Positions 1-64,000 of a stretch of DNA of 64,000 bases are shown here, one piece after another (positions within the stretch are counted from its first letter, which is position 1; the number at the start of each line of letters is the position of its first letter). The DNA lies in contig NZ_JOOA01000001.1 in the NCBI RefSeq assembly GCF_000712055.1, positions 124,001 through 188,000 on the forward strand, in the 5' to 3' direction. Below the pieces are notes generated by a model that worked only from the letters and a program-made list of their open reading frames with translations, did no database searches and was not told the origin of the DNA. The DNA is from Ruminococcus sp. HUN007. GTDB taxonomy: Bacteria; Bacillota; Clostridia; Oscillospirales; Ruminococcaceae. The translations under genes were made by a program, and so were the position numbers.

Positions 1-319
1 CGTTCTTGTAAAGAGGAATGATAGGATAGTTGAGCTGTACACCGTAGTTAAGTGTACCAACTTCACTGATGCTTACGTCGAGTGCTCCGTCCTTAGCAGA
101 AAGAGTAGCATCTGCACCGCCTGCAAGATAAAGACCGAATCCCTTTGTTGATGTACATTCAGGATTTTCGATAAGATTCTTGCCTACCTTTGATTCAGCA
201 GCGTAAACTACTGTGCTGTTTGATGTTTCAAAAACGTTTGAAACTGCTGGAAGCATAGCTGATGCACACATAGAAAGTGAAAGACAAACAGCTGCTGCCT
301 TGATCGCGATTTTGTTCAT
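1..319 (-). CDS. Secreted carbohydrate-binding protein or enzyme, N-terminal part (cut by window edge)
   Basis: Reading frame open from the ATG at 319 to the window edge, about 106 codons. The protein begins MNKIAIKAAAVCLSLSMCAS, a classic Sec signal peptide with a cleavage region near VVYAAES. The mature part has ...GKNLIENPECTSTKGFGLYL..., which resembles the first strands of CBM4/CBM22-type carbohydrate-binding modules that open many ruminococcal hydrolases. A ribosome-binding site (GGAGG) lies 8 nt before the ATG. The remainder of the gene is outside the window, so the catalytic module, if any, is unknown. The next gene on the same strand is a GH9 endoglucanase, which fits a plant-fibre role. 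The CBM assignment is inference from the short N-terminus. Confidence 0.7.
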   Translation of the reverse strand, partial: MNKIAIKAAAVCLSLSMCASAMLPAVSNVFETSNSTVVYAAESKVGKNLIENPECTSTKGFGLYLAGGADATLSAKDGALDVSISEVGTLNYGVQLNYPIIPLYKN

Positions 320-342
320 TTAAAAACCTCCGTAAAAATGTA

Positions 343-382
343 CATAAAATCTATCGTCAGGCATAAGCGATAGTATTTTATG
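343..382 (-). promoter_or_regulatory. Inverted repeat in the 5' leader of the CBM gene
   Basis: Arms CATAAAATCTATCG (343-356) and CGATAGTATTTTATG (368-382) are complementary with one bulged base around an 11-nt loop. It lies between the predicted promoter and the ribosome-binding site of the gene starting at 319, so it would be in the transcribed leader. It could be an operator or an mRNA-stabilising hairpin; there is no U-tract, so it is not an obvious terminator. Confidence 0.5.
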
Positions 383-462
383 CGAATAACCTCTAATTGA
401 TTTTTTTGTAAAAACCAAATAAATTTTTGCCTGATTTGAATATAGTCCTTGTTGATGATTTC

Positions 463-491
463 ATTATACTCTATCATTAAACTCTTTTCAA
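463..491 (-). promoter_or_regulatory. Sigma-A-type promoter for the CBM gene
   Basis: On the minus strand TTGAAA (486-491) is followed after 17 nt by TATAAT (463-468). The predicted start near 456 leaves a leader of about 135 nt that contains the inverted repeat at 343-382. Confidence 0.65.
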
Positions 492-541
492 TGACATATC
501 ATGCAAAATTAATATACTATTCTGTAAATTAATCAGGCGCA

Positions 542-577
542 TACAAAAAAACAGACGCAAACAGGGGTCTGCGTCTG
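542..577 (-). terminator. Intrinsic terminator after the GH9 gene
   Basis: Arms CAGACGCA (552-559) and TGCGTCTG (570-577) form a stem; on the minus strand it is followed by a run of seven T. It sits 36-71 nt after the GH9 stop codon. Confidence 0.8.
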
Positions 578-612
578 CCTAATAATGAAAATTGTATTAT
601 TGTTTGCGGTGC

Positions 613-3387
613 TTACTGATCATTGTCAGATCCGTTCTTTTTATTTTTACCTTTTTTTATCGCACCTTTTATAAGTGTAATAATTCCGTTTATAAGACCG
701 ATAACCACAAGAAGTCCTATAACACCGGCACCTACATACATGCAGATCGTTTTTCCGAGGTCAATTATACTGTCTTTAAAGTCCTTGTCATCATCATCAG
801 AATCAGACCTGTCAGATCTCTTTGAATCACTGTCATCATCTTCATCGACAGTTGTTTTTTTCTTCTCGGAAGCCTTTTTGGTTACTGCCGGCTTCTCATC
901 TTCCTCTTCTTCGGAATCTTCTGAATCGTCGTATTTAAGGGATTTGACCTCTCTGACAGGTTCATCTGTAAGGAAGCCTGTCATCCATGCAAGAGGTGCA
1001 TTCCAGTTAATTGTACATTCGTTAGTGCTCCATGCTTCAATATGGTCAACATAACAGAGCTGAGGAGCAAGTTCGCCTGATTCATAGCCAAGTCCCTTTA
1101 CCCACGGATCCTGAAGTCCTGAGTTCGGACCGCCGGCAAGAACGCCGTCCGGAGCTGAAGGGAATGCGTCATCTATCTGATGTGACCACCAGCGGTGATG
1201 AGGATTCTTGGTGCTGTGTTCACCATATCCTGTAACGTAACAGTTATCAAGAGGATTGCGTCCCATGATGTAGTCAAGAGCTGTCTTGGCGCCGTCAAGG
1301 TATACAGAATCACCTGTCAGGTCATATGCATATGCCATGATCATTGATGTATTGATGATAAATGAGTTTGACCCCCAAGGATAACCGTTTACCGTCTTAC
1401 CGTTTCCGGCATCCACTTGTGATGATTTTATCGGAACACCGTAACCCTGATTGTTTTCAATGTCTATGAAATAATCTGATGCATCAGCAAAATTGCTGGT
1501 TATCTTCTTAAGTTCCTTGTCAGACACACCATCCTTAACAGTAGCAAGAGACATGGTACCAAGTGCGGCAACGTTGCCCCAGTCGAAACTTCCTGTAAGC
1601 CCGTTATCTTCACCACCGTTGAGTTCAGTGTCTACGCCGAAAGCAAAGTCTGAACCGGAAAGATCCTTGTAGTAATCCTTGTCGCCTGTTGCAAGATAAA
1701 GTTCACAAGCTGCCCAGTAGAATTCATCATCAGCACAGTTATCGCCGTAGGCACCGCCGCCTGTTGATTCGTCGAGAGGTGCAAACATTGTCGGATTCTT
1801 CTTTGCTGCTTCGTAGGCTGTCTTAGCCTTTTCAAGACATTCTTCAGCAAATTTCTTGTCGAAGTCCTTCCACAGTCTGTAGCCCTGAGCTGCACAGGCA
1901 GCAAAGTTAAGTGTTGCTGTTGTCGTAGGAGGCTTGATTATACGCTGCTTGTCATCATCTGCCGGAGCAGTTGCAAGACCAGTCCACTTTTCATCGTGAA
2001 TTTTATGATGTACCATTCCTGCGTATTTGTATCCTTCAGGAACCATCATTTTCATCATCCACTCAAGCTCTACTCTTGCTTCATCAAGAATATCCGGAAC
2101 ACCGTTTCCGCTTTCAGGGATATTGAGGGCACCGTCACCGTAAAGGTCCTGATTTACACCCTTGACATACAGTGAACGCTCATACTGGTTCTGCATTGTC
2201 CAGAGTGAGATACCGCCGTTTACTACGTATTTGCCGTGGTCACCAGCGTCGTACCATCCGCCTGTAACGTCGAGACTGTAGTTGTCTGTATAGCCCCAGC
2301 ACTGGTCCGTTATGCAGTTGTCAGGATTATGACCAGCTGCTCGTGCAAGTGCTGATGCATCGCCTGAAGAGATGTATTCACTTTCGATCGGCACTCCGCT
2401 TCTGTTCTGATAGAAGTAATTAAGGGAATCGTAGAGCATATTCGAGTAGAGATTATCCTTAATGGAAAATTCATGGCTTTCCTCACCGTCAGCAACAATG
2501 TAGAATCCGTCGCCCTCTTCATCAAGTTTCGAAAAATCAAGAATGTGAACGTCGTCATTGGAGTCGTCGTCGTGTCCCATTGGTTCTGACTTGCCCTTGA
2601 ATACGCTCTTGTCATTGCTGTCAAAAACTTCAAAGCTTATTGCCTTTGAAGAATCGGAAAGAAGTGTTGCCTTCTTTTCGCCCTTAGGGAAATATCCGAG
2701 CTGGTTTACAAGAACTGATGCCCTCTCCCAGTGTTCATCAGATTTATAGTCATTCTCATCACTTGTCTTGTCGATAAGTGACATGTTATCGAATGTGATA
2801 ACTGTTCCGGCCGGGAAGCATCCTCCCTGTGTGTACTGTCCGTCACCGCCTAAATGGAAAGCCCACTCAGCTACGTCAAGGCTCTGGCTTGTTGTGAAAG
2901 TCATGTTTACTTTCTTCGTCTGGTTTGCAGCAAGCTGGATCATGCCCCAGTTCGAACCGAAATCGCCGTCATTTGTATTGCTGTGCCAGAGTTCAACATC
3001 ACCGTCAAGATTACCTATCTTGGTGTAATACTGTCCTGATTTTGATGCAGTTATCTCATAGGATATCTCGTACTGATGACCTGCGACGATCTTAAGTCCT
3101 CTGTGTCTGAACTGACAGTCCCATCTGTCTTCACCGCCGTTTGAAGCACCGCCCGGATTCACTATCGTGATCTGATACTTTCCGTCCTTAACTTCAAACT
3201 CCATTTTACCGGTTTCTGACTCACAGATATGCCACGGAAGGCCTATTCCGTCATCAAAGTCAAGCTGACCAAGCTGCTGTCCTGCCTTTACAGTATCACA
3301 TGTAAAAAGTCCGCCGTATCCTGCAAGGAATGATAATGCCATAACACCGGCCACTGCAGTGGATGTAAACGATTTAATTTTTTTCAA
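613..3387 (-). CDS. Membrane-tethered GH9 endoglucanase with CBM4-like and Ig-like N-terminal domains
   Basis: 924-residue secreted cellulase that cleaves beta-1,4-glucan. A signal peptide (about 1-35) is followed by a CBM4/CBM9-type beta-sandwich (about 38-205), a CelD_N Ig-like domain (about 222-315, VLVNQLGYFP), and the GH9 (alpha/alpha)6 barrel. GWYDAGDHGKY near residue 380 holds the catalytic-base aspartates. YVDHIEAWSTNECTINWNA near 786 matches the second GH9 signature and holds the acid glutamate. The tail is unusual: an Asp/Glu/Ser-rich linker (about 835-875), then one hydrophobic segment (MYVGAGVIGLLVVIGLING) and a Lys-rich end, so the enzyme would be anchored in the membrane with the barrel outside. 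No dockerin is seen. The start is TTG at 3387, with AAAGGA about 12 nt upstream. A promoter and a terminator flank it, so it is monocistronic. Confidence 0.9.
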   Translation of the reverse strand: MKKIKSFTSTAVAGVMALSFLAGYGGLFTCDTVKAGQQLGQLDFDDGIGLPWHICESETGKMEFEVKDGKYQITIVNPGGASNGGEDRWDCQFRHRGLKIVAGHQYEISYEITASKSGQYYTKIGNLDGDVELWHSNTNDGDFGSNWGMIQLAANQTKKVNMTFTTSQSLDVAEWAFHLGGDGQYTQGGCFPAGTVITFDNMSLIDKTSDENDYKSDEHWERASVLVNQLGYFPKGEKKATLLSDSSKAISFEVFDSNDKSVFKGKSEPMGHDDDSNDDVHILDFSKLDEEGDGFYIVADGEESHEFSIKDNLYSNMLYDSLNYFYQNRSGVPIESEYISSGDASALARAAGHNPDNCITDQCWGYTDNYSLDVTGGWYDAGDHGKYVVNGGISLWTMQNQYERSLYVKGVNQDLYGDGALNIPESGNGVPDILDEARVELEWMMKMMVPEGYKYAGMVHHKIHDEKWTGLATAPADDDKQRIIKPPTTTATLNFAACAAQGYRLWKDFDKKFAEECLEKAKTAYEAAKKNPTMFAPLDESTGGGAYGDNCADDEFYWAACELYLATGDKDYYKDLSGSDFAFGVDTELNGGEDNGLTGSFDWGNVAALGTMSLATVKDGVSDKELKKITSNFADASDYFIDIENNQGYGVPIKSSQVDAGNGKTVNGYPWGSNSFIINTSMIMAYAYDLTGDSVYLDGAKTALDYIMGRNPLDNCYVTGYGEHSTKNPHHRWWSHQIDDAFPSAPDGVLAGGPNSGLQDPWVKGLGYESGELAPQLCYVDHIEAWSTNECTINWNAPLAWMTGFLTDEPVREVKSLKYDDSEDSEEEEDEKPAVTKKASEKKKTTVDEDDDSDSKRSDRSDSDDDDKDFKDSIIDLGKTICMYVGAGVIGLLVVIGLINGIITLIKGAIKKGKNKKNGSDNDQ

Positions 3388-3447
3388 TGCGAAACGATCC
3401 TTTCATTATAGATTAATGGATGTCCTGTTTTTCATAACTTTACACTG

Positions 3448-3475
3448 ATTATATTATAATCTTTTATGCGTTCAA
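3448..3475 (-). promoter_or_regulatory. Promoter for the GH9 gene
   Basis: Minus strand TTGAAC (3470-3475), 16 nt spacer, TATAAT (3448-3453). Leader about 55 nt to the TTG start. A second TATAAT at 3453-3458 overlaps. Confidence 0.5.
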
Positions 3476-3562
3476 AAGTAAAGTGCGAACAGGATTTTCT
3501 AACAAACGTATAATCTGCATTGCTTTAATGCCGTTCTGTTTGGTGATTATAATTAACCTTGT

Positions 3563-3585
3563 AAATTCAGATTTAATCTGAATTT
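3563..3585. promoter_or_regulatory. Perfect palindrome, possible operator
   Basis: Arms AAATTCAGATT (3563-3573) and AATCTGAATTT (3575-3585) are exact reverse complements around a single T. It lies in the divergent gap between the GH9 gene and the flavoprotein gene, about 58 nt before the latter's -35 box. No U-tract follows. Function is unknown; a dimeric regulator site is one option. Confidence 0.4.
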
Positions 3586-3643
3586 AAGGAGTTCCTTTTA
3601 ATCAGCGTTTCCCTGACACCTCCTGCATACAGCAAGAAACAGG

Positions 3644-3673
3644 TTGACAAAGGGTCAATTCCTGTACTATAAT
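3644..3673 (+). promoter_or_regulatory. Promoter for the flavoprotein gene
   Basis: TTGACA (3644-3649), 18-nt spacer, TATAAT (3668-3673). Leader about 67 nt. Confidence 0.75.
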
Positions 3674-3746
3674 TATTATGAACGTTTAAAACTATTCATA
3701 TTTCTAATGAGTATTTTATGTAAAGAAAACAAAAGGAGAATAAAAA

Positions 3747-4691
3747 ATGGCTTTTAAAGTAATGGGCGTTTCAGCAGGACGAAAGGACAGTAACTGTGAT
3801 ATACTTCTCAAGGAAGCACTTTTAGTCTGTCAGGAACAGGGCGCAGAGGTCACAATGATCAACCTCAAGGACTACAATCTTCTTGACTGTACCGGATGTA
3901 CTGCATGTACAATGGGTATGTCAATGGGCAAGCACACAGGCTGTTCACTTGACCAGAAGGATGACAAAAAGAAGATCATGAAAGTGCTGCTCGAACAGGA
4001 TGCAGTAATTTTCGCTGCACCTACATTTGCACTTATGCCATCATCAGAGTACCTTAAATTCATGCACAGAAACCTTGCTTACGAAACAGCATTCCTTACA
4101 AAGATCGGTGCCATCAGTCACCGTGACCGTGTTGGTGCTCTTATCGCTGTCGGCGGTTCATCACGTTCATGGCAGAGTATGACACTTGAATGTATGCAGG
4201 CATCAACATTCTCCAACAGCTTTAAGATCGTTGATATGTTCACTGCTACAATGGTTCCGGCTCCTGCACAGGTACTTCTCCACGAAGAAAAGCTTGCACG
4301 TGCAAGAGAGATCGGCGCAAATATTATGAAATCTCTTAACACACCAGCTGCAGAGCGCAAGTGGCTCGGCGAACCTGATGCAGGCTGGTGCCCTAACTGT
4401 CACAGCAACTGCTTATGTCTCGGTGAACCGCAGTGGAGAGGTCTTCAGTACCCTATCGAATGTGCTGTATGCGGCGCAGGCGGTGACCTTGTAAAGACAG
4501 AAGACGGCAAGTGGAAATTTGTTATTGCTGCAAACGGACTTGAACGTGACCGTACATCAGAAGAAGGACGCGGCGTTCACTGTGACGAAATTGCTGATAC
4601 TCAGGGCGGATTCTTCATGGATCCGAAAAAGCGCGAGGAAGTAGCTTCAAAGATCCAGAAATACAAGGATATCAAATTCAAAGGTGTCTGA
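3747..4691 (+). CDS. NAD(P)H-dependent FMN oxidoreductase / iron-sulfur flavoprotein-like
   Basis: 314 residues. The N-terminal half has a flavodoxin-like fold: VMGVSAGRKDSNCDILLKEAL is the FMN phosphate-binding loop and helix of the NADPH-dependent FMN reductase family. The cysteine cluster CTGCTACTMGM followed by a further Cys resembles the 4Fe-4S site of iron-sulfur flavoproteins. The C-terminal part (about 215-265) adds Cys pairs, WCPNCHSNCLC and ECAVCGAGG, looking like a zinc ribbon or second metal site, which is longer than typical members. Likely a cytosolic electron-transfer flavoprotein; the substrate is unknown. AAAGGAG precedes the ATG by 9 nt. It has its own promoter and a weak hairpin after the stop. 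Confidence 0.75.
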   Translation: MAFKVMGVSAGRKDSNCDILLKEALLVCQEQGAEVTMINLKDYNLLDCTGCTACTMGMSMGKHTGCSLDQKDDKKKIMKVLLEQDAVIFAAPTFALMPSSEYLKFMHRNLAYETAFLTKIGAISHRDRVGALIAVGGSSRSWQSMTLECMQASTFSNSFKIVDMFTATMVPAPAQVLLHEEKLARAREIGANIMKSLNTPAAERKWLGEPDAGWCPNCHSNCLCLGEPQWRGLQYPIECAVCGAGGDLVKTEDGKWKFVIAANGLERDRTSEEGRGVHCDEIADTQGGFFMDPKKREEVASKIQKYKDIKFKGV

Positions 4692-4792
4692 TTTCCAGTC
4701 GAAGCAAACAGATGCACTAAAGTAGTGTCAACCCGATCCGAATAATATACTTATACTGATTTGCATATATTTTCGATATATAAGCGATCACG

Positions 4793-4825
4793 AAAACCGG
4801 CTGCTGCTCTGCAGTCGGTTTCATT
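4793..4825 (+). terminator. Weak hairpin terminator after the flavoprotein gene
   Basis: AACCGGCTGC and GCAGTCGGTT pair around TGCTCT with a T-rich but interrupted tail (TTCATTTG). It is about 100 nt past the stop codon. Confidence 0.45.
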
Positions 4826-4857
4826 TGTATATTTCACATAATTTTCACCATTTAACA

Positions 4858-4886
4858 TTGAAACATTCCTGATTATAGTATATAAT
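4858..4886 (+). promoter_or_regulatory. Promoter upstream of the NYN-domain gene
   Basis: TTGAAA (4858-4863), 17-nt spacer, TATAAT (4881-4886). It is about 200 nt before the coding start, so a long leader is predicted. Confidence 0.65.
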
Positions 4887-4902
4887 TATAATATAAATAT
4901 GA

Positions 4903-5022
4903 CTGGAGGTGACAGTGATGGCATAAATTGCGCAGTATATTAATATCATAATTCATTTTTATTTCAGGAAACACCGATTGGTTACCGGCCGTTATAAAAT
5001 GATCACGGTCCGGTTTTAATGC
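4903..5022 (+). promoter_or_regulatory. Leader of the NYN gene: strong SD on a two-codon ORF, then a hairpin
   Basis: GGAGGTGAC is placed 4 nt before ATG GCA TAA (4918-4926), a Met-Ala mini-ORF. Downstream, ACCGGCCGT and ACGGTCCGGT (about 4984-5017) form a stem with one bulge followed by TTTTAA. The stretch AGGAAACACCGATT (about 4967-4980) resembles one end of the R1 repeat, so the hairpin may be an R1 remnant. The arrangement could be a translated-leader attenuator, but the U-tract is short. Confidence 0.35.
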
Positions 5023-5085
5023 ACTTAAAAGTGTTTTCGCTATATTATATCAAAAATCAGTATAACAAAAAGGAGGCAGAAATAT

Positions 5086-6411
5086 ATGACAGTTGATACA
5101 AAAGACGTAGTTGCCACAATAGCTTATATGATCGGCGTCAGAATGAATGCGTTACAGAACAGTTACCCGGAATGTACGGAACTTATCAGCAGACTCCGTG
5201 AAGACAAAGATGCAACAGTGATCAGATATCTTTGCAAACTCAGGACAGCGCTTCTTCTTCATTTCAAAAAAACAGACACCGCGATTCGATACGATCTGAA
5301 AAATCTCAATACACTTGAATGGTACGATCAGGATAATATCAGACAGCTTGAAAAATGGGGATTCACAATTATTCATGCAAATCACAGATCAGAAGAATAC
5401 ATGCAGGATTTCACAAAACTCATTAATGAAAATATCGATAAATGTTCCAGACTGTTTTACGACTGGCTGAACTGGGACTACATACGTGATCTTTTCTATA
5501 TACCAAAATACAATAAAAAAGATGTCATGGTAAATGAATTCAATAAATACATGGCAAATCTTGAGCATTATCCGTTTCAGATGTTTATACACTGGAAGCC
5601 GCAGGAAGTCGGAAGCATAGTATACTCAGACAGAAAATTTCTTAAAATCATTTACAGCCAGCACAAAGATTATTTTTACGACGAAACAAAATACAAAGAC
5701 GCTGACGAGGAAACAAGAAATAATATTTATGATTTCATAGACAGTTCGGTAAAAACTGCTGTAGCGGTTGACTGCGAAAATTCAAATCCGTTTAAACTCT
5801 ACAGCGTTCTCAAAGGACTTAATCAGGATGAACTGGCAAAAATAGATAAAATAACTCTTTATGATGATGTCAACACAACTGAAGCATGGGACTGGCTTTC
5901 AAAATTCATACGAATTCCTGTCGAACATATTGAAATAGAAAGAGTTACGGACAGAAAATCTCTTGTTGATGTACGTATGACCGCAAGTGTAGTTACAGAC
6001 TTCTACCGAAACGGAATAACTTCATTTATAATCGTTTCAAGCGATTCTGATTTCTGGGGGCTTATAAAAAGTCTTCCTGATGCCCATTTTATTGTAATGT
6101 ATGAATATGAAAAGTGCGGATCAGATATCAGAAATGCACTCGATGAGCACAGCATATACAACTGTGCCATAGATGATTTCTGCAGTGCCAATACAGAAGA
6201 ACTCAAGCGTACCGTGCTTCTTACGGCACTTGAAAAACATATACCGACTCTGCTTGGAGAAAACCCGCTTGAACTTACTCACAAAATCTACGAAGAAACC
6301 AAGGTCACAGCGAGCAAGAAGGAAATGGAAAACTTCTGCAGCAGATACGTTAAAACGCTTCGTCTGAAAATAGTTGATGATAAATTCGTTATAGAAATAG
6401 CAAAGGGATAG
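5086..6411 (+). CDS. NYN (PIN-like) domain protein, putative ribonuclease
   Basis: 441 residues. The region from about 224 to 365 has the marks of a NYN domain, the PIN-fold nuclease family that includes LabA/YacP-like proteins. AVAVDCENSNPF has the first acidic residue (D229) and KSLVDVRM a middle Asp. FIIVSSDSDFWGLIKSL has the DSD pair (D320, D322). These acidic residues normally bind the metal ions for RNA cleavage. The first 220 residues are helical and not recognised; the tail (about 375-441) may be an extra helical domain. RBS AAGGAGG is 9 nt before the ATG. It is monocistronic with its own promoter and a strong terminator. The RNA target is unknown. Confidence 0.75.
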   Translation: MTVDTKDVVATIAYMIGVRMNALQNSYPECTELISRLREDKDATVIRYLCKLRTALLLHFKKTDTAIRYDLKNLNTLEWYDQDNIRQLEKWGFTIIHANHRSEEYMQDFTKLINENIDKCSRLFYDWLNWDYIRDLFYIPKYNKKDVMVNEFNKYMANLEHYPFQMFIHWKPQEVGSIVYSDRKFLKIIYSQHKDYFYDETKYKDADEETRNNIYDFIDSSVKTAVAVDCENSNPFKLYSVLKGLNQDELAKIDKITLYDDVNTTEAWDWLSKFIRIPVEHIEIERVTDRKSLVDVRMTASVVTDFYRNGITSFIIVSSDSDFWGLIKSLPDAHFIVMYEYEKCGSDIRNALDEHSIYNCAIDDFCSANTEELKRTVLLTALEKHIPTLLGENPLELTHKIYEETKVTASKKEMENFCSRYVKTLRLKIVDDKFVIEIAKG

Positions 6412-6436
6412 CAGGTACCTTCCCTTTCAGATAAAG

Positions 6437-6482
6437 AAACACCGGCATATGCTTTCATTAACAGCATATGCCGGTGTTTTTT
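6437..6482. terminator. Bidirectional terminator between convergent genes
   Basis: A 16-bp perfect stem, AACACCGGCATATGCT and its complement, around TTCATTAAC with T-runs on both sides. It serves the NYN gene (plus) and the response regulator gene (minus), whose stop codon at 6481 touches it. Confidence 0.9.
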
Positions 6483-7230
6483 ATCCGTGAAGTTCCTTTA
6501 TTACTTCTGTATAGGACTTTCCGGTATATTTCTTAAAACATTTACTGAAATAGTTAGGATCAGGAATGCCTACTTCCTTGGCGGTGAGATACATCTGCAC
6601 CTGCTTTGCCGCAAGTTCAAGTGCTCTTTCCATACGGCATTTGGTAAGATAATCAATGAAACTCATTCCCGTATCTTCCTTGAACCTTCTGCTGAGATAG
6701 CTCGTGTTGAAATTGAACTTGTGGGCTGCATAGGTAAGATTCAGTTCCGAATTATTATAATTCTTTCTGATATACTCACATATTTTGTTCATGGAACTGC
6801 TGGAAGCAGAAAGCCTGTCGATTATATCCGATTCAGACTCAGGTTCAGGCTGACGCTCATCGAGTTCCTGAATTATTCTTTCCAGTGTATTGTTTACGTC
6901 TTCCCTTACCATCGGCTTTGTAAGATATTCTCTGACACCGATGCCGACACACTTACGGGCATATTCAAATTCATTCATAGCGGTAAGAATAATTATTTTG
7001 ATGTGAGGATACTGCTTTATAGCGATCTGGGAAAATTCAATACCGTCCATAAAAGGCATTTTTATATCAACAAAGACTATATCCGGTTTCAGATCATCGA
7101 TTACATTGATAGCCTCGATCCCGCTGGACGCCTCGCCGCAGCACTCCAATCCGAAACGCTTCCAGTCTATTGTAATTTTCAGAAGATCTCTTAATGATTT
7201 CTCATCATCAATTATCATTACCTTATACAT
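6481..7230 (-). CDS. YesN-type response regulator with AraC DNA-binding domain
   Basis: 249 residues. Residues 1-120 are a receiver domain: IIDDE near the N-terminus, the phosphoacceptor Asp in DIVFVDIKMPFMDGIEF (about D54), and the Lys in REYLTKPM. The C-terminal 100 residues are two AraC-type helix-turn-helix motifs (TYAAHKFNFNTSYLSRRFKEDTGMSFIDYL and the matching second repeat ending FKKYTGKSYTEVI). Members of this type are phosphorylated by YesM-like kinases and usually control carbohydrate transport or hydrolase genes. GGAGGTGATC lies 6 nt before the ATG. The kinase gene lies directly upstream, so they form an operon. No sugar transporter gene is adjacent, so the target is not evident. 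Confidence 0.9.
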   Translation of the reverse strand: MYKVMIIDDEKSLRDLLKITIDWKRFGLECCGEASSGIEAINVIDDLKPDIVFVDIKMPFMDGIEFSQIAIKQYPHIKIIILTAMNEFEYARKCVGIGVREYLTKPMVREDVNNTLERIIQELDERQPEPESESDIIDRLSASSSSMNKICEYIRKNYNNSELNLTYAAHKFNFNTSYLSRRFKEDTGMSFIDYLTKCRMERALELAAKQVQMYLTAKEVGIPDPNYFSKCFKKYTGKSYTEVIKELHG

Positions 7231-7322
7231 TTCTGATCACCTCCATATTATGAAACAAGGCAGACACCGTCATACGGTGCATACCTGTCCCCGGTCCAGC
7301 CATTAACAACTGAAATCCGTAC

Positions 7323-9134
7323 TTATCTGTGACACGGAACATTAATGTCTATCTCACAGAATTCCCCGACTTTACTGTTTATACTTACAAAAGCATTGTT
7401 CTGATAAAAACTTCTTATTCGTTTGACAGTGCTCTTGAATCCGAAACTCTTTGGATTATCATCTTTAAGCAGCGCCGCTGTCTGATATTCATCCATTCCT
7501 ACTCCGGAATCATAAACCTTGATGTGCATTCTGTTATTCTCTGAATAAATGCTTATTCTTATAACGCCCGGCTCTCCCTTAGGGATTATACCGTGCTGAA
7601 TTGAATTTTCTACAAGAGGCTGTAAAATAAGCTTAGTAACCATTACGTTTTCCAGCCCCGGCTCAATATAGTATTCATCAGTGAATTCCGCATCATTTCT
7701 CAGTTTCAGAAGCTTGATGTATTTCTGAACTATAGTGACCTCATCGCTGACCGTGATCGCTTCACTGCCCTTGCTTAAAAATTTACGGTAGAAAACACCT
7801 AGAGTTTCTATTGCATCATAAACTTCTTCCGGCGAATTCTGAAACGCCATGCAGCCTATTGTATCAAGAGTATTATAGAGAAAATGAGGATTCATCTGTT
7901 CCTGAACAGCGATCATTTCCGCATGTACTCTCTGTTTTTCCTTTTCGACTACTGTCTCAAGAAGATCATTGATCCTTGCTCCCATGGCATTGTAGCAATT
8001 GTAAAGATCTCCTATCTCGTCGCTTCTTTCATTGTCATTGTCGATAAGAGTGACAGGAGAAGAGCCTTTTCTGTCGACTTTCATTATATCTGAAAGTTTC
8101 TTGACCGGAAGTGTAATATACATATTGATGTATTTACTGATGAAACTCAGCATTACGATAATAAGGATAAGCATTCCTATTATCTGGATCACGAGTTCCT
8201 GGGAAAATTCATCAAGAAATGATGTTTTCGAAGAACATACTATATAAATGCCTGTATCTGATATCTTTCTGCTGTCTATAGTTCTGGTTCTGGATACAGT
8301 GTGATAAGAATCACGCTCAGTTATCTGCGGCTTCCGTTTCAGAAGATCCTGTATTGCAGAATCGTCAGCATTGCTGCTTAAAATGTATCCGTCTGAATCA
8401 CAGTACGCTATAATGCAGTCATCGCTGACGAAATTTTCATATGTTTCTGTTATCTCACTAAGCGGTATATTTATAACCAGTAAACCGAGCGGTTTCTGCG
8501 TATCAATATCATTTACGACCCTTATGAAAGAAACCGTTCTTATACCGCTGTTAAAGCTGAATACATTTGAGTTATCAGGCATTACTATGTATCCGCCTTT
8601 TCTGGAGGCTGCACGTCCGTACCAGCGCGGGCTGAAAAGTTCTTCAAGATTAGGGGATATAATTCCGATAGATGTATTCACATAATACGTTTTCAGAACT
8701 TTTTTAGGAGGTTCCTGCGGTTCGGAATCCATTCGCATAGGATTATCATCAAGTACTTCAGCCTGTTTAAGAACAAAAACCGTATATCTGCCTGAAAATG
8801 AATTCAGGATACGGTAAAGTTCACTTCTGACACCATCGTCTACAGTTTTGTTATCTCCCGGGCGTTCATCCCTGAGATAGTTCAGAACTGAATCATTGAC
8901 CGTAATCAGCCGGCTTATGTTATTAACGTTATTTATTACTGCCTCATAACTTTTCTGAACTGAATTCAGTTTGTCAGCATTGCGTTCAGAATTTGTATGC
9001 GCAAGTTTGACACGTGTTATAGAAACAAAAAACAAGGTGCATAACAAAATAGTTACAACCATTGATACAGCAAAAATATGCTGTACTTTTCTCATAATGC
9101 TGAGATTAGAAAACCACATGGCTATGTTTTTCAT
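7323..9134 (-). CDS. YesM-type membrane sensor histidine kinase
   Basis: 603 residues from the ATG at 9134; a longer frame starts at 9152 but GGGAG is 7 nt before the internal ATG. A first membrane segment (about 16-38, IFAVSMVVTILLCTLFFVSI) and a second (about 300-322) enclose a roughly 260-residue extracellular Cache-like sensor region. Then comes a HAMP linker and a His_kinase domain with EQMNPHFLYNTLDTIG, in which the His is phosphorylated. The end is an HATPase_c domain (ILQPLVENSIQHGI N-box, DSGVGMDE G-box). It would sense an external, probably sugar-related, signal and phosphorylate the AraC-type regulator encoded just downstream. Confidence 0.9.
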   Translation of the reverse strand: MKNIAMWFSNLSIMRKVQHIFAVSMVVTILLCTLFFVSITRVKLAHTNSERNADKLNSVQKSYEAVINNVNNISRLITVNDSVLNYLRDERPGDNKTVDDGVRSELYRILNSFSGRYTVFVLKQAEVLDDNPMRMDSEPQEPPKKVLKTYYVNTSIGIISPNLEELFSPRWYGRAASRKGGYIVMPDNSNVFSFNSGIRTVSFIRVVNDIDTQKPLGLLVINIPLSEITETYENFVSDDCIIAYCDSDGYILSSNADDSAIQDLLKRKPQITERDSYHTVSRTRTIDSRKISDTGIYIVCSSKTSFLDEFSQELVIQIIGMLILIIVMLSFISKYINMYITLPVKKLSDIMKVDRKGSSPVTLIDNDNERSDEIGDLYNCYNAMGARINDLLETVVEKEKQRVHAEMIAVQEQMNPHFLYNTLDTIGCMAFQNSPEEVYDAIETLGVFYRKFLSKGSEAITVSDEVTIVQKYIKLLKLRNDAEFTDEYYIEPGLENVMVTKLILQPLVENSIQHGIIPKGEPGVIRISIYSENNRMHIKVYDSGVGMDEYQTAALLKDDNPKSFGFKSTVKRIRSFYQNNAFVSINSKVGEFCEIDINVPCHR

Positions 9135-9172
9135 ATTTATCTCCCGGAACAATTATTCTGACGTGCATTATA

Positions 9173-9201
9173 ATTATACTCCAATTAAGGACTTATTGCA
9201 A
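9173..9201 (-). promoter_or_regulatory. Promoter of the kinase/regulator operon
   Basis: Minus strand TTGCAA (9196-9201), 17 nt, TATAAT (9173-9178). Leader about 33 nt. Confidence 0.6.
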
Positions 9202-9252
9202 GCGAATGCTTAAAAAGACAAACTTAACCGGCTGTAAATCAGCAATATATGA

Positions 9253-9300
9253 CAAACGGCATCTGAAAAAATGTAACTATGCATTTTCAGATGCCGTTTG
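9253..9300. terminator. Strong hairpin between the PNPOx-like gene and the kinase operon
   Basis: A 17-bp stem, CAAACGGCATCTGAAAA and its complement, with a 14-nt loop. It lies downstream of the PNPOx-like gene (minus). T-richness beyond the stem is modest on both sides. Confidence 0.65.
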
Positions 9301-9303
9301 TTT

Positions 9304-9430
9304 AAGGAAACACTGATTAAACCGGAAATCCGACTTCGCCGGATTTCCGGAAGGGGAATTTGCGGGGCTTCGCCCCGGTCCCCTACGCTGATTTATGAAT
9401 AAATCAGCGTTTTCTTAAGGAAACACTGAT
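9304..9430 (+). repeat. R1 dispersed palindromic repeat, copy a
   Basis: About 112 bp. Outer inverted ends GGAAACACTGATT and AATCAGCGTTTTC enclose two strong hairpins: GGAAATCC/GGATTTCC, and CGGGGC TTCG CCCCG. It is followed by a second partial end (AAGGAAACACTGAT, 9417-9430). Further copies lie at 9887-10001 (inverted), 16129-16237 and 60668-60781. Confidence 0.85.
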
Positions 9431-9440
9431 ACTTTTATTA

Positions 9441-9833
9441 TCAGAATTTAATTGTTTCAGGAGCCTTGGTAAATGAACTGATTACAGCAACTGCGTCTTT
9501 AATATAAAATGCTTCCGTGTTGCCGTCGTCAGCAGAATACATAGACTGAAGTTCAGGATAATCATCAAGAACAGCCTGTCTTGCTTCTCTTCTGTCATCT
9601 TCAACCAGCGTTCCTGCGATTCTTATCCATTCTCCGCCTTTGAATGCACATATCTCAAATTTCGGATTGATGTGCAGCTGTTTTGAAACGTTCTTGCTCT
9701 TTCCGGTCTGAATATACAGTTTACCTTCAAAGGCGACTGCAGTACCGAAAGGACGTACACGAGGCTGGTCTCCCTCAGTTGTAGCAAGATAGTATGTTCC
9801 GGCTTCCTTTAAAAACTTTAAAACTCTTTCCAT
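9441..9833 (-). CDS. Pyridoxamine 5'-phosphate oxidase-like flavin-binding protein
   Basis: 130 residues, the split-barrel fold of the PNPOx-like family. Visible features are YYLATTEGDQPRVRPFGTAV (first strands), KLYIQTGKSKNVSKQL (the cofactor phosphate-binding turn) and GEWIRIAGTLVEDD. Such small members bind FMN, heme or F420 and reduce small molecules; actual PLP synthesis is unlikely for this length. AGGAGG is 7 nt before the ATG. It stands alone between two R1 repeats. Confidence 0.85.
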   Translation of the reverse strand: MERVLKFLKEAGTYYLATTEGDQPRVRPFGTAVAFEGKLYIQTGKSKNVSKQLHINPKFEICAFKGGEWIRIAGTLVEDDRREARQAVLDDYPELQSMYSADDGNTEAFYIKDAVAVISSFTKAPETIKF

Positions 9834-9886
9834 AATTTCCTCCTGTTAATTTTAATGCAGCAAGCAAGTGCTTACTGATATTTATT

Positions 9887-10001
9887 TAGGGAAACGCTGA
9901 TTTTTTCATAAATCAGCGTGGGGCTTCGGGGCGAAGCCCCGCAAATCCCACCTCCGGAAATCCGGCGAAGCCGGATTTCCGATTAAATCAGTGTTTCCTT
10001 A
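9887..10001 (-). repeat. R1 dispersed palindromic repeat, copy b (inverted)
   Basis: Reverse orientation relative to copy a, same two inner hairpins and same ends. Its last bases supply part of the TAA stop codon of the hybrid kinase (9999-10001). Confidence 0.85.
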
Positions 10002-12094
10002 GTTGTTTTTATCAGTTTCCCATATGAGTTCCTCAAGGGTCTGATAAAGTTTATCCGGCTCAACCGGTTTTGAAAGATGTGCATTCATGCCGGCCTGCAT
10101 GGAACGCTGGACATCTTCGTCGAATGCGTTCGCGGTCATTGCGATTATAGGAACCGCACGTGCATCCGGACGGTCAAGTGCACGAATTCTGGATGTAGCC
10201 TCCAGGCCGTCCATTTCCGGCATTCTTACATCCATAAGTACAGCGTCATAATGCCACAGCTCACTGGATGAGAATTTCTTAAGCGCAGCGGCACCGGTTT
10301 CCGCATAGTCAGTCTCCGCCCCTTTTACGCTGAGGATCTCATTCATTATTTCCGCATTAATAAATACATCTTCAGCCAGAAGTATACGGCATCCGTTAAG
10401 ATCGGCCCTCTGTCTGCAATCGGTTTCGTGTTCTGCTTCCTCCCCGTTATGATACTGGCAGTTATTGAAGGTGATAACCACACTGAACTCCGTACCCTTT
10501 CCTTTACGCGATTTAACTGAAATCGTGCCGTTCATGACATCGATAATGTTCTTGGCGATAGCCATTCCAAGGCCGGTGCTGCCGAATTTATTGTTGCGGT
10601 TGCTGTCCTCCTGGGAAAACGTATCAAAGACTTTCGGAATAAAGGGTTCATCCATTCCGATTCCTGTATCGCTGATAACAAACTTTACGGCAGATTTTTC
10701 ACGGTAAACTGAAATGCATTCTACTGTAAGTCTGACTTTGCCCGGAGCATTGGTAAACTTGATCGCGTTACTGAGAATGTTGATAAGTACCTGTTTTAAG
10801 CTTCATATCGTCGCCGATATAGTACTCCGCAACATTGTTCTTTATTCTGCAGCGGTATTCAAGGCCTTTGTCTTCGCACTGAGACATTACCATCGTATTT
10901 ATCTGTTCAAGTATATCGTAAAGAGAAAATTCTTCCTTCTTTATTATCATCCTGCCGGATTCTATACGGCTCATATCGAGAATGTCATTTATAAGTTCAA
11001 GCAGATGACTTGCGCTTTCACCGATCTTTTTAAGATAATTTCTTGTCTCGTCATCAAGATCTTCCTTCAGAAGAGCAAGTCTGTCAAGTCCGATTATCGC
11101 ATTCATCGGAGTACGGATCTCATGACTCATATTGGAAAGAAAAGCAGTTTTAGCTTTGTTGGCATTTTCAGCTGCTTCCAGTGCTTCCACAAGCGCCTGG
11201 TTTTTCATCATAGTGTTTCTGAAATCCTCATCAATATCTGTAAGTCCGAGACCTACTGCATGCACGGTATCATCTTCCGTTTCATCTGCGGGATGAACAC
11301 TTGCGATTTTGATCATTTCATAATAATGCTTGCCCTTGCGGTGAACCAGATAGCAATAAGAAATTACCGGGCTTTTTGAAAGACCGTTTCTGATGTTTTC
11401 AGGTTCAAGAAATTCCAGAAACGCGTTTCTGAAATTTTCATCGATGGAATGTTCAGCATACCATTTGAATCTTTCGTAAAACGGAAAATGGATCCATTCA
11501 CGCGTCTGCTCGTCATCTTCAGGATCACCGCGGTAGCATACTGCATCATTATGATCAAGGTCCACATGATATACGCTGCGGTAATCAGATGACAGTGCAT
11601 TTATCATTCTGTCCTGCTCTATTCTGAGTGCCTGTTCAGCCTGTACTTCCTTGACAAGCATCTTGTTTTCATGCTCTTCTTTTTCTTTTTTGGCAGTAAT
11701 ATCAGACATAAAAAACATAATAAATGCCGCCGTAAGCCAGTGTCTCAGTAAAATGGCCGTGTCCGTCCACGTAACGTATTGTTCCGTCCCTGCATTTTAT
11801 ATGATATTCCGCATAACCGATCCTGTCCTCGTTAGTGTTCATCTGTCTTTCGATAGATGCGGACAGTTCATCATATTCTGAAGGAAGGACCATTCCGCGG
11901 AAAGTATAACCGGTCAGTTCCCTGAATTCAGAAAGTGATTCACATCCGAAAATACTGCAGACAGCCTTATTGGCATAAAGCAGTTCTTCGTCCCCTCCGG
12001 CCCGGTAAATAAAAAAGCCGCCAGGCATGTGCCTTCCGATATCCTCTACAATATGAATAGTATGCTCGTTAAGTTCAAAATGTTTGCCAAACAT
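9999..12094 (-). CDS. Hybrid sensor histidine kinase (PAS-HisKA-HATPase-receiver), split by two frameshifts
   Basis: About 697 residues after removing one base from each of two homopolymers (A6 at 11710-11715; T4 at 10794-10797). Order: PAS domain (about 10-120), coiled linker, HisKA with [17 protein letters not shown] (His near 320), HATPase_c with DTGIGMDEP and [13 protein letters not shown], and a receiver (about 568-690) with [11 protein letters not shown] (Asp near 621). It has no membrane segment, so it is cytoplasmic. It would autophosphorylate and pass phosphate through its receiver to the separate Hpt protein encoded just upstream. Around 10790 the frame that continues the family sequence is [18 protein letters not shown], which shows the frameshift clearly. 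SD GGGGGTG precedes the ATG. Confidence 0.8.
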
Positions 12095-12130
12095 AATTAC
12101 ACCCCCGCCTATCCGTTATGTTCCGGGAAA

Positions 12131-12163
12131 GAAAAAGGGAGCAACTTCGTGAATTGTTCCCTT
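12131..12163 (-). terminator. Terminator after the Hpt gene
   Basis: On the minus strand AAGGGAACAA pairs with TTGCTCCCTT and is followed by TTTCTTT. It separates the GGDEF-EAL/Hpt genes from the hybrid kinase gene. Confidence 0.7.
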
Positions 12164-12202
12164 CACAGCAGAAAGTACTGTCATAAACTGACATTTTCTG
12201 AA

Positions 12203-12538
12203 TCAGATATTATTCAGTTTAGAAAACTGTGATTTTGCTTCTGAAATCAGATTCGAATAATCCGTATCAGTTTTTGCGCGCAGAAGCTCGGTTATTTTCA
12301 CAACCGGTTCAGACAGAGGCGTCAGCGCTAAATTTGTGTACATACCTTTCAGGGTATGTGCTGTTTCAAAAGCTGCTTCATAATCCTTTTCTTTCAGCTG
12401 TTCTTCAAGCAGTGAAAGTCTTGTGTCCTCAAGTGCTTTGCTGACAAGCATGAGATAGAATTCTTCCCTGTTCATGCATCTTACCAGGGCTTCATCAACG
12501 TCTGCACCGTATTTTCTCAAAGTATCAACTGTAAGCAT
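12203..12538 (-). CDS. Stand-alone histidine phosphotransfer (Hpt) protein
   Basis: 111 residues from the ATG at 12538 (GGAGGG about 6 nt upstream); the gene overlaps the end of the EAL gene by 14 nt, implying translational coupling. The core is a four-helix Hpt bundle with FETAHTLKGMYTNLAL, in which the His takes phosphate. It would relay phosphate between the hybrid kinase receiver and the receiver of the upstream GGDEF-EAL protein. In many relatives this domain is fused to the kinase; here it is separate. Confidence 0.85.
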   Translation of the reverse strand: MLTVDTLRKYGADVDEALVRCMNREEFYLMLVSKALEDTRLSLLEEQLKEKDYEAAFETAHTLKGMYTNLALTPLSEPVVKITELLRAKTDTDYSNLISEAKSQFSKLNNI

Positions 12539-14238
12539 GAGTACCCTCCGCATATTCAGCAGAGATCAGTTCTTCAAATTCTTCAGGGCCCAGAGGTTTG
12601 GAAAAATAGTAACCCTGAATAATATCACAGCCTACCTCTTTCAGTAATTCCATCTGCCCTCTGGTTTCAACGCCTTCAGCAATGACCGGCACTTTAAGCA
12701 GTCTTGCTATATCTATCATTATGCTCACAAGGCGGCAGTTTTTCTTGCTTTCGCATATATTCCTGATAAACTCCATATCGAGTTTCAGAGCATCTATCGG
12801 CAGAGAAGTCAGCATATTGAGTGAAGAATAGCCGCTTCCGAAGTCATCCATTTCAATTTTGAATCCCTGGCTGCGCAGACCGTCAACAGTGTTTACGACC
12901 TGTAAAAGATCCTCAGTATAAGCTGACTCGGTTATCTCAAGAAGCAGTTTATCATTTTCAAGTCCGTTTTCGCTTGTTATGTCACTCAGAGTTCTGCTGA
13001 GTTTCGGATCAAAAATGTCGATCCTTGAAACGTTGACCGAAACAGGAACGCAGACACCAAATTTTTCTTTCCATTTCTTTATCTGAGAAGCTGCTTCATT
13101 CCAGACGTAACGGTCGAGTTTATGAATAAGTCCGTTGGTTTCAAAAAGTGAAATGTAATCTTTCGGACTGACAATTCCGAATTCAGGATGATACCATCTT
13201 GTAAGTGCCTCTGCACTGGTAAGCTTCGGCTTGTTTCCCACTACACTGTATTTTGGCTGATAAACGATCCTGAACTGCTTTTCAGCCAGTGCTTTGTCCA
13301 TATCACTTATAAGCCGCTCAGCATGTAATTCTTTTGTATGAAGTTCCGCACTGTAAAAAACTGAAGCATGTCGAATAGCTGTCTCTGAGTTTACGGCAGG
13401 CCAGAAATGCGCGGTCAAATCTCTGTTCCATACTCAGGCCGCTGCCGTCGTCAGAATAAATACCCATTCTGACGCTTACCTTGCCTCGTTCGAACTTTTT
13501 ATTTATAACTGCAACATAGAAGGATACTTTCTTTTGGAGTTCTGTGTCGTGAGGGATGTAAACGCAGAATGTATCACTGTTGCTGCGGCATGCAAGTCCG
13601 CCGTTCTGCTTGACTATTTTATGTATGGTTTCACCTATTTTTCTGAGTACAAGATTGGCATATTCCCGGCCGTACAGTTCATTTACCATATGGAATCTGT
13701 TAATATCGATAACAAGTGCGTCCATCGGCATTTTTTCATTCTGAAGGTCGAGCCTTTTACCGTACTGGAAGAAAAATTCCTTGTTAAAAAGGCCGGTAAG
13801 TTCATCGCGCTCAGTCTCGTGTATTATCACACTGTCCTCAGCAAGTTCAATTGAATGCATAACTCTGGCTCTGACAACATCAGGAGCCTCATACGGCTTG
13901 GAAATAAAATCACTGGCTCCGAGTTTCAGGCTTTCAACTTCCGCACATTTTTCTGAAGTAAGCATTATTACAGGAATTCGTCTGAGCTCAGCATCAGAAC
14001 GGATTATTTTCAGAAGGCTGTACCCGTCAAGTTCAGGCATATGCAGATCAAGAATAACAAGAGAAAGTTTCTGCTTTTCCCTGTTTATTATATCAAGTGC
14101 AAGAGCGCCGTTTTCCGCATAAAGAATATGATACTGATCACTGAGCATAGCGCCGAGCATTTCACGTTCGATCAGCTCATCGTCCACTAAAAGAATTGTG
14201 CGATAAAGTCCCCTTTTGCGTTCAAGCAATTCCTGCAT
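12525..14238 (-). CDS. Response regulator with degenerate GGDEF and EAL domains, split by one frameshift
   Basis: About 570 residues after removing one base from an A6 run at 13355-13360. Receiver (about 12-135): ILLVDDE and VILDLHMPELDGYSLL (phosphoacceptor Asp). GGDEF domain (about 150-290): the signature loop reads RSNSDTF instead of GGDEF, so cyclic-di-GMP synthesis is not expected. EAL domain (about 315-560): SAEALTRWYHPEFG, LEITESAYT, MDDFGSGYSSLNML and DIIQGYYFSKPL keep the metal and catalytic residues, so it is probably a c-di-GMP phosphodiesterase. It is presumably switched by phosphorylation from the Hpt relay. SD GGAGGGG is 8 nt before the ATG. Confidence 0.85.
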
Positions 14239-14267
14239 AATTACCCCTCCCTAAAAACTATATTTAA

Positions 14268-14296
14268 ATTATACATCAAAAAAAGTCAGATTACAA
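14268..14296 (-). promoter_or_regulatory. Promoter of the GGDEF-EAL/Hpt operon
   Basis: Minus strand TTGTAA (14291-14296), 17 nt, TATAAT (14268-14273). Leader about 23 nt. Confidence 0.6.
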
Positions 14297-14357
14297 TAGA
14301 AAATTATAAGAAATGACAAATATAAAAGACATTATACCGGTTACTTTAATCAGGTAT

Positions 14358-16112
14358 TCACTTTGTTTTATTATTTTTATCATTCGTTCCGAAAGCCCAT
14401 TCGTATTCGTGGATACCGAAACGGTCTTCCGGAGAAGATACAGTCTGAGCCGGTGCTTCTTCTGTATCGTACGGTGCGGAATAACCTGCATCGGAAAGAG
14501 CTGCCGCGATGGTCATACGGCAGTGTCCTTCCTCGACAAGTTCGCCAAGTCCGAGTTTACGGAAACGGTCGTTAAGCGGACCTATATGTGATGCAAAATA
14601 GAGCTTTACATTATTTTTCTTAAGCGTACTGTAAAGCGCTGCTATTCTGTCTGCTGCTGTAATATCGATGCTGCAGATGGCGCCGGAATCGACAACAACG
14701 CATTTTGTGTTTCCGCTCACCGCTTTTTCAATGTCATCTATGAAAACATCTATATTGGCAAAGTAGAGATTACCTGAAAAGCGGTACAGTACCACATTTT
14801 TAAGCGGAACTGCATAAGTGTTTCTTTCAAGGCTGTGAAAACCTTCATGCCCGTCTATGATTCCGAGAAACGAACGTTTCGGATTTGCTGTGTTTACGAT
14901 AACTGTAACAAAGGACAGTACAATTCCGATAGCAACTCCGTAAACTGTTCCGAAAAGAAGAACGCCGAAAAATGCAGCGCAGAAAATAAAGAACTCGTGC
15001 TTGTCACGCTTAAACAGACTCTCAGCAAGATGAAATTCAACCGCTCCGAGCAGTGCACTTATCACTATAGCCGTAAGCACTGGAACCGGAAGATACTGAA
15101 TAAAAGAAGTTCCGAAAAGAAGAATGCAGGCCATTGTAACAGCCGCAGTAACAGACATTATCTGTGATCTGCCTCCGTACTGATCACCCATTGCAGAACG
15201 CGAAACAGATCCGTTCACAGGGCAGCATCCGGTAAAGCTGGCCGCAAGATTTCCGAGACCGTAAACAAGTATTTCATGATTGTTATTCAGTTTATACCCA
15301 TTCTTTACGGCAAGATTATTTGAAGCGAGAAGCGTTTCCGCCATTATAACAATTGCAATGGTAAGACTTGTGGACATAACGTCGCTGACATCAAGAGCAG
15401 TAAAGTCAGGAAATTTCCATGCAGGAAGTCCGCGTTCGATATTTTCAAGTCTGGCAACTCCGTATCTGTCTGCAAATCCCGTATATCCGAGAACCGCTCC
15501 GGCAGCCATAACGGGGATAGACATCGGCACACGCGGAATAAACTTTTTCGAAACAAGAAGGATAACAAGTGCAGCTGTTCCAAGCCCCAGTGACATCAGA
15601 TTGAATCTTGTCCTGCTGGTTTCTATAATATGTTCCACCAGTTCGAACATTTCTCCGGTTCCGCTGGTTCCGCCCATTACCTTTGGTATCTGCATAAAGA
15701 TAATGGTAGTTGAAATACCGCTTATGAAACCGCCCATAACCGGAGATGAAATATAACTTACAAGCCGGCCGGCCTTAAGATTTGAAAGAAGAACAAGCCA
15801 GATTCCGACGAAAAAGCTGACCACAGGCACTATCTGCACAGCCCGTTCAGATCCGCTTTCCACTTCAAGCGCTGTAAGAAAAGCTCCTACAAGAGCAGCC
15901 GGAGCAGCATCGACTCCGAATATGAACTGTTTTGAAGTAGACAGCAGTCCGAAAATCAGGATCGGAAAAATGGATCCGTAAAGGCCGTACACCGCAGGAA
16001 GTCCGGAAACCTGTGCATACCCCATTGAAATCGGAATTGAAACCAGTGCAATGATAACGCCTGTAAATATATCTGTCGGTATTTTCTTCACCGAAATGTC
16101 CTTATAAATCAT
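14358..16112 (-). CDS. SulP-family anion (sulfate) transporter with STAS domain
   Basis: 584 residues from the ATG at 16112, chosen because GAGGGG lies 6 nt upstream; an upstream in-frame start would read through the edge of repeat R1c. The N-terminal 400 residues hold the SulP transmembrane core (ISMGYAQVSGLPAVYGLYGSI is the family motif; GFISGISTTI and TGCCPVNGSVSRSAM are also typical). About 430-545 is a cytoplasmic STAS domain (VVLYRFSGNLYFANIDVFIDDI, VVVDSGAICSIDIT). It probably imports sulfate, though SulP members also carry bicarbonate or other anions. The next gene upstream is cysteine synthase, which favours sulfate. Confidence 0.85.
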   Translation of the reverse strand: MIYKDISVKKIPTDIFTGVIIALVSIPISMGYAQVSGLPAVYGLYGSIFPILIFGLLSTSKQFIFGVDAAPAALVGAFLTALEVESGSERAVQIVPVVSFFVGIWLVLLSNLKAGRLVSYISSPVMGGFISGISTTIIFMQIPKVMGGTSGTGEMFELVEHIIETSRTRFNLMSLGLGTAALVILLVSKKFIPRVPMSIPVMAAGAVLGYTGFADRYGVARLENIERGLPAWKFPDFTALDVSDVMSTSLTIAIVIMAETLLASNNLAVKNGYKLNNNHEILVYGLGNLAASFTGCCPVNGSVSRSAMGDQYGGRSQIMSVTAAVTMACILLFGTSFIQYLPVPVLTAIVISALLGAVEFHLAESLFKRDKHEFFIFCAAFFGVLLFGTVYGVAIGIVLSFVTVIVNTANPKRSFLGIIDGHEGFHSLERNTYAVPLKNVVLYRFSGNLYFANIDVFIDDIEKAVSGNTKCVVVDSGAICSIDITAADRIAALYSTLKKNNVKLYFASHIGPLNDRFRKLGLGELVEEGHCRMTIAAALSDAGYSAPYDTEEAPAQTVSSPEDRFGIHEYEWAFGTNDKNNKTK

Positions 16113-16128
16113 CTTATCCCCTCTTTCA

Positions 16129-16237
16129 GAATCACTGATCAACCGGAAACCCGGCTTTGACGGATTTCCGGAAGTGGGATTTGCGGAGCTTCGCCCCGGA
16201 ACCCCTCGCTGATTTATGAATAAATCAGCATTTCCAT
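16129..16237 (+). repeat. R1 dispersed palindromic repeat, copy c
   Basis: Same orientation as copy a, more diverged. It lies immediately upstream of the SulP start codon, so it would be in or near that gene's promoter or leader. Confidence 0.8.
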
Positions 16238-16286
16238 AACTGTATGATTATATTTTACACTAATCTGACTTAGTGTGCAACAGTAA

Positions 16287-16325
16287 AACAGAAGACCTGC
16301 GGAAAAAATTCGCAGGTCTTCTGTT
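16287..16325 (-). terminator. Terminator after cysteine synthase gene
   Basis: A 15-bp stem, AACAGAAGACCTGCG and its complement, with a T-run on the minus-strand side, about 30 nt past the stop codon. Confidence 0.85.
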
Positions 16326-16355
16326 AACATTTATTAAACTGATCAGATAATACTG

Positions 16356-17282
16356 TTATTCAAAAAGCGGAGTTGAGAAATATCTTTCAGCTGTATCAGG
16401 CAGAATAGTAACAACAGTTTTACCTTCTCCCAGCTTTTCAGCCATACGAAGAGCAGCCGCAACATTGGTGCCGCTGGAAATACCGCACATGATGCCTTCC
16501 AGACGTGCAAGATCCTTGGCGGTTTTAATAGCGTCCTCGTCACTGATAATGCAGATGTCGTCATATATATTCTGATTGAGTATCTTCGGAATAATACCGT
16601 CGCCTATACCCATCTGAAGATGTGTACCTATGGTACCGCCGGCAAGAATAGCTGCATTTTCCGGCTCAACTGCCCAGATAGTGATATCAGGATTCTGTGC
16701 CTTAAGCACCTCACCTATTCCTGTTATGGTGCCGCCTGTACCGATGCCTGAGCAGAAGCCGTCGATAGTAACTGCCGCTTCCTCCATTATCTCGAGTGCT
16801 GTATGGTACTTGTGCGCCTTGGTATTGTCCGGGTTCTCAAACTGCTGCGGAACAAAAACTCTCGGATCTTCTGCTGCCATTCGAAGAGCAGTGTTAAGAC
16901 ATTCCTGAATGCAGGCGCCGATATCACCGTCGTCATGAATGAGAATTACCTGTGCGCCGTAGTGTTCAACGAGCTTACGGCGTTCTTCACTTACTGAGTC
17001 CGGCATAATGATAACGGTTTTATAGCCCTTAACCGCCCCGACAAGTGCAAGACCGATACCCTGATTTCCGCTTGTTGGTTCAACAATAATGGTATCTTCC
17101 TTAATTCTTCCGGCCTGTTCAGCTTTTTTTATCATTCTGAAAGCTGTTCTTGTCTTGATCGATCCGCCGACATTGAGCCCTTCGAACTTTACAAGAACAT
17201 CTGCACTGCCCGGCTTGTTCATACGGTTGAGTCTGATCATCGGTGTATGCCCGATAGCTTCCAGTATATTGTTATAGATCAT
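16356..17282 (-). CDS. cysK: Cysteine synthase (O-acetylserine sulfhydrylase)
   Basis: 308 residues, full length for the family. It makes L-cysteine from O-acetylserine and sulfide using PLP. The PLP lysine is in GGSIKTRTAFRMI (about K42); PTSGNQGIGLALVGAVKGY is the substrate-binding loop; GTGGTITGIGEVLK binds the PLP phosphate; CGISSGTNVAAAL is near the C-terminus. AGGAG lies 13 nt before the ATG. Own promoter and terminator. SulP lies downstream after a repeat. Confidence 0.93.
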   Translation of the reverse strand: MIYNNILEAIGHTPMIRLNRMNKPGSADVLVKFEGLNVGGSIKTRTAFRMIKKAEQAGRIKEDTIIVEPTSGNQGIGLALVGAVKGYKTVIIMPDSVSEERRKLVEHYGAQVILIHDDGDIGACIQECLNTALRMAAEDPRVFVPQQFENPDNTKAHKYHTALEIMEEAAVTIDGFCSGIGTGGTITGIGEVLKAQNPDITIWAVEPENAAILAGGTIGTHLQMGIGDGIIPKILNQNIYDDICIISDEDAIKTAKDLARLEGIMCGISSGTNVAAALRMAEKLGEGKTVVTILPDTAERYFSTPLFE

Positions 17283-17334
17283 TGTTACTGATACTCCTGT
17301 TGGTTATAAATTATGGTGATAACACCCGGAAATT

Positions 17335-17363
17335 AGTATATCATAAAAATGATCTTTTGTCTA
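17335..17363 (-). promoter_or_regulatory. Promoter of cysK
   Basis: Minus strand TAGACA (17358-17363), 17 nt, TATACT (17335-17340). Leader about 47 nt. No clear terminator was seen between asnB and this promoter. Confidence 0.6.
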
Positions 17364-17372
17364 CTGAAAAAA

Positions 17373-18953
17373 TTACTTTCCGCTTTCGCCGTAGTTTGAA
17401 AGCACGCGGGCTGACGGGTCGTTTACGTTGCAGCCTTCCCATTCCTTATTCGGCATCCAGAAATCAACTATCATTTCGTCACTGCCGTCATAGTACTTTT
17501 CAAAGATCTCACGGTAAAGAAGTGATTCCTTTGTAAACGGTCTGGCATGATCGTACTTCCTGCATCTGCTTTCGAATTCCTCATCGCTGTAGTATGATTC
17601 TGCATATTCTTTCAGATGATCGACCATTGAATGACCGACTGCATCCGAGAAGGCAGCTTTTTCACGGTAAAGGATGTCGTGCGGCAGATAGTCTCCTTCG
17701 AAGGCTTTTCTGAGAAGATACTTACCCTTGTTATATTTGTTGAGCTTCATTTCAGGATCGACGGACATTACGTAGTGAACGAAGTCCAGATCACCGAACG
17801 GAACTCTTGCTTCGAGTGAGTTTACTGAAATACAGCGGTCTGCACGAAGCACGTCGTACATGTGAAGCTCACTTACACGCTTTACTGATTCGGCCTGGAA
17901 AGCTTCTGCAGAAGGAGCAAAATCAGTGTACTTGTATCCGAAAAGTTCGTCCGATATCTCACCTGTGAGGAGCACCCTTATGTCGGTCTGTTCATGTATC
18001 GCTTTGCACAGAAGATACATGCCCATGCTTGCACGGATGGTTGTTATATCGAATGTACCGAGGAGATGTATTACATCTTCGAGTGCTGCGAGAACGTCAT
18101 CTTTTGTAATAATGACCTCAGTATGATCACTGCCGATATAGTCAGCGACCTGTTTTGCATACTTAAGGTCAATGGCATCGGTATTCATACCAATGGCGAA
18201 AGTGCGTATCTTCTTTTTGCTCTGTTTCTGAGCAACTGCACAGACAAGTGATGAGTCGAGACCGCCTGAAAGAAGGAAGCCTACCTTTGCATCAGCATCG
18301 AGACGCTTGCTGATACCGGAAACCAGCTTGTCATGAATGTTTCTGCAGACTGTATCCAGGTCATCTTTTATATATTCATCAACGTGCGTTATATTGTGAT
18401 AGCAGTGAAACTCACCGTCCTTCCAGTAATGTCCCGGAGGAAACGGCATGATCTTTTTACAAACCCCGACAAGATTCTTCGGTTCACTTGCAAAGAATAC
18501 CGCACCGTCATCTGCTTTTCCGTAATAAAGAGGACGGATACCTATCGGATCTCTTGCCGCAATATACTTACCTTCCTTTGCATCGTAGATTATACATGCA
18601 AACTCAGCGTCGAGCTTTTTAAACATTTCCGTTCCGTACTCCCTGTAAAGCGGAAGCAGGATCTCACAGTCACTGTCGCTTTTAAAGCTGTACCCTTTTT
18701 TTATGAGTTCATCTTTCTGCTTTCTGAATCCGTAAAGCTCACCGTTACATACGACATAACTTCCGTCAAGTTCAAAAGGCTGCATTCCTTCCGGAGTAAG
18801 TCCCATGATCGACAGTCTCTGAAAACCAAGAACTCCGTTATCAAGTACCTTTACCCTCTGGTCATCCGGTCCGCGCGACACCGTTGCTTTCAGTCCTTCC
18901 AAAACTCTGTCAGCACCGCCCGGTGCTCCGCAGTAACCCATTATTGTACACAT
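17373..18953 (-). CDS. asnB: Glutamine-hydrolysing asparagine synthetase
   Basis: 526 residues from the ATG at 18953. This start puts the catalytic Cys second (MCTIMGYCGAPGG), as the Ntn glutaminase needs a free N-terminal Cys after Met removal; an upstream ATG at 18977 would bury it. GGAGG is about 9 nt upstream. The N-terminal half is the glutaminase (FELDGSYVVCNGELYGF, SDCEILLPLYREYG); the C-terminal half is the synthetase with the ATP pyrophosphatase motif LLSGGLDSSLVCA. It converts aspartate to asparagine with glutamine. Last gene of the gltB-gltD-purF-asnB operon. Confidence 0.92.
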   Translation of the reverse strand: MCTIMGYCGAPGGADRVLEGLKATVSRGPDDQRVKVLDNGVLGFQRLSIMGLTPEGMQPFELDGSYVVCNGELYGFRKQKDELIKKGYSFKSDSDCEILLPLYREYGTEMFKKLDAEFACIIYDAKEGKYIAARDPIGIRPLYYGKADDGAVFFASEPKNLVGVCKKIMPFPPGHYWKDGEFHCYHNITHVDEYIKDDLDTVCRNIHDKLVSGISKRLDADAKVGFLLSGGLDSSLVCAVAQKQSKKKIRTFAIGMNTDAIDLKYAKQVADYIGSDHTEVIITKDDVLAALEDVIHLLGTFDITTIRASMGMYLLCKAIHEQTDIRVLLTGEISDELFGYKYTDFAPSAEAFQAESVKRVSELHMYDVLRADRCISVNSLEARVPFGDLDFVHYVMSVDPEMKLNKYNKGKYLLRKAFEGDYLPHDILYREKAAFSDAVGHSMVDHLKEYAESYYSDEEFESRCRKYDHARPFTKESLLYREIFEKYYDGSDEMIVDFWMPNKEWEGCNVNDPSARVLSNYGESGK

Positions 18954-18973
18954 TGTTTCTGACCTCCGAGTGA

Positions 18974-20407
18974 TCATTTATTTTTCTGGTTGTTTATTTT
19001 TTCATCGAATTTGTTCTTGCTTCCGGCGCCCGTTACATCCAGCGGATAACTGCCTGTAAAGCATCCGTTACAGCAGCCGAACCTTCTGCCTACAAGATCT
19101 TCAAGGCATCCTACCGGAAGATAGGCAAGGCTGTCCGCTCCGATGAACTTTGCTATTTCTTCGTTAGAACTGCATTTTCCTGCAATAAGATTCTCCTCGG
19201 AATCAATGTCGGTGCCAAAGTAGCAGGAATGGATAAACGGAGGTGATGAAATGCGGACATGGACCTCCTTTGCACCGGCATCGCGAAGCAGATGAACAAT
19301 TCGTGCGCTGGTAGTGCCGCGCACAATGGAGTCATCTATCATGATAACACGCTTTCCGCTTACCGTTTCACGTATTGCATTAAGCTTTATCCGTACTGCA
19401 TTTTCACGCTGGTGCTGTTCCGGCTGGATGAAGCTTCTTCCGATATATTTGTTCTTGATAAAACCGATACCGTAAGGAATACCGCTTTCTTCCGAATAAC
19501 CAAGTGCTGCATCAAGTCCGGAATCCGGCACGCCGATAACGATATCAGCATCGACCGGACTGTACTTCGCAAGCAGTCTCCCGGCACAAAGTCTTGCTCC
19601 GTGAACCGAAACTCCGTCAATATACGAATCAGGACGTGCAAAATAGATATATTCAAAAATACAGATATTTTTCGTACTGCTGCAGTGTGTCCGTATTGAA
19701 CGCATTCCCTCCGGACCGAAAACAACGATCTCACCCGGCTCAACGTCACGGAGAAATTCCGCTCCTGCCGATTCAAGTGCGCATGACTCGGAGGCGACAA
19801 TGTACGCTCCGTCCTCCGCAGTACCGATGCACAGCGGTCTGAACCCGTCCGGATCGCGGAATGCGATCATCTTGGTAGCCGTCATAACTATACAGGAATA
19901 GGCTCCTTTTATAAAAGGCATGGCACGCTCAACTGCTTCCTCCGTTGATGAACACGCAAGTCTTTCACGGACTATAGTATAGGCAATGGCTTCGGTATCC
20001 GATGTTCCGTGGAAGATCGCACCGGACATCTCGAAAGAGCGGCGCAGATCTGCAGCGTTCACAAGATTTCCGTTATGTGCAAGAGCCATATTTCCCTTGA
20101 TGTGTCTTATAACAAGAGGCTGAATATTATTGTGATTCTGCCCGCCGGTCGTTGAATAGCGGACATGACCGACAGCAATATTACCTCTTCCGAGCTTTTC
20201 AAGTTCTTCTTTTGAAAACACTTCGGACACGAGTCCGTCAGATCTTTTGTGTCTGAAAACACCGTCATCGCTGACCGTTATACCGCAGCTTTCCTGACCG
20301 CGGTGCTGAAGTGCGTACAGCCCGAAATAAACGGAAGCTGCCACGTCTGACGTTTCTTTCTCGTAAATACCGAAAACTCCGCATTCCTCATGTATACTGT
20401 CAAACAT
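18974..20407 (-). CDS. purF: Amidophosphoribosyltransferase
   Basis: 477 residues. First step of purine synthesis: PRPP plus glutamine to phosphoribosylamine. The catalytic Cys follows a short propeptide (MFDSIHEECGVFGIYE), as in clostridial and Bacillus enzymes. The phosphoribosyltransferase part has the PRPP loop VIMIDDSIVRGTTSARI. Cysteines in HSCYFGTD, GKCSS and FGCCNGCF fit the 4Fe-4S cluster of the Bacillus-type enzyme. It is 14 nt after gltD and 20 nt before asnB, so co-transcribed. Confidence 0.93.
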   Translation of the reverse strand: MFDSIHEECGVFGIYEKETSDVAASVYFGLYALQHRGQESCGITVSDDGVFRHKRSDGLVSEVFSKEELEKLGRGNIAVGHVRYSTTGGQNHNNIQPLVIRHIKGNMALAHNGNLVNAADLRRSFEMSGAIFHGTSDTEAIAYTIVRERLACSSTEEAVERAMPFIKGAYSCIVMTATKMIAFRDPDGFRPLCIGTAEDGAYIVASESCALESAGAEFLRDVEPGEIVVFGPEGMRSIRTHCSSTKNICIFEYIYFARPDSYIDGVSVHGARLCAGRLLAKYSPVDADIVIGVPDSGLDAALGYSEESGIPYGIGFIKNKYIGRSFIQPEQHQRENAVRIKLNAIRETVSGKRVIMIDDSIVRGTTSARIVHLLRDAGAKEVHVRISSPPFIHSCYFGTDIDSEENLIAGKCSSNEEIAKFIGADSLAYLPVGCLEDLVGRRFGCCNGCFTGSYPLDVTGAGSKNKFDEKINNQKNK

Positions 20408-20421
20408 TTTCCGGCACCTCG

Positions 20422-21906
20422 TTACAGATTTGTGTATCCCATAAGGAATTCATCTGCTTCTGCTGCTGCATCGCGGCCTTCGCGGATGGCACGTACTACA
20501 AGTGACTGACCGATGTGCATGTCACCTGCAGTGAAAACCTTGCGTACACTTGAAGCATGTGATCCGGCATCTGTTTTAACATTGGTACGTCCGTCAAGCT
20601 CAACACCGAAAGCATCGGAAACATATTTCTGTGAACCGAGGAAGCCTGCTGCAATAAGACAGAGTTCACACGGCAGAGTTTCTTCACTGCCTGCTATTTC
20701 CGAAGGAACTTTTCTTCCGGTTTTTTTGTCTGTCTTAAATTCAAGTTTAACGGTTTTTACCGCTGAAAGCTTACCGTTTTCATCCTTTATAAATTCCTTG
20801 ACCGTTGTGCAGTAGATACGCGGATCATGTCCGAAAACTGCTATAGCCTCTTCCTGACCGTAATCGGTCTTGCATACCTTAGGCCATTCAGGGAACGGAT
20901 TGTCTTCTGCTCTTTCATCAGGAAGCTTCGGCATCATTTCCAGCTGGACAACTGATGAACAGCCGTGACGAACCGATGTTCCCACGCAGTCATTGCCTGT
21001 ATCACCGCCGCCGATGATCACTACGTTCTTTCCCTTTGCCGATATATATTTTCCGTCCTTAAGATCTGAATCGAGCAGACTCTTTGTAGTTGCCTTAAGA
21101 AAATCAACTGCGAAATAAATGCCTTCGGCATCACGGCCGGGAGCTTTTATATCACGCGGATTTGACGAACCGCATGCAAGTATTACAGCATCGTATTCCG
21201 CAAGTATATCCTCAGCTTTTACATTGTTTCCTACGTCGGCACCGGTCTTAAACTCAACGCCTTCGGCTTTCATAAGATCTGTACGTCTGTCTATTATGTG
21301 CTTTTCAAGCTTCATGTTCGGAATTCCGTACATGAGAAGTCCGCCTGCACGGTCCGAGCGTTCAAATACCGTTACACTGTGGCCGCGCTTGTTAAGCGTG
21401 TCCGCAGCTGCAAGTCCGGCAGGACCGGAACCGATAACAGCAACTTTCTTGCCGCTTCTTACTGCCGGAATGACAGGAGTCATAAGACTGTTTGCAAAAC
21501 CGAATTCGATTATGGAGTTTTCGTTTTCCTTTACAGTTACCGGTGCGTCATGAACTCCGCAGATACATGCCTTTTCACAGAGAGCAGGACACACCCTTGA
21601 AGTAAATTCCGGAAAATTATTGGTCATGAGCAAACGGGCAAGCGCCTGCTTTTTCTGACCGCGGTAAATAAGGTCGTTCCATTCCGGAATGAGGTTGTTG
21701 AGAGGACAGCCGGATATCATTCCGCAGAGCATTTTTCCGTTCTGGCAGAACGGAACACCGCAGTCCATACATCTTGCCGCCTGCTTTTTCCTCACATCTT
21801 CGGAAAGAGGCTCATGAAATTCATTGAAATTCTTTATACGCTCAAGCGGTACTGACGCAGAGCTTTCAGTTCTGTTGTATTCGAGAAATCCTGTTGCTTT
21901 ACCCAT
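20422..21906 (-). CDS. gltD: Glutamate synthase (NADPH) small subunit
   Basis: 494 residues. It passes electrons from NADPH through FAD and Fe-S centres to GltB. N-terminal Cys clusters (RCMDCGVPFCQ, CGMISGCPL, CPALCEKACICG) bind two 4Fe-4S clusters. KVAVIGSGPAGLAAADTL is the FAD GxGxxG motif and VVIIGGGDTGNDCVGT the NADPH one. Spacing to gltB is 3 nt. Confidence 0.94.
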   Translation of the reverse strand: MGKATGFLEYNRTESSASVPLERIKNFNEFHEPLSEDVRKKQAARCMDCGVPFCQNGKMLCGMISGCPLNNLIPEWNDLIYRGQKKQALARLLMTNNFPEFTSRVCPALCEKACICGVHDAPVTVKENENSIIEFGFANSLMTPVIPAVRSGKKVAVIGSGPAGLAAADTLNKRGHSVTVFERSDRAGGLLMYGIPNMKLEKHIIDRRTDLMKAEGVEFKTGADVGNNVKAEDILAEYDAVILACGSSNPRDIKAPGRDAEGIYFAVDFLKATTKSLLDSDLKDGKYISAKGKNVVIIGGGDTGNDCVGTSVRHGCSSVVQLEMMPKLPDERAEDNPFPEWPKVCKTDYGQEEAIAVFGHDPRIYCTTVKEFIKDENGKLSAVKTVKLEFKTDKKTGRKVPSEIAGSEETLPCELCLIAAGFLGSQKYVSDAFGVELDGRTNVKTDAGSHASSVRKVFTAGDMHIGQSLVVRAIREGRDAAAEADEFLMGYTNL

Positions 21907-21909
21907 GGC

Positions 21910-24900
21910 TTACGCATCCTTCCTGACAAGTTCAAAGGCTTCTATTTCAGCCTGTTCACGGCTCATACCGCTCATTTCAAATTCTGCTGCCGCAGCCTGT
22001 ACTTTGGCATAATCGTGCGGAATGACTTTCTTGAAGCACGGCATATAGTGATCCGGATCAGAGAGTATCTGCTTTGCCTTTTCAGAATCTGTTGCTTCCG
22101 CATACTCTTCGATTATTGAACGGAGTTCCTGTGACTCGCTTCCGCCTGATACAGTTTCAAGTGAAACAAGTGCCTTGTTGAGTCTTGTATAAAGATCATG
22201 TTCCTCGTCAAGAACATAAGCAATACCGCCTGACATACCGGCTGCAAAATTCTTGCCTGTACGGCCGAGAATAACTGCACGTCCGCCAGTCATGTATTCA
22301 CATCCGTGGTCGCCGACGCCCTCGCAGACAGCGATCGCACCTGAGTTTCTTACACAGAAACGTTCACCTGCAATACCGTTTATAAATGCCTTGCCTGAAG
22401 TTGCACCGTAAAGAGCAACGTTACCTGCAATAATATTTTCGTCTGCCTTAAAGCCTGCGTTTTTCGGAGGATAGAGAATGAGCTTGCCGCCGGAAAGTCC
22501 CTTACCGAAATAGTCATTTGCATCGCCGCAGAGTTCAAGAGTAAGTCCCTTCGGAATGAAAGCACCGAAGCTCTGTCCGCCGCTGCCTGTACACTTTACT
22601 GTAAATGTATCATCTGCCAGAGCATTCTCACCGTGGATACGTGTTATCTCTGCGCCGGTAAGTGTTCCGACTGAACGGTCTGTGTTCACAACATCGATAC
22701 TGATTGACTTAGGTGTACCGTTTTTAAGAGCAGCGCCGAGTTTCTTTTCAATAACACGTCTGTCAAGAGTCTTTTCAAGTTCGAAATCGTAAACATCTTC
22801 AGGACAGAAGTGCTGCTTGTCTGATCCTGCTGTACCTGAAAGAATACCCTTAAAGTCAATTCTGTTTTTACCCGCACTTTCCTTTGCGAACAGAAGGTCA
22901 GTACGTCCGACAAGTTCATCAACAGTGCGGATACCGAGCTTTGCCATGTACTCACGAAGCTCTTCGGCAACAAAATGCATGAAGTTCACAACATATTCCG
23001 GCTTGCCGGCAAAACGTTTGCGAAGTTCCGGATTCTGTGTTGCAATACCCATAGGGCAGGTGTCAAGGTTACATACTCTCATCATTACGCATCCCATCGT
23101 TACAAGCGGAGCTGTTGCAAAACCGAACTCCTCGGCACCGAGAAGAGCTGCAACGAGAACATCGCGTCCGGTCATGAGCTTGCCGTCTGTCTCGATGCGT
23201 ACCCTTGAACGAAGTCCGTTGAGCATGAGAGTCTGATGGGCCTCGGCAAGTCCGAGTTCCCACGGAAGACCGGCATTGTAGATCGAGCTCTTCGGAGCTG
23301 CACCCGTACCGCCGTCATATCCTGAAATGAGGATGACCTGAGCACCGGCCTTTGCGACACCGGCTGCAACTGTACCGACACCGGCTTCCGAAACAAGCTT
23401 TACTGAAATACGAGCCTCATCATTTGCATTCTTAAGGTCGTAGATAAGCTGTGCAAGATCTTCGATAGAATAAATATCATGATGAGGAGGCGGTGAAATG
23501 AGTCCGACACCCGGTGTTGAATGACGTGTCTTTGCGATCCACGGGTACACCTTGCCTGAAGGAAGATGTCCTCCCTCGCCCGGCTTTGCGCCCTGAGCCA
23601 TCTTGATCTGGATCTCCTTAGCCGAAACGAGGTATTCACTTGTAACACCGAACCGTCCGGAAGCGACCTGCTTTATTGCGGAACATCTGTCTGATTTCAG
23701 ACGTTCAGGGCTTTCGCCGCCCTCACCGCTGTTTGACTTGCCTCCGATTCTGTTCATTGCAAGAGCCATACATTCGTGGGCTTCCTGCGAGATAGAACCG
23801 TATGACATGGCACCGGTCTTGAAACGGCGGCAGATGCTTTCAGCAGATTCAACTTCTTCTATCGGGATTCCGCCCTTTTCATCGAACTTAAAGTCAAGAA
23901 GGCTTCTGAGAGTAAGCTCATTGTCCTCGGCTGTAAGGCACGCAGAATATTTTTTATAAGTTTCGTAGTTACCAGTTCTTGTGGCCTCCTGAAGAAGATG
24001 GATCGTTTCAGGAGTATACAGGTGCTCGCTTTTTCCGCTGCGGAGCTTGTGGCTTCCTGCACTTGCAATATCGTTTCCTGTATGGAGTCCGAGCGGATCA
24101 AAAGCCAGTGAGTGAAGATTTTCAGTGCGTTTGCTTATATCGTCAAGACCTATACCACCGATTCGGCTTACTGTACCTGCAAAATACTTGTCGATAAGTT
24201 CCTTTGAAATTCCGACAGCTTCGAAAAGCTTGCTTCCCTGGTAGGACTGGATAGTTGAAATACCCATCTTGGAAGCTATTTTAATGATACCGTGAAGAAC
24301 GGCACTGTTGTAGTCATCTTCAGCTGCATAGAAGTCCTTGTCGAGAGTACCTTCGTCGATAAGGTCACGTATGGTCTCATGAGCAAGATATGGGTTTACT
24401 GCACATGCACCGTAGCCAAGAAGTGCTGCAAAATGATGTACTTCACGCGGTTCAGCACTTTCAAGTATCATGCCCACTGCTGTACGCTTCTTTGTTGCGA
24501 CAAGATACTGCTGAAGTGCTGCAACAGCAAGGAGTGACGGGATCGGGCACTTGAATTCATCAACGTCACGGTCCGAAAGAATGAGTATGTCAGCTCCGTC
24601 ACGGAACGCCTTGTCAGCATTGATGAACAGTCTTTCAACTGCCTTTTCAAGCGGTGTTCCCTTGTAGTATGTTATAGGTATGACCGCAGTCTTGTGTCCG
24701 TTCACCTTCATGCTCTTTATCTTGAGCATATCAGTTTCAGTAAGAATAGGATTTTCGACCTTGAGCACCTGACAGTTTTCAGGACACTCTTCAAGTATGT
24801 TGCCGTCTCTGCCTATATAAACGCTTGTATCGGTAACCACTTCCTCACGGATAGCATCGAAAGGAGGGTTTGTTACCTGAGCAAAGAGCTGTCTGAAATA

Positions 24901-26445
24901 ATTGAAAAGAGGCGGGTTCTTTCTGTCAAGCGGCGGAAGAGGTATGTCACTTCCCATGGATGCGATAGGTTCAGCGCCTTTTTCAGCCATCGGAAGAATG
25001 CTCGTCATAATATCTTCGTAGGAATAACCGAAAGCTTTCTGCAGCTTTGAAAGTTCTTCCTTTGAATATGTTTTAACACCCTTGTTCGGAATGTGAAGAT
25101 CGTGGAGACGTACAAGGTTTGCATCGAGCCATTCACCGTACGGCTGACGTGTCGCATAGACTGACTTGATCTCCTCGTCCTCGATTATCCTGCCCTGGAT
25201 AGTATCAGCAAGCAGCATTTTTCCCGGACGGAGACGGTCTTTTTTAACGATCATTTCCGGAGGAACGTCGATACATCCGGTTTCGGAAGAAAGAATAAGA
25301 AAACCGTCGCTTGTTATACAGTAACGTGAAGGACGCAGACCGTTTCTGTCAAGTACAGCACCCATGAGTTCACCGTCAGAAAATACGATAGATGCAGGTC
25401 CGTCCCACGGTTCCATCATTGTAGCGTAGTACTGATAGAAGTCGTACTTTGCCTTTGAGATGGTTCTGTCATTTTTCCACGGTTCCGGGATCGTTATCAT
25501 AACTGCCAGCGGAAGCGGCATTCCTGACATCACCATAAATTCAAGTGCGTTGTCAAGACGTGCTGAGTCTGAACCGTTTACATCGATAGCAGGCAGTATT
25601 TTCAGCATATCGTTTTCAAAAGCTTTGCAGTTCATCGTTTCCTCACGCGCAAGCATTTTATCCGCATTGCCTGTAATAGTATTTATCTCGCCGTTATGAA
25701 CTATGAAACGGTTCGGATGCGCCTTCTGCCAGCTCGGATTTGTGTTGGTCGAAAAACGTGAGTGTACCATCGCAATGGCAGATGTAAATCTTTCATCCTG
25801 AAGATCGGTATAGAATCTTCTGAGTTCGTCAACGAGGAACATTCCCTTGTATACTATTGTTCTGCCTGATAAGGAACAGACATATGTATCTTCACTTGAA
25901 TGTTCGAATTCACGTCTTGCGATAAAAAGTTTTCTGTCAAAATCAAGACCTGATCTGCAGTCAGCCGGTCTTTTTACAACTGCCTGCATTATATTCGGCA
26001 TACTGTCAAGTGCTTTATGACCGAGTATGGAAGAATCAACAGGTACTTCACGCCAGAAAAGGAGTTCAAGTCCGTTCTTGCCTGTGATAAGCTCAAAGAG
26101 TTTCTTCGCCTGGTTGCGCTTGAGCTCATTCTGCGGGAAAAAGAACATTCCGACACCGAAATCACCTTTTCCGCCGATGTTCAAGCCAAGTTTCTCAGCT
26201 TCAGAGATAAAGAAAGTATAAGGCATCTGTACAAGAATACCAACGCCGTCACCGGTCTTGCCTTCTGCGTCTTTACCTGCACGGTGTTCAAGTTTCTCTA
26301 CTATAGTAAGAGCATCTTCAACAACCCTGCGTGAAGCCTTTCCGCTGATATTGACAACAGCACCAATGCCGCAGTTGTCATGTTCAAAACGCGGATCATA
26401 AAGTCCCTGTCGCTCAAAAGGAGCATCTGTTCTGAAATTATCCAT
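21910..26445 (-). CDS. gltB: Glutamate synthase (NADPH) large subunit
   Basis: 1511 residues from the ATG at 26445; a longer frame exists to 26487 but this start gives the usual short propeptide before the nucleophile Cys (EHDNCGIGAVVN, C25). AAAGG is 13 nt upstream, a weak site, and a GTG three codons earlier is possible. Domains: class II glutaminase (25-430), central domain, FMN-binding synthase domain (about 800-1190, with GGKSNSGEGGE, GYDGGTGAAPKSSI and the 3Fe-4S cysteines CNLDTCPMGIATQ) and the beta-helix C-terminal domain. It makes two glutamates from glutamine and 2-oxoglutarate. First gene of the operon; its leader holds a terminator-like hairpin. Confidence 0.94.
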   Translation of the reverse strand: MDNFRTDAPFERQGLYDPRFEHDNCGIGAVVNISGKASRRVVEDALTIVEKLEHRAGKDAEGKTGDGVGILVQMPYTFFISEAEKLGLNIGGKGDFGVGMFFFPQNELKRNQAKKLFELITGKNGLELLFWREVPVDSSILGHKALDSMPNIMQAVVKRPADCRSGLDFDRKLFIARREFEHSSEDTYVCSLSGRTIVYKGMFLVDELRRFYTDLQDERFTSAIAMVHSRFSTNTNPSWQKAHPNRFIVHNGEINTITGNADKMLAREETMNCKAFENDMLKILPAIDVNGSDSARLDNALEFMVMSGMPLPLAVMITIPEPWKNDRTISKAKYDFYQYYATMMEPWDGPASIVFSDGELMGAVLDRNGLRPSRYCITSDGFLILSSETGCIDVPPEMIVKKDRLRPGKMLLADTIQGRIIEDEEIKSVYATRQPYGEWLDANLVRLHDLHIPNKGVKTYSKEELSKLQKAFGYSYEDIMTSILPMAEKGAEPIASMGSDIPLPPLDRKNPPLFNYFRQLFAQVTNPPFDAIREEVVTDTSVYIGRDGNILEECPENCQVLKVENPILTETDMLKIKSMKVNGHKTAVIPITYYKGTPLEKAVERLFINADKAFRDGADILILSDRDVDEFKCPIPSLLAVAALQQYLVATKKRTAVGMILESAEPREVHHFAALLGYGACAVNPYLAHETIRDLIDEGTLDKDFYAAEDDYNSAVLHGIIKIASKMGISTIQSYQGSKLFEAVGISKELIDKYFAGTVSRIGGIGLDDISKRTENLHSLAFDPLGLHTGNDIASAGSHKLRSGKSEHLYTPETIHLLQEATRTGNYETYKKYSACLTAEDNELTLRSLLDFKFDEKGGIPIEEVESAESICRRFKTGAMSYGSISQEAHECMALAMNRIGGKSNSGEGGESPERLKSDRCSAIKQVASGRFGVTSEYLVSAKEIQIKMAQGAKPGEGGHLPSGKVYPWIAKTRHSTPGVGLISPPPHHDIYSIEDLAQLIYDLKNANDEARISVKLVSEAGVGTVAAGVAKAGAQVILISGYDGGTGAAPKSSIYNAGLPWELGLAEAHQTLMLNGLRSRVRIETDGKLMTGRDVLVAALLGAEEFGFATAPLVTMGCVMMRVCNLDTCPMGIATQNPELRKRFAGKPEYVVNFMHFVAEELREYMAKLGIRTVDELVGRTDLLFAKESAGKNRIDFKGILSGTAGSDKQHFCPEDVYDFELEKTLDRRVIEKKLGAALKNGTPKSISIDVVNTDRSVGTLTGAEITRIHGENALADDTFTVKCTGSGGQSFGAFIPKGLTLELCGDANDYFGKGLSGGKLILYPPKNAGFKADENIIAGNVALYGATSGKAFINGIAGERFCVRNSGAIAVCEGVGDHGCEYMTGGRAVILGRTGKNFAAGMSGGIAYVLDEEHDLYTRLNKALVSLETVSGGSESQELRSIIEEYAEATDSEKAKQILSDPDHYMPCFKKVIPHDYAKVQAAAAEFEMSGMSREQAEIEAFELVRKDA

Positions 26446-26543
26446 CTTATTCACAAACCTTTCCGGTATGCTTCGCCGTTGAAACACATCGTAAAATATA
26501 ATGTAATGAAAATGTTCCCGGATGCTTCATTGTATCCGGAGAA

Positions 26544-26595
26544 TAAAAAAAAGACGTTCACAGCAGACACGTGTACCGTGTCCGCCATGAACGTC
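26544..26595 (-). terminator. Intrinsic terminator in the gltB leader (attenuator candidate)
   Basis: On the minus strand the stem GACGTTCA/TGAACGTC, with an inner stem CGGACACG/CGTGTCTG, is followed by eight or nine T. It lies between the gltB promoter and the gltB start codon, only about 10 nt after the predicted transcription start, so a full-length gltB mRNA needs read-through. Confidence 0.8.
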
Positions 26596-26611
26596 GTTGT
26601 TCCTGTTTTTT

Positions 26612-26640
26612 ATAATAGCACCGGAAAAATAGTTTGTCAA
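26612..26640 (-). promoter_or_regulatory. Promoter of the gltB-gltD-purF-asnB operon
   Basis: Minus strand TTGACA (26635-26640), 17 nt, TATTAT (26612-26617). Leader about 160 nt. Confidence 0.8.
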
Positions 26641-26739
26641 TAGAAAATCAATTTGCAGGATTCGTTTTGTGAAATTTCATTATTTGATTCTCCGAAACGT
26701 AAAAATTGCTGTGCAAAACATAAAACTGCAAGAAAACTA

Positions 26740-26768
26740 TTGACAAGTTTCAAATCTTGAGCTATAAT
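26740..26768 (+). promoter_or_regulatory. Promoter upstream of amt
   Basis: TTGACA (26740-26745), 17 nt, TATAAT (26763-26768), a consensus-like promoter with a leader of about 190 nt. Confidence 0.85.
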
Positions 26769-26785
26769 GGCATTGTAAACAGCAA

Positions 26786-26825
26786 GGGAGCTGCAGACGA
26801 TAACTCTGTAGCTCCCTTTTTCTTT
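26786..26825 (+). terminator. Intrinsic terminator in the amt leader (attenuator candidate)
   Basis: GGGAGCTGCAGA pairs with TCTGTAGCTCCC (one G-U) and is followed by TTTTTCTTTT. It begins about 11 nt after the predicted start, so by default the promoter would make a roughly 50-nt RNA. This could be a small RNA, but the mirrored arrangement at gltB favours attenuation. Confidence 0.8.
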
Positions 26826-26826
26826 T

Positions 26827-26952
26827 ATTGACGTCAATATTCATAATTTACACAACGGAGTGTATGAAGTTTACCGGTTCTTCCGGTCAGCTTTGTACGC
26901 TCCGTTTTCTGTTTAATATCTACTATAACATATGCTCATTTATTATGAGCAG
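26827..26952 (+). promoter_or_regulatory. Rest of the amt leader: palindrome, second terminator-like hairpin, hairpin at the ribosome-binding site
   Basis: Three elements follow the first terminator. ATTGACGTCAAT (26827-26838) is a perfect 12-bp palindrome. ACGGAGTGTA pairs with TACGCTCCGT (26855-26905), with an inner ACCGG/CCGGT stem and a following TTTTCTGTTT, so it looks like a second terminator. TGCTCAT/ATGAGCA (about 26934-26952) ends just before the AGAGG ribosome-binding site of amt. Confidence 0.55.
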
Positions 26953-26966
26953 AGAGGATGTTTATT

Positions 26967-28768
26967 ATGGATGCTCAGACTATTATAAGTCAGGTCATGG
27001 AACAGACTGACCAGGAAATATTCGGTGTATGGTTCCTGATTGGTGCCGCACTTGTATTCTTTATGCAGGCAGGATTCGCGATGGTTGAAACTGGTTTCAC
27101 CAGAGCCAAGAACGCCGGCAACATTATAATGAAGAATCTCATGGACTTCTGTATTGGTACAGTAGTATTCGTATTCATTGGTTTCGGTCTTCTCTTCGGT
27201 GAAGACATGGCCGGAATAATCGGTAAGCCGGGATTTGATATTTTCACTTCATACGGCAGCTTCGACTGGTCAAACTTCGTTTTCAACCTTGTGTTCTGCG
27301 CAACTACAGCTACTATAGTATCAGGTGCAATGGCTGAAAGAACAAAATTCATTTCATACTGTGTTTACTCAGCAATCATCAGTGCGATCATCTATCCTAT
27401 AGAAGCTCACTGGGGCTGGGGCGGCGGCTGGCTCGCACAGTGGGGATTCCACGATTTTGCCGGATCAGCACACATCCACATGGTAGGCGGTATCGCAGCT
27501 CTCGTAGGTGCATCTATCCTCGGACCGAGAATCGGTAAATTCACAAAGAACAAGAAGGGCGAGATCAAGGTAAATGCTATTCCTGGTCACAACCTCACAC
27601 TCGGTGCTCTCGGATGTTTCATCCTCTGGTTCGGCTGGTACGGATTCAACGGTGCAGCATGTACTTCTATAGATCAGCTTGGTTCAGTATTCCTTACAAC
27701 AACAATTGCTCCGGCAGTTGCTACAGTAACATGTATGATCTTCACATGGCTCAAATACGGCAAGCCTGATGTTTCGATGTGTCTCAACGCTTCACTTGCA
27801 GGTCTTGTAGGCGTTACAGCTCCGTGTGACGTTACAGACACAGTCGGCTCAGGTATAATCGGTATTGTTTTCCGGCTTACTCGTTTGCTTCGGCGTATGG
27901 TTCCTCGATTATGTCCTCCACATTGACGACCCTGTAGGTGCAGTTGCTGTTCACATGATGAACGGTATCTGGGGTACAATAGCAGTTGGTCTCTTTGCAA
28001 ATCCGGAAGTTCCGGGTTACAGTCTCGCCGATCAGAACGGAAACGAACTTGCAGGTCTCTTCTACGGCGGCGGTTTCGGACTCCTCGGCAGACAGCTCGC
28101 AGGTATTCTCGCAATCGGCTCTTTCACAGCGGTAACAATGGTTCTTGTGTTCATCATCATTAAGAAAACAATGGGACTTCGTGCTTCAGAATATGAAGAG
28201 ATCACAGGTCTTGACATCACAGAACACGGTCTTATGTCATCATATGCAGACTTCGCTCCTTCACACAGTGATATCGGTCTTGAAGCTGCAAGAGAAGGAA
28301 AATCAGAAAAAGGCAGAAGCTCCTGCAGCTCCTAAGGTTCCTGTTGACAAGGCAATCGAAGTTGAAAACTATGTAACTCCTTCAGCTGACGGCAAGGAAA
28401 AGCTCACAAACGTAGTAGTAATCTTCAAGCAGGCAAAACTCCAGAACTTCATCGAAGCAATGGAAGCAATAGATGTAAAGGGTATCACAGTAACAAACGT
28501 TCTCGGATGCGGAATGCAGAACGGCCAGCGTAACTACTACCGTGGTACTACAGTTGAAATGAACCTCCTTCCAAAGGTAAAGGCAGAGATCGCAGTTTGT
28601 GCAGTTCCGGTTGAAAAGGTAGTAAACGCTGCAAAGTCAGCTCTTTACACAGGTAACTACGGCGACGGCAAGATGTTCATCTACGACATCGAGAACGTTA
28701 TTAAGATACGTACCGGTGAAGAAGGCTACAACGCACTCCACGATTCAGAAGAGTGGGAAAAATCATGA
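26967..28768 (+). CDS. amt: Ammonium transporter fused to a C-terminal PII domain, split by two frameshifts
   Basis: About 599 residues after removing one base from T4 (27868-27871) and A5 (28307-28311); without this the frame breaks inside the transporter at SGLLVCFGVWF and again before the PII domain. Residues 1-430 are the Amt channel (11 membrane segments; FMQAGFAMVETGFTRAKN, GGDHxx-type HIHMVGGIAALVGA, and GWYGFNGAA). A linker rich in Ala/Pro/Lys leads to a PII (GlnB/GlnK-like) domain of about 110 residues: NVVVIFKQAKLQNFIEAM, then a T-loop with GQRNYYRG, and GDGKMFIYDIENVIKIRTGE. PII would gate ammonium uptake in response to ATP/ADP and 2-oxoglutarate. The ATG at 26967 is used, as the one at 26958 is too close to AGAGG. 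Confidence 0.85.
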
Positions 28769-28816
28769 TCTGAAAGGGGGCAGCATTCACGGCCGCCTTC
28801 TCATAAAAGAATTTAA

Positions 28817-30430
<1,614 letters not shown>

Positions 30431-30446
30431 ACTGGAGGAATTAAAA

Positions 30447-32534
30447 ATGGAAAAGGTAACTGAATATTTCGGATCAATGGTATTTGACGAAAGAATAATG
30501 AAGGCAACACTTTCAGAAAAGGTGTACAAGTCACTCAAGAGAACTATCGACCGCGGTACTCCTCTCGATATCTCCGTTGCAAATGCAGTTGCTGCAGCAA
30601 TGAAGGACTGGGCAATCGAAAAAGGTGCTACTCACTACACACACTGGTTCCAGCCAATGACCGGTGTAACTGCTGAAAAGCACGACAGTTTCATCACTCC
30701 GGCACCTGACGGCAGAGTGATCATGGAATTCTCAGGAAAAGAACTTGTCAAGGGCGAACCTGATGCCTCATCATTCCCTTCAGGCGGACTCAGAGCTACC
30801 TTTGAAGCAAGAGGATATACAGCATGGGATCCTACTTCATACGCATTCATCAAGGACGGAACACTCTACATTCCAACAGCGTTCTGTTCATACACCGGTG
30901 AAGCACTCGACAAGAAAGTACCTCTTCTCCGTTCCATGGAAGCACTCAGCCGTCAGGCTATCCGTGTTCTGAAGCTTTTCGGAAACGACACAGTACGCAG
31001 CGTCCGCTGCTCAGTAGGTCCGGAACAGGAATATTTCCTCGTTGACCGTGAAATGTGGAAGAAACGTAAGGACCTCGTAATGACAGGACGTACACTTTTC
31101 GGTGCAAAGCCTCCTAAGGGTCAGGAAATGGAAGATCACTACTTCGGTTCCATCAAGACCAGAGTTGCTGAATACATGGCTGACCTCGACAAGGAACTCT
31201 GGAAGCTCGGCATCCTCGCCAAGACAAAGCACAACGAAGTTGCTCCTGCACAGCACGAACTCGCTCCTATCTACAAGACAACAAACATTGCTGCTGACCA
31301 CAACCAGCTCACAATGGAAGTTATGAAGAAAGTTGCTGAAAAGCACGGTCTCGTTTGCCTCCTCCACGAAAAGCCGTTCGAAGGCGTAAACGGTTCAGGT
31401 AAGCACAACAACTGGTCAATCTCAACAGATACAGGAATCAACCTCCTCTCACCTGGTGAAACACCTTACGAAAATGCTCAGTTTCTCCTCTTCCTCGCTG
31501 CAGTTATCAAGGCTGTTGATGAATATCAGGATCTTCTCAGACTTTCAGTTGCTACAGCAGGCAACGACCACCGTCTCGGTGCAAACGAAGCTCCTCCGGC
31601 TGTAATTTCTATCTTCCTCGGCGACGAACTCACAGAGATCCTCGAAGCTATCGAAAACGACACACCTTACGGCGGCGCGACAAAGGAAAAGATGAAACTC
31701 GGCGTTGACGTTCTTCCTCAGTTCAGCAAAGATACAACAGACCGTAACCGTACATCACCTTTCGCATTCACAGGCAACAAGTTCGAATTCCGTATGCTCG
31801 GTTCTTCAAACAGTATCTCATGCGCAAACATCCACCTCAACGGTGCAGTTGCTGAAGTACTTGAAAAATTTGCTGACGAACTTGAAAAGGCTTCCGACTT
31901 TGAATCTGCTCTCCACGAACTTATCAAGCGTACAATAAAGGAACACAAGAGAATCATATTCAACGGCAACGGCTACGATGACAAGTGGATCGCTGAAGCT
32001 GAAAAGCGCGGTCTTTCAAATCTTAAGACAACAGCAGACTGCATGCCGAAGATCTGCGACAAAAAGAACGTTGAAATGCTCACAAGACAGGGCATCTTCA
32101 CTGAAGCTGAGATCCAGTCAAGATGTGAAATCATGCTTGAAAACTACGTTAAGTCAGTAAACATTGAAGCAGCAACAATGATCGATATGGCACGCAAGGA
32201 GATCATTCCGGCAGTTTCAAAATTCGCTTCCGACACAGCATCCGCAGTTGCAGTAAAGAAGAGCGTATGTGACAGCGCATGCAGATATGAAACACGTCTT
32301 GTTTCAGAACTTACAGATCTTATCGATCAGATGGACGAAGCAACAACCCGACTCGAAGCTGTAGTTGAAGAACTGAAAAAGATCGAAGATGTAAGAAGTC
32401 AGTCAGAATTCGTCCGCGACGAAATGCTTCCTTCAATGGATAAGCTCCGTGCTGCTGCCGATGAAGCAGAAACAAAGACAGCATCAGAATACTATCCGTT
32501 CCCTGCTTACGACGAACTTCTCTTCGGTGTATAA
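30447..32534 (+). CDS. glnN: Glutamine synthetase type III
   Basis: 695 residues, the large GSIII form typical of Bacteroides and ruminococci, unlike the 450-residue GlnA. The ATG at 30447 is preceded by GGAGG (8 nt); the frame extends further upstream into pyrG without a site. Landmarks: [19 protein letters not shown] near the N-terminus, [25 protein letters not shown] (metal-binding Glu), [30 protein letters not shown] (ATP site) and [18 protein letters not shown]. It makes glutamine from glutamate and ammonia, supplying GltB, PurF, AsnB and PyrG encoded around it. A strong terminator follows. Confidence 0.95.
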
Positions 32535-32581
32535 TGAAGTGCACGATATCTTCATCCATTTTATTTATATAATGTAAAAGA

Positions 32582-32634
32582 ACCGCTTAAACCCTCGCCC
32601 CTGTCATGAACAGGACGGGGGTAAAGCGGGTTTT
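32582..32634 (+). terminator. Terminator after glnN
   Basis: A two-tier stem: ACCGCTT with AAGCGGG(T) outside, and CCCTCGCCCCTGT with ACAGGACGGGGG inside, followed by TTTT. A further small stem, TTCCC/GGGAA, follows before dapF. Confidence 0.75.
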
Positions 32635-32680
32635 CAGGGTTCCCGTACATAAGGGAAAAATCTTTCGAGGTGAAATAACT

Positions 32681-33525
32681 ATGAAATTTACAAAAATGCA
32701 TGGCTGCGGCAATGATTATGTTTATGTAAACTGTTTTTACGGAAACAGTAACTGATCCGGAAAAAAATCGTCGGAGCCATAAGCGACAGACATTTCGGCA
32801 TCGGTTCAGACGGACTTGTACTTATCTGTCCGAGTGAACTCGCTGACTGCAGAATGAGAATGTTCAATCCGGACGGAAGCGAATCAGAAATGTGCGGAAA
32901 CGCGATCCGCTGTGTCGCAAAATACGTTTATGACAGAAACATCATCCATCACAGTCCGATAACTGTTGAAACACTTGCCGGAATAAAGCGTATTGAAGTA
33001 CATACCGATGAAAACGATATTGCACAGAAGCTGACAGTTGACATGGGTATCCCGATAACAGAAGCTTCTGAAGTTCCTGTAATTGCAGACAGCTCCCCTG
33101 TTACGGATCTTAAACTCAGTGCTTTCGGCAGAAATTTTACATTTACCTGCGTATCAATGGGAAATCCGCATGCAATAACATTCATTGACGAAGACGTAAA
33201 GAGCTTTGAAGTTGAACGCTTCGGAAAGGTCTTTGAAACTGACAAGCATTTTCCAAGGCGTTCGAACATTGAGTTCGTCAAGGTCGTTTCCCCTGAACGT
33301 TTACAAATGCGTGTATGGGAAAGAGGCACCGGTGAAACTCTCGCCTGCGGAACCGGTACATGCGCAACAGTCGCTGCAGCATGCTTAAATGGTATCTCAC
33401 CGAGAAAGCCTGTAACAGTAGAACTTCTCGGCGGCGAACTCGTTATCGAATGGAAAGAAAGCAACAACCACCTCTACATGACAGGTCCTGCTACATTTGT
33501 ATATGACGGAGAATGGAATAAGTAA
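32681..33525 (+). CDS. dapF: Diaminopimelate epimerase, N-terminal part split by two frameshifts
   Basis: 280 residues (the usual length) after removing one T from T5 (32734-32738) and one A from A7 (32761-32767). The corrected N-terminus reads [18 protein letters not shown] then ...[18 protein letters not shown]. Both catalytic cysteines are present: [11 protein letters not shown] and [13 protein letters not shown]. It interconverts LL- and meso-diaminopimelate for lysine and peptidoglycan. It lies 15 nt before dapL, so the pair is an operon. A plain reading that starts at 32854 loses the first 58 residues. Confidence 0.88.
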
Positions 33526-33540
33526 AAAGGAGTAATAACA

Positions 33541-34746
33541 ATGGCAAAATTCAATGAAAATTTTCTTAATTTAAAGGAAAGCTATCTTTTCAGTGAGGTA
33601 GCAAAGAAAGTAAAGGCATTTCAGGACAAGTACCCTGAAAGAAGCGTTATAAGACTCGGCATCGGTGACGTGACACTCCCGCTCGGAAAAAGCGTAGTAA
33701 AAGCCATGCACGAAGCAGCCGACGAAATGGGCAGCGCTGATACATTCCGCGGATACGGTCCGGAACAGGGATATGATTTCCTCAGGGAAGCTATTGCCGG
33801 ATACTACAGATCTTTCGGAGTAGAACTCGACCCTGATACCATCTTCGTTTCCGACGGTGCAAAGTCAGATACGGGTAATATAACCGATCTTTTCTCAAAA
33901 GACAACACCGTACTCATCCCTGATCCGGTCTACCCTGTTTACGTTGATACAAACACGATGAACGGCCGAAACATCATTTACACAGCCGGAAACAAGGAAA
34001 ACGGCTTCCTTCCGATGCCGGACAAAAACGTACACGCCGACATCATCTACATCTGCTCACCCAACAACCCGACAGGTGCATGCTACAGCGAGGCGCAGCT
34101 TAAGGAATGGATCGATTACGCACTTGCCAACGACGCAGTCATCCTCTTCGACTCAGCCTACGAAAGCTTCATCGCCGACCCGGAACTTCCGAGAAGCATC
34201 TATCAGATAGAAGGCGCTGAAAAATGCGCAGTTGAATTCTGTTCACTTTCCAAAACAGCCGGATTTACCGGAACAAGATGCGGATACACCATCGTCCCGA
34301 AAGGCATAGTTTCAAAAGCCGCCGACGGCAGAGAAATGAGTCTTAACAAAATGTGGAACAGACGTCAGTGCACCAAATTCAACGGCGTACCATACGTAGT
34401 TCAGCGTGCCGCAGCATCCGTATTCAGCGAGGAAGGACGTAAAGAAGCAAAGGAAATGACCGCTCACTACATGATAAACGCAAAGATCATATCCGACACA
34501 ATGACAAAACTCGGCATCAACTTCACCGGCGGTATCAACTCCCCTTACATCTGGTTTGAATGCCCGTTCGGCATGAACAGCTGGGAATTCTTCGACTTCA
34601 TGCTCGAAAAAACCGGCGTAGTAGGCACCCCGGGCGCCGGCTTCGGCAAAAACGGCGACCGCTGGTTCAGACTTACTGCTTTTAACAACGAAGAGAATAC
34701 CAGAGAAGCTATGAAGAGGTTTGAGACTTTGTTTGAGGGTAAATAA
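33541..34746 (+). CDS. dapL: LL-diaminopimelate aminotransferase
   Basis: 401 residues. PLP enzyme that converts tetrahydrodipicolinate directly to LL-DAP, bypassing the acyl-blocked routes. Landmarks: RLGIGDVTLPLGKSV, RGYGPEQGYDFLREAI, SDGAKSDTGNI, CSPNNPTGACYSE, and the PLP lysine in CSLSKTAGFTGTRCGY. Together with dapF it completes the path to meso-DAP. AAAGGAG is 10 nt before the ATG. Confidence 0.95.
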   Translation: MAKFNENFLNLKESYLFSEVAKKVKAFQDKYPERSVIRLGIGDVTLPLGKSVVKAMHEAADEMGSADTFRGYGPEQGYDFLREAIAGYYRSFGVELDPDTIFVSDGAKSDTGNITDLFSKDNTVLIPDPVYPVYVDTNTMNGRNIIYTAGNKENGFLPMPDKNVHADIIYICSPNNPTGACYSEAQLKEWIDYALANDAVILFDSAYESFIADPELPRSIYQIEGAEKCAVEFCSLSKTAGFTGTRCGYTIVPKGIVSKAADGREMSLNKMWNRRQCTKFNGVPYVVQRAAASVFSEEGRKEAKEMTAHYMINAKIISDTMTKLGINFTGGINSPYIWFECPFGMNSWEFFDFMLEKTGVVGTPGAGFGKNGDRWFRLTAFNNEENTREAMKRFETLFEGK

Positions 34747-34748
34747 AT

Positions 34749-34795
34749 TACAGCCACTGTATGTGAAATTACTCACATGACAGTGGCTGTTTTTA
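34749..34795 (+). terminator. Terminator after dapL
   Basis: ACAGCCACTGT pairs with ACAGTGGCTGT, with an inner ATGTGA/TCACAT stem, followed by TTTTTATT. Confidence 0.9.
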
Positions 34796-34850
34796 TTGTA
34801 TCTATATTATGTGGTAATATTGATTGGACGCTGGTTCACTATTTTAAGGA

Positions 34851-34922
34851 TGCGCCTTCTGCACTAATTAATAAAAGGGGGCTATCCAGCCCCTTAAACC
34901 CCAGCTGCCATAGGCAGCTAAC
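34851..34922 (-). repeat. R3 3'-flank repeat, copy 1 (terminator of the first AAA/PD-(D/E)XK gene)
   Basis: About 72 bp, nearly identical to 38024-38094. It contains the hairpins AGCTGCC/GGCAGCT and GGGGCT/AGCCCC; the second is followed by TTTTATT on the minus strand, so it works as a terminator. It starts 10 nt after the stop codon of the ATPase gene. The stretch 34796-34850 holds nothing else recognisable. Confidence 0.85.
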
Positions 34923-34931
34923 CTTTATGAT

Positions 34932-36494
34932 TTAAACAACAGCTTCTATCAGTACCTTGTCTTCATACTGAACGGTTTTAATACCTGGTTCCTTGCTCTT
35001 ATTAAAACTGAACGTAAGCATATAACCTTTTTTCAGATTGTAAGAATCAAGATATTCAGACAGCTGTTTTTCGCCATCTTCGTTATACTTAGAACCACGC
35101 CATATTTTTAATTCTATGATATACCTTTTTCCAAGATAATCAATAACTACATCCATACGTCTGCCGTCTCGTGTCTGAGCCTCGATGTAATAGTTGCCGA
35201 TTCCGTTTATTATAGGTCTGAGATATACAAGAAAACATTTTCTTGCATCATCCTCAATGAAATGTTCAGTATTATCACCGTATATTTCATGGAAATGTTC
35301 TGTAAATCTTCTGAAAATAAGTTTCATATCAAGAATGCCGTTCTTAACAAATTCAGGCTTGTCAAATAATCCTGCTTTTGAAATCGGAGTAGCTTTCATT
35401 TCTTCTGAATTGAGCATATCGTTGTACAATCTGGTTTCAAATATTCTGTTTGCTATAACAACTGCACCGTCTTCAATTTTCACAAATCCAAATAATAGCA
35501 ACAGTTTTGTAGGCTCATTATCAGGACTGTATGAGATACGTTTACCTTTAGCTAAAATCTCATACAGACTCATCCGCATCTCAGGATAGTCTTCAAGTTT
35601 ATTGATAAGTGATTCAAACAGCGGAGTATTAGAATTCAGTATCTTCCCTACTGCCTTGATTATCCCCTGTTCATTCCACTCATGTATCTCCTCGTCGATA
35701 AGTTTACAGATACCTGATACAAGCACCGGATACCCGGATGTATAATCATAGATCAGCTTTGCAATAAACTTAGTATTCATCACAACATCATGATCTTTTT
35801 TATAATCATCAAGCATACCTGCAATTCCGTCAACAGTCAGACTCATATTTACATTGAATTCAACTGCAATATTCCATGGACTGTTGTGTTTATGCTCAGA
35901 TTCATCGCGTATCTTCAGCTTAAGATTACGGATATCGTAAACACCTGCAAGGATAACAGACTTGAATGTATCTGAATACAGTCTGTCAAGATAATATCCT
36001 CTTAACTGGGCGAGAAAATCAAGAAATACCTGGTTTGTTGACGGCTGATCAACTTCATCTATAAGAAGAACGACTGGTTTATCAATCGCGCCGCAAAATT
36101 CACTTATGTTATTAAAAAGTTCAACAAGGTCGTATTCCGGAGTAATTGACTGTTTCAGAGTTTCTAAAGCATTAAGCGCCTGTTCAGAACAATTGTTACG
36201 TTTGAATGATGTGATAAAAGCCCTTGCAAATGCAGATGAAAATGTATATTCATCCTTAAACTTAGCTGCACTCATCTGACGCTGGAAGTCCATACCTGCC
36301 ACATAATACTCATCAGATAAATAACCTTCCAAAGCTCTCAGTGTGGTTGTCTTGCCGTACTGTCTTCCGCGGTTGATAATAAAATAATCTCCTTTGCGGA
36401 CCATTTCTTTTATTTCTGCAAGCCGGTCAGTTATATCCACCATGTAATGTAATTCCGGAAAACAGGAACCTGTTATATTAAAGCATCTGCCCAT
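34932..36494 (-). CDS. AAA-ATPase-like protein with C-terminal PD-(D/E)XK nuclease domain
   Basis: 520 residues. N-terminal P-loop ATPase: Walker A in IINRGRQYGKTTTLRAL (about residue 45) and Walker B in KPVVLLIDEVDQPS (about 145). The C-terminal 110 residues are a PD-(D/E)XK nuclease of the DUF1703 type: GRRMDVVIDYLGKRYIIELKIW (Asp, then E-x-K) and QLSEYLDSYNLKKGYML. The family is common and multi-copy in gut Firmicutes and Bacteroidetes; its function is not established and both defence and mobile roles are suggested. A second member lies at 38100-39688, with matching flanking repeats. GGTGG precedes the ATG. Confidence 0.8.
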   Translation of the reverse strand: MGRCFNITGSCFPELHYMVDITDRLAEIKEMVRKGDYFIINRGRQYGKTTTLRALEGYLSDEYYVAGMDFQRQMSAAKFKDEYTFSSAFARAFITSFKRNNCSEQALNALETLKQSITPEYDLVELFNNISEFCGAIDKPVVLLIDEVDQPSTNQVFLDFLAQLRGYYLDRLYSDTFKSVILAGVYDIRNLKLKIRDESEHKHNSPWNIAVEFNVNMSLTVDGIAGMLDDYKKDHDVVMNTKFIAKLIYDYTSGYPVLVSGICKLIDEEIHEWNEQGIIKAVGKILNSNTPLFESLINKLEDYPEMRMSLYEILAKGKRISYSPDNEPTKLLLLFGFVKIEDGAVVIANRIFETRLYNDMLNSEEMKATPISKAGLFDKPEFVKNGILDMKLIFRRFTEHFHEIYGDNTEHFIEDDARKCFLVYLRPIINGIGNYYIEAQTRDGRRMDVVIDYLGKRYIIELKIWRGSKYNEDGEKQLSEYLDSYNLKKGYMLTFSFNKSKEPGIKTVQYEDKVLIEAVV

Positions 36495-36574
36495 TCTTTC
36501 ACCACCTAAGTAACCTTTGTTTCATATCTGTTTATAAATTGCAGATTAAGTTCTCTTAAATAAATTCGATTATT

Positions 36575-36618
36575 AAATCAATTATTATTATAACACAATA
36601 ATCGGATTATAGCAATTT
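36575..36618 (-). repeat. R3 5'-flank repeat, copy 1, containing a promoter
   Basis: 44 bp, 42 identical to 39718-39761. On the minus strand it carries TTGCTA (36610-36615), 17 nt, TATAAT (36587-36592), so both ATPase genes share the same promoter module. It starts 81 nt before the ATPase start codon. Confidence 0.8.
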
Positions 36619-36705
36619 ATCATAAAGATTTAAGAATATGAATTCTCAAAGAGATGATTTTTATCATCAGTTATATTTATTTATTGCCATTATATGGCTT
36701 GCGTA

Positions 36706-36734
36706 TTGAAAAAACCTTCATTTTGTAGTATAAT
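36706..36734 (+). promoter_or_regulatory. Promoter of the lipoprotein gene
   Basis: TTGAAA (36706-36711), 17 nt, TATAAT (36729-36734). Leader about 40 nt. Confidence 0.75.
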
Positions 36735-36778
36735 CTTAGATATTACTTAAATCCGATTGTTATAAAGGAGATAAACAG

Positions 36779-37960
36779 ATGGAACTAAGAAAGAAAGCAG
36801 CATTAATAACAGCTCTGTCTCTGACTGTGTCGCTTTTCGCAGGATGCGGAGCTCTTGACGGAGATGGTATGGAACGCACTGACGTTTCTGTTACTGAAAG
36901 CACCACTGAAACATCTGATGCGGCAGAAGAAGCTGGACAGACTGAAGCGGCAGTTACGGAAAGTACTGAAGTTTCTGAAACAACAGCAGTTACAACTACA
37001 GTTTCTGAGAAAACTGCCAATAAGGAAGCGGCTGATTACGAAGATCTGATCCGTTCTTATTATGAAGCTGAAAACAACAGCGATTACGAAGCATTTATGA
37101 ATTTTATGTATCCTGCAAAGATAGTTGATTACATGTATACCATAAGCGGAATCACTGCAGAATCTATGGCGGAGAGTCTCGGAACAAGTGACAGTCACTA
37201 TGAAGTTACTGAAATTATCAATGAAGGCGAAATAACTGACGAATATCTTGATAATTTCACTATGACGTTTAACGCAATGTACGGTATCTACAGCAAACTT
37301 GAAAGCGAAGGCAGAACTGTTGAAGATCTTACCGACGACGAAAGAGCTGAATTCTCCGGGATCGTTTACGGAGATGTGCCGGAAGCTTATGCATCGGATA
37401 AGTACAAAGCCACAAAAGGATATGACGTTACTGTTCGTTATACTATCGACGGCAAGCCGGATGAGGATTATTTCTACGTATTCTATATCGATGGCGAAGG
37501 CTGGAAACTGACTAATACCATGCGAAAATGGTTGAAAAATGCACAGCAAAGTTCTCTGAATGCCAATGCGAAATCACTATTTACATCCGTAACTACTGCT
37601 CTTATGGAGCTTACATCAGAAAACGAAAATTTATATGAAACATATGTTCTAAGTTCTGATCCTTCTAAAAATTACAATATTCCATCCGGCCTTGATACTG
37701 ATGAACTGTATAATAAGATAGATGAATATTTAAAATTGTATGATGAAGATAACACCTATGATTATGTTGCCTTGATAGTTGAAGGAGTCTGCAAATACAC
37801 TGCCATGCACAAGAATTCTGAAGGATACGGAGTAGGTACATTTCCGCAGCAGACAATACCAGAGAAATCCGGTACAAATATCAGCTCAAAGGAAGTTGAC
37901 AGAATGGGCGATTATACGCTGGATGATATCTACGGAATCTGCGTTGACCTGATAATATAA
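36779..37960 (+). CDS. Lipoprotein of unknown function
   Basis: 393 residues. A lipoprotein signal with lipobox LFAGC (Cys near 22) is followed by a Thr/Glu/Ser/Ala-rich linker (about 30-85) as a surface spacer. The mature part (about 90-393) has a region KGYDVTVRYTIDGKPDEDYFYVFYIDGEGWKL that looks like a small cystatin/NTF2-like alpha+beta fold of the DUF4878 kind; this is only a resemblance. AAAGGAG precedes the ATG. It is the only plus-strand gene in this part of the island and sits between the two R3-flanked ATPase genes. Confidence 0.7.
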   Translation: MELRKKAALITALSLTVSLFAGCGALDGDGMERTDVSVTESTTETSDAAEEAGQTEAAVTESTEVSETTAVTTTVSEKTANKEAADYEDLIRSYYEAENNSDYEAFMNFMYPAKIVDYMYTISGITAESMAESLGTSDSHYEVTEIINEGEITDEYLDNFTMTFNAMYGIYSKLESEGRTVEDLTDDERAEFSGIVYGDVPEAYASDKYKATKGYDVTVRYTIDGKPDEDYFYVFYIDGEGWKLTNTMRKWLKNAQQSSLNANAKSLFTSVTTALMELTSENENLYETYVLSSDPSKNYNIPSGLDTDELYNKIDEYLKLYDEDNTYDYVALIVEGVCKYTAMHKNSEGYGVGTFPQQTIPEKSGTNISSKEVDRMGDYTLDDIYGICVDLII

Positions 37961-37983
37961 AGTAAAAGAATTATTTTAAATAA

Positions 37984-38020
37984 CAAAAAGCCGGTTCAGT
38001 TAAGAATCGGCTTTCTTTAT
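37984..38020 (+). terminator. Terminator after the lipoprotein gene
   Basis: AAAAGCCG and CGGCTTTC form the stem, followed by TTTATG. Confidence 0.7.
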
Positions 38021-38023
38021 GTA

Positions 38024-38094
38024 TGCGCCTTCAGCGCTAATTAATAAAAGGGGCTATCCAGCCCCTTAAACCCCAGCTGCCATAGGCAGCTAAC
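38024..38094 (-). repeat. R3 3'-flank repeat, copy 2 (terminator of the second AAA/PD-(D/E)XK gene)
   Basis: Same 71-72 bp unit as 34851-34922, with one fewer G in a G-run. It begins 6 nt after the stop codon of the second ATPase gene. Confidence 0.85.
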
Positions 38095-38099
38095 ATTTT

Positions 38100-39688
38100 T
38101 TATTCTTCAACCTTCCAGTCAGCAAGAACTCTTTTATCAGAATCAAACGATACACCAATCTTATACAGCTTTCTGCTGTCGGATGCAAACGGAAGAGCAT
38201 ATTTATTGTCATTTATCTGCTTCAGAGCACTGTCGGCACTTTCATCACGTTTGAATTCAAACAGATAGATAAATCCTGAAGTCTGGACTATACAGTCGAT
38301 TCTACCAGAGAAAGTATGTAACTCGCATTCTGTAAACTGACCAAGCAGTGTAAATACGAGATATATTACGGTCTGAAAATAATGCTCGAATGTTGTATCT
38401 GCTGATGAATATGGTATTCTTGCGAAAAGAGCTGTAAAGAAATCTCTGACAGCATCAAGATCTCCGTTTTCTATCTTATCTTCCAGAGTAAATATATCCA
38501 GACCGCTTCCTGGTCTTGCAGAAGGAACATAGACCGGCATAAGGCTTTCATAAAAAGCATACTTCACTTCTTCATTCGGTAAAGCAAGTGTATATCGTCT
38601 TCTGCGGGCATCATATTCAGCAATTGTCAGATAACCACTCTGATAAAGAAGTGGAATAAAATCAAGTGAATCACCTGTATAATCTTTCAGTGTACGTTCA
38701 TTAGCATAAATAGTTTTATCTGAAAATTTTCGAACATCAAAATTATTTTCACGGATCTGTTTCATCAGAAAAGAAGGTGTTCCGGTTTCAAACCAGTATG
38801 CTCCGAATTCCTTGTCGCTGAAAGCATTGATCAGACTAAATGGATTATATAAACACGAACCGTTCTGATGGTAGCGATAACCGTCATACTGCTGTTTCAG
38901 CTTAACTAAACATTCTTCTTTGCTTATATGATGCTTATCAGCCATTGCAGCTATTTCAGGAGCAAAATTATCCCGCAGTTCTTTTTCTGTAATGCCGCAA
39001 ATATCAGAAAAATCTTCGCTTAGAGAGATATCTTTAAGCTGATTAAGGTCGCTGAATATGCTGACTTTATTGAATTTAGTAACACCGGTGATAAATACAA
39101 AGCGAATATATTCGTTACAGCTTTTCAGATTACTGAAAAAACCCTTGAAAGTATTCTTGTATTTCTCCTGTAATTCCTGATCATCAGCCATATCTAGTAA
39201 TGGCTTGTCGTATTCATCTACGAGTACAACGCAGCGCATTCCGGTCTTCTGCTTCACTTTTATAAGAAGATTCTGGAATCTTTCACCGAGCGATTCACTG
39301 TTATCGTTTATATCGTAAAGTTCTTCCCATCTTTTAAGATGCTTAACAAGAACGTTCTCCACAGATGTTTCACTATAGTTTTCACCGTTGAAATCAAAGT
39401 AAAAGACAGGATGCGGATTCCATGCGTCTGCATTTCCTTCTTCAAGCTTTTCGATTGCAAGTCCTGAGAAAAGTTCCTTCTTCCCCTCCCAGTATGCTTT
39501 TAACGCAGAAAGGAAAAGGCTTTTACCAAATCTTCTCGGACGGCTGAGAAAAAAACTGTGCCACATCATGAGCAAGACGGTAGATATATTCTGTTTTATC
39601 GACATAAATGCAATCTTCGTTTCTGAGTATTTCAAAATTTTGCACACTCATTGGAAGCAGACGTTTTTTTTTCAGGCACTGTAAGCAT
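38100..39688 (-). CDS. AAA-ATPase-like protein with PD-(D/E)XK (DUF1703) domain, split by two frameshifts
   Basis: 528 residues after removing one base from A7 (39549-39555) and T9 (39664-39672). The repaired start reads MLTVPEKKRLLPMSVQNFEI then CIYVDKTEYIYRLAHDV, the typical family opening. Walker A is SRPRRFGKSLFLSAL and Walker B is RCVVLVDEYDKPLLD. GYRYHQNGSCLYNPFSLI is also a family block. The C-terminal nuclease has SGRIDCIVQTSGFIYLFEFKRDESADSALKQI (Asp, E-x-K). It belongs to a different branch from the gene at 34932-36494: overall sequence is unlike, yet the flanks are the same. The start at 39688 is almost on top of AGGAG, so an internal ATG at about 39653 may be the true one. Confidence 0.75.
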
Positions 39689-39717
39689 CTCCTTTCTGTT
39701 TGTATATAGCTCAGTTA

Positions 39718-39761
39718 AAATCAATTATTATTATAACACAATATTCGAATTATAGCAATTT
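39718..39761 (-). repeat. R3 5'-flank repeat, copy 2, containing a promoter
   Basis: Matches 36575-36618 at 42 of 44 positions, with the same TTGCTA/17/TATAAT arrangement on the minus strand. It lies about 30 nt before the second ATPase start. Confidence 0.8.
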
Positions 39762-39780
39762 CATTATATACATCAAGTCA

Positions 39781-40347
39781 TTATTTCATGAAAAAATATG
39801 CATAAATCAGGAATACTGATGCTGCCGAAAACAACACGCCAAAGAATATCGAAAGCACAAATTCCGCAATTGACTTAAGGTCTTCTTTAATAATTACCGA
39901 TCTTTCGATGAACGAAGCCATCTCTTTGCGAAAATATGTTAAATCGGCCATCATCTGCGCTTTCTGTTCGTCGTTATAACGACGCATATACTTCTGCTCC
40001 AGTTCAAGACGTTCGGAGATATCATTTACAGGCACTGAATTTTCAATGTCAGGAACAAGCAAAGTTATATCTGTCTTTTTTCTGTACTTACGGGCTTTTC
40101 TGTTTTGCGTGCTGATATGATATGTATTTCCGTTATCAGCATCTACATCGATATCATAATTTGTAGTGCTGTATTTACTGTATTTTGTTACCAATTTATT
40201 ATAAGATGTAACTGACCCCTGCACTTCACTTGCATTATTGAGATAGAATTTTCTCTGCTTATGGCAGTGATATGCATTGCACCATGAAAGGATTGCTATA
40301 AATGCTGAAAAAAATATTAGTCCAAAAGCTTCTGAGAAATCGCTCAT
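39781..40347 (-). CDS. Small membrane protein, DUF3592-like, unknown function
   Basis: 188 residues. One N-terminal membrane segment (about 8-26, LIFFSAFIAILSWCNAY) and one C-terminal (about 165-186). Between them lies a beta-rich stretch (ASEVQGSVTSYNKLV..., YDIDVDADNGNTYHIS...RKYRKKTDITLLV) that resembles DUF3592 domains. AAAGGGG is 10 nt before the ATG. An R2 fragment (40361-40424) ends directly upstream, so the gene has its 5' region replaced by R2 sequence. Confidence 0.6.
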   Translation of the reverse strand: MSDFSEAFGLIFFSAFIAILSWCNAYHCHKQRKFYLNNASEVQGSVTSYNKLVTKYSKYSTTNYDIDVDADNGNTYHISTQNRKARKYRKKTDITLLVPDIENSVPVNDISERLELEQKYMRRYNDEQKAQMMADLTYFRKEMASFIERSVIIKEDLKSIAEFVLSIFFGVLFSAASVFLIYAYFFMK

Positions 40348-40360
40348 ATCTATTATCCCC

Positions 40361-40424
40361 TTTCTTCCTTTCCGTTCTCTATTATCATCATAGGTCTCTG
40401 CAAAGGGACAACCTTAGGAAGGTA
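40361..40424 (-). repeat. R2 element fragment (copy E)
   Basis: Identical to the 3' end of copy D: shared from TTTCTTCC to TTAGGAAGG, about 60 bp, then diverging. It retains only the distal arm of the R2 hairpin, and lies just upstream of the DUF3592-like gene. Confidence 0.75.
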
Positions 40425-40452
40425 AACACATCTGAAGTATTCATTTTTTAGT

Positions 40453-41910
40453 TCACTCCAATATATTCGCAGCCATACTAACGGAAAATTTCTTCTCAGG
40501 CCAATATACAGAATAGATGATACTCATAGGAATCAGCACTTTCGTACCTTCAGTATTCTCACAATATTCCGGTTTCACATCCACATGAAACTCCCGGTCA
40601 GGATAGACGGTTGCGGCATATGCACGGATCATCTTAAGACGTTTATTTATTTTCTCAAGCTGAGCTAAAGTCAGCGGCGTAACACAAACTGTGTTTTCGT
40701 CGGTATCTGCTCCACCGAGCCACTCCGGAACCAGCAAAGTCCGGATCAGCTTGCCTTCCGCAACAAGAGCATCCTGTTCCTTCTGTTCTTTGATCTGTTC
40801 AAAGTCAATCTCCCATGTACCGGTTTTTGTATCTCTTCCATAGGTGCAGCGTTCAAATCGCGCAATCAGCGCTTCATCGTATGGATCTCTGCTCTCTAAG
40901 GCATAACTCCAATCCAACAGAATACCGTTTCGTATTGTAAACGAAATGCCATGTTCTCCCTCATATTCCGCCTCGCCGGAGATCATAAAAGCCAGATCCC
41001 CCTCTTCCTGCGGTTCATAGATATAAATATCAAATGCCTCAAAATAATTCATTTTGAATTGTTCCGGTTCACCACCATAGCACTCCACCAGCCAGCGTTC
41101 CAGGCGGTGCCATTCTTTTTGCGGCATCTCTTCCAGACTCTTTAAGCATTTCTGCGCATAATCTTCCGGAAATTCACCCTTCAGAATCCTTCCGCATCGG
41201 AACACTCGAAGATCCTTATCAAAAAAGGTAGAATGTATTTTCATAGCATGTTCAAATTCCTCGTCATCCTGGTAATAGTTATCCCTGAGATACTCCCACG
41301 GAACCTGTTTTCCGGATAATTTCTCATATCGTTCATCCAGCCGCTGACTGATCTTCTTCTGCACCTCTGATGAGTAATCTATGCAATAGTAACGGTCCTC
41401 CGGCTCCCCGATGCATTCATAATAATCATACAGATAGGTGTCCTGATCAGTAAAACGATCCGTTACAGCAGCCCTGTCATCAAAGTAAAAACGGAAGAAA
41501 TACTGTGCCTCCTCTTTGATCCATTCATACGAAAAATAATGATCAAGACCTGCCAGTGCCTCTAACGGAGTGATCTTACCGTTCTTTACTTCGTCAGGAA
41601 TCTTTGCCTTATCCGTTTCACCGAATTCGCTTACAAAACCTTCTCCGATAAAATCTCTCTCACAAAGCCAGCCAAAAAAATAAGCTAACGGCGTCATTGT
41701 GAGATCAAGAATTTTTTTGTTTTCTTCTTCCGTCAGTTCGGCTTCTTCGGATTTACCCGTAAGACGACGATATTCTCCTGCCGCCGCCTCCCATTGTGCT
41801 TCTCCTTTATAAGTACTGGTATATCGCTGTACCGATGAAGTCGATCGGGAGGTTTTTTCCTTTTTCCCGCAATTAAAAATACCATCGATAATCGATTGGA
41901 TAATACCCAT
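40453..41910 (-). CDS. Unknown protein, DUF6985-like C-terminal part
   Basis: 485 residues from the ATG at 41910, where AAAGGAG is 9 nt upstream; a longer frame reaches 41946 without a site. No signal or membrane segment. Acidic, aromatic-rich, probably helical. HGISFTIRNGILLDWSYALESRD is a beta-hairpin block that recalls DUF6985/immunity-type proteins; this is a weak resemblance. GC and codon use (more CCG, GGA, CTG) differ from the AT-rich genes next to it, which suggests separate acquisition. R2 copy C lies upstream on the same strand. Function unknown. Confidence 0.6.
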   Translation of the reverse strand: MGIIQSIIDGIFNCGKKEKTSRSTSSVQRYTSTYKGEAQWEAAAGEYRRLTGKSEEAELTEEENKKILDLTMTPLAYFFGWLCERDFIGEGFVSEFGETDKAKIPDEVKNGKITPLEALAGLDHYFSYEWIKEEAQYFFRFYFDDRAAVTDRFTDQDTYLYDYYECIGEPEDRYYCIDYSSEVQKKISQRLDERYEKLSGKQVPWEYLRDNYYQDDEEFEHAMKIHSTFFDKDLRVFRCGRILKGEFPEDYAQKCLKSLEEMPQKEWHRLERWLVECYGGEPEQFKMNYFEAFDIYIYEPQEEGDLAFMISGEAEYEGEHGISFTIRNGILLDWSYALESRDPYDEALIARFERCTYGRDTKTGTWEIDFEQIKEQKEQDALVAEGKLIRTLLVPEWLGGADTDENTVCVTPLTLAQLEKINKRLKMIRAYAATVYPDREFHVDVKPEYCENTEGTKVLIPMSIIYSVYWPEKKFSVSMAANILE

Positions 41911-41977
41911 TTTTACATCTCCTTTTTTTACACAAGTCTGATCCATTCGGCAGATAGTTAAATAGAAATTTTTTAAG

Positions 41978-42183
41978 TTTCTGCAAAGTCTCTACAAAGT
42001 CTCTGCAAAGGGACAACCTTAGGAAGGGAAAGAACAATAAAAGCCCGCAAAAGCACGGCATTTCTTTCCCTTCCTTCGGTTTTCCCTCTGCACTCCCTTT
42101 CCCAACACCTTCCCTATCTTTGCCGGCTTTTGTTTTTTATTATAGCGCGGAGGTTTGTGGACTTAGGCGTGGTTGATGCGTTA
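41978..42183 (-). repeat. R2 structured dispersed element, copy C
   Basis: About 185-bp core from ATAACGCAT (minus strand) to the 3' arm. The 89-nt hairpin spans 42004-42092, with arm core GGAAGGGAAAGAA. A TATAAT is conserved near the 5' end of every full copy. At its downstream edge an 11-bp unit, roughly TCTCTGCAAAG, is repeated three times (about 41978-42010). Copy C lies upstream of the gene at 40453-41910. Confidence 0.85.
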
Positions 42184-42187
42184 TATC

Positions 42188-43627
42188 TCAGTTTCGAGCT
42201 TCTCCTGATTCATCCATTTTAATATCAGCTGGTAAGTCAAAAATCAATGATTTTGATTTCATAATATACTCAGGAGTAAATGCTCTGTTAAAGAGCTCAT
42301 CATAAATAATTTTTTTATAACTATCATAATTATGTTCCTTAATCAAAAAATCAAGTCTGGCATTCGAATCTCTTTCTTCATCTGATAGTTTATTATTTAT
42401 TAATTTAATCATATTATCCAGCATTGACCTCAATGATGATAACTGATTGTTTATTTCAAGATAATAAGAAGTATATTCTTCTGTAGTGCATTTTCCGCTC
42501 TTGAATTCCTTACCTTTAATTATTTTGTAAATGTTATCAAATATTATTGAAGGATTAGGAAAATCAAAACAACTAATTTCAGGACGATAATCTGTATTCT
42601 TATCATCAACAGTATACACAGAACTTTTATATATATTACAATAAAGTTTTAAAAATATGTCTCTTGTTTCTTCTATTTCTTCAGCATCACTTCTGAAACT
42701 GTATCCCTTTATTTTCGAAATAATATTATGAAATTTCTTATTAAGTTTATTATTCAATTCTGTTGTACTCTTTATTGTACATATAACTTCCGGATTTTCA
42801 GGGTCATGATAGGAGTACTTATACAAACAATCATCTAAAATATAATTATAATTGCTTATATTCTTTTCTTCACTCAGATCATCAATTAAATCTGTAATTA
42901 TCTTAATATTAAACGTTGAACTCAAGTTATAAATATATTCTCTTTTATCTGCACTTTCTAAAACATAAACATATAATTCTATACCAAAAAACTGAACTCT
43001 TTTGACAATAACTCCACTAAGTTTAATCGGAACGTATGGAGATTTAAATACCATCCGGTGAACCAAAGGAACTCTGAATGTTTTAGATGATAAAATGCTT
43101 CTGGAAAGCGAATTCATGTTTTTGGCAACAAATTCCGAACAATTTGAGCAATCTGAGTCCTTTATATTATGCAGAGCAATATAATCAACAAAGCACAGTG
43201 AACAATCAAGCATATATAGTTCTGTGTCTTTACTTGAAAAATACTCATTATCAAAAATATCTTTTACACTCAATATTTTACTATTCTGAATATATTCCAG
43301 TTTTCTAAGGTAGTCATACATATATTCATTTTCACGATGACGAGAAGACAATTCATCCATTCTGTTTTTCAAATCCGGTAAAATTTGAACTATCATTAAA
43401 ACTACAATTAAATATCCATTTGGATCTTTAATATATTCTATTACGATTAAAAACAGCAATAAAAACTCATATATTCGCATTATATTCTCATTATATCTGT
43501 ACCATTCATAATAGCTATCATTAGCTTGAAATATTTTTTCAGTATAATAAAATCTGAAATATAAACGTATCGTAACTATAATGATAAAGGCTGTGAACAA
43601 ATAGATCAGCAAAGAATATATTATCAT
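42188..43627 (-). CDS. Membrane protein of unknown function, very AT-rich
   Basis: 479 residues. Two or three membrane segments are packed in the first 100 residues (IIYSLLIYLFTAFIIIVTIRLYF, IMRIYEFLLLFLIVIEY, YLIVVLMIVQILPDL); the rest is a long cytoplasmic, Lys/Asp/Asn-rich domain without a recognised motif. A Cys pair, CSNCSEF, is near 165. Base composition is much more AT-rich than the core genes, which suggests horizontal transfer. AGGAG is 17 nt before the ATG, rather far. It may form a pair with the small membrane gene upstream. Confidence 0.6.
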   Translation of the reverse strand: MIIYSLLIYLFTAFIIIVTIRLYFRFYYTEKIFQANDSYYEWYRYNENIMRIYEFLLLFLIVIEYIKDPNGYLIVVLMIVQILPDLKNRMDELSSRHRENEYMYDYLRKLEYIQNSKILSVKDIFDNEYFSSKDTELYMLDCSLCFVDYIALHNIKDSDCSNCSEFVAKNMNSLSRSILSSKTFRVPLVHRMVFKSPYVPIKLSGVIVKRVQFFGIELYVYVLESADKREYIYNLSSTFNIKIITDLIDDLSEEKNISNYNYILDDCLYKYSYHDPENPEVICTIKSTTELNNKLNKKFHNIISKIKGYSFRSDAEEIEETRDIFLKLYCNIYKSSVYTVDDKNTDYRPEISCFDFPNPSIIFDNIYKIIKGKEFKSGKCTTEEYTSYYLEINNQLSSLRSMLDNMIKLINNKLSDEERDSNARLDFLIKEHNYDSYKKIIYDELFNRAFTPEYIMKSKSLIFDLPADIKMDESGEARN

Positions 43628-43652
43628 GTCATGATTATAGTTATCTCCTGAT

Positions 43653-44217
43653 TTAAACTAAAGTATTATTTTTAATTTCATTATACAAAAAGAGTGTAAA
43701 TAGAAAAATCCAAAAATGAAACCCAAATAAGCCAATATGCTTTACAATATATTTTAGATTTATAAAATTAGTTATTCGTTGAAAGCCATAAGCAAGTAGT
43801 AAAAACAACGAAGCCGGAACCACAATAACCAAAATATACTCTGAATACAACAAGAATGATACACAATGTATCAAACACGAAATCGGTTTTACTTTAGAAG
43901 CACCACTTATAGCCAACGGCTTTTCGAGAAAACTAAAGCTTATAATTATAAACGAGACAATTGCGAATCCCAACCAAAACAAGTATGAGCTATTGTTCAG
44001 AAAATTTGTTTTAAGTTCATTAATTAATAACGCAATACAAATCACTTGCGCAATTAATGCAATCAAGCCAACAACGCCCACATATCTTCAGACGTTTTCC
44101 GAAGAATTTATATCTGCTTCCAGATATATACTCTTCAAAGCTTACTATATCCAGTTTATCTTTTATTTTATTCCTAACTTTATTTTTCTCAGTGTTCCCT
44201 TGGGATTTATTTTTCAA
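43653..44217 (-). CDS. Small multi-pass membrane protein, possibly split by a frameshift
   Basis: The clear part (43653-44081) encodes about 142 residues with four membrane segments (GLIALIAQVICIALLINEL, SYLFWLGFAIVSFIIISFSFL, YILVIVVPASLFLLLAYGF, FGFHFWIFLFTLFLYNEI) but has no ribosome-binding site. Another frame upstream (to 44217) encodes a Lys-rich segment, NKSQGNTEKNKVRNKIKDKL. Removing one base from GGG at 44077-44079 joins them into about 187 residues. The join is a guess; the start would be TTG. Function unknown. Confidence 0.4.
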
Positions 44218-44293
44218 ACTATTTCTCTCATTTCTTGATCAATTTCTCCCCTAACACATCCCCATAATTATTACATAACTTAGCAACAATTTA

Positions 44294-45055
44294 TTACTCC
44301 ACACCCAAAGCCTTAAACACGGCGTCTTCAGCACTGTTATAGAAAATAATACTGAAGTTACCCATAAGTTCCGGCGGAACTGAGCCAAGATCGGCTGCTG
44401 ATGTTATCGGAAGCAGAACTTTCTTTGCACCGCTGTCGAGACATATCTGCAGTGAATTTGCAAGCTCATCTGCTTTGATAAGTGAACCGCTGATGCTGAT
44501 TTCTCCGAGAACTGCAAGTGAAGGCAGAGCCGGTTTACCTAAGGCTATTGAGCAGATAGCTATAAGCGTTGATACTGCAAGTGTTGGTGTCATACCTATT
44601 CCCTGCAGATCCTGATAGTTTATGATATAATCCTTCGTTGATATATCAATTGCACCGCTTATACGTTTTCCGTTTGCCTTAAGGAAATTGTATGCAGTCG
44701 CTACCGCTTCTTTCGCTTCGCGGTCAGTACCGAGACCTGTTTTTTCAAACTTTCCGTTTCCCGGAAGGACCTGTGATTCAAGTCTGAAAACACCGAGCAT
44801 TCCTGTTTTGCCTCTTGATACGGTATATACCTGTCCCGGATTGCATAATCCTTCAGGAATAAGTTTCCCGCCGCCTTGTTCCGGAACTGATACGTAATGC
44901 TCCTCAAAAGTTTCGTTATCAATGTATGAGAAATTCACATCATAGAATTCCATTCCGCCAAGCTTTTTCAGCTGTTCCTTAACTCTGCGGCGCATTTCAA
45001 GAGCAAAGCGTATGATCTCTTCAATTTCTTCCTTTCCGTTCTCTATTATCATCAT
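44294..45055 (-). pseudogene. brxL: BrxL (BREX Lon-like protein) C-terminal remnant
   Basis: About 250 residues remain of a protein that is usually about 680 long. The remaining part is the Lon-like C-terminal domain of BrxL: GGGKLIPEGLCNPGQVYTV, GVFRLESQVLPGNGKFEKTG, AKEAVATAYNFLKANGKRIS, QGIGMTPTLAVSTLIAICS, LGEISISGSLIKADELANSLQ, SGAKKVLLPITSAADL and the end DAVFKALGVE. The N-terminal AAA+ half is missing; the frame begins inside R2 copy D (MMIIENGKEE is R2 sequence). No other BREX gene (pglZ, pglX, brxC) is in the window. It may still be translated from the R2-borne start. Confidence 0.75.
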
Positions 45056-45243
45056 AGGTCTCTGCAAAGGGACAACCTTAGGAAGGGAAAGAACAATAAA
45101 AGCCCGCAAAAGCACGGCATTTCTTTCCCTTCCTTCGGTTTTCCCTCTGCACTCCCTTTCCCAACACCTTCCCTATCTTTGCCGGCTTTTGTTTTTTATT
45201 ATAGCGCAGAGGCTTGTGTTCTTAAGGCAAGGTTAATGCGTTA
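45026..45243 (-). repeat. R2 structured dispersed element, copy D
   Basis: Full copy plus a roughly 30-bp downstream extension shared with copy E. The hairpin spans 45063-45151 (89 nt) and is the same length as in A and C. It interrupts brxL and faces it on the same strand. Confidence 0.85.
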
Positions 45244-45284
45244 TAGTGAAGTTTTCTTTGATAAGGCAAAACACAATAATCAAC

Positions 45285-45313
45285 TTGACATTTTTAAATT
45301 TTTACTTTATCAT
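45285..45313 (+). promoter_or_regulatory. Promoter of the small secreted protein gene
   Basis: TTGACA (45285-45290), 17 nt, TATCAT (45308-45313). Leader about 45 nt. Confidence 0.65.
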
Positions 45314-45365
45314 TTTTCATAAGGCATTTTTCGTGCTCAAATATTTTAACGAAGGATTGATCCAT

Positions 45366-45656
45366 ATGAAAAATCTCATTAAAAAAATAACTGCTGTTAC
45401 TATGGCAATGACACTTATCGGAGTCGGTTCTATTATATCAGAAAATGTTCCTAATTACAATAATGATTATGCCATTGTACATGCGTCTGCCAAGAAATCT
45501 GATAAAAAGAATGAAAAAAAGCAAAATAAAACAATAATTGATGATATAGGTCAAGTTATAGGACGAGCTACTGAACAAGCAACTGTATATGTAAAAGTTG
45601 ATCGCGAATTAAAGAATGCTATTCATTCAAATTCACGCAACAAACAATATCGTTAA
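45366..45656 (+). CDS. Small secreted Lys-rich protein, unknown function
   Basis: 96 residues from the ATG at 45366 (GAAGGA 11 nt upstream); an in-frame upstream ATG lies before the promoter -10. Signal peptide MKNLIKKITAVTMAMTLIGV with cleavage probably near VHASAKK. The mature part is short and very basic (KKSDKKNEKKQNK). No family recognised. Lies between R2 copy D and the end of the restriction operon. Confidence 0.65.
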   Translation: MKNLIKKITAVTMAMTLIGVGSIISENVPNYNNDYAIVHASAKKSDKKNEKKQNKTIIDDIGQVIGRATEQATVYVKVDRELKNAIHSNSRNKQYR

Positions 45657-45704
45657 TATAACTGCCCAACATACAGTTGAAATTTTTAGAGTACATAACT
45701 AATA

Positions 45705-45751
45705 CGCCACATCTCACTGGTCAACCAGTTCTGAGGTGTGGCGAGTTTTTT
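45705..45751. terminator. Bidirectional terminator between convergent genes
   Basis: CGCCACA with TGTGGCG outside and ACTGG/CCAGT inside around TCAA, then AGTTTTTT on the plus strand. It serves the small secreted gene and, in the reverse sense, the res gene. Confidence 0.75.
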
Positions 45752-45762
45752 ATAATCTACTG

Positions 45763-48700
45763 TTATTTCGTAACGAGTTCCATAAGCTTTTCATAGCTAT
45801 TAACTACGTCATATACAACTACTTCATTACTTATAGCTTTAAAATGTTCCTTAGCACAGCTGATTTTTGCATTTTCTATAAGACGAAGTTCCATACTATC
45901 GATTGAGCCTTTGGTTTCTGCTACAAAATAGATATGCTTTACCTTGCCTTCATAGAATGCAATAGCCCAGTCCGGATTGTACTTGCCGACAGGTGTTGAG
46001 ATATAGAATCCTTTCGGAAGTTTCACATATGCCGCAACTCTGTCATCTACATCAAGTTTTTCAGCGAATTCACGTTCATTGGTCGAATCATAAACTATAT
46101 GATCATAAAGATGCTTGTTCGCTTTCATAACGTTATGATCAAGCTTGCCCTTAATAGTAGCATCGGTGAAAATATCAGCCTGATATTTTTCATCCAGAAC
46201 ATCATAAGTGATATGCTCGATAACTGATGATGCCTTTACTGAGTTTATTATAGCTGAAGTTTTCGCAATGAATTCTTCCGGATTATACTTGAACTGATCG
46301 AATACAAGCTTTTCAATTCCAGTAAGTATAGCTACTATATCTTTTCTTGTAAGTCCGGTCTCTGTAACAAGTTTACCGACAAGATCATATTTGGTCGTGT
46401 TGTTTACAGCTAATCTTATAGTGGAGTCTTCACTGCTTATCTTTTCACGTTTGAACGCTTCACCATTCAGAAGAGCCTCTTTTGATTTGATCTCGCTCAT
46501 GCTTCCTGTTTCTACAGTATATGAGATCTTTGTAACAAGATTCTTTCCTTTTGCATTGAGTTCACTTATGGCTTTGCTGATAAGTTCATTTGAATCAAAG
46601 TCAACAACATAATAAGTCTTGGAATTGATGTTATTCCAAAGTTTCTGGAATTCTGTCTTCTTGAATTTTTCTTCATCGAACTTAAGTTCAACATTATTAC
46701 TTCTTGCATTTTCAGGCATAAGCGCCGAAGGATTATATACACCTTCAAGTATAGCTACTACTTCAGCTATCTTGTCAGCATGCTTCTCACTAAGGTCAAT
46801 GGTTCCGTTAGCTTTGTCTTCGTAATACTTATCAGTAAGCGCTCCTGTTTCATCAACGTACTGATTAGTAGTAAGGTAAAACATTATCGATCTTGCTGTC
46901 GGAACGTCAATTACCTGCTGCTGTCCTTCTGTATCACTGTAAGTATGTCCGATGAACAGATCATCAGTAACGGCAACCGGTCTGTCTGCAACGGCTTCTG
47001 CCATTTCGCTCTGTAATCCCCTGGCAAAACTTTCATAGCTCTCGCTTGCAATTACAGTAAGGACATTGATATTATGTACATCACTTCCGAGAACACCGGT
47101 ATCCATTCTGTCACCTGCATTGTTTACACAGAGACGTAGTCCACGGCCTACTTCCTGACGCTTGCGAACTTCACTTGACGACTGCTTAAGAGTGCAGATC
47201 TGGAATACGTTCGGATTATCCCAGCCTTCACGGAGTGCTGAATGTGAGAATATAAAGCGTACAGGTGATTTTTTCGGATCAAGATCAAGGAGTTTTTCCT
47301 TATCTTTCATGATAAGATCATATGCATCAACTTCAGCTTTATCCCTGTCTTTGGCATTGCTGATTTCTTTTGTAGTGTTATTGGTGTAATGACCTTTTTT
47401 ATCAATAGAGAAATAGCCTTCATGTGTGCTTTCAGCAGAAATAGAAGCAAGATATTTTATGTACTCATCATTCTCTCCAAGTTCACGCTGATAGTTTTCA
47501 ACGACCGACTTATACTCTTCTTCAAACATATCAGCATAAATACCGTTTACTCTGTTGCCTGCTTCATCATACTGCTTGTAATTAGCTACTTCATCGATAA
47601 AGAAAAGTGACAGCACTTTTATTCCCTTATGGAAAAGCTGACATTCCCGCTCAATATGTGAAACAATTGTTTCATGGATCTGAATACGGCGTATCTGTTC
47701 TTCATTACTACTGCCGATTACATCACCGAGATAAAGTTTCTGTCCATTAAGAAATTCAATGTGATTATCCCTTGCATCGATACGTGAAACAACATATCCG
47801 TTTTTATACTCTTCAAGCTGCTCCGACTGCTCGTAGAGATTAAAACCTTCACTTACAGTTCTGCTCACCTGACGAGTACCATTTTTGCATTTGGTATTGA
47901 AGTGGATAGTCGCTGTAGGATTTGATTTCGAAACATTTATGCTTTCAAGAAATACAAATCCGGCACTACCCGCTTTTCCGTTTGAAGTGATACCTTTAAC
48001 TGAAATTTTCTTAACGAGTTTCTTGTTATAAGCTTCCAGCGCATCAAGTCGATAGACCATATTGTAAATGCTGTCTGACTTATGCGTCGCCGAATATCTA
48101 AGAGTTACAAGCGGATGAAACTCCTTCAGACGTTCCTTTGTCTGCTTGCCTTCTACTGACTGCGGTTCATCAATGATAACAACAGGATTTGTCTTAGCGA
48201 TAATATCTATAGGACGACGTGAGCGGAATTCATCAAGTTTCATATAAATACGTCGTGCATCTTTGCCTTTTGCGTTAAAGGCCTGTGAATTGATAATCAT
48301 AACATTGATATTGCTGTCAGAAGCAAAACGATCGATTTCTGTAAGTCTTGCAGAATTGTAGATGAAGAAACGAATCTTCTTTCCGTATTCTTCTGCAAAG
48401 TGTTCCTGCGTGATCTCGAACGATTTATATACACCTTCGCGTATAGCAACAGAAGGTACAACTACAATGAACTTGCTCCAGCCATACGCCTTGTTCAGCT
48501 CATACATAGTTTTAATGTACGTATATGTTTTACCAACACCTGTTTCCATTTCGACAGTTAGGTTATATCTGCCTTCAAGTTTATCAGAAGGTTTGATCTG
48601 ATTATCGCGCTGTATATCACGAATATGTTCAAGGACTTTTCCGTCATTAAGTTCCGGGATTAGTTTCTGATTTGCCCAGCCCGTAAAATCCTTGTCGTCG

Positions 48701-48834
48701 TCAATCGTCATCTGTTTTGACGAACCTCTGTCTACCATGTATGTAGGAGTAAGATAAGGCTGTCCTGCGAATACATCAACGACTGCTTTAGCTGCATCGG
48801 CCTGGAATTTCTGATGTTTAAACTGCAGTTTCAT
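45763..48834 (-). CDS. res: Type III-like restriction subunit (DEAD/DEAH helicase with PD-(D/E)XK end)
   Basis: 1023 residues. Superfamily 2 helicase: Walker A in VEMETGVGKTYTYIKTM (about residue 100), motif II in PVVIIDEPQSVEGK, motif III LRYSATHKSD, motif VI RQEVGRGLRLCVN. The C-terminal 120 residues have NPDWAIAFYEG then IYFVAETKGSID, the PD-x(n)-E-x-K nuclease site of Res proteins. In classical type III systems Res and Mod form a complex that translocates on DNA and cuts about 25 bp from the site. The ATG is 1 nt after the mod stop codon. It is the last gene of a five-gene operon. Confidence 0.88.
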   Translation of the reverse strand: MKLQFKHQKFQADAAKAVVDVFAGQPYLTPTYMVDRGSSKQMTIDDDKDFTGWANQKLIPELNDGKVLEHIRDIQRDNQIKPSDKLEGRYNLTVEMETGVGKTYTYIKTMYELNKAYGWSKFIVVVPSVAIREGVYKSFEITQEHFAEEYGKKIRFFIYNSARLTEIDRFASDSNINVMIINSQAFNAKGKDARRIYMKLDEFRSRRPIDIIAKTNPVVIIDEPQSVEGKQTKERLKEFHPLVTLRYSATHKSDSIYNMVYRLDALEAYNKKLVKKISVKGITSNGKAGSAGFVFLESINVSKSNPTATIHFNTKCKNGTRQVSRTVSEGFNLYEQSEQLEEYKNGYVVSRIDARDNHIEFLNGQKLYLGDVIGSSNEEQIRRIQIHETIVSHIERECQLFHKGIKVLSLFFIDEVANYKQYDEAGNRVNGIYADMFEEEYKSVVENYQRELGENDEYIKYLASISAESTHEGYFSIDKKGHYTNNTTKEISNAKDRDKAEVDAYDLIMKDKEKLLDLDPKKSPVRFIFSHSALREGWDNPNVFQICTLKQSSSEVRKRQEVGRGLRLCVNNAGDRMDTGVLGSDVHNINVLTVIASESYESFARGLQSEMAEAVADRPVAVTDDLFIGHTYSDTEGQQQVIDVPTARSIMFYLTTNQYVDETGALTDKYYEDKANGTIDLSEKHADKIAEVVAILEGVYNPSALMPENARSNNVELKFDEEKFKKTEFQKLWNNINSKTYYVVDFDSNELISKAISELNAKGKNLVTKISYTVETGSMSEIKSKEALLNGEAFKREKISSEDSTIRLAVNNTTKYDLVGKLVTETGLTRKDIVAILTGIEKLVFDQFKYNPEEFIAKTSAIINSVKASSVIEHITYDVLDEKYQADIFTDATIKGKLDHNVMKANKHLYDHIVYDSTNEREFAEKLDVDDRVAAYVKLPKGFYISTPVGKYNPDWAIAFYEGKVKHIYFVAETKGSIDSMELRLIENAKISCAKEHFKAISNEVVVYDVVNSYEKLMELVTK

Positions 48835-48835
48835 A

Positions 48836-50746
48836 TCAGATCACCTTCACTCTCGTATCAGGAGAAAGCATCTTAAAGATTTCACCAACATTGATCTTAG
48901 CAGGGCTGTCTGCAAAGCAATCATCACGGAAAACAGCTCTGAGCGGCTGGCGTTTAGCAATAGTCTTTATAACATTTTCAGAAACATTCTTTTCAAAGCA
49001 GGCAATCAGATCGCCGTCATTGTACGTATGAACTGTCACGTTCTCAATCTTCTCAGACTTATACGGCATAGATAGCGGCAATCCCCATTCAAGCAAACAG
49101 CCGAACAAAAGATCAAGGTCAGTTCTGTCAGGTTTGATATTACTTTCAAAGCCATCAAGCATCTGCTGTGTTGTTTCGGCAGGAGTGTAATAAACGTCTT
49201 CCATATTGGTATCATCGAGTTTAAGTACACGGAAACCGTAATCAATATCCGCACCAGTTTCAGATTTAATCTTAGCGCCTGCCCTGCGAATACGTTCTTT
49301 GCCTATCTCACAGATATTCTTATAGCCTGCCTTAAATGCTTCGCTGCTTTCATCAGTTTTTTCAGGAAGTTGAACCATGATAAACTTGCGGTGTCCGCCG
49401 TCCTCAGCGTTTAACTGCATAACGGCATGGGCGGTGGTGGCACTGCCGCTGAAAAAGTCGAGGATAATATCGCCATCGGAAGTGTTGCCAAGTACACATA
49501 GTTTATAAAGCATTGAAACAGGCTTTGGAGTATCAAAATACGATTCACCGCCAAACAGTTTCATTAACTCTTTTGTACCATTTGTAGATGTGCCTATTCG
49601 CTCAGCTGTAAACCATGAATTATCCACTGAACCAAAGTCTTTCTTTTCCTCATAAAATACTTTTAGTTGTGGTTTACCCAAACCGTTATTCGTCCAAACT
49701 ATACGCCCATCTGCTAATGCTTGTTGAAATTTTTCGGGCATCATACGCCAATGCCTTCCATTAGGTGGTAAGATTTTTTCACCAGTAATCGGATTTACTA
49801 TTTCATACGTGAGATTTGGTCGAATATTTGGCGCATCAAAAGGATCTGCTTTCCATAATCCACGAGAATCGTTATCTGGATTGTCATATTTATCTTTGTC
49901 AAGAGGTAAAGGACGACAAACAAAACTATCTCGTTTCATCCATTCAGCAACGTTACTCTCTTTCAAACGCCTGTTTTCTTGTCTTCTGTTTTTAGCATAC
50001 ACGCAAATATACTCATGATTTACACTAAAATCAGTATCGTTTTGAATAGAAGCTCTTGATTGCCACGGAATCTGAGCAACCATATTTATTTCGCCAAAAA
50101 CTTCATTACACACTTGTTTCAGACTATCTATTTCATTATCATCAATACTGATAAATATTACACCATCATCAGCTAGCAGATTTCTTGCAAGAATTAGCCT
50201 TGAATAGATCATACTGCACCAATCGGAATGAAATCTACCGTTTGAATCGGTGTTCTTGAAAAGGCGGTTGCCATCCTCGTCAAGCTGTCCGCTTTCCTCT
50301 GCGTAATCATCGGAAGTCATAGTAAAGTCATCGCGGTAAATAAAGTCATTTCCTGTATTGTATGGTGGATCGATGTAAATCATCTTAACCTTACCGAGAT
50401 AGCTTTCCTGCAACAGTTTCAGCACTTCAAGGTTGTCGCCCTCAATGTAAAGATTTTCTGTGGTTTCCCAATTCACACTTTCCTCTTTACATGGACGAAG
50501 AGTTTTACGTATAGGGCGGTTAGCTTCAGCAATAGCAGCTTTTTTACCTACCCATGTAAATTCGTATGATTCGTCGCCTTCAGCAATATCTTCACTTAGC
50601 ATTGCACGGAGTTTTTCGAAATCAATTGCTTTTTTCAGCTTTCCATTTTCTGCAGATGTTTCAGTAATACAATTTGGAAACAGTGCTCCAATCTTTTCTA
50701 TGTTTTTCTCCGTTAGGTTTGGAGATTCCATTTTCATTTTATCCAT
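48836..50746 (-). CDS. mod: Type III-like N6-adenine DNA methyltransferase
   Basis: 636 residues from the ATG at 50746 (AGGAG 10 nt upstream); a longer frame reaches 50767. Beta-class order: the catalytic motif IV MIYIDPPYNTGNDFIYRDDF near residue 135 precedes motif I DIILDFFSGSATTAHAVMQLN (AdoMet site) near 440. The stretch between is the target-recognition region. It would methylate one strand of a short asymmetric site. The gene overlaps no neighbour; the next gene upstream ends 13 nt before it. Confidence 0.9.
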   Translation of the reverse strand: MDKMKMESPNLTEKNIEKIGALFPNCITETSAENGKLKKAIDFEKLRAMLSEDIAEGDESYEFTWVGKKAAIAEANRPIRKTLRPCKEESVNWETTENLYIEGDNLEVLKLLQESYLGKVKMIYIDPPYNTGNDFIYRDDFTMTSDDYAEESGQLDEDGNRLFKNTDSNGRFHSDWCSMIYSRLILARNLLADDGVIFISIDDNEIDSLKQVCNEVFGEINMVAQIPWQSRASIQNDTDFSVNHEYICVYAKNRRQENRRLKESNVAEWMKRDSFVCRPLPLDKDKYDNPDNDSRGLWKADPFDAPNIRPNLTYEIVNPITGEKILPPNGRHWRMMPEKFQQALADGRIVWTNNGLGKPQLKVFYEEKKDFGSVDNSWFTAERIGTSTNGTKELMKLFGGESYFDTPKPVSMLYKLCVLGNTSDGDIILDFFSGSATTAHAVMQLNAEDGGHRKFIMVQLPEKTDESSEAFKAGYKNICEIGKERIRRAGAKIKSETGADIDYGFRVLKLDDTNMEDVYYTPAETTQQMLDGFESNIKPDRTDLDLLFGCLLEWGLPLSMPYKSEKIENVTVHTYNDGDLIACFEKNVSENVIKTIAKRQPLRAVFRDDCFADSPAKINVGEIFKMLSPDTRVKVI

Positions 50747-50759
50747 ATTAAACTTTCTC

Positions 50760-51392
50760 CTACTCAATAACTTCTAATTTAGATATATATTCCCGTACAC
50801 AATTATTTAATTCTAGCCATTTATTATTGATGATTGTAGTTCGCTCATATTCTTCAGCTGTAAATGTTTCCTTTTCTTCTTGTGATGCAAAAAATAATAC
50901 ATCGAACCTTCTTTGAAACGCATCAAGTTGTAGACGGCACAATTCTAATATTTCATTATATTTATTATACAAATCCACCGAGATAAAAGCACCGTTTGCA
51001 AATAAAGCATCTTGTGCAGTAACAACAGCATTATTAGCATCTATATAATTATTATTTTCATATTCTTTTCTTTTTTCTTTATTTGTTGGTAAATACACCA
51101 ATCCAGTTGGAATCATTATACTGATTTTTTTAATAGCAGTACTAAATTCTTTACTTAGCGTTCTATAAATTTGAAATTCTGCATCAAATCTTACTTGACT
51201 TACATATTCTTTTTTGTTTAATTCTGTTTTGTATTTTTCTAATTTCTGTTCCAACTTATTTTCATACTTAGAAGTAATTCTATCAGCAATATAATTTGAT
51301 GAAAATTTAATAACTGCAGTAGCTATGCCACCAATACCGCCAGCACTTACAATACATGCTACTACAATAGATGAGACTTGTGATAAATCCAT
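50760..51392 (-). CDS. Membrane-anchored coiled-coil protein inside the restriction operon
   Basis: 210 residues. One N-terminal membrane segment (about 8-32, SIVVACIVSAGGIGGIATAVIKF), then a coiled coil (about 38-75, SKYENKLEQKLEKYKTELNKKEY) and a helical rest. No enzymatic motif seen. The gene is 2 nt after the DUF4391-like gene and 13 nt before mod, so it is co-transcribed with both. It may be an accessory that brings the complex to the membrane, or an unrelated gene that inserted into the operon. It is more AT-rich than the flanking genes. Confidence 0.7.
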   Translation of the reverse strand: MDLSQVSSIVVACIVSAGGIGGIATAVIKFSSNYIADRITSKYENKLEQKLEKYKTELNKKEYVSQVRFDAEFQIYRTLSKEFSTAIKKISIMIPTGLVYLPTNKEKRKEYENNNYIDANNAVVTAQDALFANGAFISVDLYNKYNEILELCRLQLDAFQRRFDVLFFASQEEKETFTAEEYERTTIINNKWLELNNCVREYISKLEVIE

Positions 51393-51394
51393 TA

Positions 51395-52036
51395 CTATTC
51401 CTCCAACTTCTTTATAAGTGTTTTCAACTGTTTATTTAACTCTACCTGTCGGTTGAATTGTTTTTCCTTGCGTACCTTTGCACGAAGTTTTTCAATTTCT
51501 TTCTCAAGCTTCTCACGTTCATTCTGCCGCTCAACAGATTCTTTCAGGCTTTCACTCTTTTCATTTGAGAGTGTATCACCTGCTATCTGACGAACAAGAT
51601 TTTCATAGACTGTATCCATATTCAGTCCGTCTATCTGTAAAGAAAAATCTTCTTCAGTAACCCAGCCAGTATGATAATAGTTACCGACCTTAAAGGCTGT
51701 ATTTGTACTCTCTTCCTTGTAACCAGTCCAGAGCTGATAACGCTCCTCGTATTCAAGTATAAAAATCAGATGGTAGTGCAGTTCCTTATCCATCTGACGC
51801 AGAACGTTTACATCAAGCTCGCTTGTTTTAAGCTTAATGAAAAAAACTTCAATCTCTTTAACAGTATTCCCCTTTTCAACATTAAGCGTATCGGAAGAAA
51901 GTTTATGTCCCCAGCGTATTGAATTGATCTGGTCAATGAAACTTCGTTCCAGTTTATTATCTACACTGAGTTTTTCGTAAAACTTATTTTTCGGTATGAG
52001 CTTTCCGAAATACGTACTTTCAGGTAATCCGAACAT
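51395..52036 (-). CDS. DUF4391-like protein
   Basis: 213 residues. MFGLPESTYFGKLIPKNKFYE, KLERSFIDQINSIRWGHKLS and TVKEIEVFFIKLK, then a small alpha+beta core (YHLIFILEYEERYQLWTGYKE), match the DUF4391 family as I know it, which often lies between a SNF2-type helicase and a type III-like mod gene. The last 55 residues are a coiled coil (EKLEKEIEKLRAKVRKEKQF). The start codon overlaps the stop of the helicase gene (TAATG), so translation is coupled. Role unknown; possibly a bridge subunit. Confidence 0.75.
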   Translation of the reverse strand: MFGLPESTYFGKLIPKNKFYEKLSVDNKLERSFIDQINSIRWGHKLSSDTLNVEKGNTVKEIEVFFIKLKTSELDVNVLRQMDKELHYHLIFILEYEERYQLWTGYKEESTNTAFKVGNYYHTGWVTEEDFSLQIDGLNMDTVYENLVRQIAGDTLSNEKSESLKESVERQNEREKLEKEIEKLRAKVRKEKQFNRQVELNKQLKTLIKKLEE

Positions 52037-55000
52037 TATCCTTCACCGTCCTTTACAACAAGGAAGCAGATAAGTTCAAAATCCTGCAGCCCGGAAATAT
52101 CAGATACTAGCGCACTTGTGCCGCCAGTGCCGAAAAGACTGTCGATGTCACTTTCCTCTTTTGTATGAATGATCGAATCAATCGCCATACTGAGAAGTTC
52201 ACTCATCTGCGACATATCCCTGCCGTCGTCGGTTTCTTTGTTAAATTCAGCACAAAGTTTTTTAGACGGTTCCGACTTTCCTCTACAAAGCAAACGAACA
52301 TCGTCAAGAAGTTTTTTCGGATTTAAATAATCACATAGTACTTCACCGTCTACTCCGATATAAACCATGTAGAACGGATGAATACGGTTCTGATTTCCTA
52401 TGTTTACGCTTTCATTGACATTACGAAGAACAAAAATAACACCTTCGCCAAGTTCATCAGTTGCAGGAACAACGGCATGAAGTCCTTTCGGCTTCTTTTC
52501 GATGTCCTTGTGTGTTTTAAGGTATTCCAGCAGATCAAGACGGTATTCATTTAATCCCAGATCCATGATGGAAATTCCGTCGTTCATTTCTTCCATATCA
52601 ACAACTTCATTCATCATCTTTCGAAGCTGTGAACTTCTGTATTCGAGATCACCTTTTTCTTCTGCATTGATAAGATCATCGTCACCGGTCGAAGTCATTA
52701 CAGAGATCTTCATTCTCATTTCAACACGGGATTTCAGATTCAAATAATCGTCAAGATCCATGTCCGGCCAGAAGTTCACAAGCTGGATAACATCATTTCT
52801 GCTGCCAATACGGTCGATTCGTCCGAAACGCTGAGTGATGCGGACAGGGTTCCAATGGATATCGTAATTGACCAAATAATCGCAATCCTGAAGGTTCTGA
52901 CCTTCTGAAATACAGTCCGTTGCAATAAGAATATCAATCTCCTGTGTACTGTTCGGCATAAGAACATCACGGCCTTTGGATATCGGAGAAAACAACGTAA
53001 GAACGTTATTAAGGTTTGTTCTTTTCAGCTTTATCGTCGTTCTGCCTTCAATCATACCAGTAACAGCAGCTGTTTCGAGTCCGAACTTGTTCTTTACAAA
53101 TTTGCTGACGTTTTCGTACAAATAATCTGCTGTATCAGAAAATGCGGTGAAGATTATCATTTTCTTGTTTCCAGGGTTGATAGGCTCATTCTGTTTTTTC
53201 GTAATCAGTTCATACAGAGCCTGAAGTTTGGAGTCATGTTCAGGAGTAATATCTTTGACCATGAGAATCAGAAGCTCCAGTGCTTCGCGGTCTTTATCCA
53301 GATCATCACGCCATGAACGGTAATCCATATCAGAAAGATCTATTTTTATTTTCTTTCCGACCATAAAATCAGTATTACTGTCGTCAATGTCGAAATCTTC
53401 ATCTGACATCTCATAAGCATTCAGATTCCCTGTTCCGTATTCTTCAAAAGAGTTTATGCTTTTTATTGTCGAATCGATAAGGCTATGAATTCTTTGAAGA
53501 GTAAGAGCGAACGAATTAACGGAACTTTCAAGTCTTTTCAGAAGATTGATAGCCATGAGTCTGCGTATACCAAGTTCGCGGTTTGACTGTCTGAAATTAT
53601 CGCTGACATCCATATACTTTGAAAGCTTACTTTCAAATATGTAGTGTGACGGCATATAGACGCAGAGCGAAAGATGCATAAGTGTGCTGTAAATTTCGTT
53701 GTAGTTCACTGCATCATCAAGATCAGTGAGCTTAGGTGTCAGTGATATCGGTTTAAGTCTGTCAGGAAACTTGCCTATCTTCGCACTGTTATAATATTTC
53801 TGAATATGTTTTCTTGAACGTGCTATCGTTACGCTGTCAAGAAGTTCGAAGAAATCAAAATCCAGCATACGCAGCAGAACATCCGTTGTTCTCTGTTCCT
53901 TTGGATAACTGCTCCACTCGTTGAACACTCTCTGTGCCTGACGGAAAATCTGTTCTATCGGTTTCTTCGTATTAAGCTTTTCACTTAAGTTTTCCGAACA
54001 TCCTTCATACGCAAGTGCAAGCTGATTTCGAAGATCAGTAAAGTGATTGTTTACCGGTGTCGCAGACAGCATAAGAACCTTTGTCTTTACACCTGCACGA
54101 ATAACCTTGTCCATTAGGCGCTGATATCGGTTTTCATGAGTGTTTGAATGAGTACCTATACCGTTTCTGAAATTATGAGATTCATCAATTACTATAAGAT
54201 CATAATTACCCCAGTTAAGGCGTTCAAGATCAAGTCCGTTTGAGTAACCACCGTCACGTGAAAGATCGGTATGGAAAAGAACATCATAATTTAAACGGTC
54301 TGTTGCAATCGGATTATTTACATAGTTATCCTTGTATGTATTCCAGTTTTCCGCAAGCTTTTTAGGACACAGTACAAGTACGGTCTTGTTTCTGTTTTCA
54401 TAATATTTAATAACTGCCAGAGCGGTAAATGTTTTACCCAAACCTACGCTGTCAGCAAGAATACAACCATTATATTTTTCGAGTTTATTGATAATTGCAA
54501 GAACTGCATCACGCTGGAAATCATAAAGAAGTTCCCATATCTTACTGTTCTTGAATCCGGTCGCTTCATTAGGCAGATCATCTTCTGAAATATCTTCAAG
54601 AAACTCACTGAAAACATGGTAAAGCGTCATGAAATAGATGAATTCAGGTGAGTTTTCATTATATGCAGTGCTGATGCTTTCAATTACAGTTTCTGTTACA
54701 TCTTCAAGTTTGTCTTTGTCATTCCATAAATTATTGAAGAGAGAAATATACTGCTGAGCAAAAGGAGTATCGAGACACTGAACCATATTATATGCGTTAT
54801 TACCACGATCACAGCCTATATCCGTTGTTGTAAACCCAACTATCGGAGAAAAAGCCGCAGCATCTTTTTCATTATCGACAGTAACAAAACCAATCATTCC
54901 GTCACCGCTGATATTTGAACGGAACTGAACCTTTTTGCGTATCCAGTCAGCACATTCCCTGGCAATTGCCTTCTGCGTCATTTCATTACGGAGCTTGATT

Positions 55001-55269
55001 TCAAATTCTGTTCCGTAAAGGCCAGACTCACGATCTTTTCGAGGAATGAAAAATTCACGTTTCTCCTTTTTTGAAGACTCTTTTACAAAAGTCGGAGAAG
55101 TGAAAATAAAACGAAGTTCATCTATACTGTCCAGCTGTTTCTTTAGTTCTTTATATGCATACATTGAAAAACATGAAGCTGCAATTGTTATTTTACTTCC
55201 GCTTTTAATGCTGTCTATCAGTTCGTCTTTTAAAAGTGTATTAATATTATCTATGACTTTCAAATGCAA
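52036..55269 (-). CDS. SNF2-type helicase with degenerate N-terminal PLD-like domain
   Basis: 1077 residues. Residues about 1-190 have a phospholipase D-like fold (KITIAASCFSMYAYKELKKQL, LRFIFTSPTF), but I cannot find the HxKxxxxD catalytic motif, so it is probably not a nuclease. The SNF2/RapA-like ATPase follows: Walker A ADSVGLGKTFTALAV, DEAH-box DLIVIDESHNFRN, motif III LMLSATPVNN, motif V SEGQNLQDCDYLVNYD and motif VI RITQRFGRIDRIGS. First gene of the five-gene operon. The start is TTG at 55269, with AAGGAGGT 5 nt upstream; a second TTG two codons later is possible. Confidence 0.85.
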   Translation of the reverse strand: MHLKVIDNINTLLKDELIDSIKSGSKITIAASCFSMYAYKELKKQLDSIDELRFIFTSPTFVKESSKKEKREFFIPRKDRESGLYGTEFEIKLRNEMTQKAIARECADWIRKKVQFRSNISGDGMIGFVTVDNEKDAAAFSPIVGFTTTDIGCDRGNNAYNMVQCLDTPFAQQYISLFNNLWNDKDKLEDVTETVIESISTAYNENSPEFIYFMTLYHVFSEFLEDISEDDLPNEATGFKNSKIWELLYDFQRDAVLAIINKLEKYNGCILADSVGLGKTFTALAVIKYYENRNKTVLVLCPKKLAENWNTYKDNYVNNPIATDRLNYDVLFHTDLSRDGGYSNGLDLERLNWGNYDLIVIDESHNFRNGIGTHSNTHENRYQRLMDKVIRAGVKTKVLMLSATPVNNHFTDLRNQLALAYEGCSENLSEKLNTKKPIEQIFRQAQRVFNEWSSYPKEQRTTDVLLRMLDFDFFELLDSVTIARSRKHIQKYYNSAKIGKFPDRLKPISLTPKLTDLDDAVNYNEIYSTLMHLSLCVYMPSHYIFESKLSKYMDVSDNFRQSNRELGIRRLMAINLLKRLESSVNSFALTLQRIHSLIDSTIKSINSFEEYGTGNLNAYEMSDEDFDIDDSNTDFMVGKKIKIDLSDMDYRSWRDDLDKDREALELLILMVKDITPEHDSKLQALYELITKKQNEPINPGNKKMIIFTAFSDTADYLYENVSKFVKNKFGLETAAVTGMIEGRTTIKLKRTNLNNVLTLFSPISKGRDVLMPNSTQEIDILIATDCISEGQNLQDCDYLVNYDIHWNPVRITQRFGRIDRIGSRNDVIQLVNFWPDMDLDDYLNLKSRVEMRMKISVMTSTGDDDLINAEEKGDLEYRSSQLRKMMNEVVDMEEMNDGISIMDLGLNEYRLDLLEYLKTHKDIEKKPKGLHAVVPATDELGEGVIFVLRNVNESVNIGNQNRIHPFYMVYIGVDGEVLCDYLNPKKLLDDVRLLCRGKSEPSKKLCAEFNKETDDGRDMSQMSELLSMAIDSIIHTKEESDIDSLFGTGGTSALVSDISGLQDFELICFLVVKDGEG

Positions 55270-55348
55270 AATACCTCCTTCACAATGGAGTAAGTTCCGT
55301 CACTGTTTTCCGTAAATCTATGATAATATGATTTTTTCTATAAAACGC

Positions 55349-55404
55349 AAAAAAGCCTGAAAGAACCTTCAGCTAATGCCGAGAGCTCTTTCAAGCTTTT
55401 CTTT
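55349..55404 (-). terminator. Terminator-like hairpin in the leader of the restriction operon
   Basis: On the minus strand AAAAGCTTGAAAGA pairs with TCTTTCAGGCTTTT (one mismatch) around an inner stem-containing loop, and is followed by six T. It lies between the operon promoter (55534-55562) and the helicase start (55269), so a full transcript requires read-through. The reverse direction also has a T-run. Confidence 0.7.
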
Positions 55405-55446
55405 TAAATATAAAATTGTGGCAAAAATATAAACAGGCGCAGTTAT

Positions 55447-55530
<84 letters not shown>

Positions 55531-55533
55531 CAA

Positions 55534-55562
55534 ATTATGCGGTATTCTGACATCCTTGTCAA
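55534..55562 (-). promoter_or_regulatory. Proximal promoter of the restriction operon
   Basis: Minus strand TTGACA (55557-55562), 17 nt, CATAAT (55534-55539). Start predicted inside the TCTG tract. Confidence 0.7.
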
Positions 55563-55626
55563 CCCCTTTTCATAAAAAATCATCATTCTCTTCATTTTCG
55601 TCAAAAACGGCAATGAAGATAACTTT

Positions 55627-55655
55627 ATTATACACTATTTTAGCATTTATGTCAA
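55627..55655 (-). promoter_or_regulatory. Distal promoter of the restriction operon
   Basis: Minus strand TTGACA (55650-55655), 17 nt, TATAAT (55627-55632), a consensus promoter about 90 bp upstream of the proximal one. A transcript from here would carry the complete tetranucleotide tract. Confidence 0.75.
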
Positions 55656-55695
55656 CAAGAGCAGTTAAATATTATATCAATTTGATTGCTTCAAG

Positions 55696-55963
55696 CCTTC
55701 TCCATAACGCATCAACCAAGCCTTAAGTACACAAACCTCCGCGCTATAATAAAAAGCAAAAGCCGGCAATGAGGGAGTAGGTGTTGGGAAAGGGTGTGCA
55801 GAGGGAAAACCGAAGGAAGAGGGAGAAATGCCGGCTTTTACTGCGGTTTTATTGTTCTCCCTCTTCCTAAGGTTGTCCCTTTGCATAGACCTATGAAAAT
55901 CACCATTACTTAAAATAAAAGAGAAATCCCTGAGGCAGCATTCACATACCACCTCAGGGAAAG
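55696..55963 (+). repeat. R2 structured dispersed element, copy A
   Basis: Core from ATAACGCAT (55704) to GACCTATGA (about 55897), plus a longer tail shared only with copy B, ending in the hairpin CCCTGAGG/CCTCAGGG. The 89-nt main hairpin is 55797-55885; the arms pair at 28 of 31 positions. The loop contains TGCCGGCTTTT (55829-55839), which is the exact complement of AAAAGCCGGCA upstream (55758-55768), so a pseudoknot or an alternative pairing is possible. A conserved TATAAT lies at 55745-55750. Confidence 0.9.
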
Positions 55964-55978
55964 ATAATTCATATTCAG

Positions 55979-57011
55979 TTAAAGAGTTTTACCGAGTGAT
56001 TCAGCTATCTGCTTTAATGTGTCAATATCCAAACCGGAATATCGTTCTATTTCATCTACAGGTTTTCCTTCATTGATCAACATTTTAGCGAACTCTTTGA
56101 CAGCACGATCTTTTTCCTCAATTAATCTGTCCTTTGCTGCAAGCTCTTGTTTAGCTGCCGCTAATTCCGCTTTTGCTGCATAAAGATCCTCAGTATAATA
56201 TCCGCTTATATTGCACATTCTGTCCATCACCTCATTATATTCCTTCGTCATCTTAATATCATAATCTTTTTTCAAGTTTGTCCTGCTTTTCTTTCGATGG
56301 TTTATTCTTTTCGAAAAGAACACTTAGCATATCGATAAGCTTGTTACCGCATTTACCTTCATCTCCGTTTGTGTGAAGGCAAACAAGGATTGTTTCCATT
56401 ATGTCGTAATCCTTTACCGGCAACTCCGCATCTCCAAACACATGTTTTTCTGTGACTTGATATCGGTTTATTGTATTCTGATATTCCTTCTCCGGATTGA
56501 TACAGATCCATATAGAATACACCTTTTTTATCTTACCATAATCCGATTCTGTAAATTCCACACCATACTGAGCTGATATCATTCTTGCATCGTAATACAA
56601 TCCTCTTTTAACAAGAGGATATCCCGGATTAAACTTATTCTGTGCCTCAAGGTTTATATATACTTTCGTATATTCTTCCTCTCCAGGTATGTGAATAACA
56701 AACCGTACATCGTAAGTAACTTTCCCCTCTTTCAGGTCGTTATCTTCATTTCCAGCCTGATTTATTTTCTCAGGCTTTTCCGTACGGTCATCTTCATCCC
56801 TGTGTACAGGAACATTAGCGATCTCCGGCTCACCGATAATGCATTCATCTTCAATTGTCTTCAGCGAAAGATCTGAAAGTTCGGGAATACACGATTTTAA
56901 AATTAAAGCACTTATTACCTTATAGCTTAATAAAGCCTTTGCACCAGCATCCATGTATTCTGCGCCTTCAAGTTTTTCGAGTACATGCCAGAACATTGTA
57001 CGTATTTCCAT
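55979..57011 (-). CDS. Rpn-type PD-(D/E)XK nuclease family putative transposase, split by one frameshift
   Basis: 343 residues after removing one base from T6 (56267-56272); the repaired junction reads KEKQDKLEKDYDIKMTKEYNEVM. The nuclease core has YDVRFVIHI (Asp) and VYINLEAQNKF (E-x-Q), as in Rpn/PDDEXK_2 recombination-promoting nucleases. The C-terminus has the usual coiled coil (AAKAELAAAKQELAAKDRLIEEKDRAVKEF, written here in shortened form: AELAAAKQELAAKD) and the small helical end DEIERYSGLDIDTLKQIAE. Two direct R2 copies flank it (55696-55963 and 57197-57386). The start lies just downstream of its promoter; SD is weak (GGAAATATGG). Confidence 0.75.
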
Positions 57012-57085
57012 ATTTCCTTTTCTGCCTCCATTATATCACTTTTTTCAGTGATATTCAAGTTTTTTAAATTTACTGTAGCAAGTAG

Positions 57086-57115
57086 ATTATACCATATATG
57101 CCATATCAATGTCAA
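57086..57115 (-). promoter_or_regulatory. Promoter of the Rpn-type gene
   Basis: Minus strand TTGACA (57110-57115), 18 nt, TATAAT (57086-57091). Confidence 0.75.
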
Positions 57116-57196
57116 TACATTTTCTGATATTTAGCTTATTATTACCATGGTAGATAGAATTGTAGCAGTAACTTCCTGAAGGAAGAAATAACACTC

Positions 57197-57386
57197 CCTT
57201 CTCCATAACGCATCAACCAAGCCTTAAGCCCACAAACCTCCGCACTATAATAAAAAGCAAAAGCCGGCAATAAGGGAGATGGTGTTGGGAAAGGTTGTCC
57301 CTTTGCATAGACCTATGAAAATCACCATTAATTATAATAAAAGAGAAATTCCCTGAGGCAGCATTCACATACCACCTCAGGGAAAG
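57197..57386 (+). repeat. R2 structured dispersed element, copy B (hairpin deleted)
   Basis: Same orientation and same ends as copy A, including the CCCTGAGG/CCTCAGGG end hairpin, but about 78 bp shorter: the proximal arm, the loop and part of the distal arm are missing between GGGAAAGG and the distal GGTTGTCCC. The deletion can be explained by recombination across AAGG. Confidence 0.85.
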
Positions 57387-57392
57387 AAAACA

Positions 57393-57551
57393 TCAGTTAC
57401 ACTCCGCAAGTAATTCATCAATAACTTCATCTGCATCAATACACATTCCGGCATCAGCCTGAGCAAGTGATCTGTCTATGCGTTCCAGCAACTGTTCCTC
57501 AGTTTGAGGCATAAACGGTTTTAAAAAATGTCTGTTTTCAAGCCTTGACAT
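57393..57551 (-). CDS. Small antitoxin-like protein, possibly a remnant
   Basis: 52 residues: it begins MSRLENRHFLKPFMPQ and ends ADEVIDELLAECN (read as CIDADEVIDELLAECN). The segment ERIDRSLAQADAGMCIDADEV has the rhythm of the C-terminal part of RelB/Phd-type antitoxins, which wraps around the toxin; the usual N-terminal DNA-binding domain is missing and there is no ribosome-binding site. No toxin gene is adjacent. It starts within the promoter of the MATE gene and ends where R2 copy B ends, so it may have been cut by the repeat. Assignment uncertain. Confidence 0.35.
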   Translation of the reverse strand: MSRLENRHFLKPFMPQTEEQLLERIDRSLAQADAGMCIDADEVIDELLAECN

Positions 57552-57573
57552 TGATCGTATTTTGCTGTAGAAT
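57545..57573 (+). promoter_or_regulatory. Promoter of the MATE transporter gene
   Basis: TTGACA (57545-57550), 17 nt, TAGAAT (57568-57573). Leader about 75 nt. Confidence 0.75.
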
Positions 57574-57653
57574 GAAAATTACCTTTTAGAATACGCAATT
57601 ACAGTTTCTGAGGTTTAATATATAGAAAAAGAAAAAATTGGGGAGAACAGCAA

Positions 57654-58982
57654 ATGTCTATAAACGAACGATATACCCGTTACGTGTCTCAGAATATACT
57701 GGGCATGCTGGGTTTGTCATTTTATATTCTTGCGGATACGTATTTCATTTCACGTGCGGAAGGTGCAGGCGGTATTACGGCGCTGAATCTGGTGCTTCCG
57801 GTATTCGGGCTGATAAACGGTCTGGGTGCAATGACCGGTGTCGGATCGGCGATATGCTACACCATAAGAAAGGCAGTGGAAGATAAGAAAGCGGATCTTT
57901 ATTTTTCGGGTGCAGTCTTTTCAGCACTTCTTATCAGTATTCCCTTCGTTCTCGGAGGGCTGCTTTTTCCGTCACAGATACTTGCTTTTCTGGGCGGCGA
58001 TGAAACGATACTTGCCGCAGGAACATCGTACATACGGACGATAATGACGTTCACGCCGCTGTTCATGACAAATGCCGTTGTGAATGCATTCGTCAGAAAT
58101 GACAGGGATCCGTCACTTGCAATGGCAGCGACGCTTATAAGCAGTCTGTTCAATATCGCATTCGACTACATTCTTATGTTCCCGATGAAACTCGGAATGC
58201 TGGGTGCAGGTATTGCGACCGGATGCTCACCTGCTGTGGGTATTCTGATCTGCTGTGCACACTTTTTTAAAGAATCAAACACACTGAAATTTGTCCGCGG
58301 ATTTCCTTCAGTCAGAAGATTTCTGTACGCCTGCAGAGTCGGCGTTTCTGCTCTGATCGGTGAACTGTCATCCGGTATCACTACTGCGGTGTTCAATATT
58401 CTGATACTGAGACTTGCCGGAAACACAGGTGTTGCTGCCTACGGAATAATCGCAAATATCGCACTGGTTTCCACTTCCGTATTCAACGGTGTATCGCAGG
58501 GGGCTCAGCCGCTGATCAGTGAATCATACGGAAAAGGTGATGTCCGTTCTGCGGTTTACGTCTTAAGCAAGAGCTTTTTCACTGTCGTTCTCCTGTCAGC
58601 TGCTATTCTGGCATGCATACACGGATTTACCGGACCGATAGTGGAAATTTTTAACTGTGAACACTCCGCCGAACTTGCAGCATATGCAGACAAGGGTGCG
58701 AAGCTCTATTTTCTCGGATTTCTCTTTGCCGGTATCAACATAGCCGGATGCGGTTATTTAAGTGCGACCGAGCAGGCTGTAAGCGCATTCGCATGCTCAC
58801 TGTCACGCGGAGTTGTGACAATAGTATTATGCGCAGTTATAATGTCCGGACTGTTCGGAATGACCGGTATATGGCTTTCGTTCCTGACATCGGAGATCAT
58901 TACTTCTGTGCTCATGATAATATTAATGTTCCGTACACTGTCCTCGCTTTTTGTGACAGACGGAAAACGAGCATATAAATAA
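57654..58982 (+). CDS. MATE-family multidrug/cation exporter
   Basis: 442 residues, with about 12 membrane segments in two homologous halves, typical of MATE (NorM/DinF/MepA-like) Na+ or H+ antiporters. Visible blocks: LGLSFYILADTYFISRAEG (first segment), LNLVLPVFGLINGLGAMTGVGSA, and FNGVSQGAQPLISESYGKGD in the second half. Exported compound unknown. GGGGAG is 9 nt before the ATG. It has its own promoter and a shared terminator; it ends the accessory island on this side. Confidence 0.88.
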   Translation: MSINERYTRYVSQNILGMLGLSFYILADTYFISRAEGAGGITALNLVLPVFGLINGLGAMTGVGSAICYTIRKAVEDKKADLYFSGAVFSALLISIPFVLGGLLFPSQILAFLGGDETILAAGTSYIRTIMTFTPLFMTNAVVNAFVRNDRDPSLAMAATLISSLFNIAFDYILMFPMKLGMLGAGIATGCSPAVGILICCAHFFKESNTLKFVRGFPSVRRFLYACRVGVSALIGELSSGITTAVFNILILRLAGNTGVAAYGIIANIALVSTSVFNGVSQGAQPLISESYGKGDVRSAVYVLSKSFFTVVLLSAAILACIHGFTGPIVEIFNCEHSAELAAYADKGAKLYFLGFLFAGINIAGCGYLSATEQAVSAFACSLSRGVVTIVLCAVIMSGLFGMTGIWLSFLTSEIITSVLMIILMFRTLSSLFVTDGKRAYK

Positions 58983-58984
58983 AT

Positions 58985-59023
58985 AAAAAGCAGGTGTCCT
59001 TCATTCAGGATACCTGCTTTTTA
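58985..59023. terminator. Bidirectional terminator between MATE and GGDEF genes
   Basis: AAAAAGCAGGT pairs with ACCTGCTTTTT, and GTCCT with AGGAT, with T-runs on both strands. Confidence 0.9.
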
Positions 59024-59069
59024 TTTCATGTTTATCATTTACTGAAGCGTCTCAGTCAGTATTCTCTGC

Positions 59070-60494
59070 TTATTTTCTTCGTCTTTCCGGGAAACGTGCA
59101 TAGTAGCTTTCCTTGTCAGCATACATACGCTCGTCTGCTGTCCGCATTGCCCTTCGTATATCGCATTCTCCCTCTTCAAAGCAGAATCCTATCGCGAAAC
59201 TAACATTTTTCAGATCTTCGGCATCTTTACGGAGCTTTTCCACATGTTTTTCGAGTTCCCCGCAGGAAGATTCCCAGTCAATGATCATAAACTCATCGCC
59301 GCCGGCACGGTAGATCTCGCCGTCCGGAAATTCGTTTTTAAGAATTTCTGCAGCATCTTTAAGAAGTTTATCACCTGCTGTGTGACCTTCAGTGTCATTT
59401 CTCTGCTTAAGTCCGTTCAGATCGGCAAAAACCACACCCAGAGTTTCAGAATTTTTACCATTGCTCTTTATCATCCAGTCAACACGGTTGTTCATTGCAT
59501 TACGGTTATATGCTCCTGTAAGCATATCAATACTGCTCATTACCTTAAGTTTATCGACCAGCTGATAATTGGCTATTTCCGAAGCGATAAGCTGAGTCGT
59601 AAGTTCAAGGACTTCCTTTATCATCATTGCATTTTCCACTTCAAAGTTTGCCACCCAGATATATCCGAGCGTTTCTTCATTGTACTCAAGCGGGAAAAGC
59701 ACAAGACTGGTCACGCCGTCATTTACAAGTGATTCGTGCCACACAGGATTACGTTCCTTAAGAACTTCCATGTCGCGGCTGTTCTTGATGATAATACACG
59801 TACTGCCGGCAATCGTAGCCGGCCATGTTTCGACGATGCTGAAAAAGTCTTTATATTTGGTATTGATGATATATTCCAGTTCAGCTACTTCAATTTCTTC
59901 ATTAACAGACTTGGCAAGCACGGAACACTTTCTCTCCTTAAAATCTGTAAGGAAAACGCAGCACCTGTCAGCCTTGCAGATCTGACGGATCTCTGAAACG
60001 ACCTGTTCCATGTTTATTTTAAAATCCTTTGCACCCTTCAGCTTAAGAGTTGTTTTAAGCACTGCTGAAGATATATCTGCAGAAAGATCGGCCATGCGGT
60101 CATCACTTTTGTCGTATGTGAGTTCCTGTGTATAACTGCAGTAACCGATATTCGGATCATCAGAAGCAAGCGGCATCATGTACATGGAGATCCAGAAGTT
60201 GTACCTGTCCGGATGAATGTAAGTGTGATACGGCTTTTTCTGAATTGCACACTGAACGCATGCTGCCTCGAAGTTCAGATCTTTCGGAATATATTTTTCA
60301 TAAGGTGACCCCGGAATAAATTTATTGTGGAGCATGCTTGACGATGACATATGCTGAGGATTTTCAATGGAATCGATGTATGCCTTGTTTCCTGCAGCCA
60401 GACGAATGTTACCGTAACTGCCGTCAGCTAACTTTTCCACTGAAATAATACAGGTCATAGGTTCAATTTTATCTACAAAATCCTTAAAATCCAT
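59070..60494 (-). CDS. GGDEF diguanylate cyclase with N-terminal PAS/GAF-like sensory region
   Basis: 474 residues from the ATG at 60494 (GGGGAG 9 nt upstream); a longer frame reaches 60524. The C-terminal 165 residues are a GGDEF domain: LTGAYNRNAMNNRVD, VVFADLNGLKQRNDTEGHTAGD and an intact RAGGDEFMII signature, so it should make cyclic-di-GMP. The middle (about 165-310) is GAF-like (CKADRCCVFLTDFKERKCSVL); the first 130 residues are PAS-like, with no membrane segment. It may counteract the EAL protein encoded at 12525-14238. Confidence 0.88.
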   Translation of the reverse strand: MDFKDFVDKIEPMTCIISVEKLADGSYGNIRLAAGNKAYIDSIENPQHMSSSSMLHNKFIPGSPYEKYIPKDLNFEAACVQCAIQKKPYHTYIHPDRYNFWISMYMMPLASDDPNIGYCSYTQELTYDKSDDRMADLSADISSAVLKTTLKLKGAKDFKINMEQVVSEIRQICKADRCCVFLTDFKERKCSVLAKSVNEEIEVAELEYIINTKYKDFFSIVETWPATIAGSTCIIIKNSRDMEVLKERNPVWHESLVNDGVTSLVLFPLEYNEETLGYIWVANFEVENAMMIKEVLELTTQLIASEIANYQLVDKLKVMSSIDMLTGAYNRNAMNNRVDWMIKSNGKNSETLGVVFADLNGLKQRNDTEGHTAGDKLLKDAAEILKNEFPDGEIYRAGGDEFMIIDWESSCGELEKHVEKLRKDAEDLKNVSFAIGFCFEEGECDIRRAMRTADERMYADKESYYARFPERRRK

Positions 60495-60531
60495 AAATGT
60501 ATCTCCCCGTCCCTTAAAAGGCATTTTTTTT

Positions 60532-60560
60532 ATTATAGCACATTTATTCTGATTTGTCTA
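60532..60560 (-). promoter_or_regulatory. Promoter of the GGDEF gene
   Basis: Minus strand TAGACA (60555-60560), 17 nt, TATAAT (60532-60537). Confidence 0.65.
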
Positions 60561-60611
60561 TAAACCATGCCTTATGAACAGCATAAATTTTATATACTGT
60601 TGTAAAAGCCG

Positions 60612-60653
60612 CTAAAAAAAGCACACCGGAAAAGAACCGGTGTACTTTTTGCA
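60612..60653 (-). terminator. Terminator after the GH95 gene
   Basis: ACACCGG pairs with CCGGTGT inside an A/T-rich outer stem; on the minus strand it is followed by seven T. It lies beyond R1 copy d. Confidence 0.8.
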
Positions 60654-60667
60654 ACAGTTTATTTGTT

Positions 60668-60781
60668 TAAGAAAACACTGATTAAATCGGAAATCCGGCT
60701 TTGCCGGATTTCCGGAGGTGGGATTTGCGGGGCTTCGCCCCGGAGCCCCCGCTGATTTATGAATAAATCAGTGTTTTCCTA
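60668..60781 (+). repeat. R1 dispersed palindromic repeat, copy d
   Basis: Same unit and orientation as copy a. On the minus strand it begins at the TAG stop codon of the GH95 gene (60779-60781). Confidence 0.85.
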
Positions 60782-63700
60782 ATTAAGAATAAGTTCTTTT
60801 AACAGACAGAAATCGGCTATATTTACTTTACCGTCATCATTGATGTCAGACTGTTCCCTGTCTATCGCGGTTCTGTTTCCGTACATATAAGTACTGAGAT
60901 TCATAAGATCGGCAGATGTAACCGTTCCGTCTGAATTAACATCACCTTTTGAAGCGGATGCATCTCCCTCAAACTCATACCAGTCAACGTTGAACAGATA
61001 TCCGTCAGAACCGGTAAAGACAAGATAGAGGTCTTCCGTTCCGCGGCAGTTTTCAAGTGTGCATTCGAAGGTTTTATATGCCGACCATTCGCCTGTCGGA
61101 TCGATGGTGCATGTTCCGGCCAGTTTTCCGTCCGGGCTTCCGAGACGTACTTCTATTTTACCTCCGTCAGCTGCACTAGATGCACTGACACGGAAAGTTC
61201 CTGCACCTTTTCCGAAATCAACATCAGCAAGAGCAAGTGAGGAACCGCTCTTTATATACCCGAGACATTTTCCGCTGCCGCTTTCCTCTACACGTATGCC
61301 GCCGGTCAGAATATCACTGTCCTCGGCCTGCAGTTTCTGCGCATATGCGGAAACAGTTCCGGCAGAATCTCCTTCCGACCATACTTCAAACTCAGCTACA
61401 GCAATACCGCCGGCATTGTTCTGAGTTGATGTTTCAAGCAGAAGTCTTACATATCTCGCCGAAAACTCAGAAACATTTCTGGACACAACCGCCTTTGTAT
61501 TTCCGTAAACAATATCTGCATCAGTCCATGATGTACCGTCATCACTCTTCTGAAGTCTGAAATCCCTTGAATTGTAATTGCTGTTTCCGTTAACTCCGCC
61601 GAATTTTACAGCCCAGCGGCTTATATCGGTCTTTTCGCCGAGATCAACAGTCATCCACTCACCGTTAAGCTTTCCCTTAGCCTCCCACATTGTGGAATCA
61701 GAACCGTCTGCGGCTGCTGATGCGTCACCTGAAGACGCAGTAACATTTCTGCCCTTCGCTGCATTCGCAAGCATAACCGGCTTGTCTGTAAATGAAAGAA
61801 GTCCGCTTAAGTGATACTCTCCGCCCTTTTCAGTTTCAAAGCTGATGGTTTTGTTTCCGTATCTGAGATTGCACAGCTTACCGGAATTCGATTTGATTGT
61901 TACATCCGTCAGTCTGCCGTTCTGCCAGTTCATTTCAGAAACTTCAAAATTACCGCGTGCACAGAGACCGTTTGCGTGTCCCGTGGACCACGCTGCAGGA
62001 AGTGCAGGGAGAAGTGTTATTTCATCATTTGTGCTCTGCAGGAGCATTTCAGCAATACCGGAAGTAAAGCCGAAGTTTCCGTCTATCTGGAAAGGAGGAT
62101 GTGCATCCCAGAGGTTTGCGTAGAGTCTTCCGCTTTCAGTACCGTTGACCGGTGAGATAAGAAGCTTGACAAGATTATAGGCATGTTCGCCGTCCTTAAG
62201 CCTTGCCCAGCAGTTGAGTTTCCACGCTTCCGACCATCCGGTTCCGGCATCTCCGCGGTTTTTCAGAGCCTGTGCTGCAGCTGCAGATATTTCTTCATTT
62301 GTAGTCGGACTGTATTCGCTTCCCGGGAAAAGCCCGTAAATGTGTGATATATGTCGATGGGTCTCACGCGGATTGTCCCAGTCTTCAGCCCATTCCATAA
62401 GCTGACCGTGTTTTCCGGCAGCCGGAGGTTTTATCAGTGAAAGCGTCTTTTCATAATTACTGTAGCTTGATTCTGATTTACCGAGTATGCGTGAAGCGTC
62501 AACAACATCTTCAAAAAGTTCTCGCGTAATGGCATTATCCATTGTAACGCCGGCAGATACATAGTGGTTTGCACTTACCGGAAGAGCAAGTTCCGGTGAT
62601 ACGCCCGGACTTATGACCCTGTATTCCTGACCGCCGAAACTCTGGTTTATCATAAGTCTGTCAAGGAATTTTGCGCTTCCTTCAATTACAGGATAAATAT
62701 CAGCAAGATATGCCTCGTCCTGATTAAATTCATATGCGTCATAGAGCATGTTCGATATCCATGCACCGCCGACAGGCCAGAGCCCCCATGATCCGTCAAT
62801 AGGGCCGGTTCTGTTCCAGATATCAGTATTATGGTGAAGCACCCATCCTTCGTCAATACCGTACTGCGTTTTCGCTGTTTTGCTTCCGTTTACAGTAAGA
62901 GCCTTTGCCTTTTCCACGAAAGGAGTAAAACACTCGGCAAGATTTGTGGTGAATGCAGGCCAGTAGTTCATTTCATAGTTTATGTTAGTCGTTGACTTAC
63001 TGCCCCACGCCGGTGACGAATACTTGTTCCATATTCCCTGAAGATTCATCGCCTGCGAATCACGCGATGCGCTAATCATGAGATAACGTCCGTACTGGAA
63101 AAGTGTTTCTACCATTTTCGGATCATTGGTCTTACCGAATTCGCTAATACGGCTCTCGACTGTTTTGGCATTTGTGACAGCACTGTCGCCGCCGAGTTCA
63201 ATGTCCACTCTTTTGAAAAGCGACTGATAATCTCTCAGGTGATTTTCATAGAGTTCATCCCATGACTTGCCCTCAGCTTTTTTCATATCAGCCGCAGAAT
63301 CACCTTTTTCATCGCCGTTACATGTATTTGAATCAATAAAATTCGTTCTTATCGAAGTAAGTATCATTACGGAGTCGCAGCCGCTTACGTTGATTTTTCC
63401 TCCTGAAGCAGATACTGTGCCGCCTTCATTAATGACTTTTGTCCTTGCTGAGTAATAAACAGCGCCCCTTGTACGCAGATCATCATCACCGTGTCCGTTA
63501 GCTACGATCGTGTCACTTCCGTCGGTCTCAGTCTTTCCGTTGAGCAGTCCGTCATATCCGACGGACATGGAAACGGAACCTTTGCTTTCACATGTGATCC
63601 TTGTTACCATTACCTGATCAGGGTAGCTGACAAACGATTCCCTTTTATATCTTTTGCCCTGATAAGTGTATGATGAACTGGCAACCGCAGTGTTCATGTC

Positions 63701-64000
63701 AAGTTCACGGCTGTAGTCAGAAACTTTCTCGTGACCCATAGCAAGCTTTAACATGCCCACCTTCTGATATTTTGCCTGTCCGCCTCCGATCATTTTAGAG
63801 CCGACGATACCGTCCGCATCAGCGTATTTGCCTTGTTTTATCAGATCCTGTACCTGTTTAAGATATCCGGCAGCTCCTTCCCTGTCGTTTGAACCGGGTC
63901 CGGCGCTCCAGACCGTGCATTCATTCAGATCGATCCACTCGGTCGGACAGTTGCCGTATACCATAGCACCTATACGTCCGTTTCCGAGAGGAAGCGCCCT
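60779..64000 (-). CDS. GH95 alpha-L-fucosidase with CBM32-like, CBM6-like and dockerin domains (N-terminus beyond window)
   Basis: At least 1073 residues; the frame stays open to the window edge (…LPLGNGRIGAMVYG is an internal GH95 block, so the ATG at 63964 is not the start). The GH95 (alpha/alpha)6 region has IDLNECTVWSAGPGS, MNLQGIWNKYSSPAWGSK, NYEMNYWPAFTTNLAEC and WNRTGPIDGSWGLWPVGGAW. It removes 1,2-linked fucose (or related galactose) from xyloglucan or mucin glycans. Next come an F5/8-type CBM32-like module (about 730-870), a CBM6/35-like module (about 885-1010), and a type I dockerin with paired calcium loops GDVNSDGTVTSADLMNLS and SDINDDGKVNIADFCLL. The dockerin would dock it in a cellulosome. 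Confidence 0.9.
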   Translation of the reverse strand, partial: RALPLGNGRIGAMVYGNCPTEWIDLNECTVWSAGPGSNDREGAAGYLKQVQDLIKQGKYADADGIVGSKMIGGGQAKYQKVGMLKLAMGHEKVSDYSRELDMNTAVASSSYTYQGKRYKRESFVSYPDQVMVTRITCESKGSVSMSVGYDGLLNGKTETDGSDTIVANGHGDDDLRTRGAVYYSARTKVINEGGTVSASGGKINVSGCDSVMILTSIRTNFIDSNTCNGDEKGDSAADMKKAEGKSWDELYENHLRDYQSLFKRVDIELGGDSAVTNAKTVESRISEFGKTNDPKMVETLFQYGRYLMISASRDSQAMNLQGIWNKYSSPAWGSKSTTNINYEMNYWPAFTTNLAECFTPFVEKAKALTVNGSKTAKTQYGIDEGWVLHHNTDIWNRTGPIDGSWGLWPVGGAWISNMLYDAYEFNQDEAYLADIYPVIEGSAKFLDRLMINQSFGGQEYRVISPGVSPELALPVSANHYVSAGVTMDNAITRELFEDVVDASRILGKSESSYSNYEKTLSLIKPPAAGKHGQLMEWAEDWDNPRETHRHISHIYGLFPGSEYSPTTNEEISAAAAQALKNRGDAGTGWSEAWKLNCWARLKDGEHAYNLVKLLISPVNGTESGRLYANLWDAHPPFQIDGNFGFTSGIAEMLLQSTNDEITLLPALPAAWSTGHANGLCARGNFEVSEMNWQNGRLTDVTIKSNSGKLCNLRYGNKTISFETEKGGEYHLSGLLSFTDKPVMLANAAKGRNVTASSGDASAAADGSDSTMWEAKGKLNGEWMTVDLGEKTDISRWAVKFGGVNGNSNYNSRDFRLQKSDDGTSWTDADIVYGNTKAVVSRNVSEFSARYVRLLLETSTQNNAGGIAVAEFEVWSEGDSAGTVSAYAQKLQAEDSDILTGGIRVEESGSGKCLGYIKSGSSLALADVDFGKGAGTFRVSASSAADGGKIEVRLGSPDGKLAGTCTIDPTGEWSAYKTFECTLENCRGTEDLYLVFTGSDGYLFNVDWYEFEGDASASKGDVNSDGTVTSADLMNLSTYMYGNRTAIDREQSDINDDGKVNIADFCLLKELILN

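Follow-up and report, generated by a model that had tools for sequence, protein, structure and literature searches.

A dispersed Oscillospirales repeat with three covarying segments and a possible pseudoknot-locked triplex fold

In the 64-kb window analysed here (the whole stretch of Ruminococcus sp. HUN007 DNA), several dispersed stretches resemble one another, and some of them contain a hairpin whose two arms change together between copies. The question that this locus raises is what is being kept folded, RNA or DNA, and in what form. A first-pass annotation, made from the letters alone, put a folded RNA first and a folded-DNA mobile element, in brackets, second. The evidence assembled below from the window and from related genomes bears out the folding, the arm covariation and the pseudoknot loop; the RNA part of that reading is less well supported, and the DNA element fits better.

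Copies in the window and distribution of the repeat

The five copies or fragments reported originally, A to E, were all recovered, both by direct reading and by alignment, with refined coordinates (Table 1); by eye, the match of fragment E to copy D is slightly longer than its match to copy A. The hairpin of copies A, C and D does have the same length, TGCAGAGGGAAAACC-N59-GGTTGTCCCTTTGCA, 89 nt in each, and the three compensatory changes claimed for it can be read directly from the arms (GGAAGAGGGAGAA/TTCTCCCTCTTCC versus GGAAGGGAAAGAA/TTCTTTCCCTTCC). The complement of the upstream segment in the loop of copy A is exact as well (AAAAGCCGGCA at 55758 and TGCCGGCTTTT at 55829). In copies C and D, the loop complement is inexact, with a one-base bulge by eye, and the pairing score prefers a different X/X' pairing with one mismatch. 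The right-end hairpin of copy A is terminator-like for the convergent minus-strand gene and might act as its terminator.

Table 1. Copies of the repeat in the window and segments of copy A
Feature	Position	Strand	Basis or remark
Copy A, complete long-form element	55696..55968	+	Between-copy homology begins and ends about there
Copy B	57197..57390	+	Hairpin interior gone, deletion between AAGG repeats
Copy C, short form	41999..42184	-	Hairpin 42004-42092, putative third strand 42093-42120, X 42121-42131
Copy D, short form	45052..45251	-	Hairpin 45063-45151, putative third strand 45152-45179, X 45180-45190
Fragment E, confined to the 3' end of a copy	40388..40421	-	Alignment to A
A: X strand AAAAGCCGGCA, partner of X' in hairpin loop	55758..55768	+	Sequence; X/X' covariation
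A: putative third strand (RH), mirror of the purine 5' arm	55769..55796	+	Mirror scores, triplex scan
A: TGCA, mirror centre and hairpin bottom	55797..55800	+	
A: purine arm (R) of hairpin	55801..55828	+	
A: X' in loop, TGCCGGCTTTT	55829..55839	+	Exact complement of X
A: pyrimidine arm (Y) of hairpin	55855..55885	+	
A: right-end hairpin TCCCTGAGG...CCTCAGGGA	55927..55960	+	Sequence, folds

The element lies outside Rfam, as had been suspected: no family reached the gathering threshold in the 64 kb, and the sub-threshold matches on copy A are mostly to microRNA hairpins. A search of the open-access literature, with subscription papers outside its scope, returned no account of the repeat family.

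The genome from which the window comes (G000; 4.2 Mb in four contigs) contains 12 matches to copy A. At the DNA level, 3 of the 11 genomes in the genus match, and a covariance model adds 3 matches in genome G007; within the family, at least 12 of the 297 genomes match, a lower bound given that at most two candidates were scored per genome. The covariance model, built from 25 sequences, finds matches at E <= 1e-4 in 20 of the 394 genomes of the order, the weakest of which (G632, for example) could have arisen by chance. In the phylum-wide search, 3 of 398 genomes match, namely, the window's own, one of its family and G789, where the match looks like low complexity. A degenerate pattern for the lower stem retrieved 66 stretches in 19 named assemblies, with 73 distinct cores, and the titles of these assemblies read Clostridia, Oscillospiraceae or Ruminococcus. 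Among 26 genomes searched more fully, the ten richest have 15-47 model matches each, opposite-strand shadows included. No match was obtained in viral contigs (searched with the exact pattern), phage records or plasmid records. Altogether, this is a real, widespread repeat family that we could not assign to a named one and in which three segments covary.

Covariation of arms, linker and loop

Copy A folds with a more favourable energy than all 200 of its dinucleotide shuffles (z -5.9), and the same holds for its reverse strand (z -5.4). Arm pairing is kept in further copies: across 26 hand-picked types, to which some genera contribute two or three, the 5' and 3' arms of the same type fit each other much more closely than arms swapped between types (z 13.9, with the G045 row wrongly anchored in this comparison). 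Given that own arms outscore swapped ones and that no Rfam family reaches the gathering score, the novelty that the first-pass annotation had claimed is undermined neither by arm changes that break pairing as often as they keep it nor by a known Rfam family.

Alignment of the relatives brought out a third covarying segment. The purine-rich linker 5' of the hairpin is the 5' arm reversed, not complemented: in copy A, AATGAGGGAGTAGGT lies opposite the reversed arm AAAGAGGGAGAAGGA, and in copies C and D, AAAGATAGGGAAGGT lies opposite AAAGAAAGGGAAGGA, the mismatches always being T opposite A. The code of the antiparallel purine-motif triplex is G.GC, A.AT and T.AT, as given in the main text of Holder et al. 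2015 (PMC4666352), and the linker relates to the arm by this code. A scan of both strands of the window for class I triplex blocks (12 triads, at most one mismatch per strand match, that is, >=11/12, loops of 3-45, class I only) returned exactly copies A, C and D, all of which have the class I intrastrand purine-motif layout, with RH, R and Y in that order on one strand and RH as an antiparallel purine segment; the same scan returned nothing in 20 block-shuffled windows and nothing in 17 other loci totalling 57 kb.

We compared linkers and arms in 27 clusters drawn from 76 of the 80 copies, those preceded by 60 nt or more of sequence. The mean mirror score of a linker with its own arm is 11.8, against 8.3 with the arms of other clusters, and none of 20,000 permutations or 200 linker shuffles reached the observed sum. 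Among 29 loci outside the set used for the search model, which leaves X, linker and loop unpaired, the best small mirror falls at the expected centre in 21, several of these in new letters, such as AAAGAGGGAG|CCAC|GAGGGAGAAA and AAAGATAG|TGT|GAAAGAAA; simple shuffles served as the control, a few genomes contribute many of the loci as multiple copies, and in two of the 21 (L173 and L192) the score is not above, or barely above, the 95th percentile of the shuffles. The best mirror lies elsewhere in the other 8 of the 29 (L174, L176, L184, L193, L195, L204, L208 and L212). These 29 are what remains of the 43 loci L170-L212 after omission of 8 in the genome of the window, 2 in G012, and L179, L185, L189 and L200. 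Duplication does not explain the mirror because, by simple reasoning, replication cannot make a mirror copy of DNA.

Some relatives depart from the full layout. Miniature forms (L181, L184, L187-L189 and L196, families f13 and f14; L189 judged by eye) comprise the lower stem and the mirror only, for example, GGGAAAGATAGTGTGAAAGAAAACCGTCAGGGTTGTCTTTC. In L127 and L140 (JAFUHM), the linker is swapped for another AT-rich hairpin insert and the main hairpin is retained.

The pairing between X and the loop segment X' varies in its letters as well. In the 27 clusters, own X/X' pairs outscore swapped ones (0 of 20,000 permutations); the score is 9 or more in 16 clusters, in about ten letter versions: AGCAAAAGCCGGCA, AGCAAAATCCGGCA, AGCAAAAGTCGGCA, AAAAATGCGGA, AAAAGTACGACA, AAAAAGTACGCAG, AAAAAATCGGG, AAAAATGAGCA, CAAAAACGAGCA and, by eye, AAAAGTGCGGC in G241. 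The best pair scores below 9 in the remaining 11, GGCC-type loops among them. The pseudoknot loop pairing is thus stronger than the sequence of a single window could reveal. By eye, in types such as copy A and G015, X abuts the putative third strand and X' abuts R, so that the passage from reverse-Hoogsteen to Watson-Crick pairing would be gapless.

What the repeat may fold into

We consider it probable that the repeat is a non-autonomous mobile DNA element whose purine strand folds into a class I intrastrand triplex locked by a pseudoknot; of the structure class we are fairly sure, and the folded material is likely DNA rather than RNA. Under this reading, the purine-rich strand, once single, would fold on its own, arms R and Y forming the hairpin, and the G/A/T-rich segment preceding R would sit antiparallel in the groove of this hairpin as a reverse-Hoogsteen third strand (G.GC, A.AT, T.AT). 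X, located 5' of this strand, would then form Watson-Crick pairs with X' in the loop and lock the top. The resulting strand order, X-RH-R-X'-loop-Y, is that of an H-type pseudoknot, in which the first loop would form the triple helix. The folded form might be recognised by a protein, or might stall a polymerase on the exposed strand, and the element would spread and suffer deletions as a result.

We advance more tentatively, as quite possible if short of probable, the further proposal that a DNA pseudoknot locked on a purine-motif triplex is the selected and recognised form of a mobile element whose three segments co-evolve across the order. If true, the covariation would be rare evidence that nature selects for a DNA triple helix and that such a helix has a function in the cell. 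A putative third strand that, in many species, changes together with the arm it targets makes the question accessible to compensatory mutation, the usual approach for RNA. The proposal would also enlarge the range of mobile-element folds and extend intrastrand triplex repeats to Oscillospirales.

The wobble pairs bear on which strand is folded. In the upper stems of the 26 types, G-T pairs outnumber A-C pairs 13 to 3 (with the G045 row wrongly anchored here too), and a G-T of the lower stem is invariant in all 25 aligned sequences; a count over all copies, 59 G-U and 53 A-C, includes redundant copies and ran into loop ends, and the 13:3 ratio is preferred. The excess and the fixed pair suggest that the purine-rich strand is the folded one and fit DNA and RNA alike. 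Together with the hairpin, the loop pairing, a T-run downstream of X' and a TATAAT 5' of 12 of 18 copies in g1, the genus of the window, they can also be read as signs of a structured RNA, a pseudoknotted non-coding RNA or attenuator whose transcription starts from the TATAAT; the mirror would then be incidental, or an RNA triplex of an unusual kind. We regard this as rather unlikely. The TATAAT, initially described as a conserved 5' feature, precedes just 16 of 80 copies overall and is lineage-local; the orientation of the copies relative to neighbouring genes is free; no Rfam family matches at the gathering score; and the purine-motif code in the linker is one that, according to the main text of Holder et al. 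2015 (PMC4666352), RNA cannot form. It is the linker code and the lineage-local TATAAT that leave the RNA reading less well supported than the DNA triplex.

The linker could also resemble the arm simply through shared purine richness, the element being an ordinary hairpin repeat of the MITE or REP-like kind. In the 26 types, the mirror score of linker and own arm is 12.2, compared with 8.7 for swapped arms (z 11.0, 0 of 20,000 permutations). A control in direct orientation is itself above swapped arms (z 5.3), so part of the mirror signal, not all of it, comes from shared purine composition; the reverse-complement control is flat (z -0.2; the G045 row is wrongly anchored in both controls). The upper mirror is, moreover, weak, absent or below the direct control in G248, G181, G655, g107 and JAFUQX and absent in L113, L126, L127 and L132. 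Against this stand the orientation, mirror exceeding direct in 19 of the 26 types, equalling it in 4 and falling short of it in 3 (p 7e-5), and the specificity, a type's own linker being the best or joint best among the 26 arms in 15 types (one row misread). Several types have gap-free registers of 14-16 triads, the triplex scan of shuffled windows is empty, and T in the linker is tied to A in the arm: under identity-only scoring, and with clusters of alignment score <7 left out of the table, T is found opposite A at 25 of 121 positions and opposite G at 2 of 240 (Fisher p 4e-11). We regard an ordinary hairpin repeat as quite improbable.

The proposed triplex shares with H-DNA mirror repeats the purine mirror repeat about a short centre; unlike in H-DNA, a single strand suffices here because the inverted repeat supplies the pyrimidine arm on the same strand. 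Telomerase RNA and SAM-II are H-type pseudoknots in which loop 1 forms a triple helix in the major groove of stem 2, with a pyrimidine third strand parallel to the purine strand, in RNA. The repeat described here has the same strand order, whereas its third strand would be purine and antiparallel to the purine 5' arm.

The kind of element as such is already known. As described in the main text of Holder et al. 2015 (PMC4666352), BoxC/PIT/TM_ECO are dispersed intrastrand-triplex repeats of E. coli and other Proteobacteria, for which a triplex in vitro, a polymerase block in vitro and genomic instability are reported. According to the same text, in vivo DMS footprints do not support a stable triplex at TM_ECO and earlier in vivo work saw no effect, and the role of the triplex repeats is argued from their abundance and the surrounding genomic instability (PMC4666352). 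Judged against this description, both are dispersed, with RH, R and Y purine-motif blocks on one strand, copy numbers that vary widely among relatives, and deletions within copies. The class and size differ: TM_ECO has a 9-nt stem, the pyrimidine block first and short loops, whereas the present repeat is of class I, with the putative third strand first, an upper block of as many as 16 triads in a single register and a further, lower block. The X/X' lock and the three-segment covariation are the additions. The pattern of TM_ECO, CCCTCNCCCN3-6GGGNGAGGGN3GGGNGAGGG, has no match in 239 loci or in the window. For the upper 12-mer of copies A, C and D, the RH-R gap of 29 and the hairpin loop of 33 fall outside the limits given there for ITxF (stem 6-15 nt, loops 1-6 nt; PMC4666352). 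The words Clostridi-, Firmicutes and Ruminococcus do not occur in the main text of that paper (PMC4666352).

Mobility and gene context

Mobility of the repeat is likely. The copies are mostly intergenic: 4 of 83 overlap a long ORF and 25 have no flanking ORF within reach, ORFs <600 nt on a copy having been discarded as artefacts before the count. We also considered the element as a terminator or leader and rejected this, since the 54 placed copies follow no rule of orientation (upstream/downstream genes same/same in 21, opposite/opposite in 14, opposite/same in 14 and same/opposite in 5).

The dispersal is patchy. In genus g6, one of 11 genomes matches (G015), with 20 near-full matches and others partial or clipped by contig ends. 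The G015 copies lie between what we take, from the look of the proteins, to be core genes; gyrB and the other gene names at such loci are likewise presumed from protein appearance. At the site downstream of gyrB, the element is absent in 3 relatives (the 3 that were judged, one further being incomplete; five loci are on the other strand). In genus g1, a site common to G000 and G009 has no element in G004 (75% identity); in this single filled/empty comparison, no terminal repeats and no clear target-site duplication were seen by eye, and the G004 contig ends soon after. This contig begins with what looks like a sequencing-adapter remnant (L216, 1-47), which makes its first bases suspect.

REPIN/RAYT elements and MITEs are likewise small, dispersed, non-coding hairpin repeats that are moved with outside help and can occur as outward-facing pairs. 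The terminal repeats and target duplication of a MITE were not clearly visible in the one comparison above. Unlike REPIN/RAYT, it is not accompanied by a Y1 transposase in 7 of the 10 carriers searched: PF01797 matches in G009, G223 and G012 and not in G000, G005, G015, G202, G118, G277 or G312, with the proviso that MAGs may be incomplete. In the same ten carriers, the reverse transcriptase expected with a retroelement ncRNA (PF00078) matches in G000, G009 and G015 and not in G005, G202, G118, G223, G277, G012 or G312. Neither enzyme tracks the carriers, and these searches yielded no mobilising enzyme.

Copies in genus g1 often have an end close to a facing stop codon, 14 of 23 lying no more than 15 nt from one and 18 of 23 no more than 40 nt; in this raw count, 23 of 27 copies were used (E, L045:11332, L058 and L059 omitted), orthologous copies were kept separate and ORFs <75 aa were ignored. 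The long forms carry a terminator-like right end adjoining the stops of unrelated genes. It is highly improbable that the repeat is a folded single-strand recombination site 3' of gene cassettes, akin to the integron attC and shuffling toxin-antitoxin and nuclease genes: the g1 long forms do abut stop codons, of genes that we take to be Rpn-like, ParE-like, HEPN-like, PIN-like and others, and four copies share one orientation in L053, but none of the 80 copies has the attC core sites, RYYYAAC and GTTRRRY, close to both of its outer ends, and the neighbours include large genes unlike cassettes as well as the apparent core genes of G015.

Composite arrangements occur too. In G118, two triplex-type cores of different type lie back to back with their hairpin ends outward in four places (L225-L228); three of these pairs, when aligned, share the interior and differ in the flanks, and the fourth, in the other orientation, is outside the alignment. 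Similar outward pairs are present in G015, G261 and JAFUQX. The G118 composite may be a complete mobile unit.

Between copies D and A of the window lies a defence island (45763-55269, minus strand) with the Type III restriction-modification genes res (45763-48834) and mod (48836-50767, minus strand), a DUF4391 protein and an SNF2/helicase protein close to PADLOC C3a139. Upstream of the start of a 1077-aa helicase is a (TGTC)n run of about 80 nt (55448-55529), which looks like a phase-variation repeat; a similar run occurs in L048 (12078-12187). A PDDEXK_2-like nuclease gene in two frames (Rpn-type, below the Pfam cut-off; 55979-57011, minus strand) separates copies A and B, and copy B is followed by the remnant of an antitoxin-like gene, a longer form of which lies beside copies in L048 and L051. 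An ORF for a Lon C-terminal protease (44294-45115, minus strand) starts inside copy D and may have been truncated by its insertion. Fragment E is followed by a 188-aa gene with no Pfam match (39781-40347, minus strand), which recurs after a short-form copy in L050 and L051.
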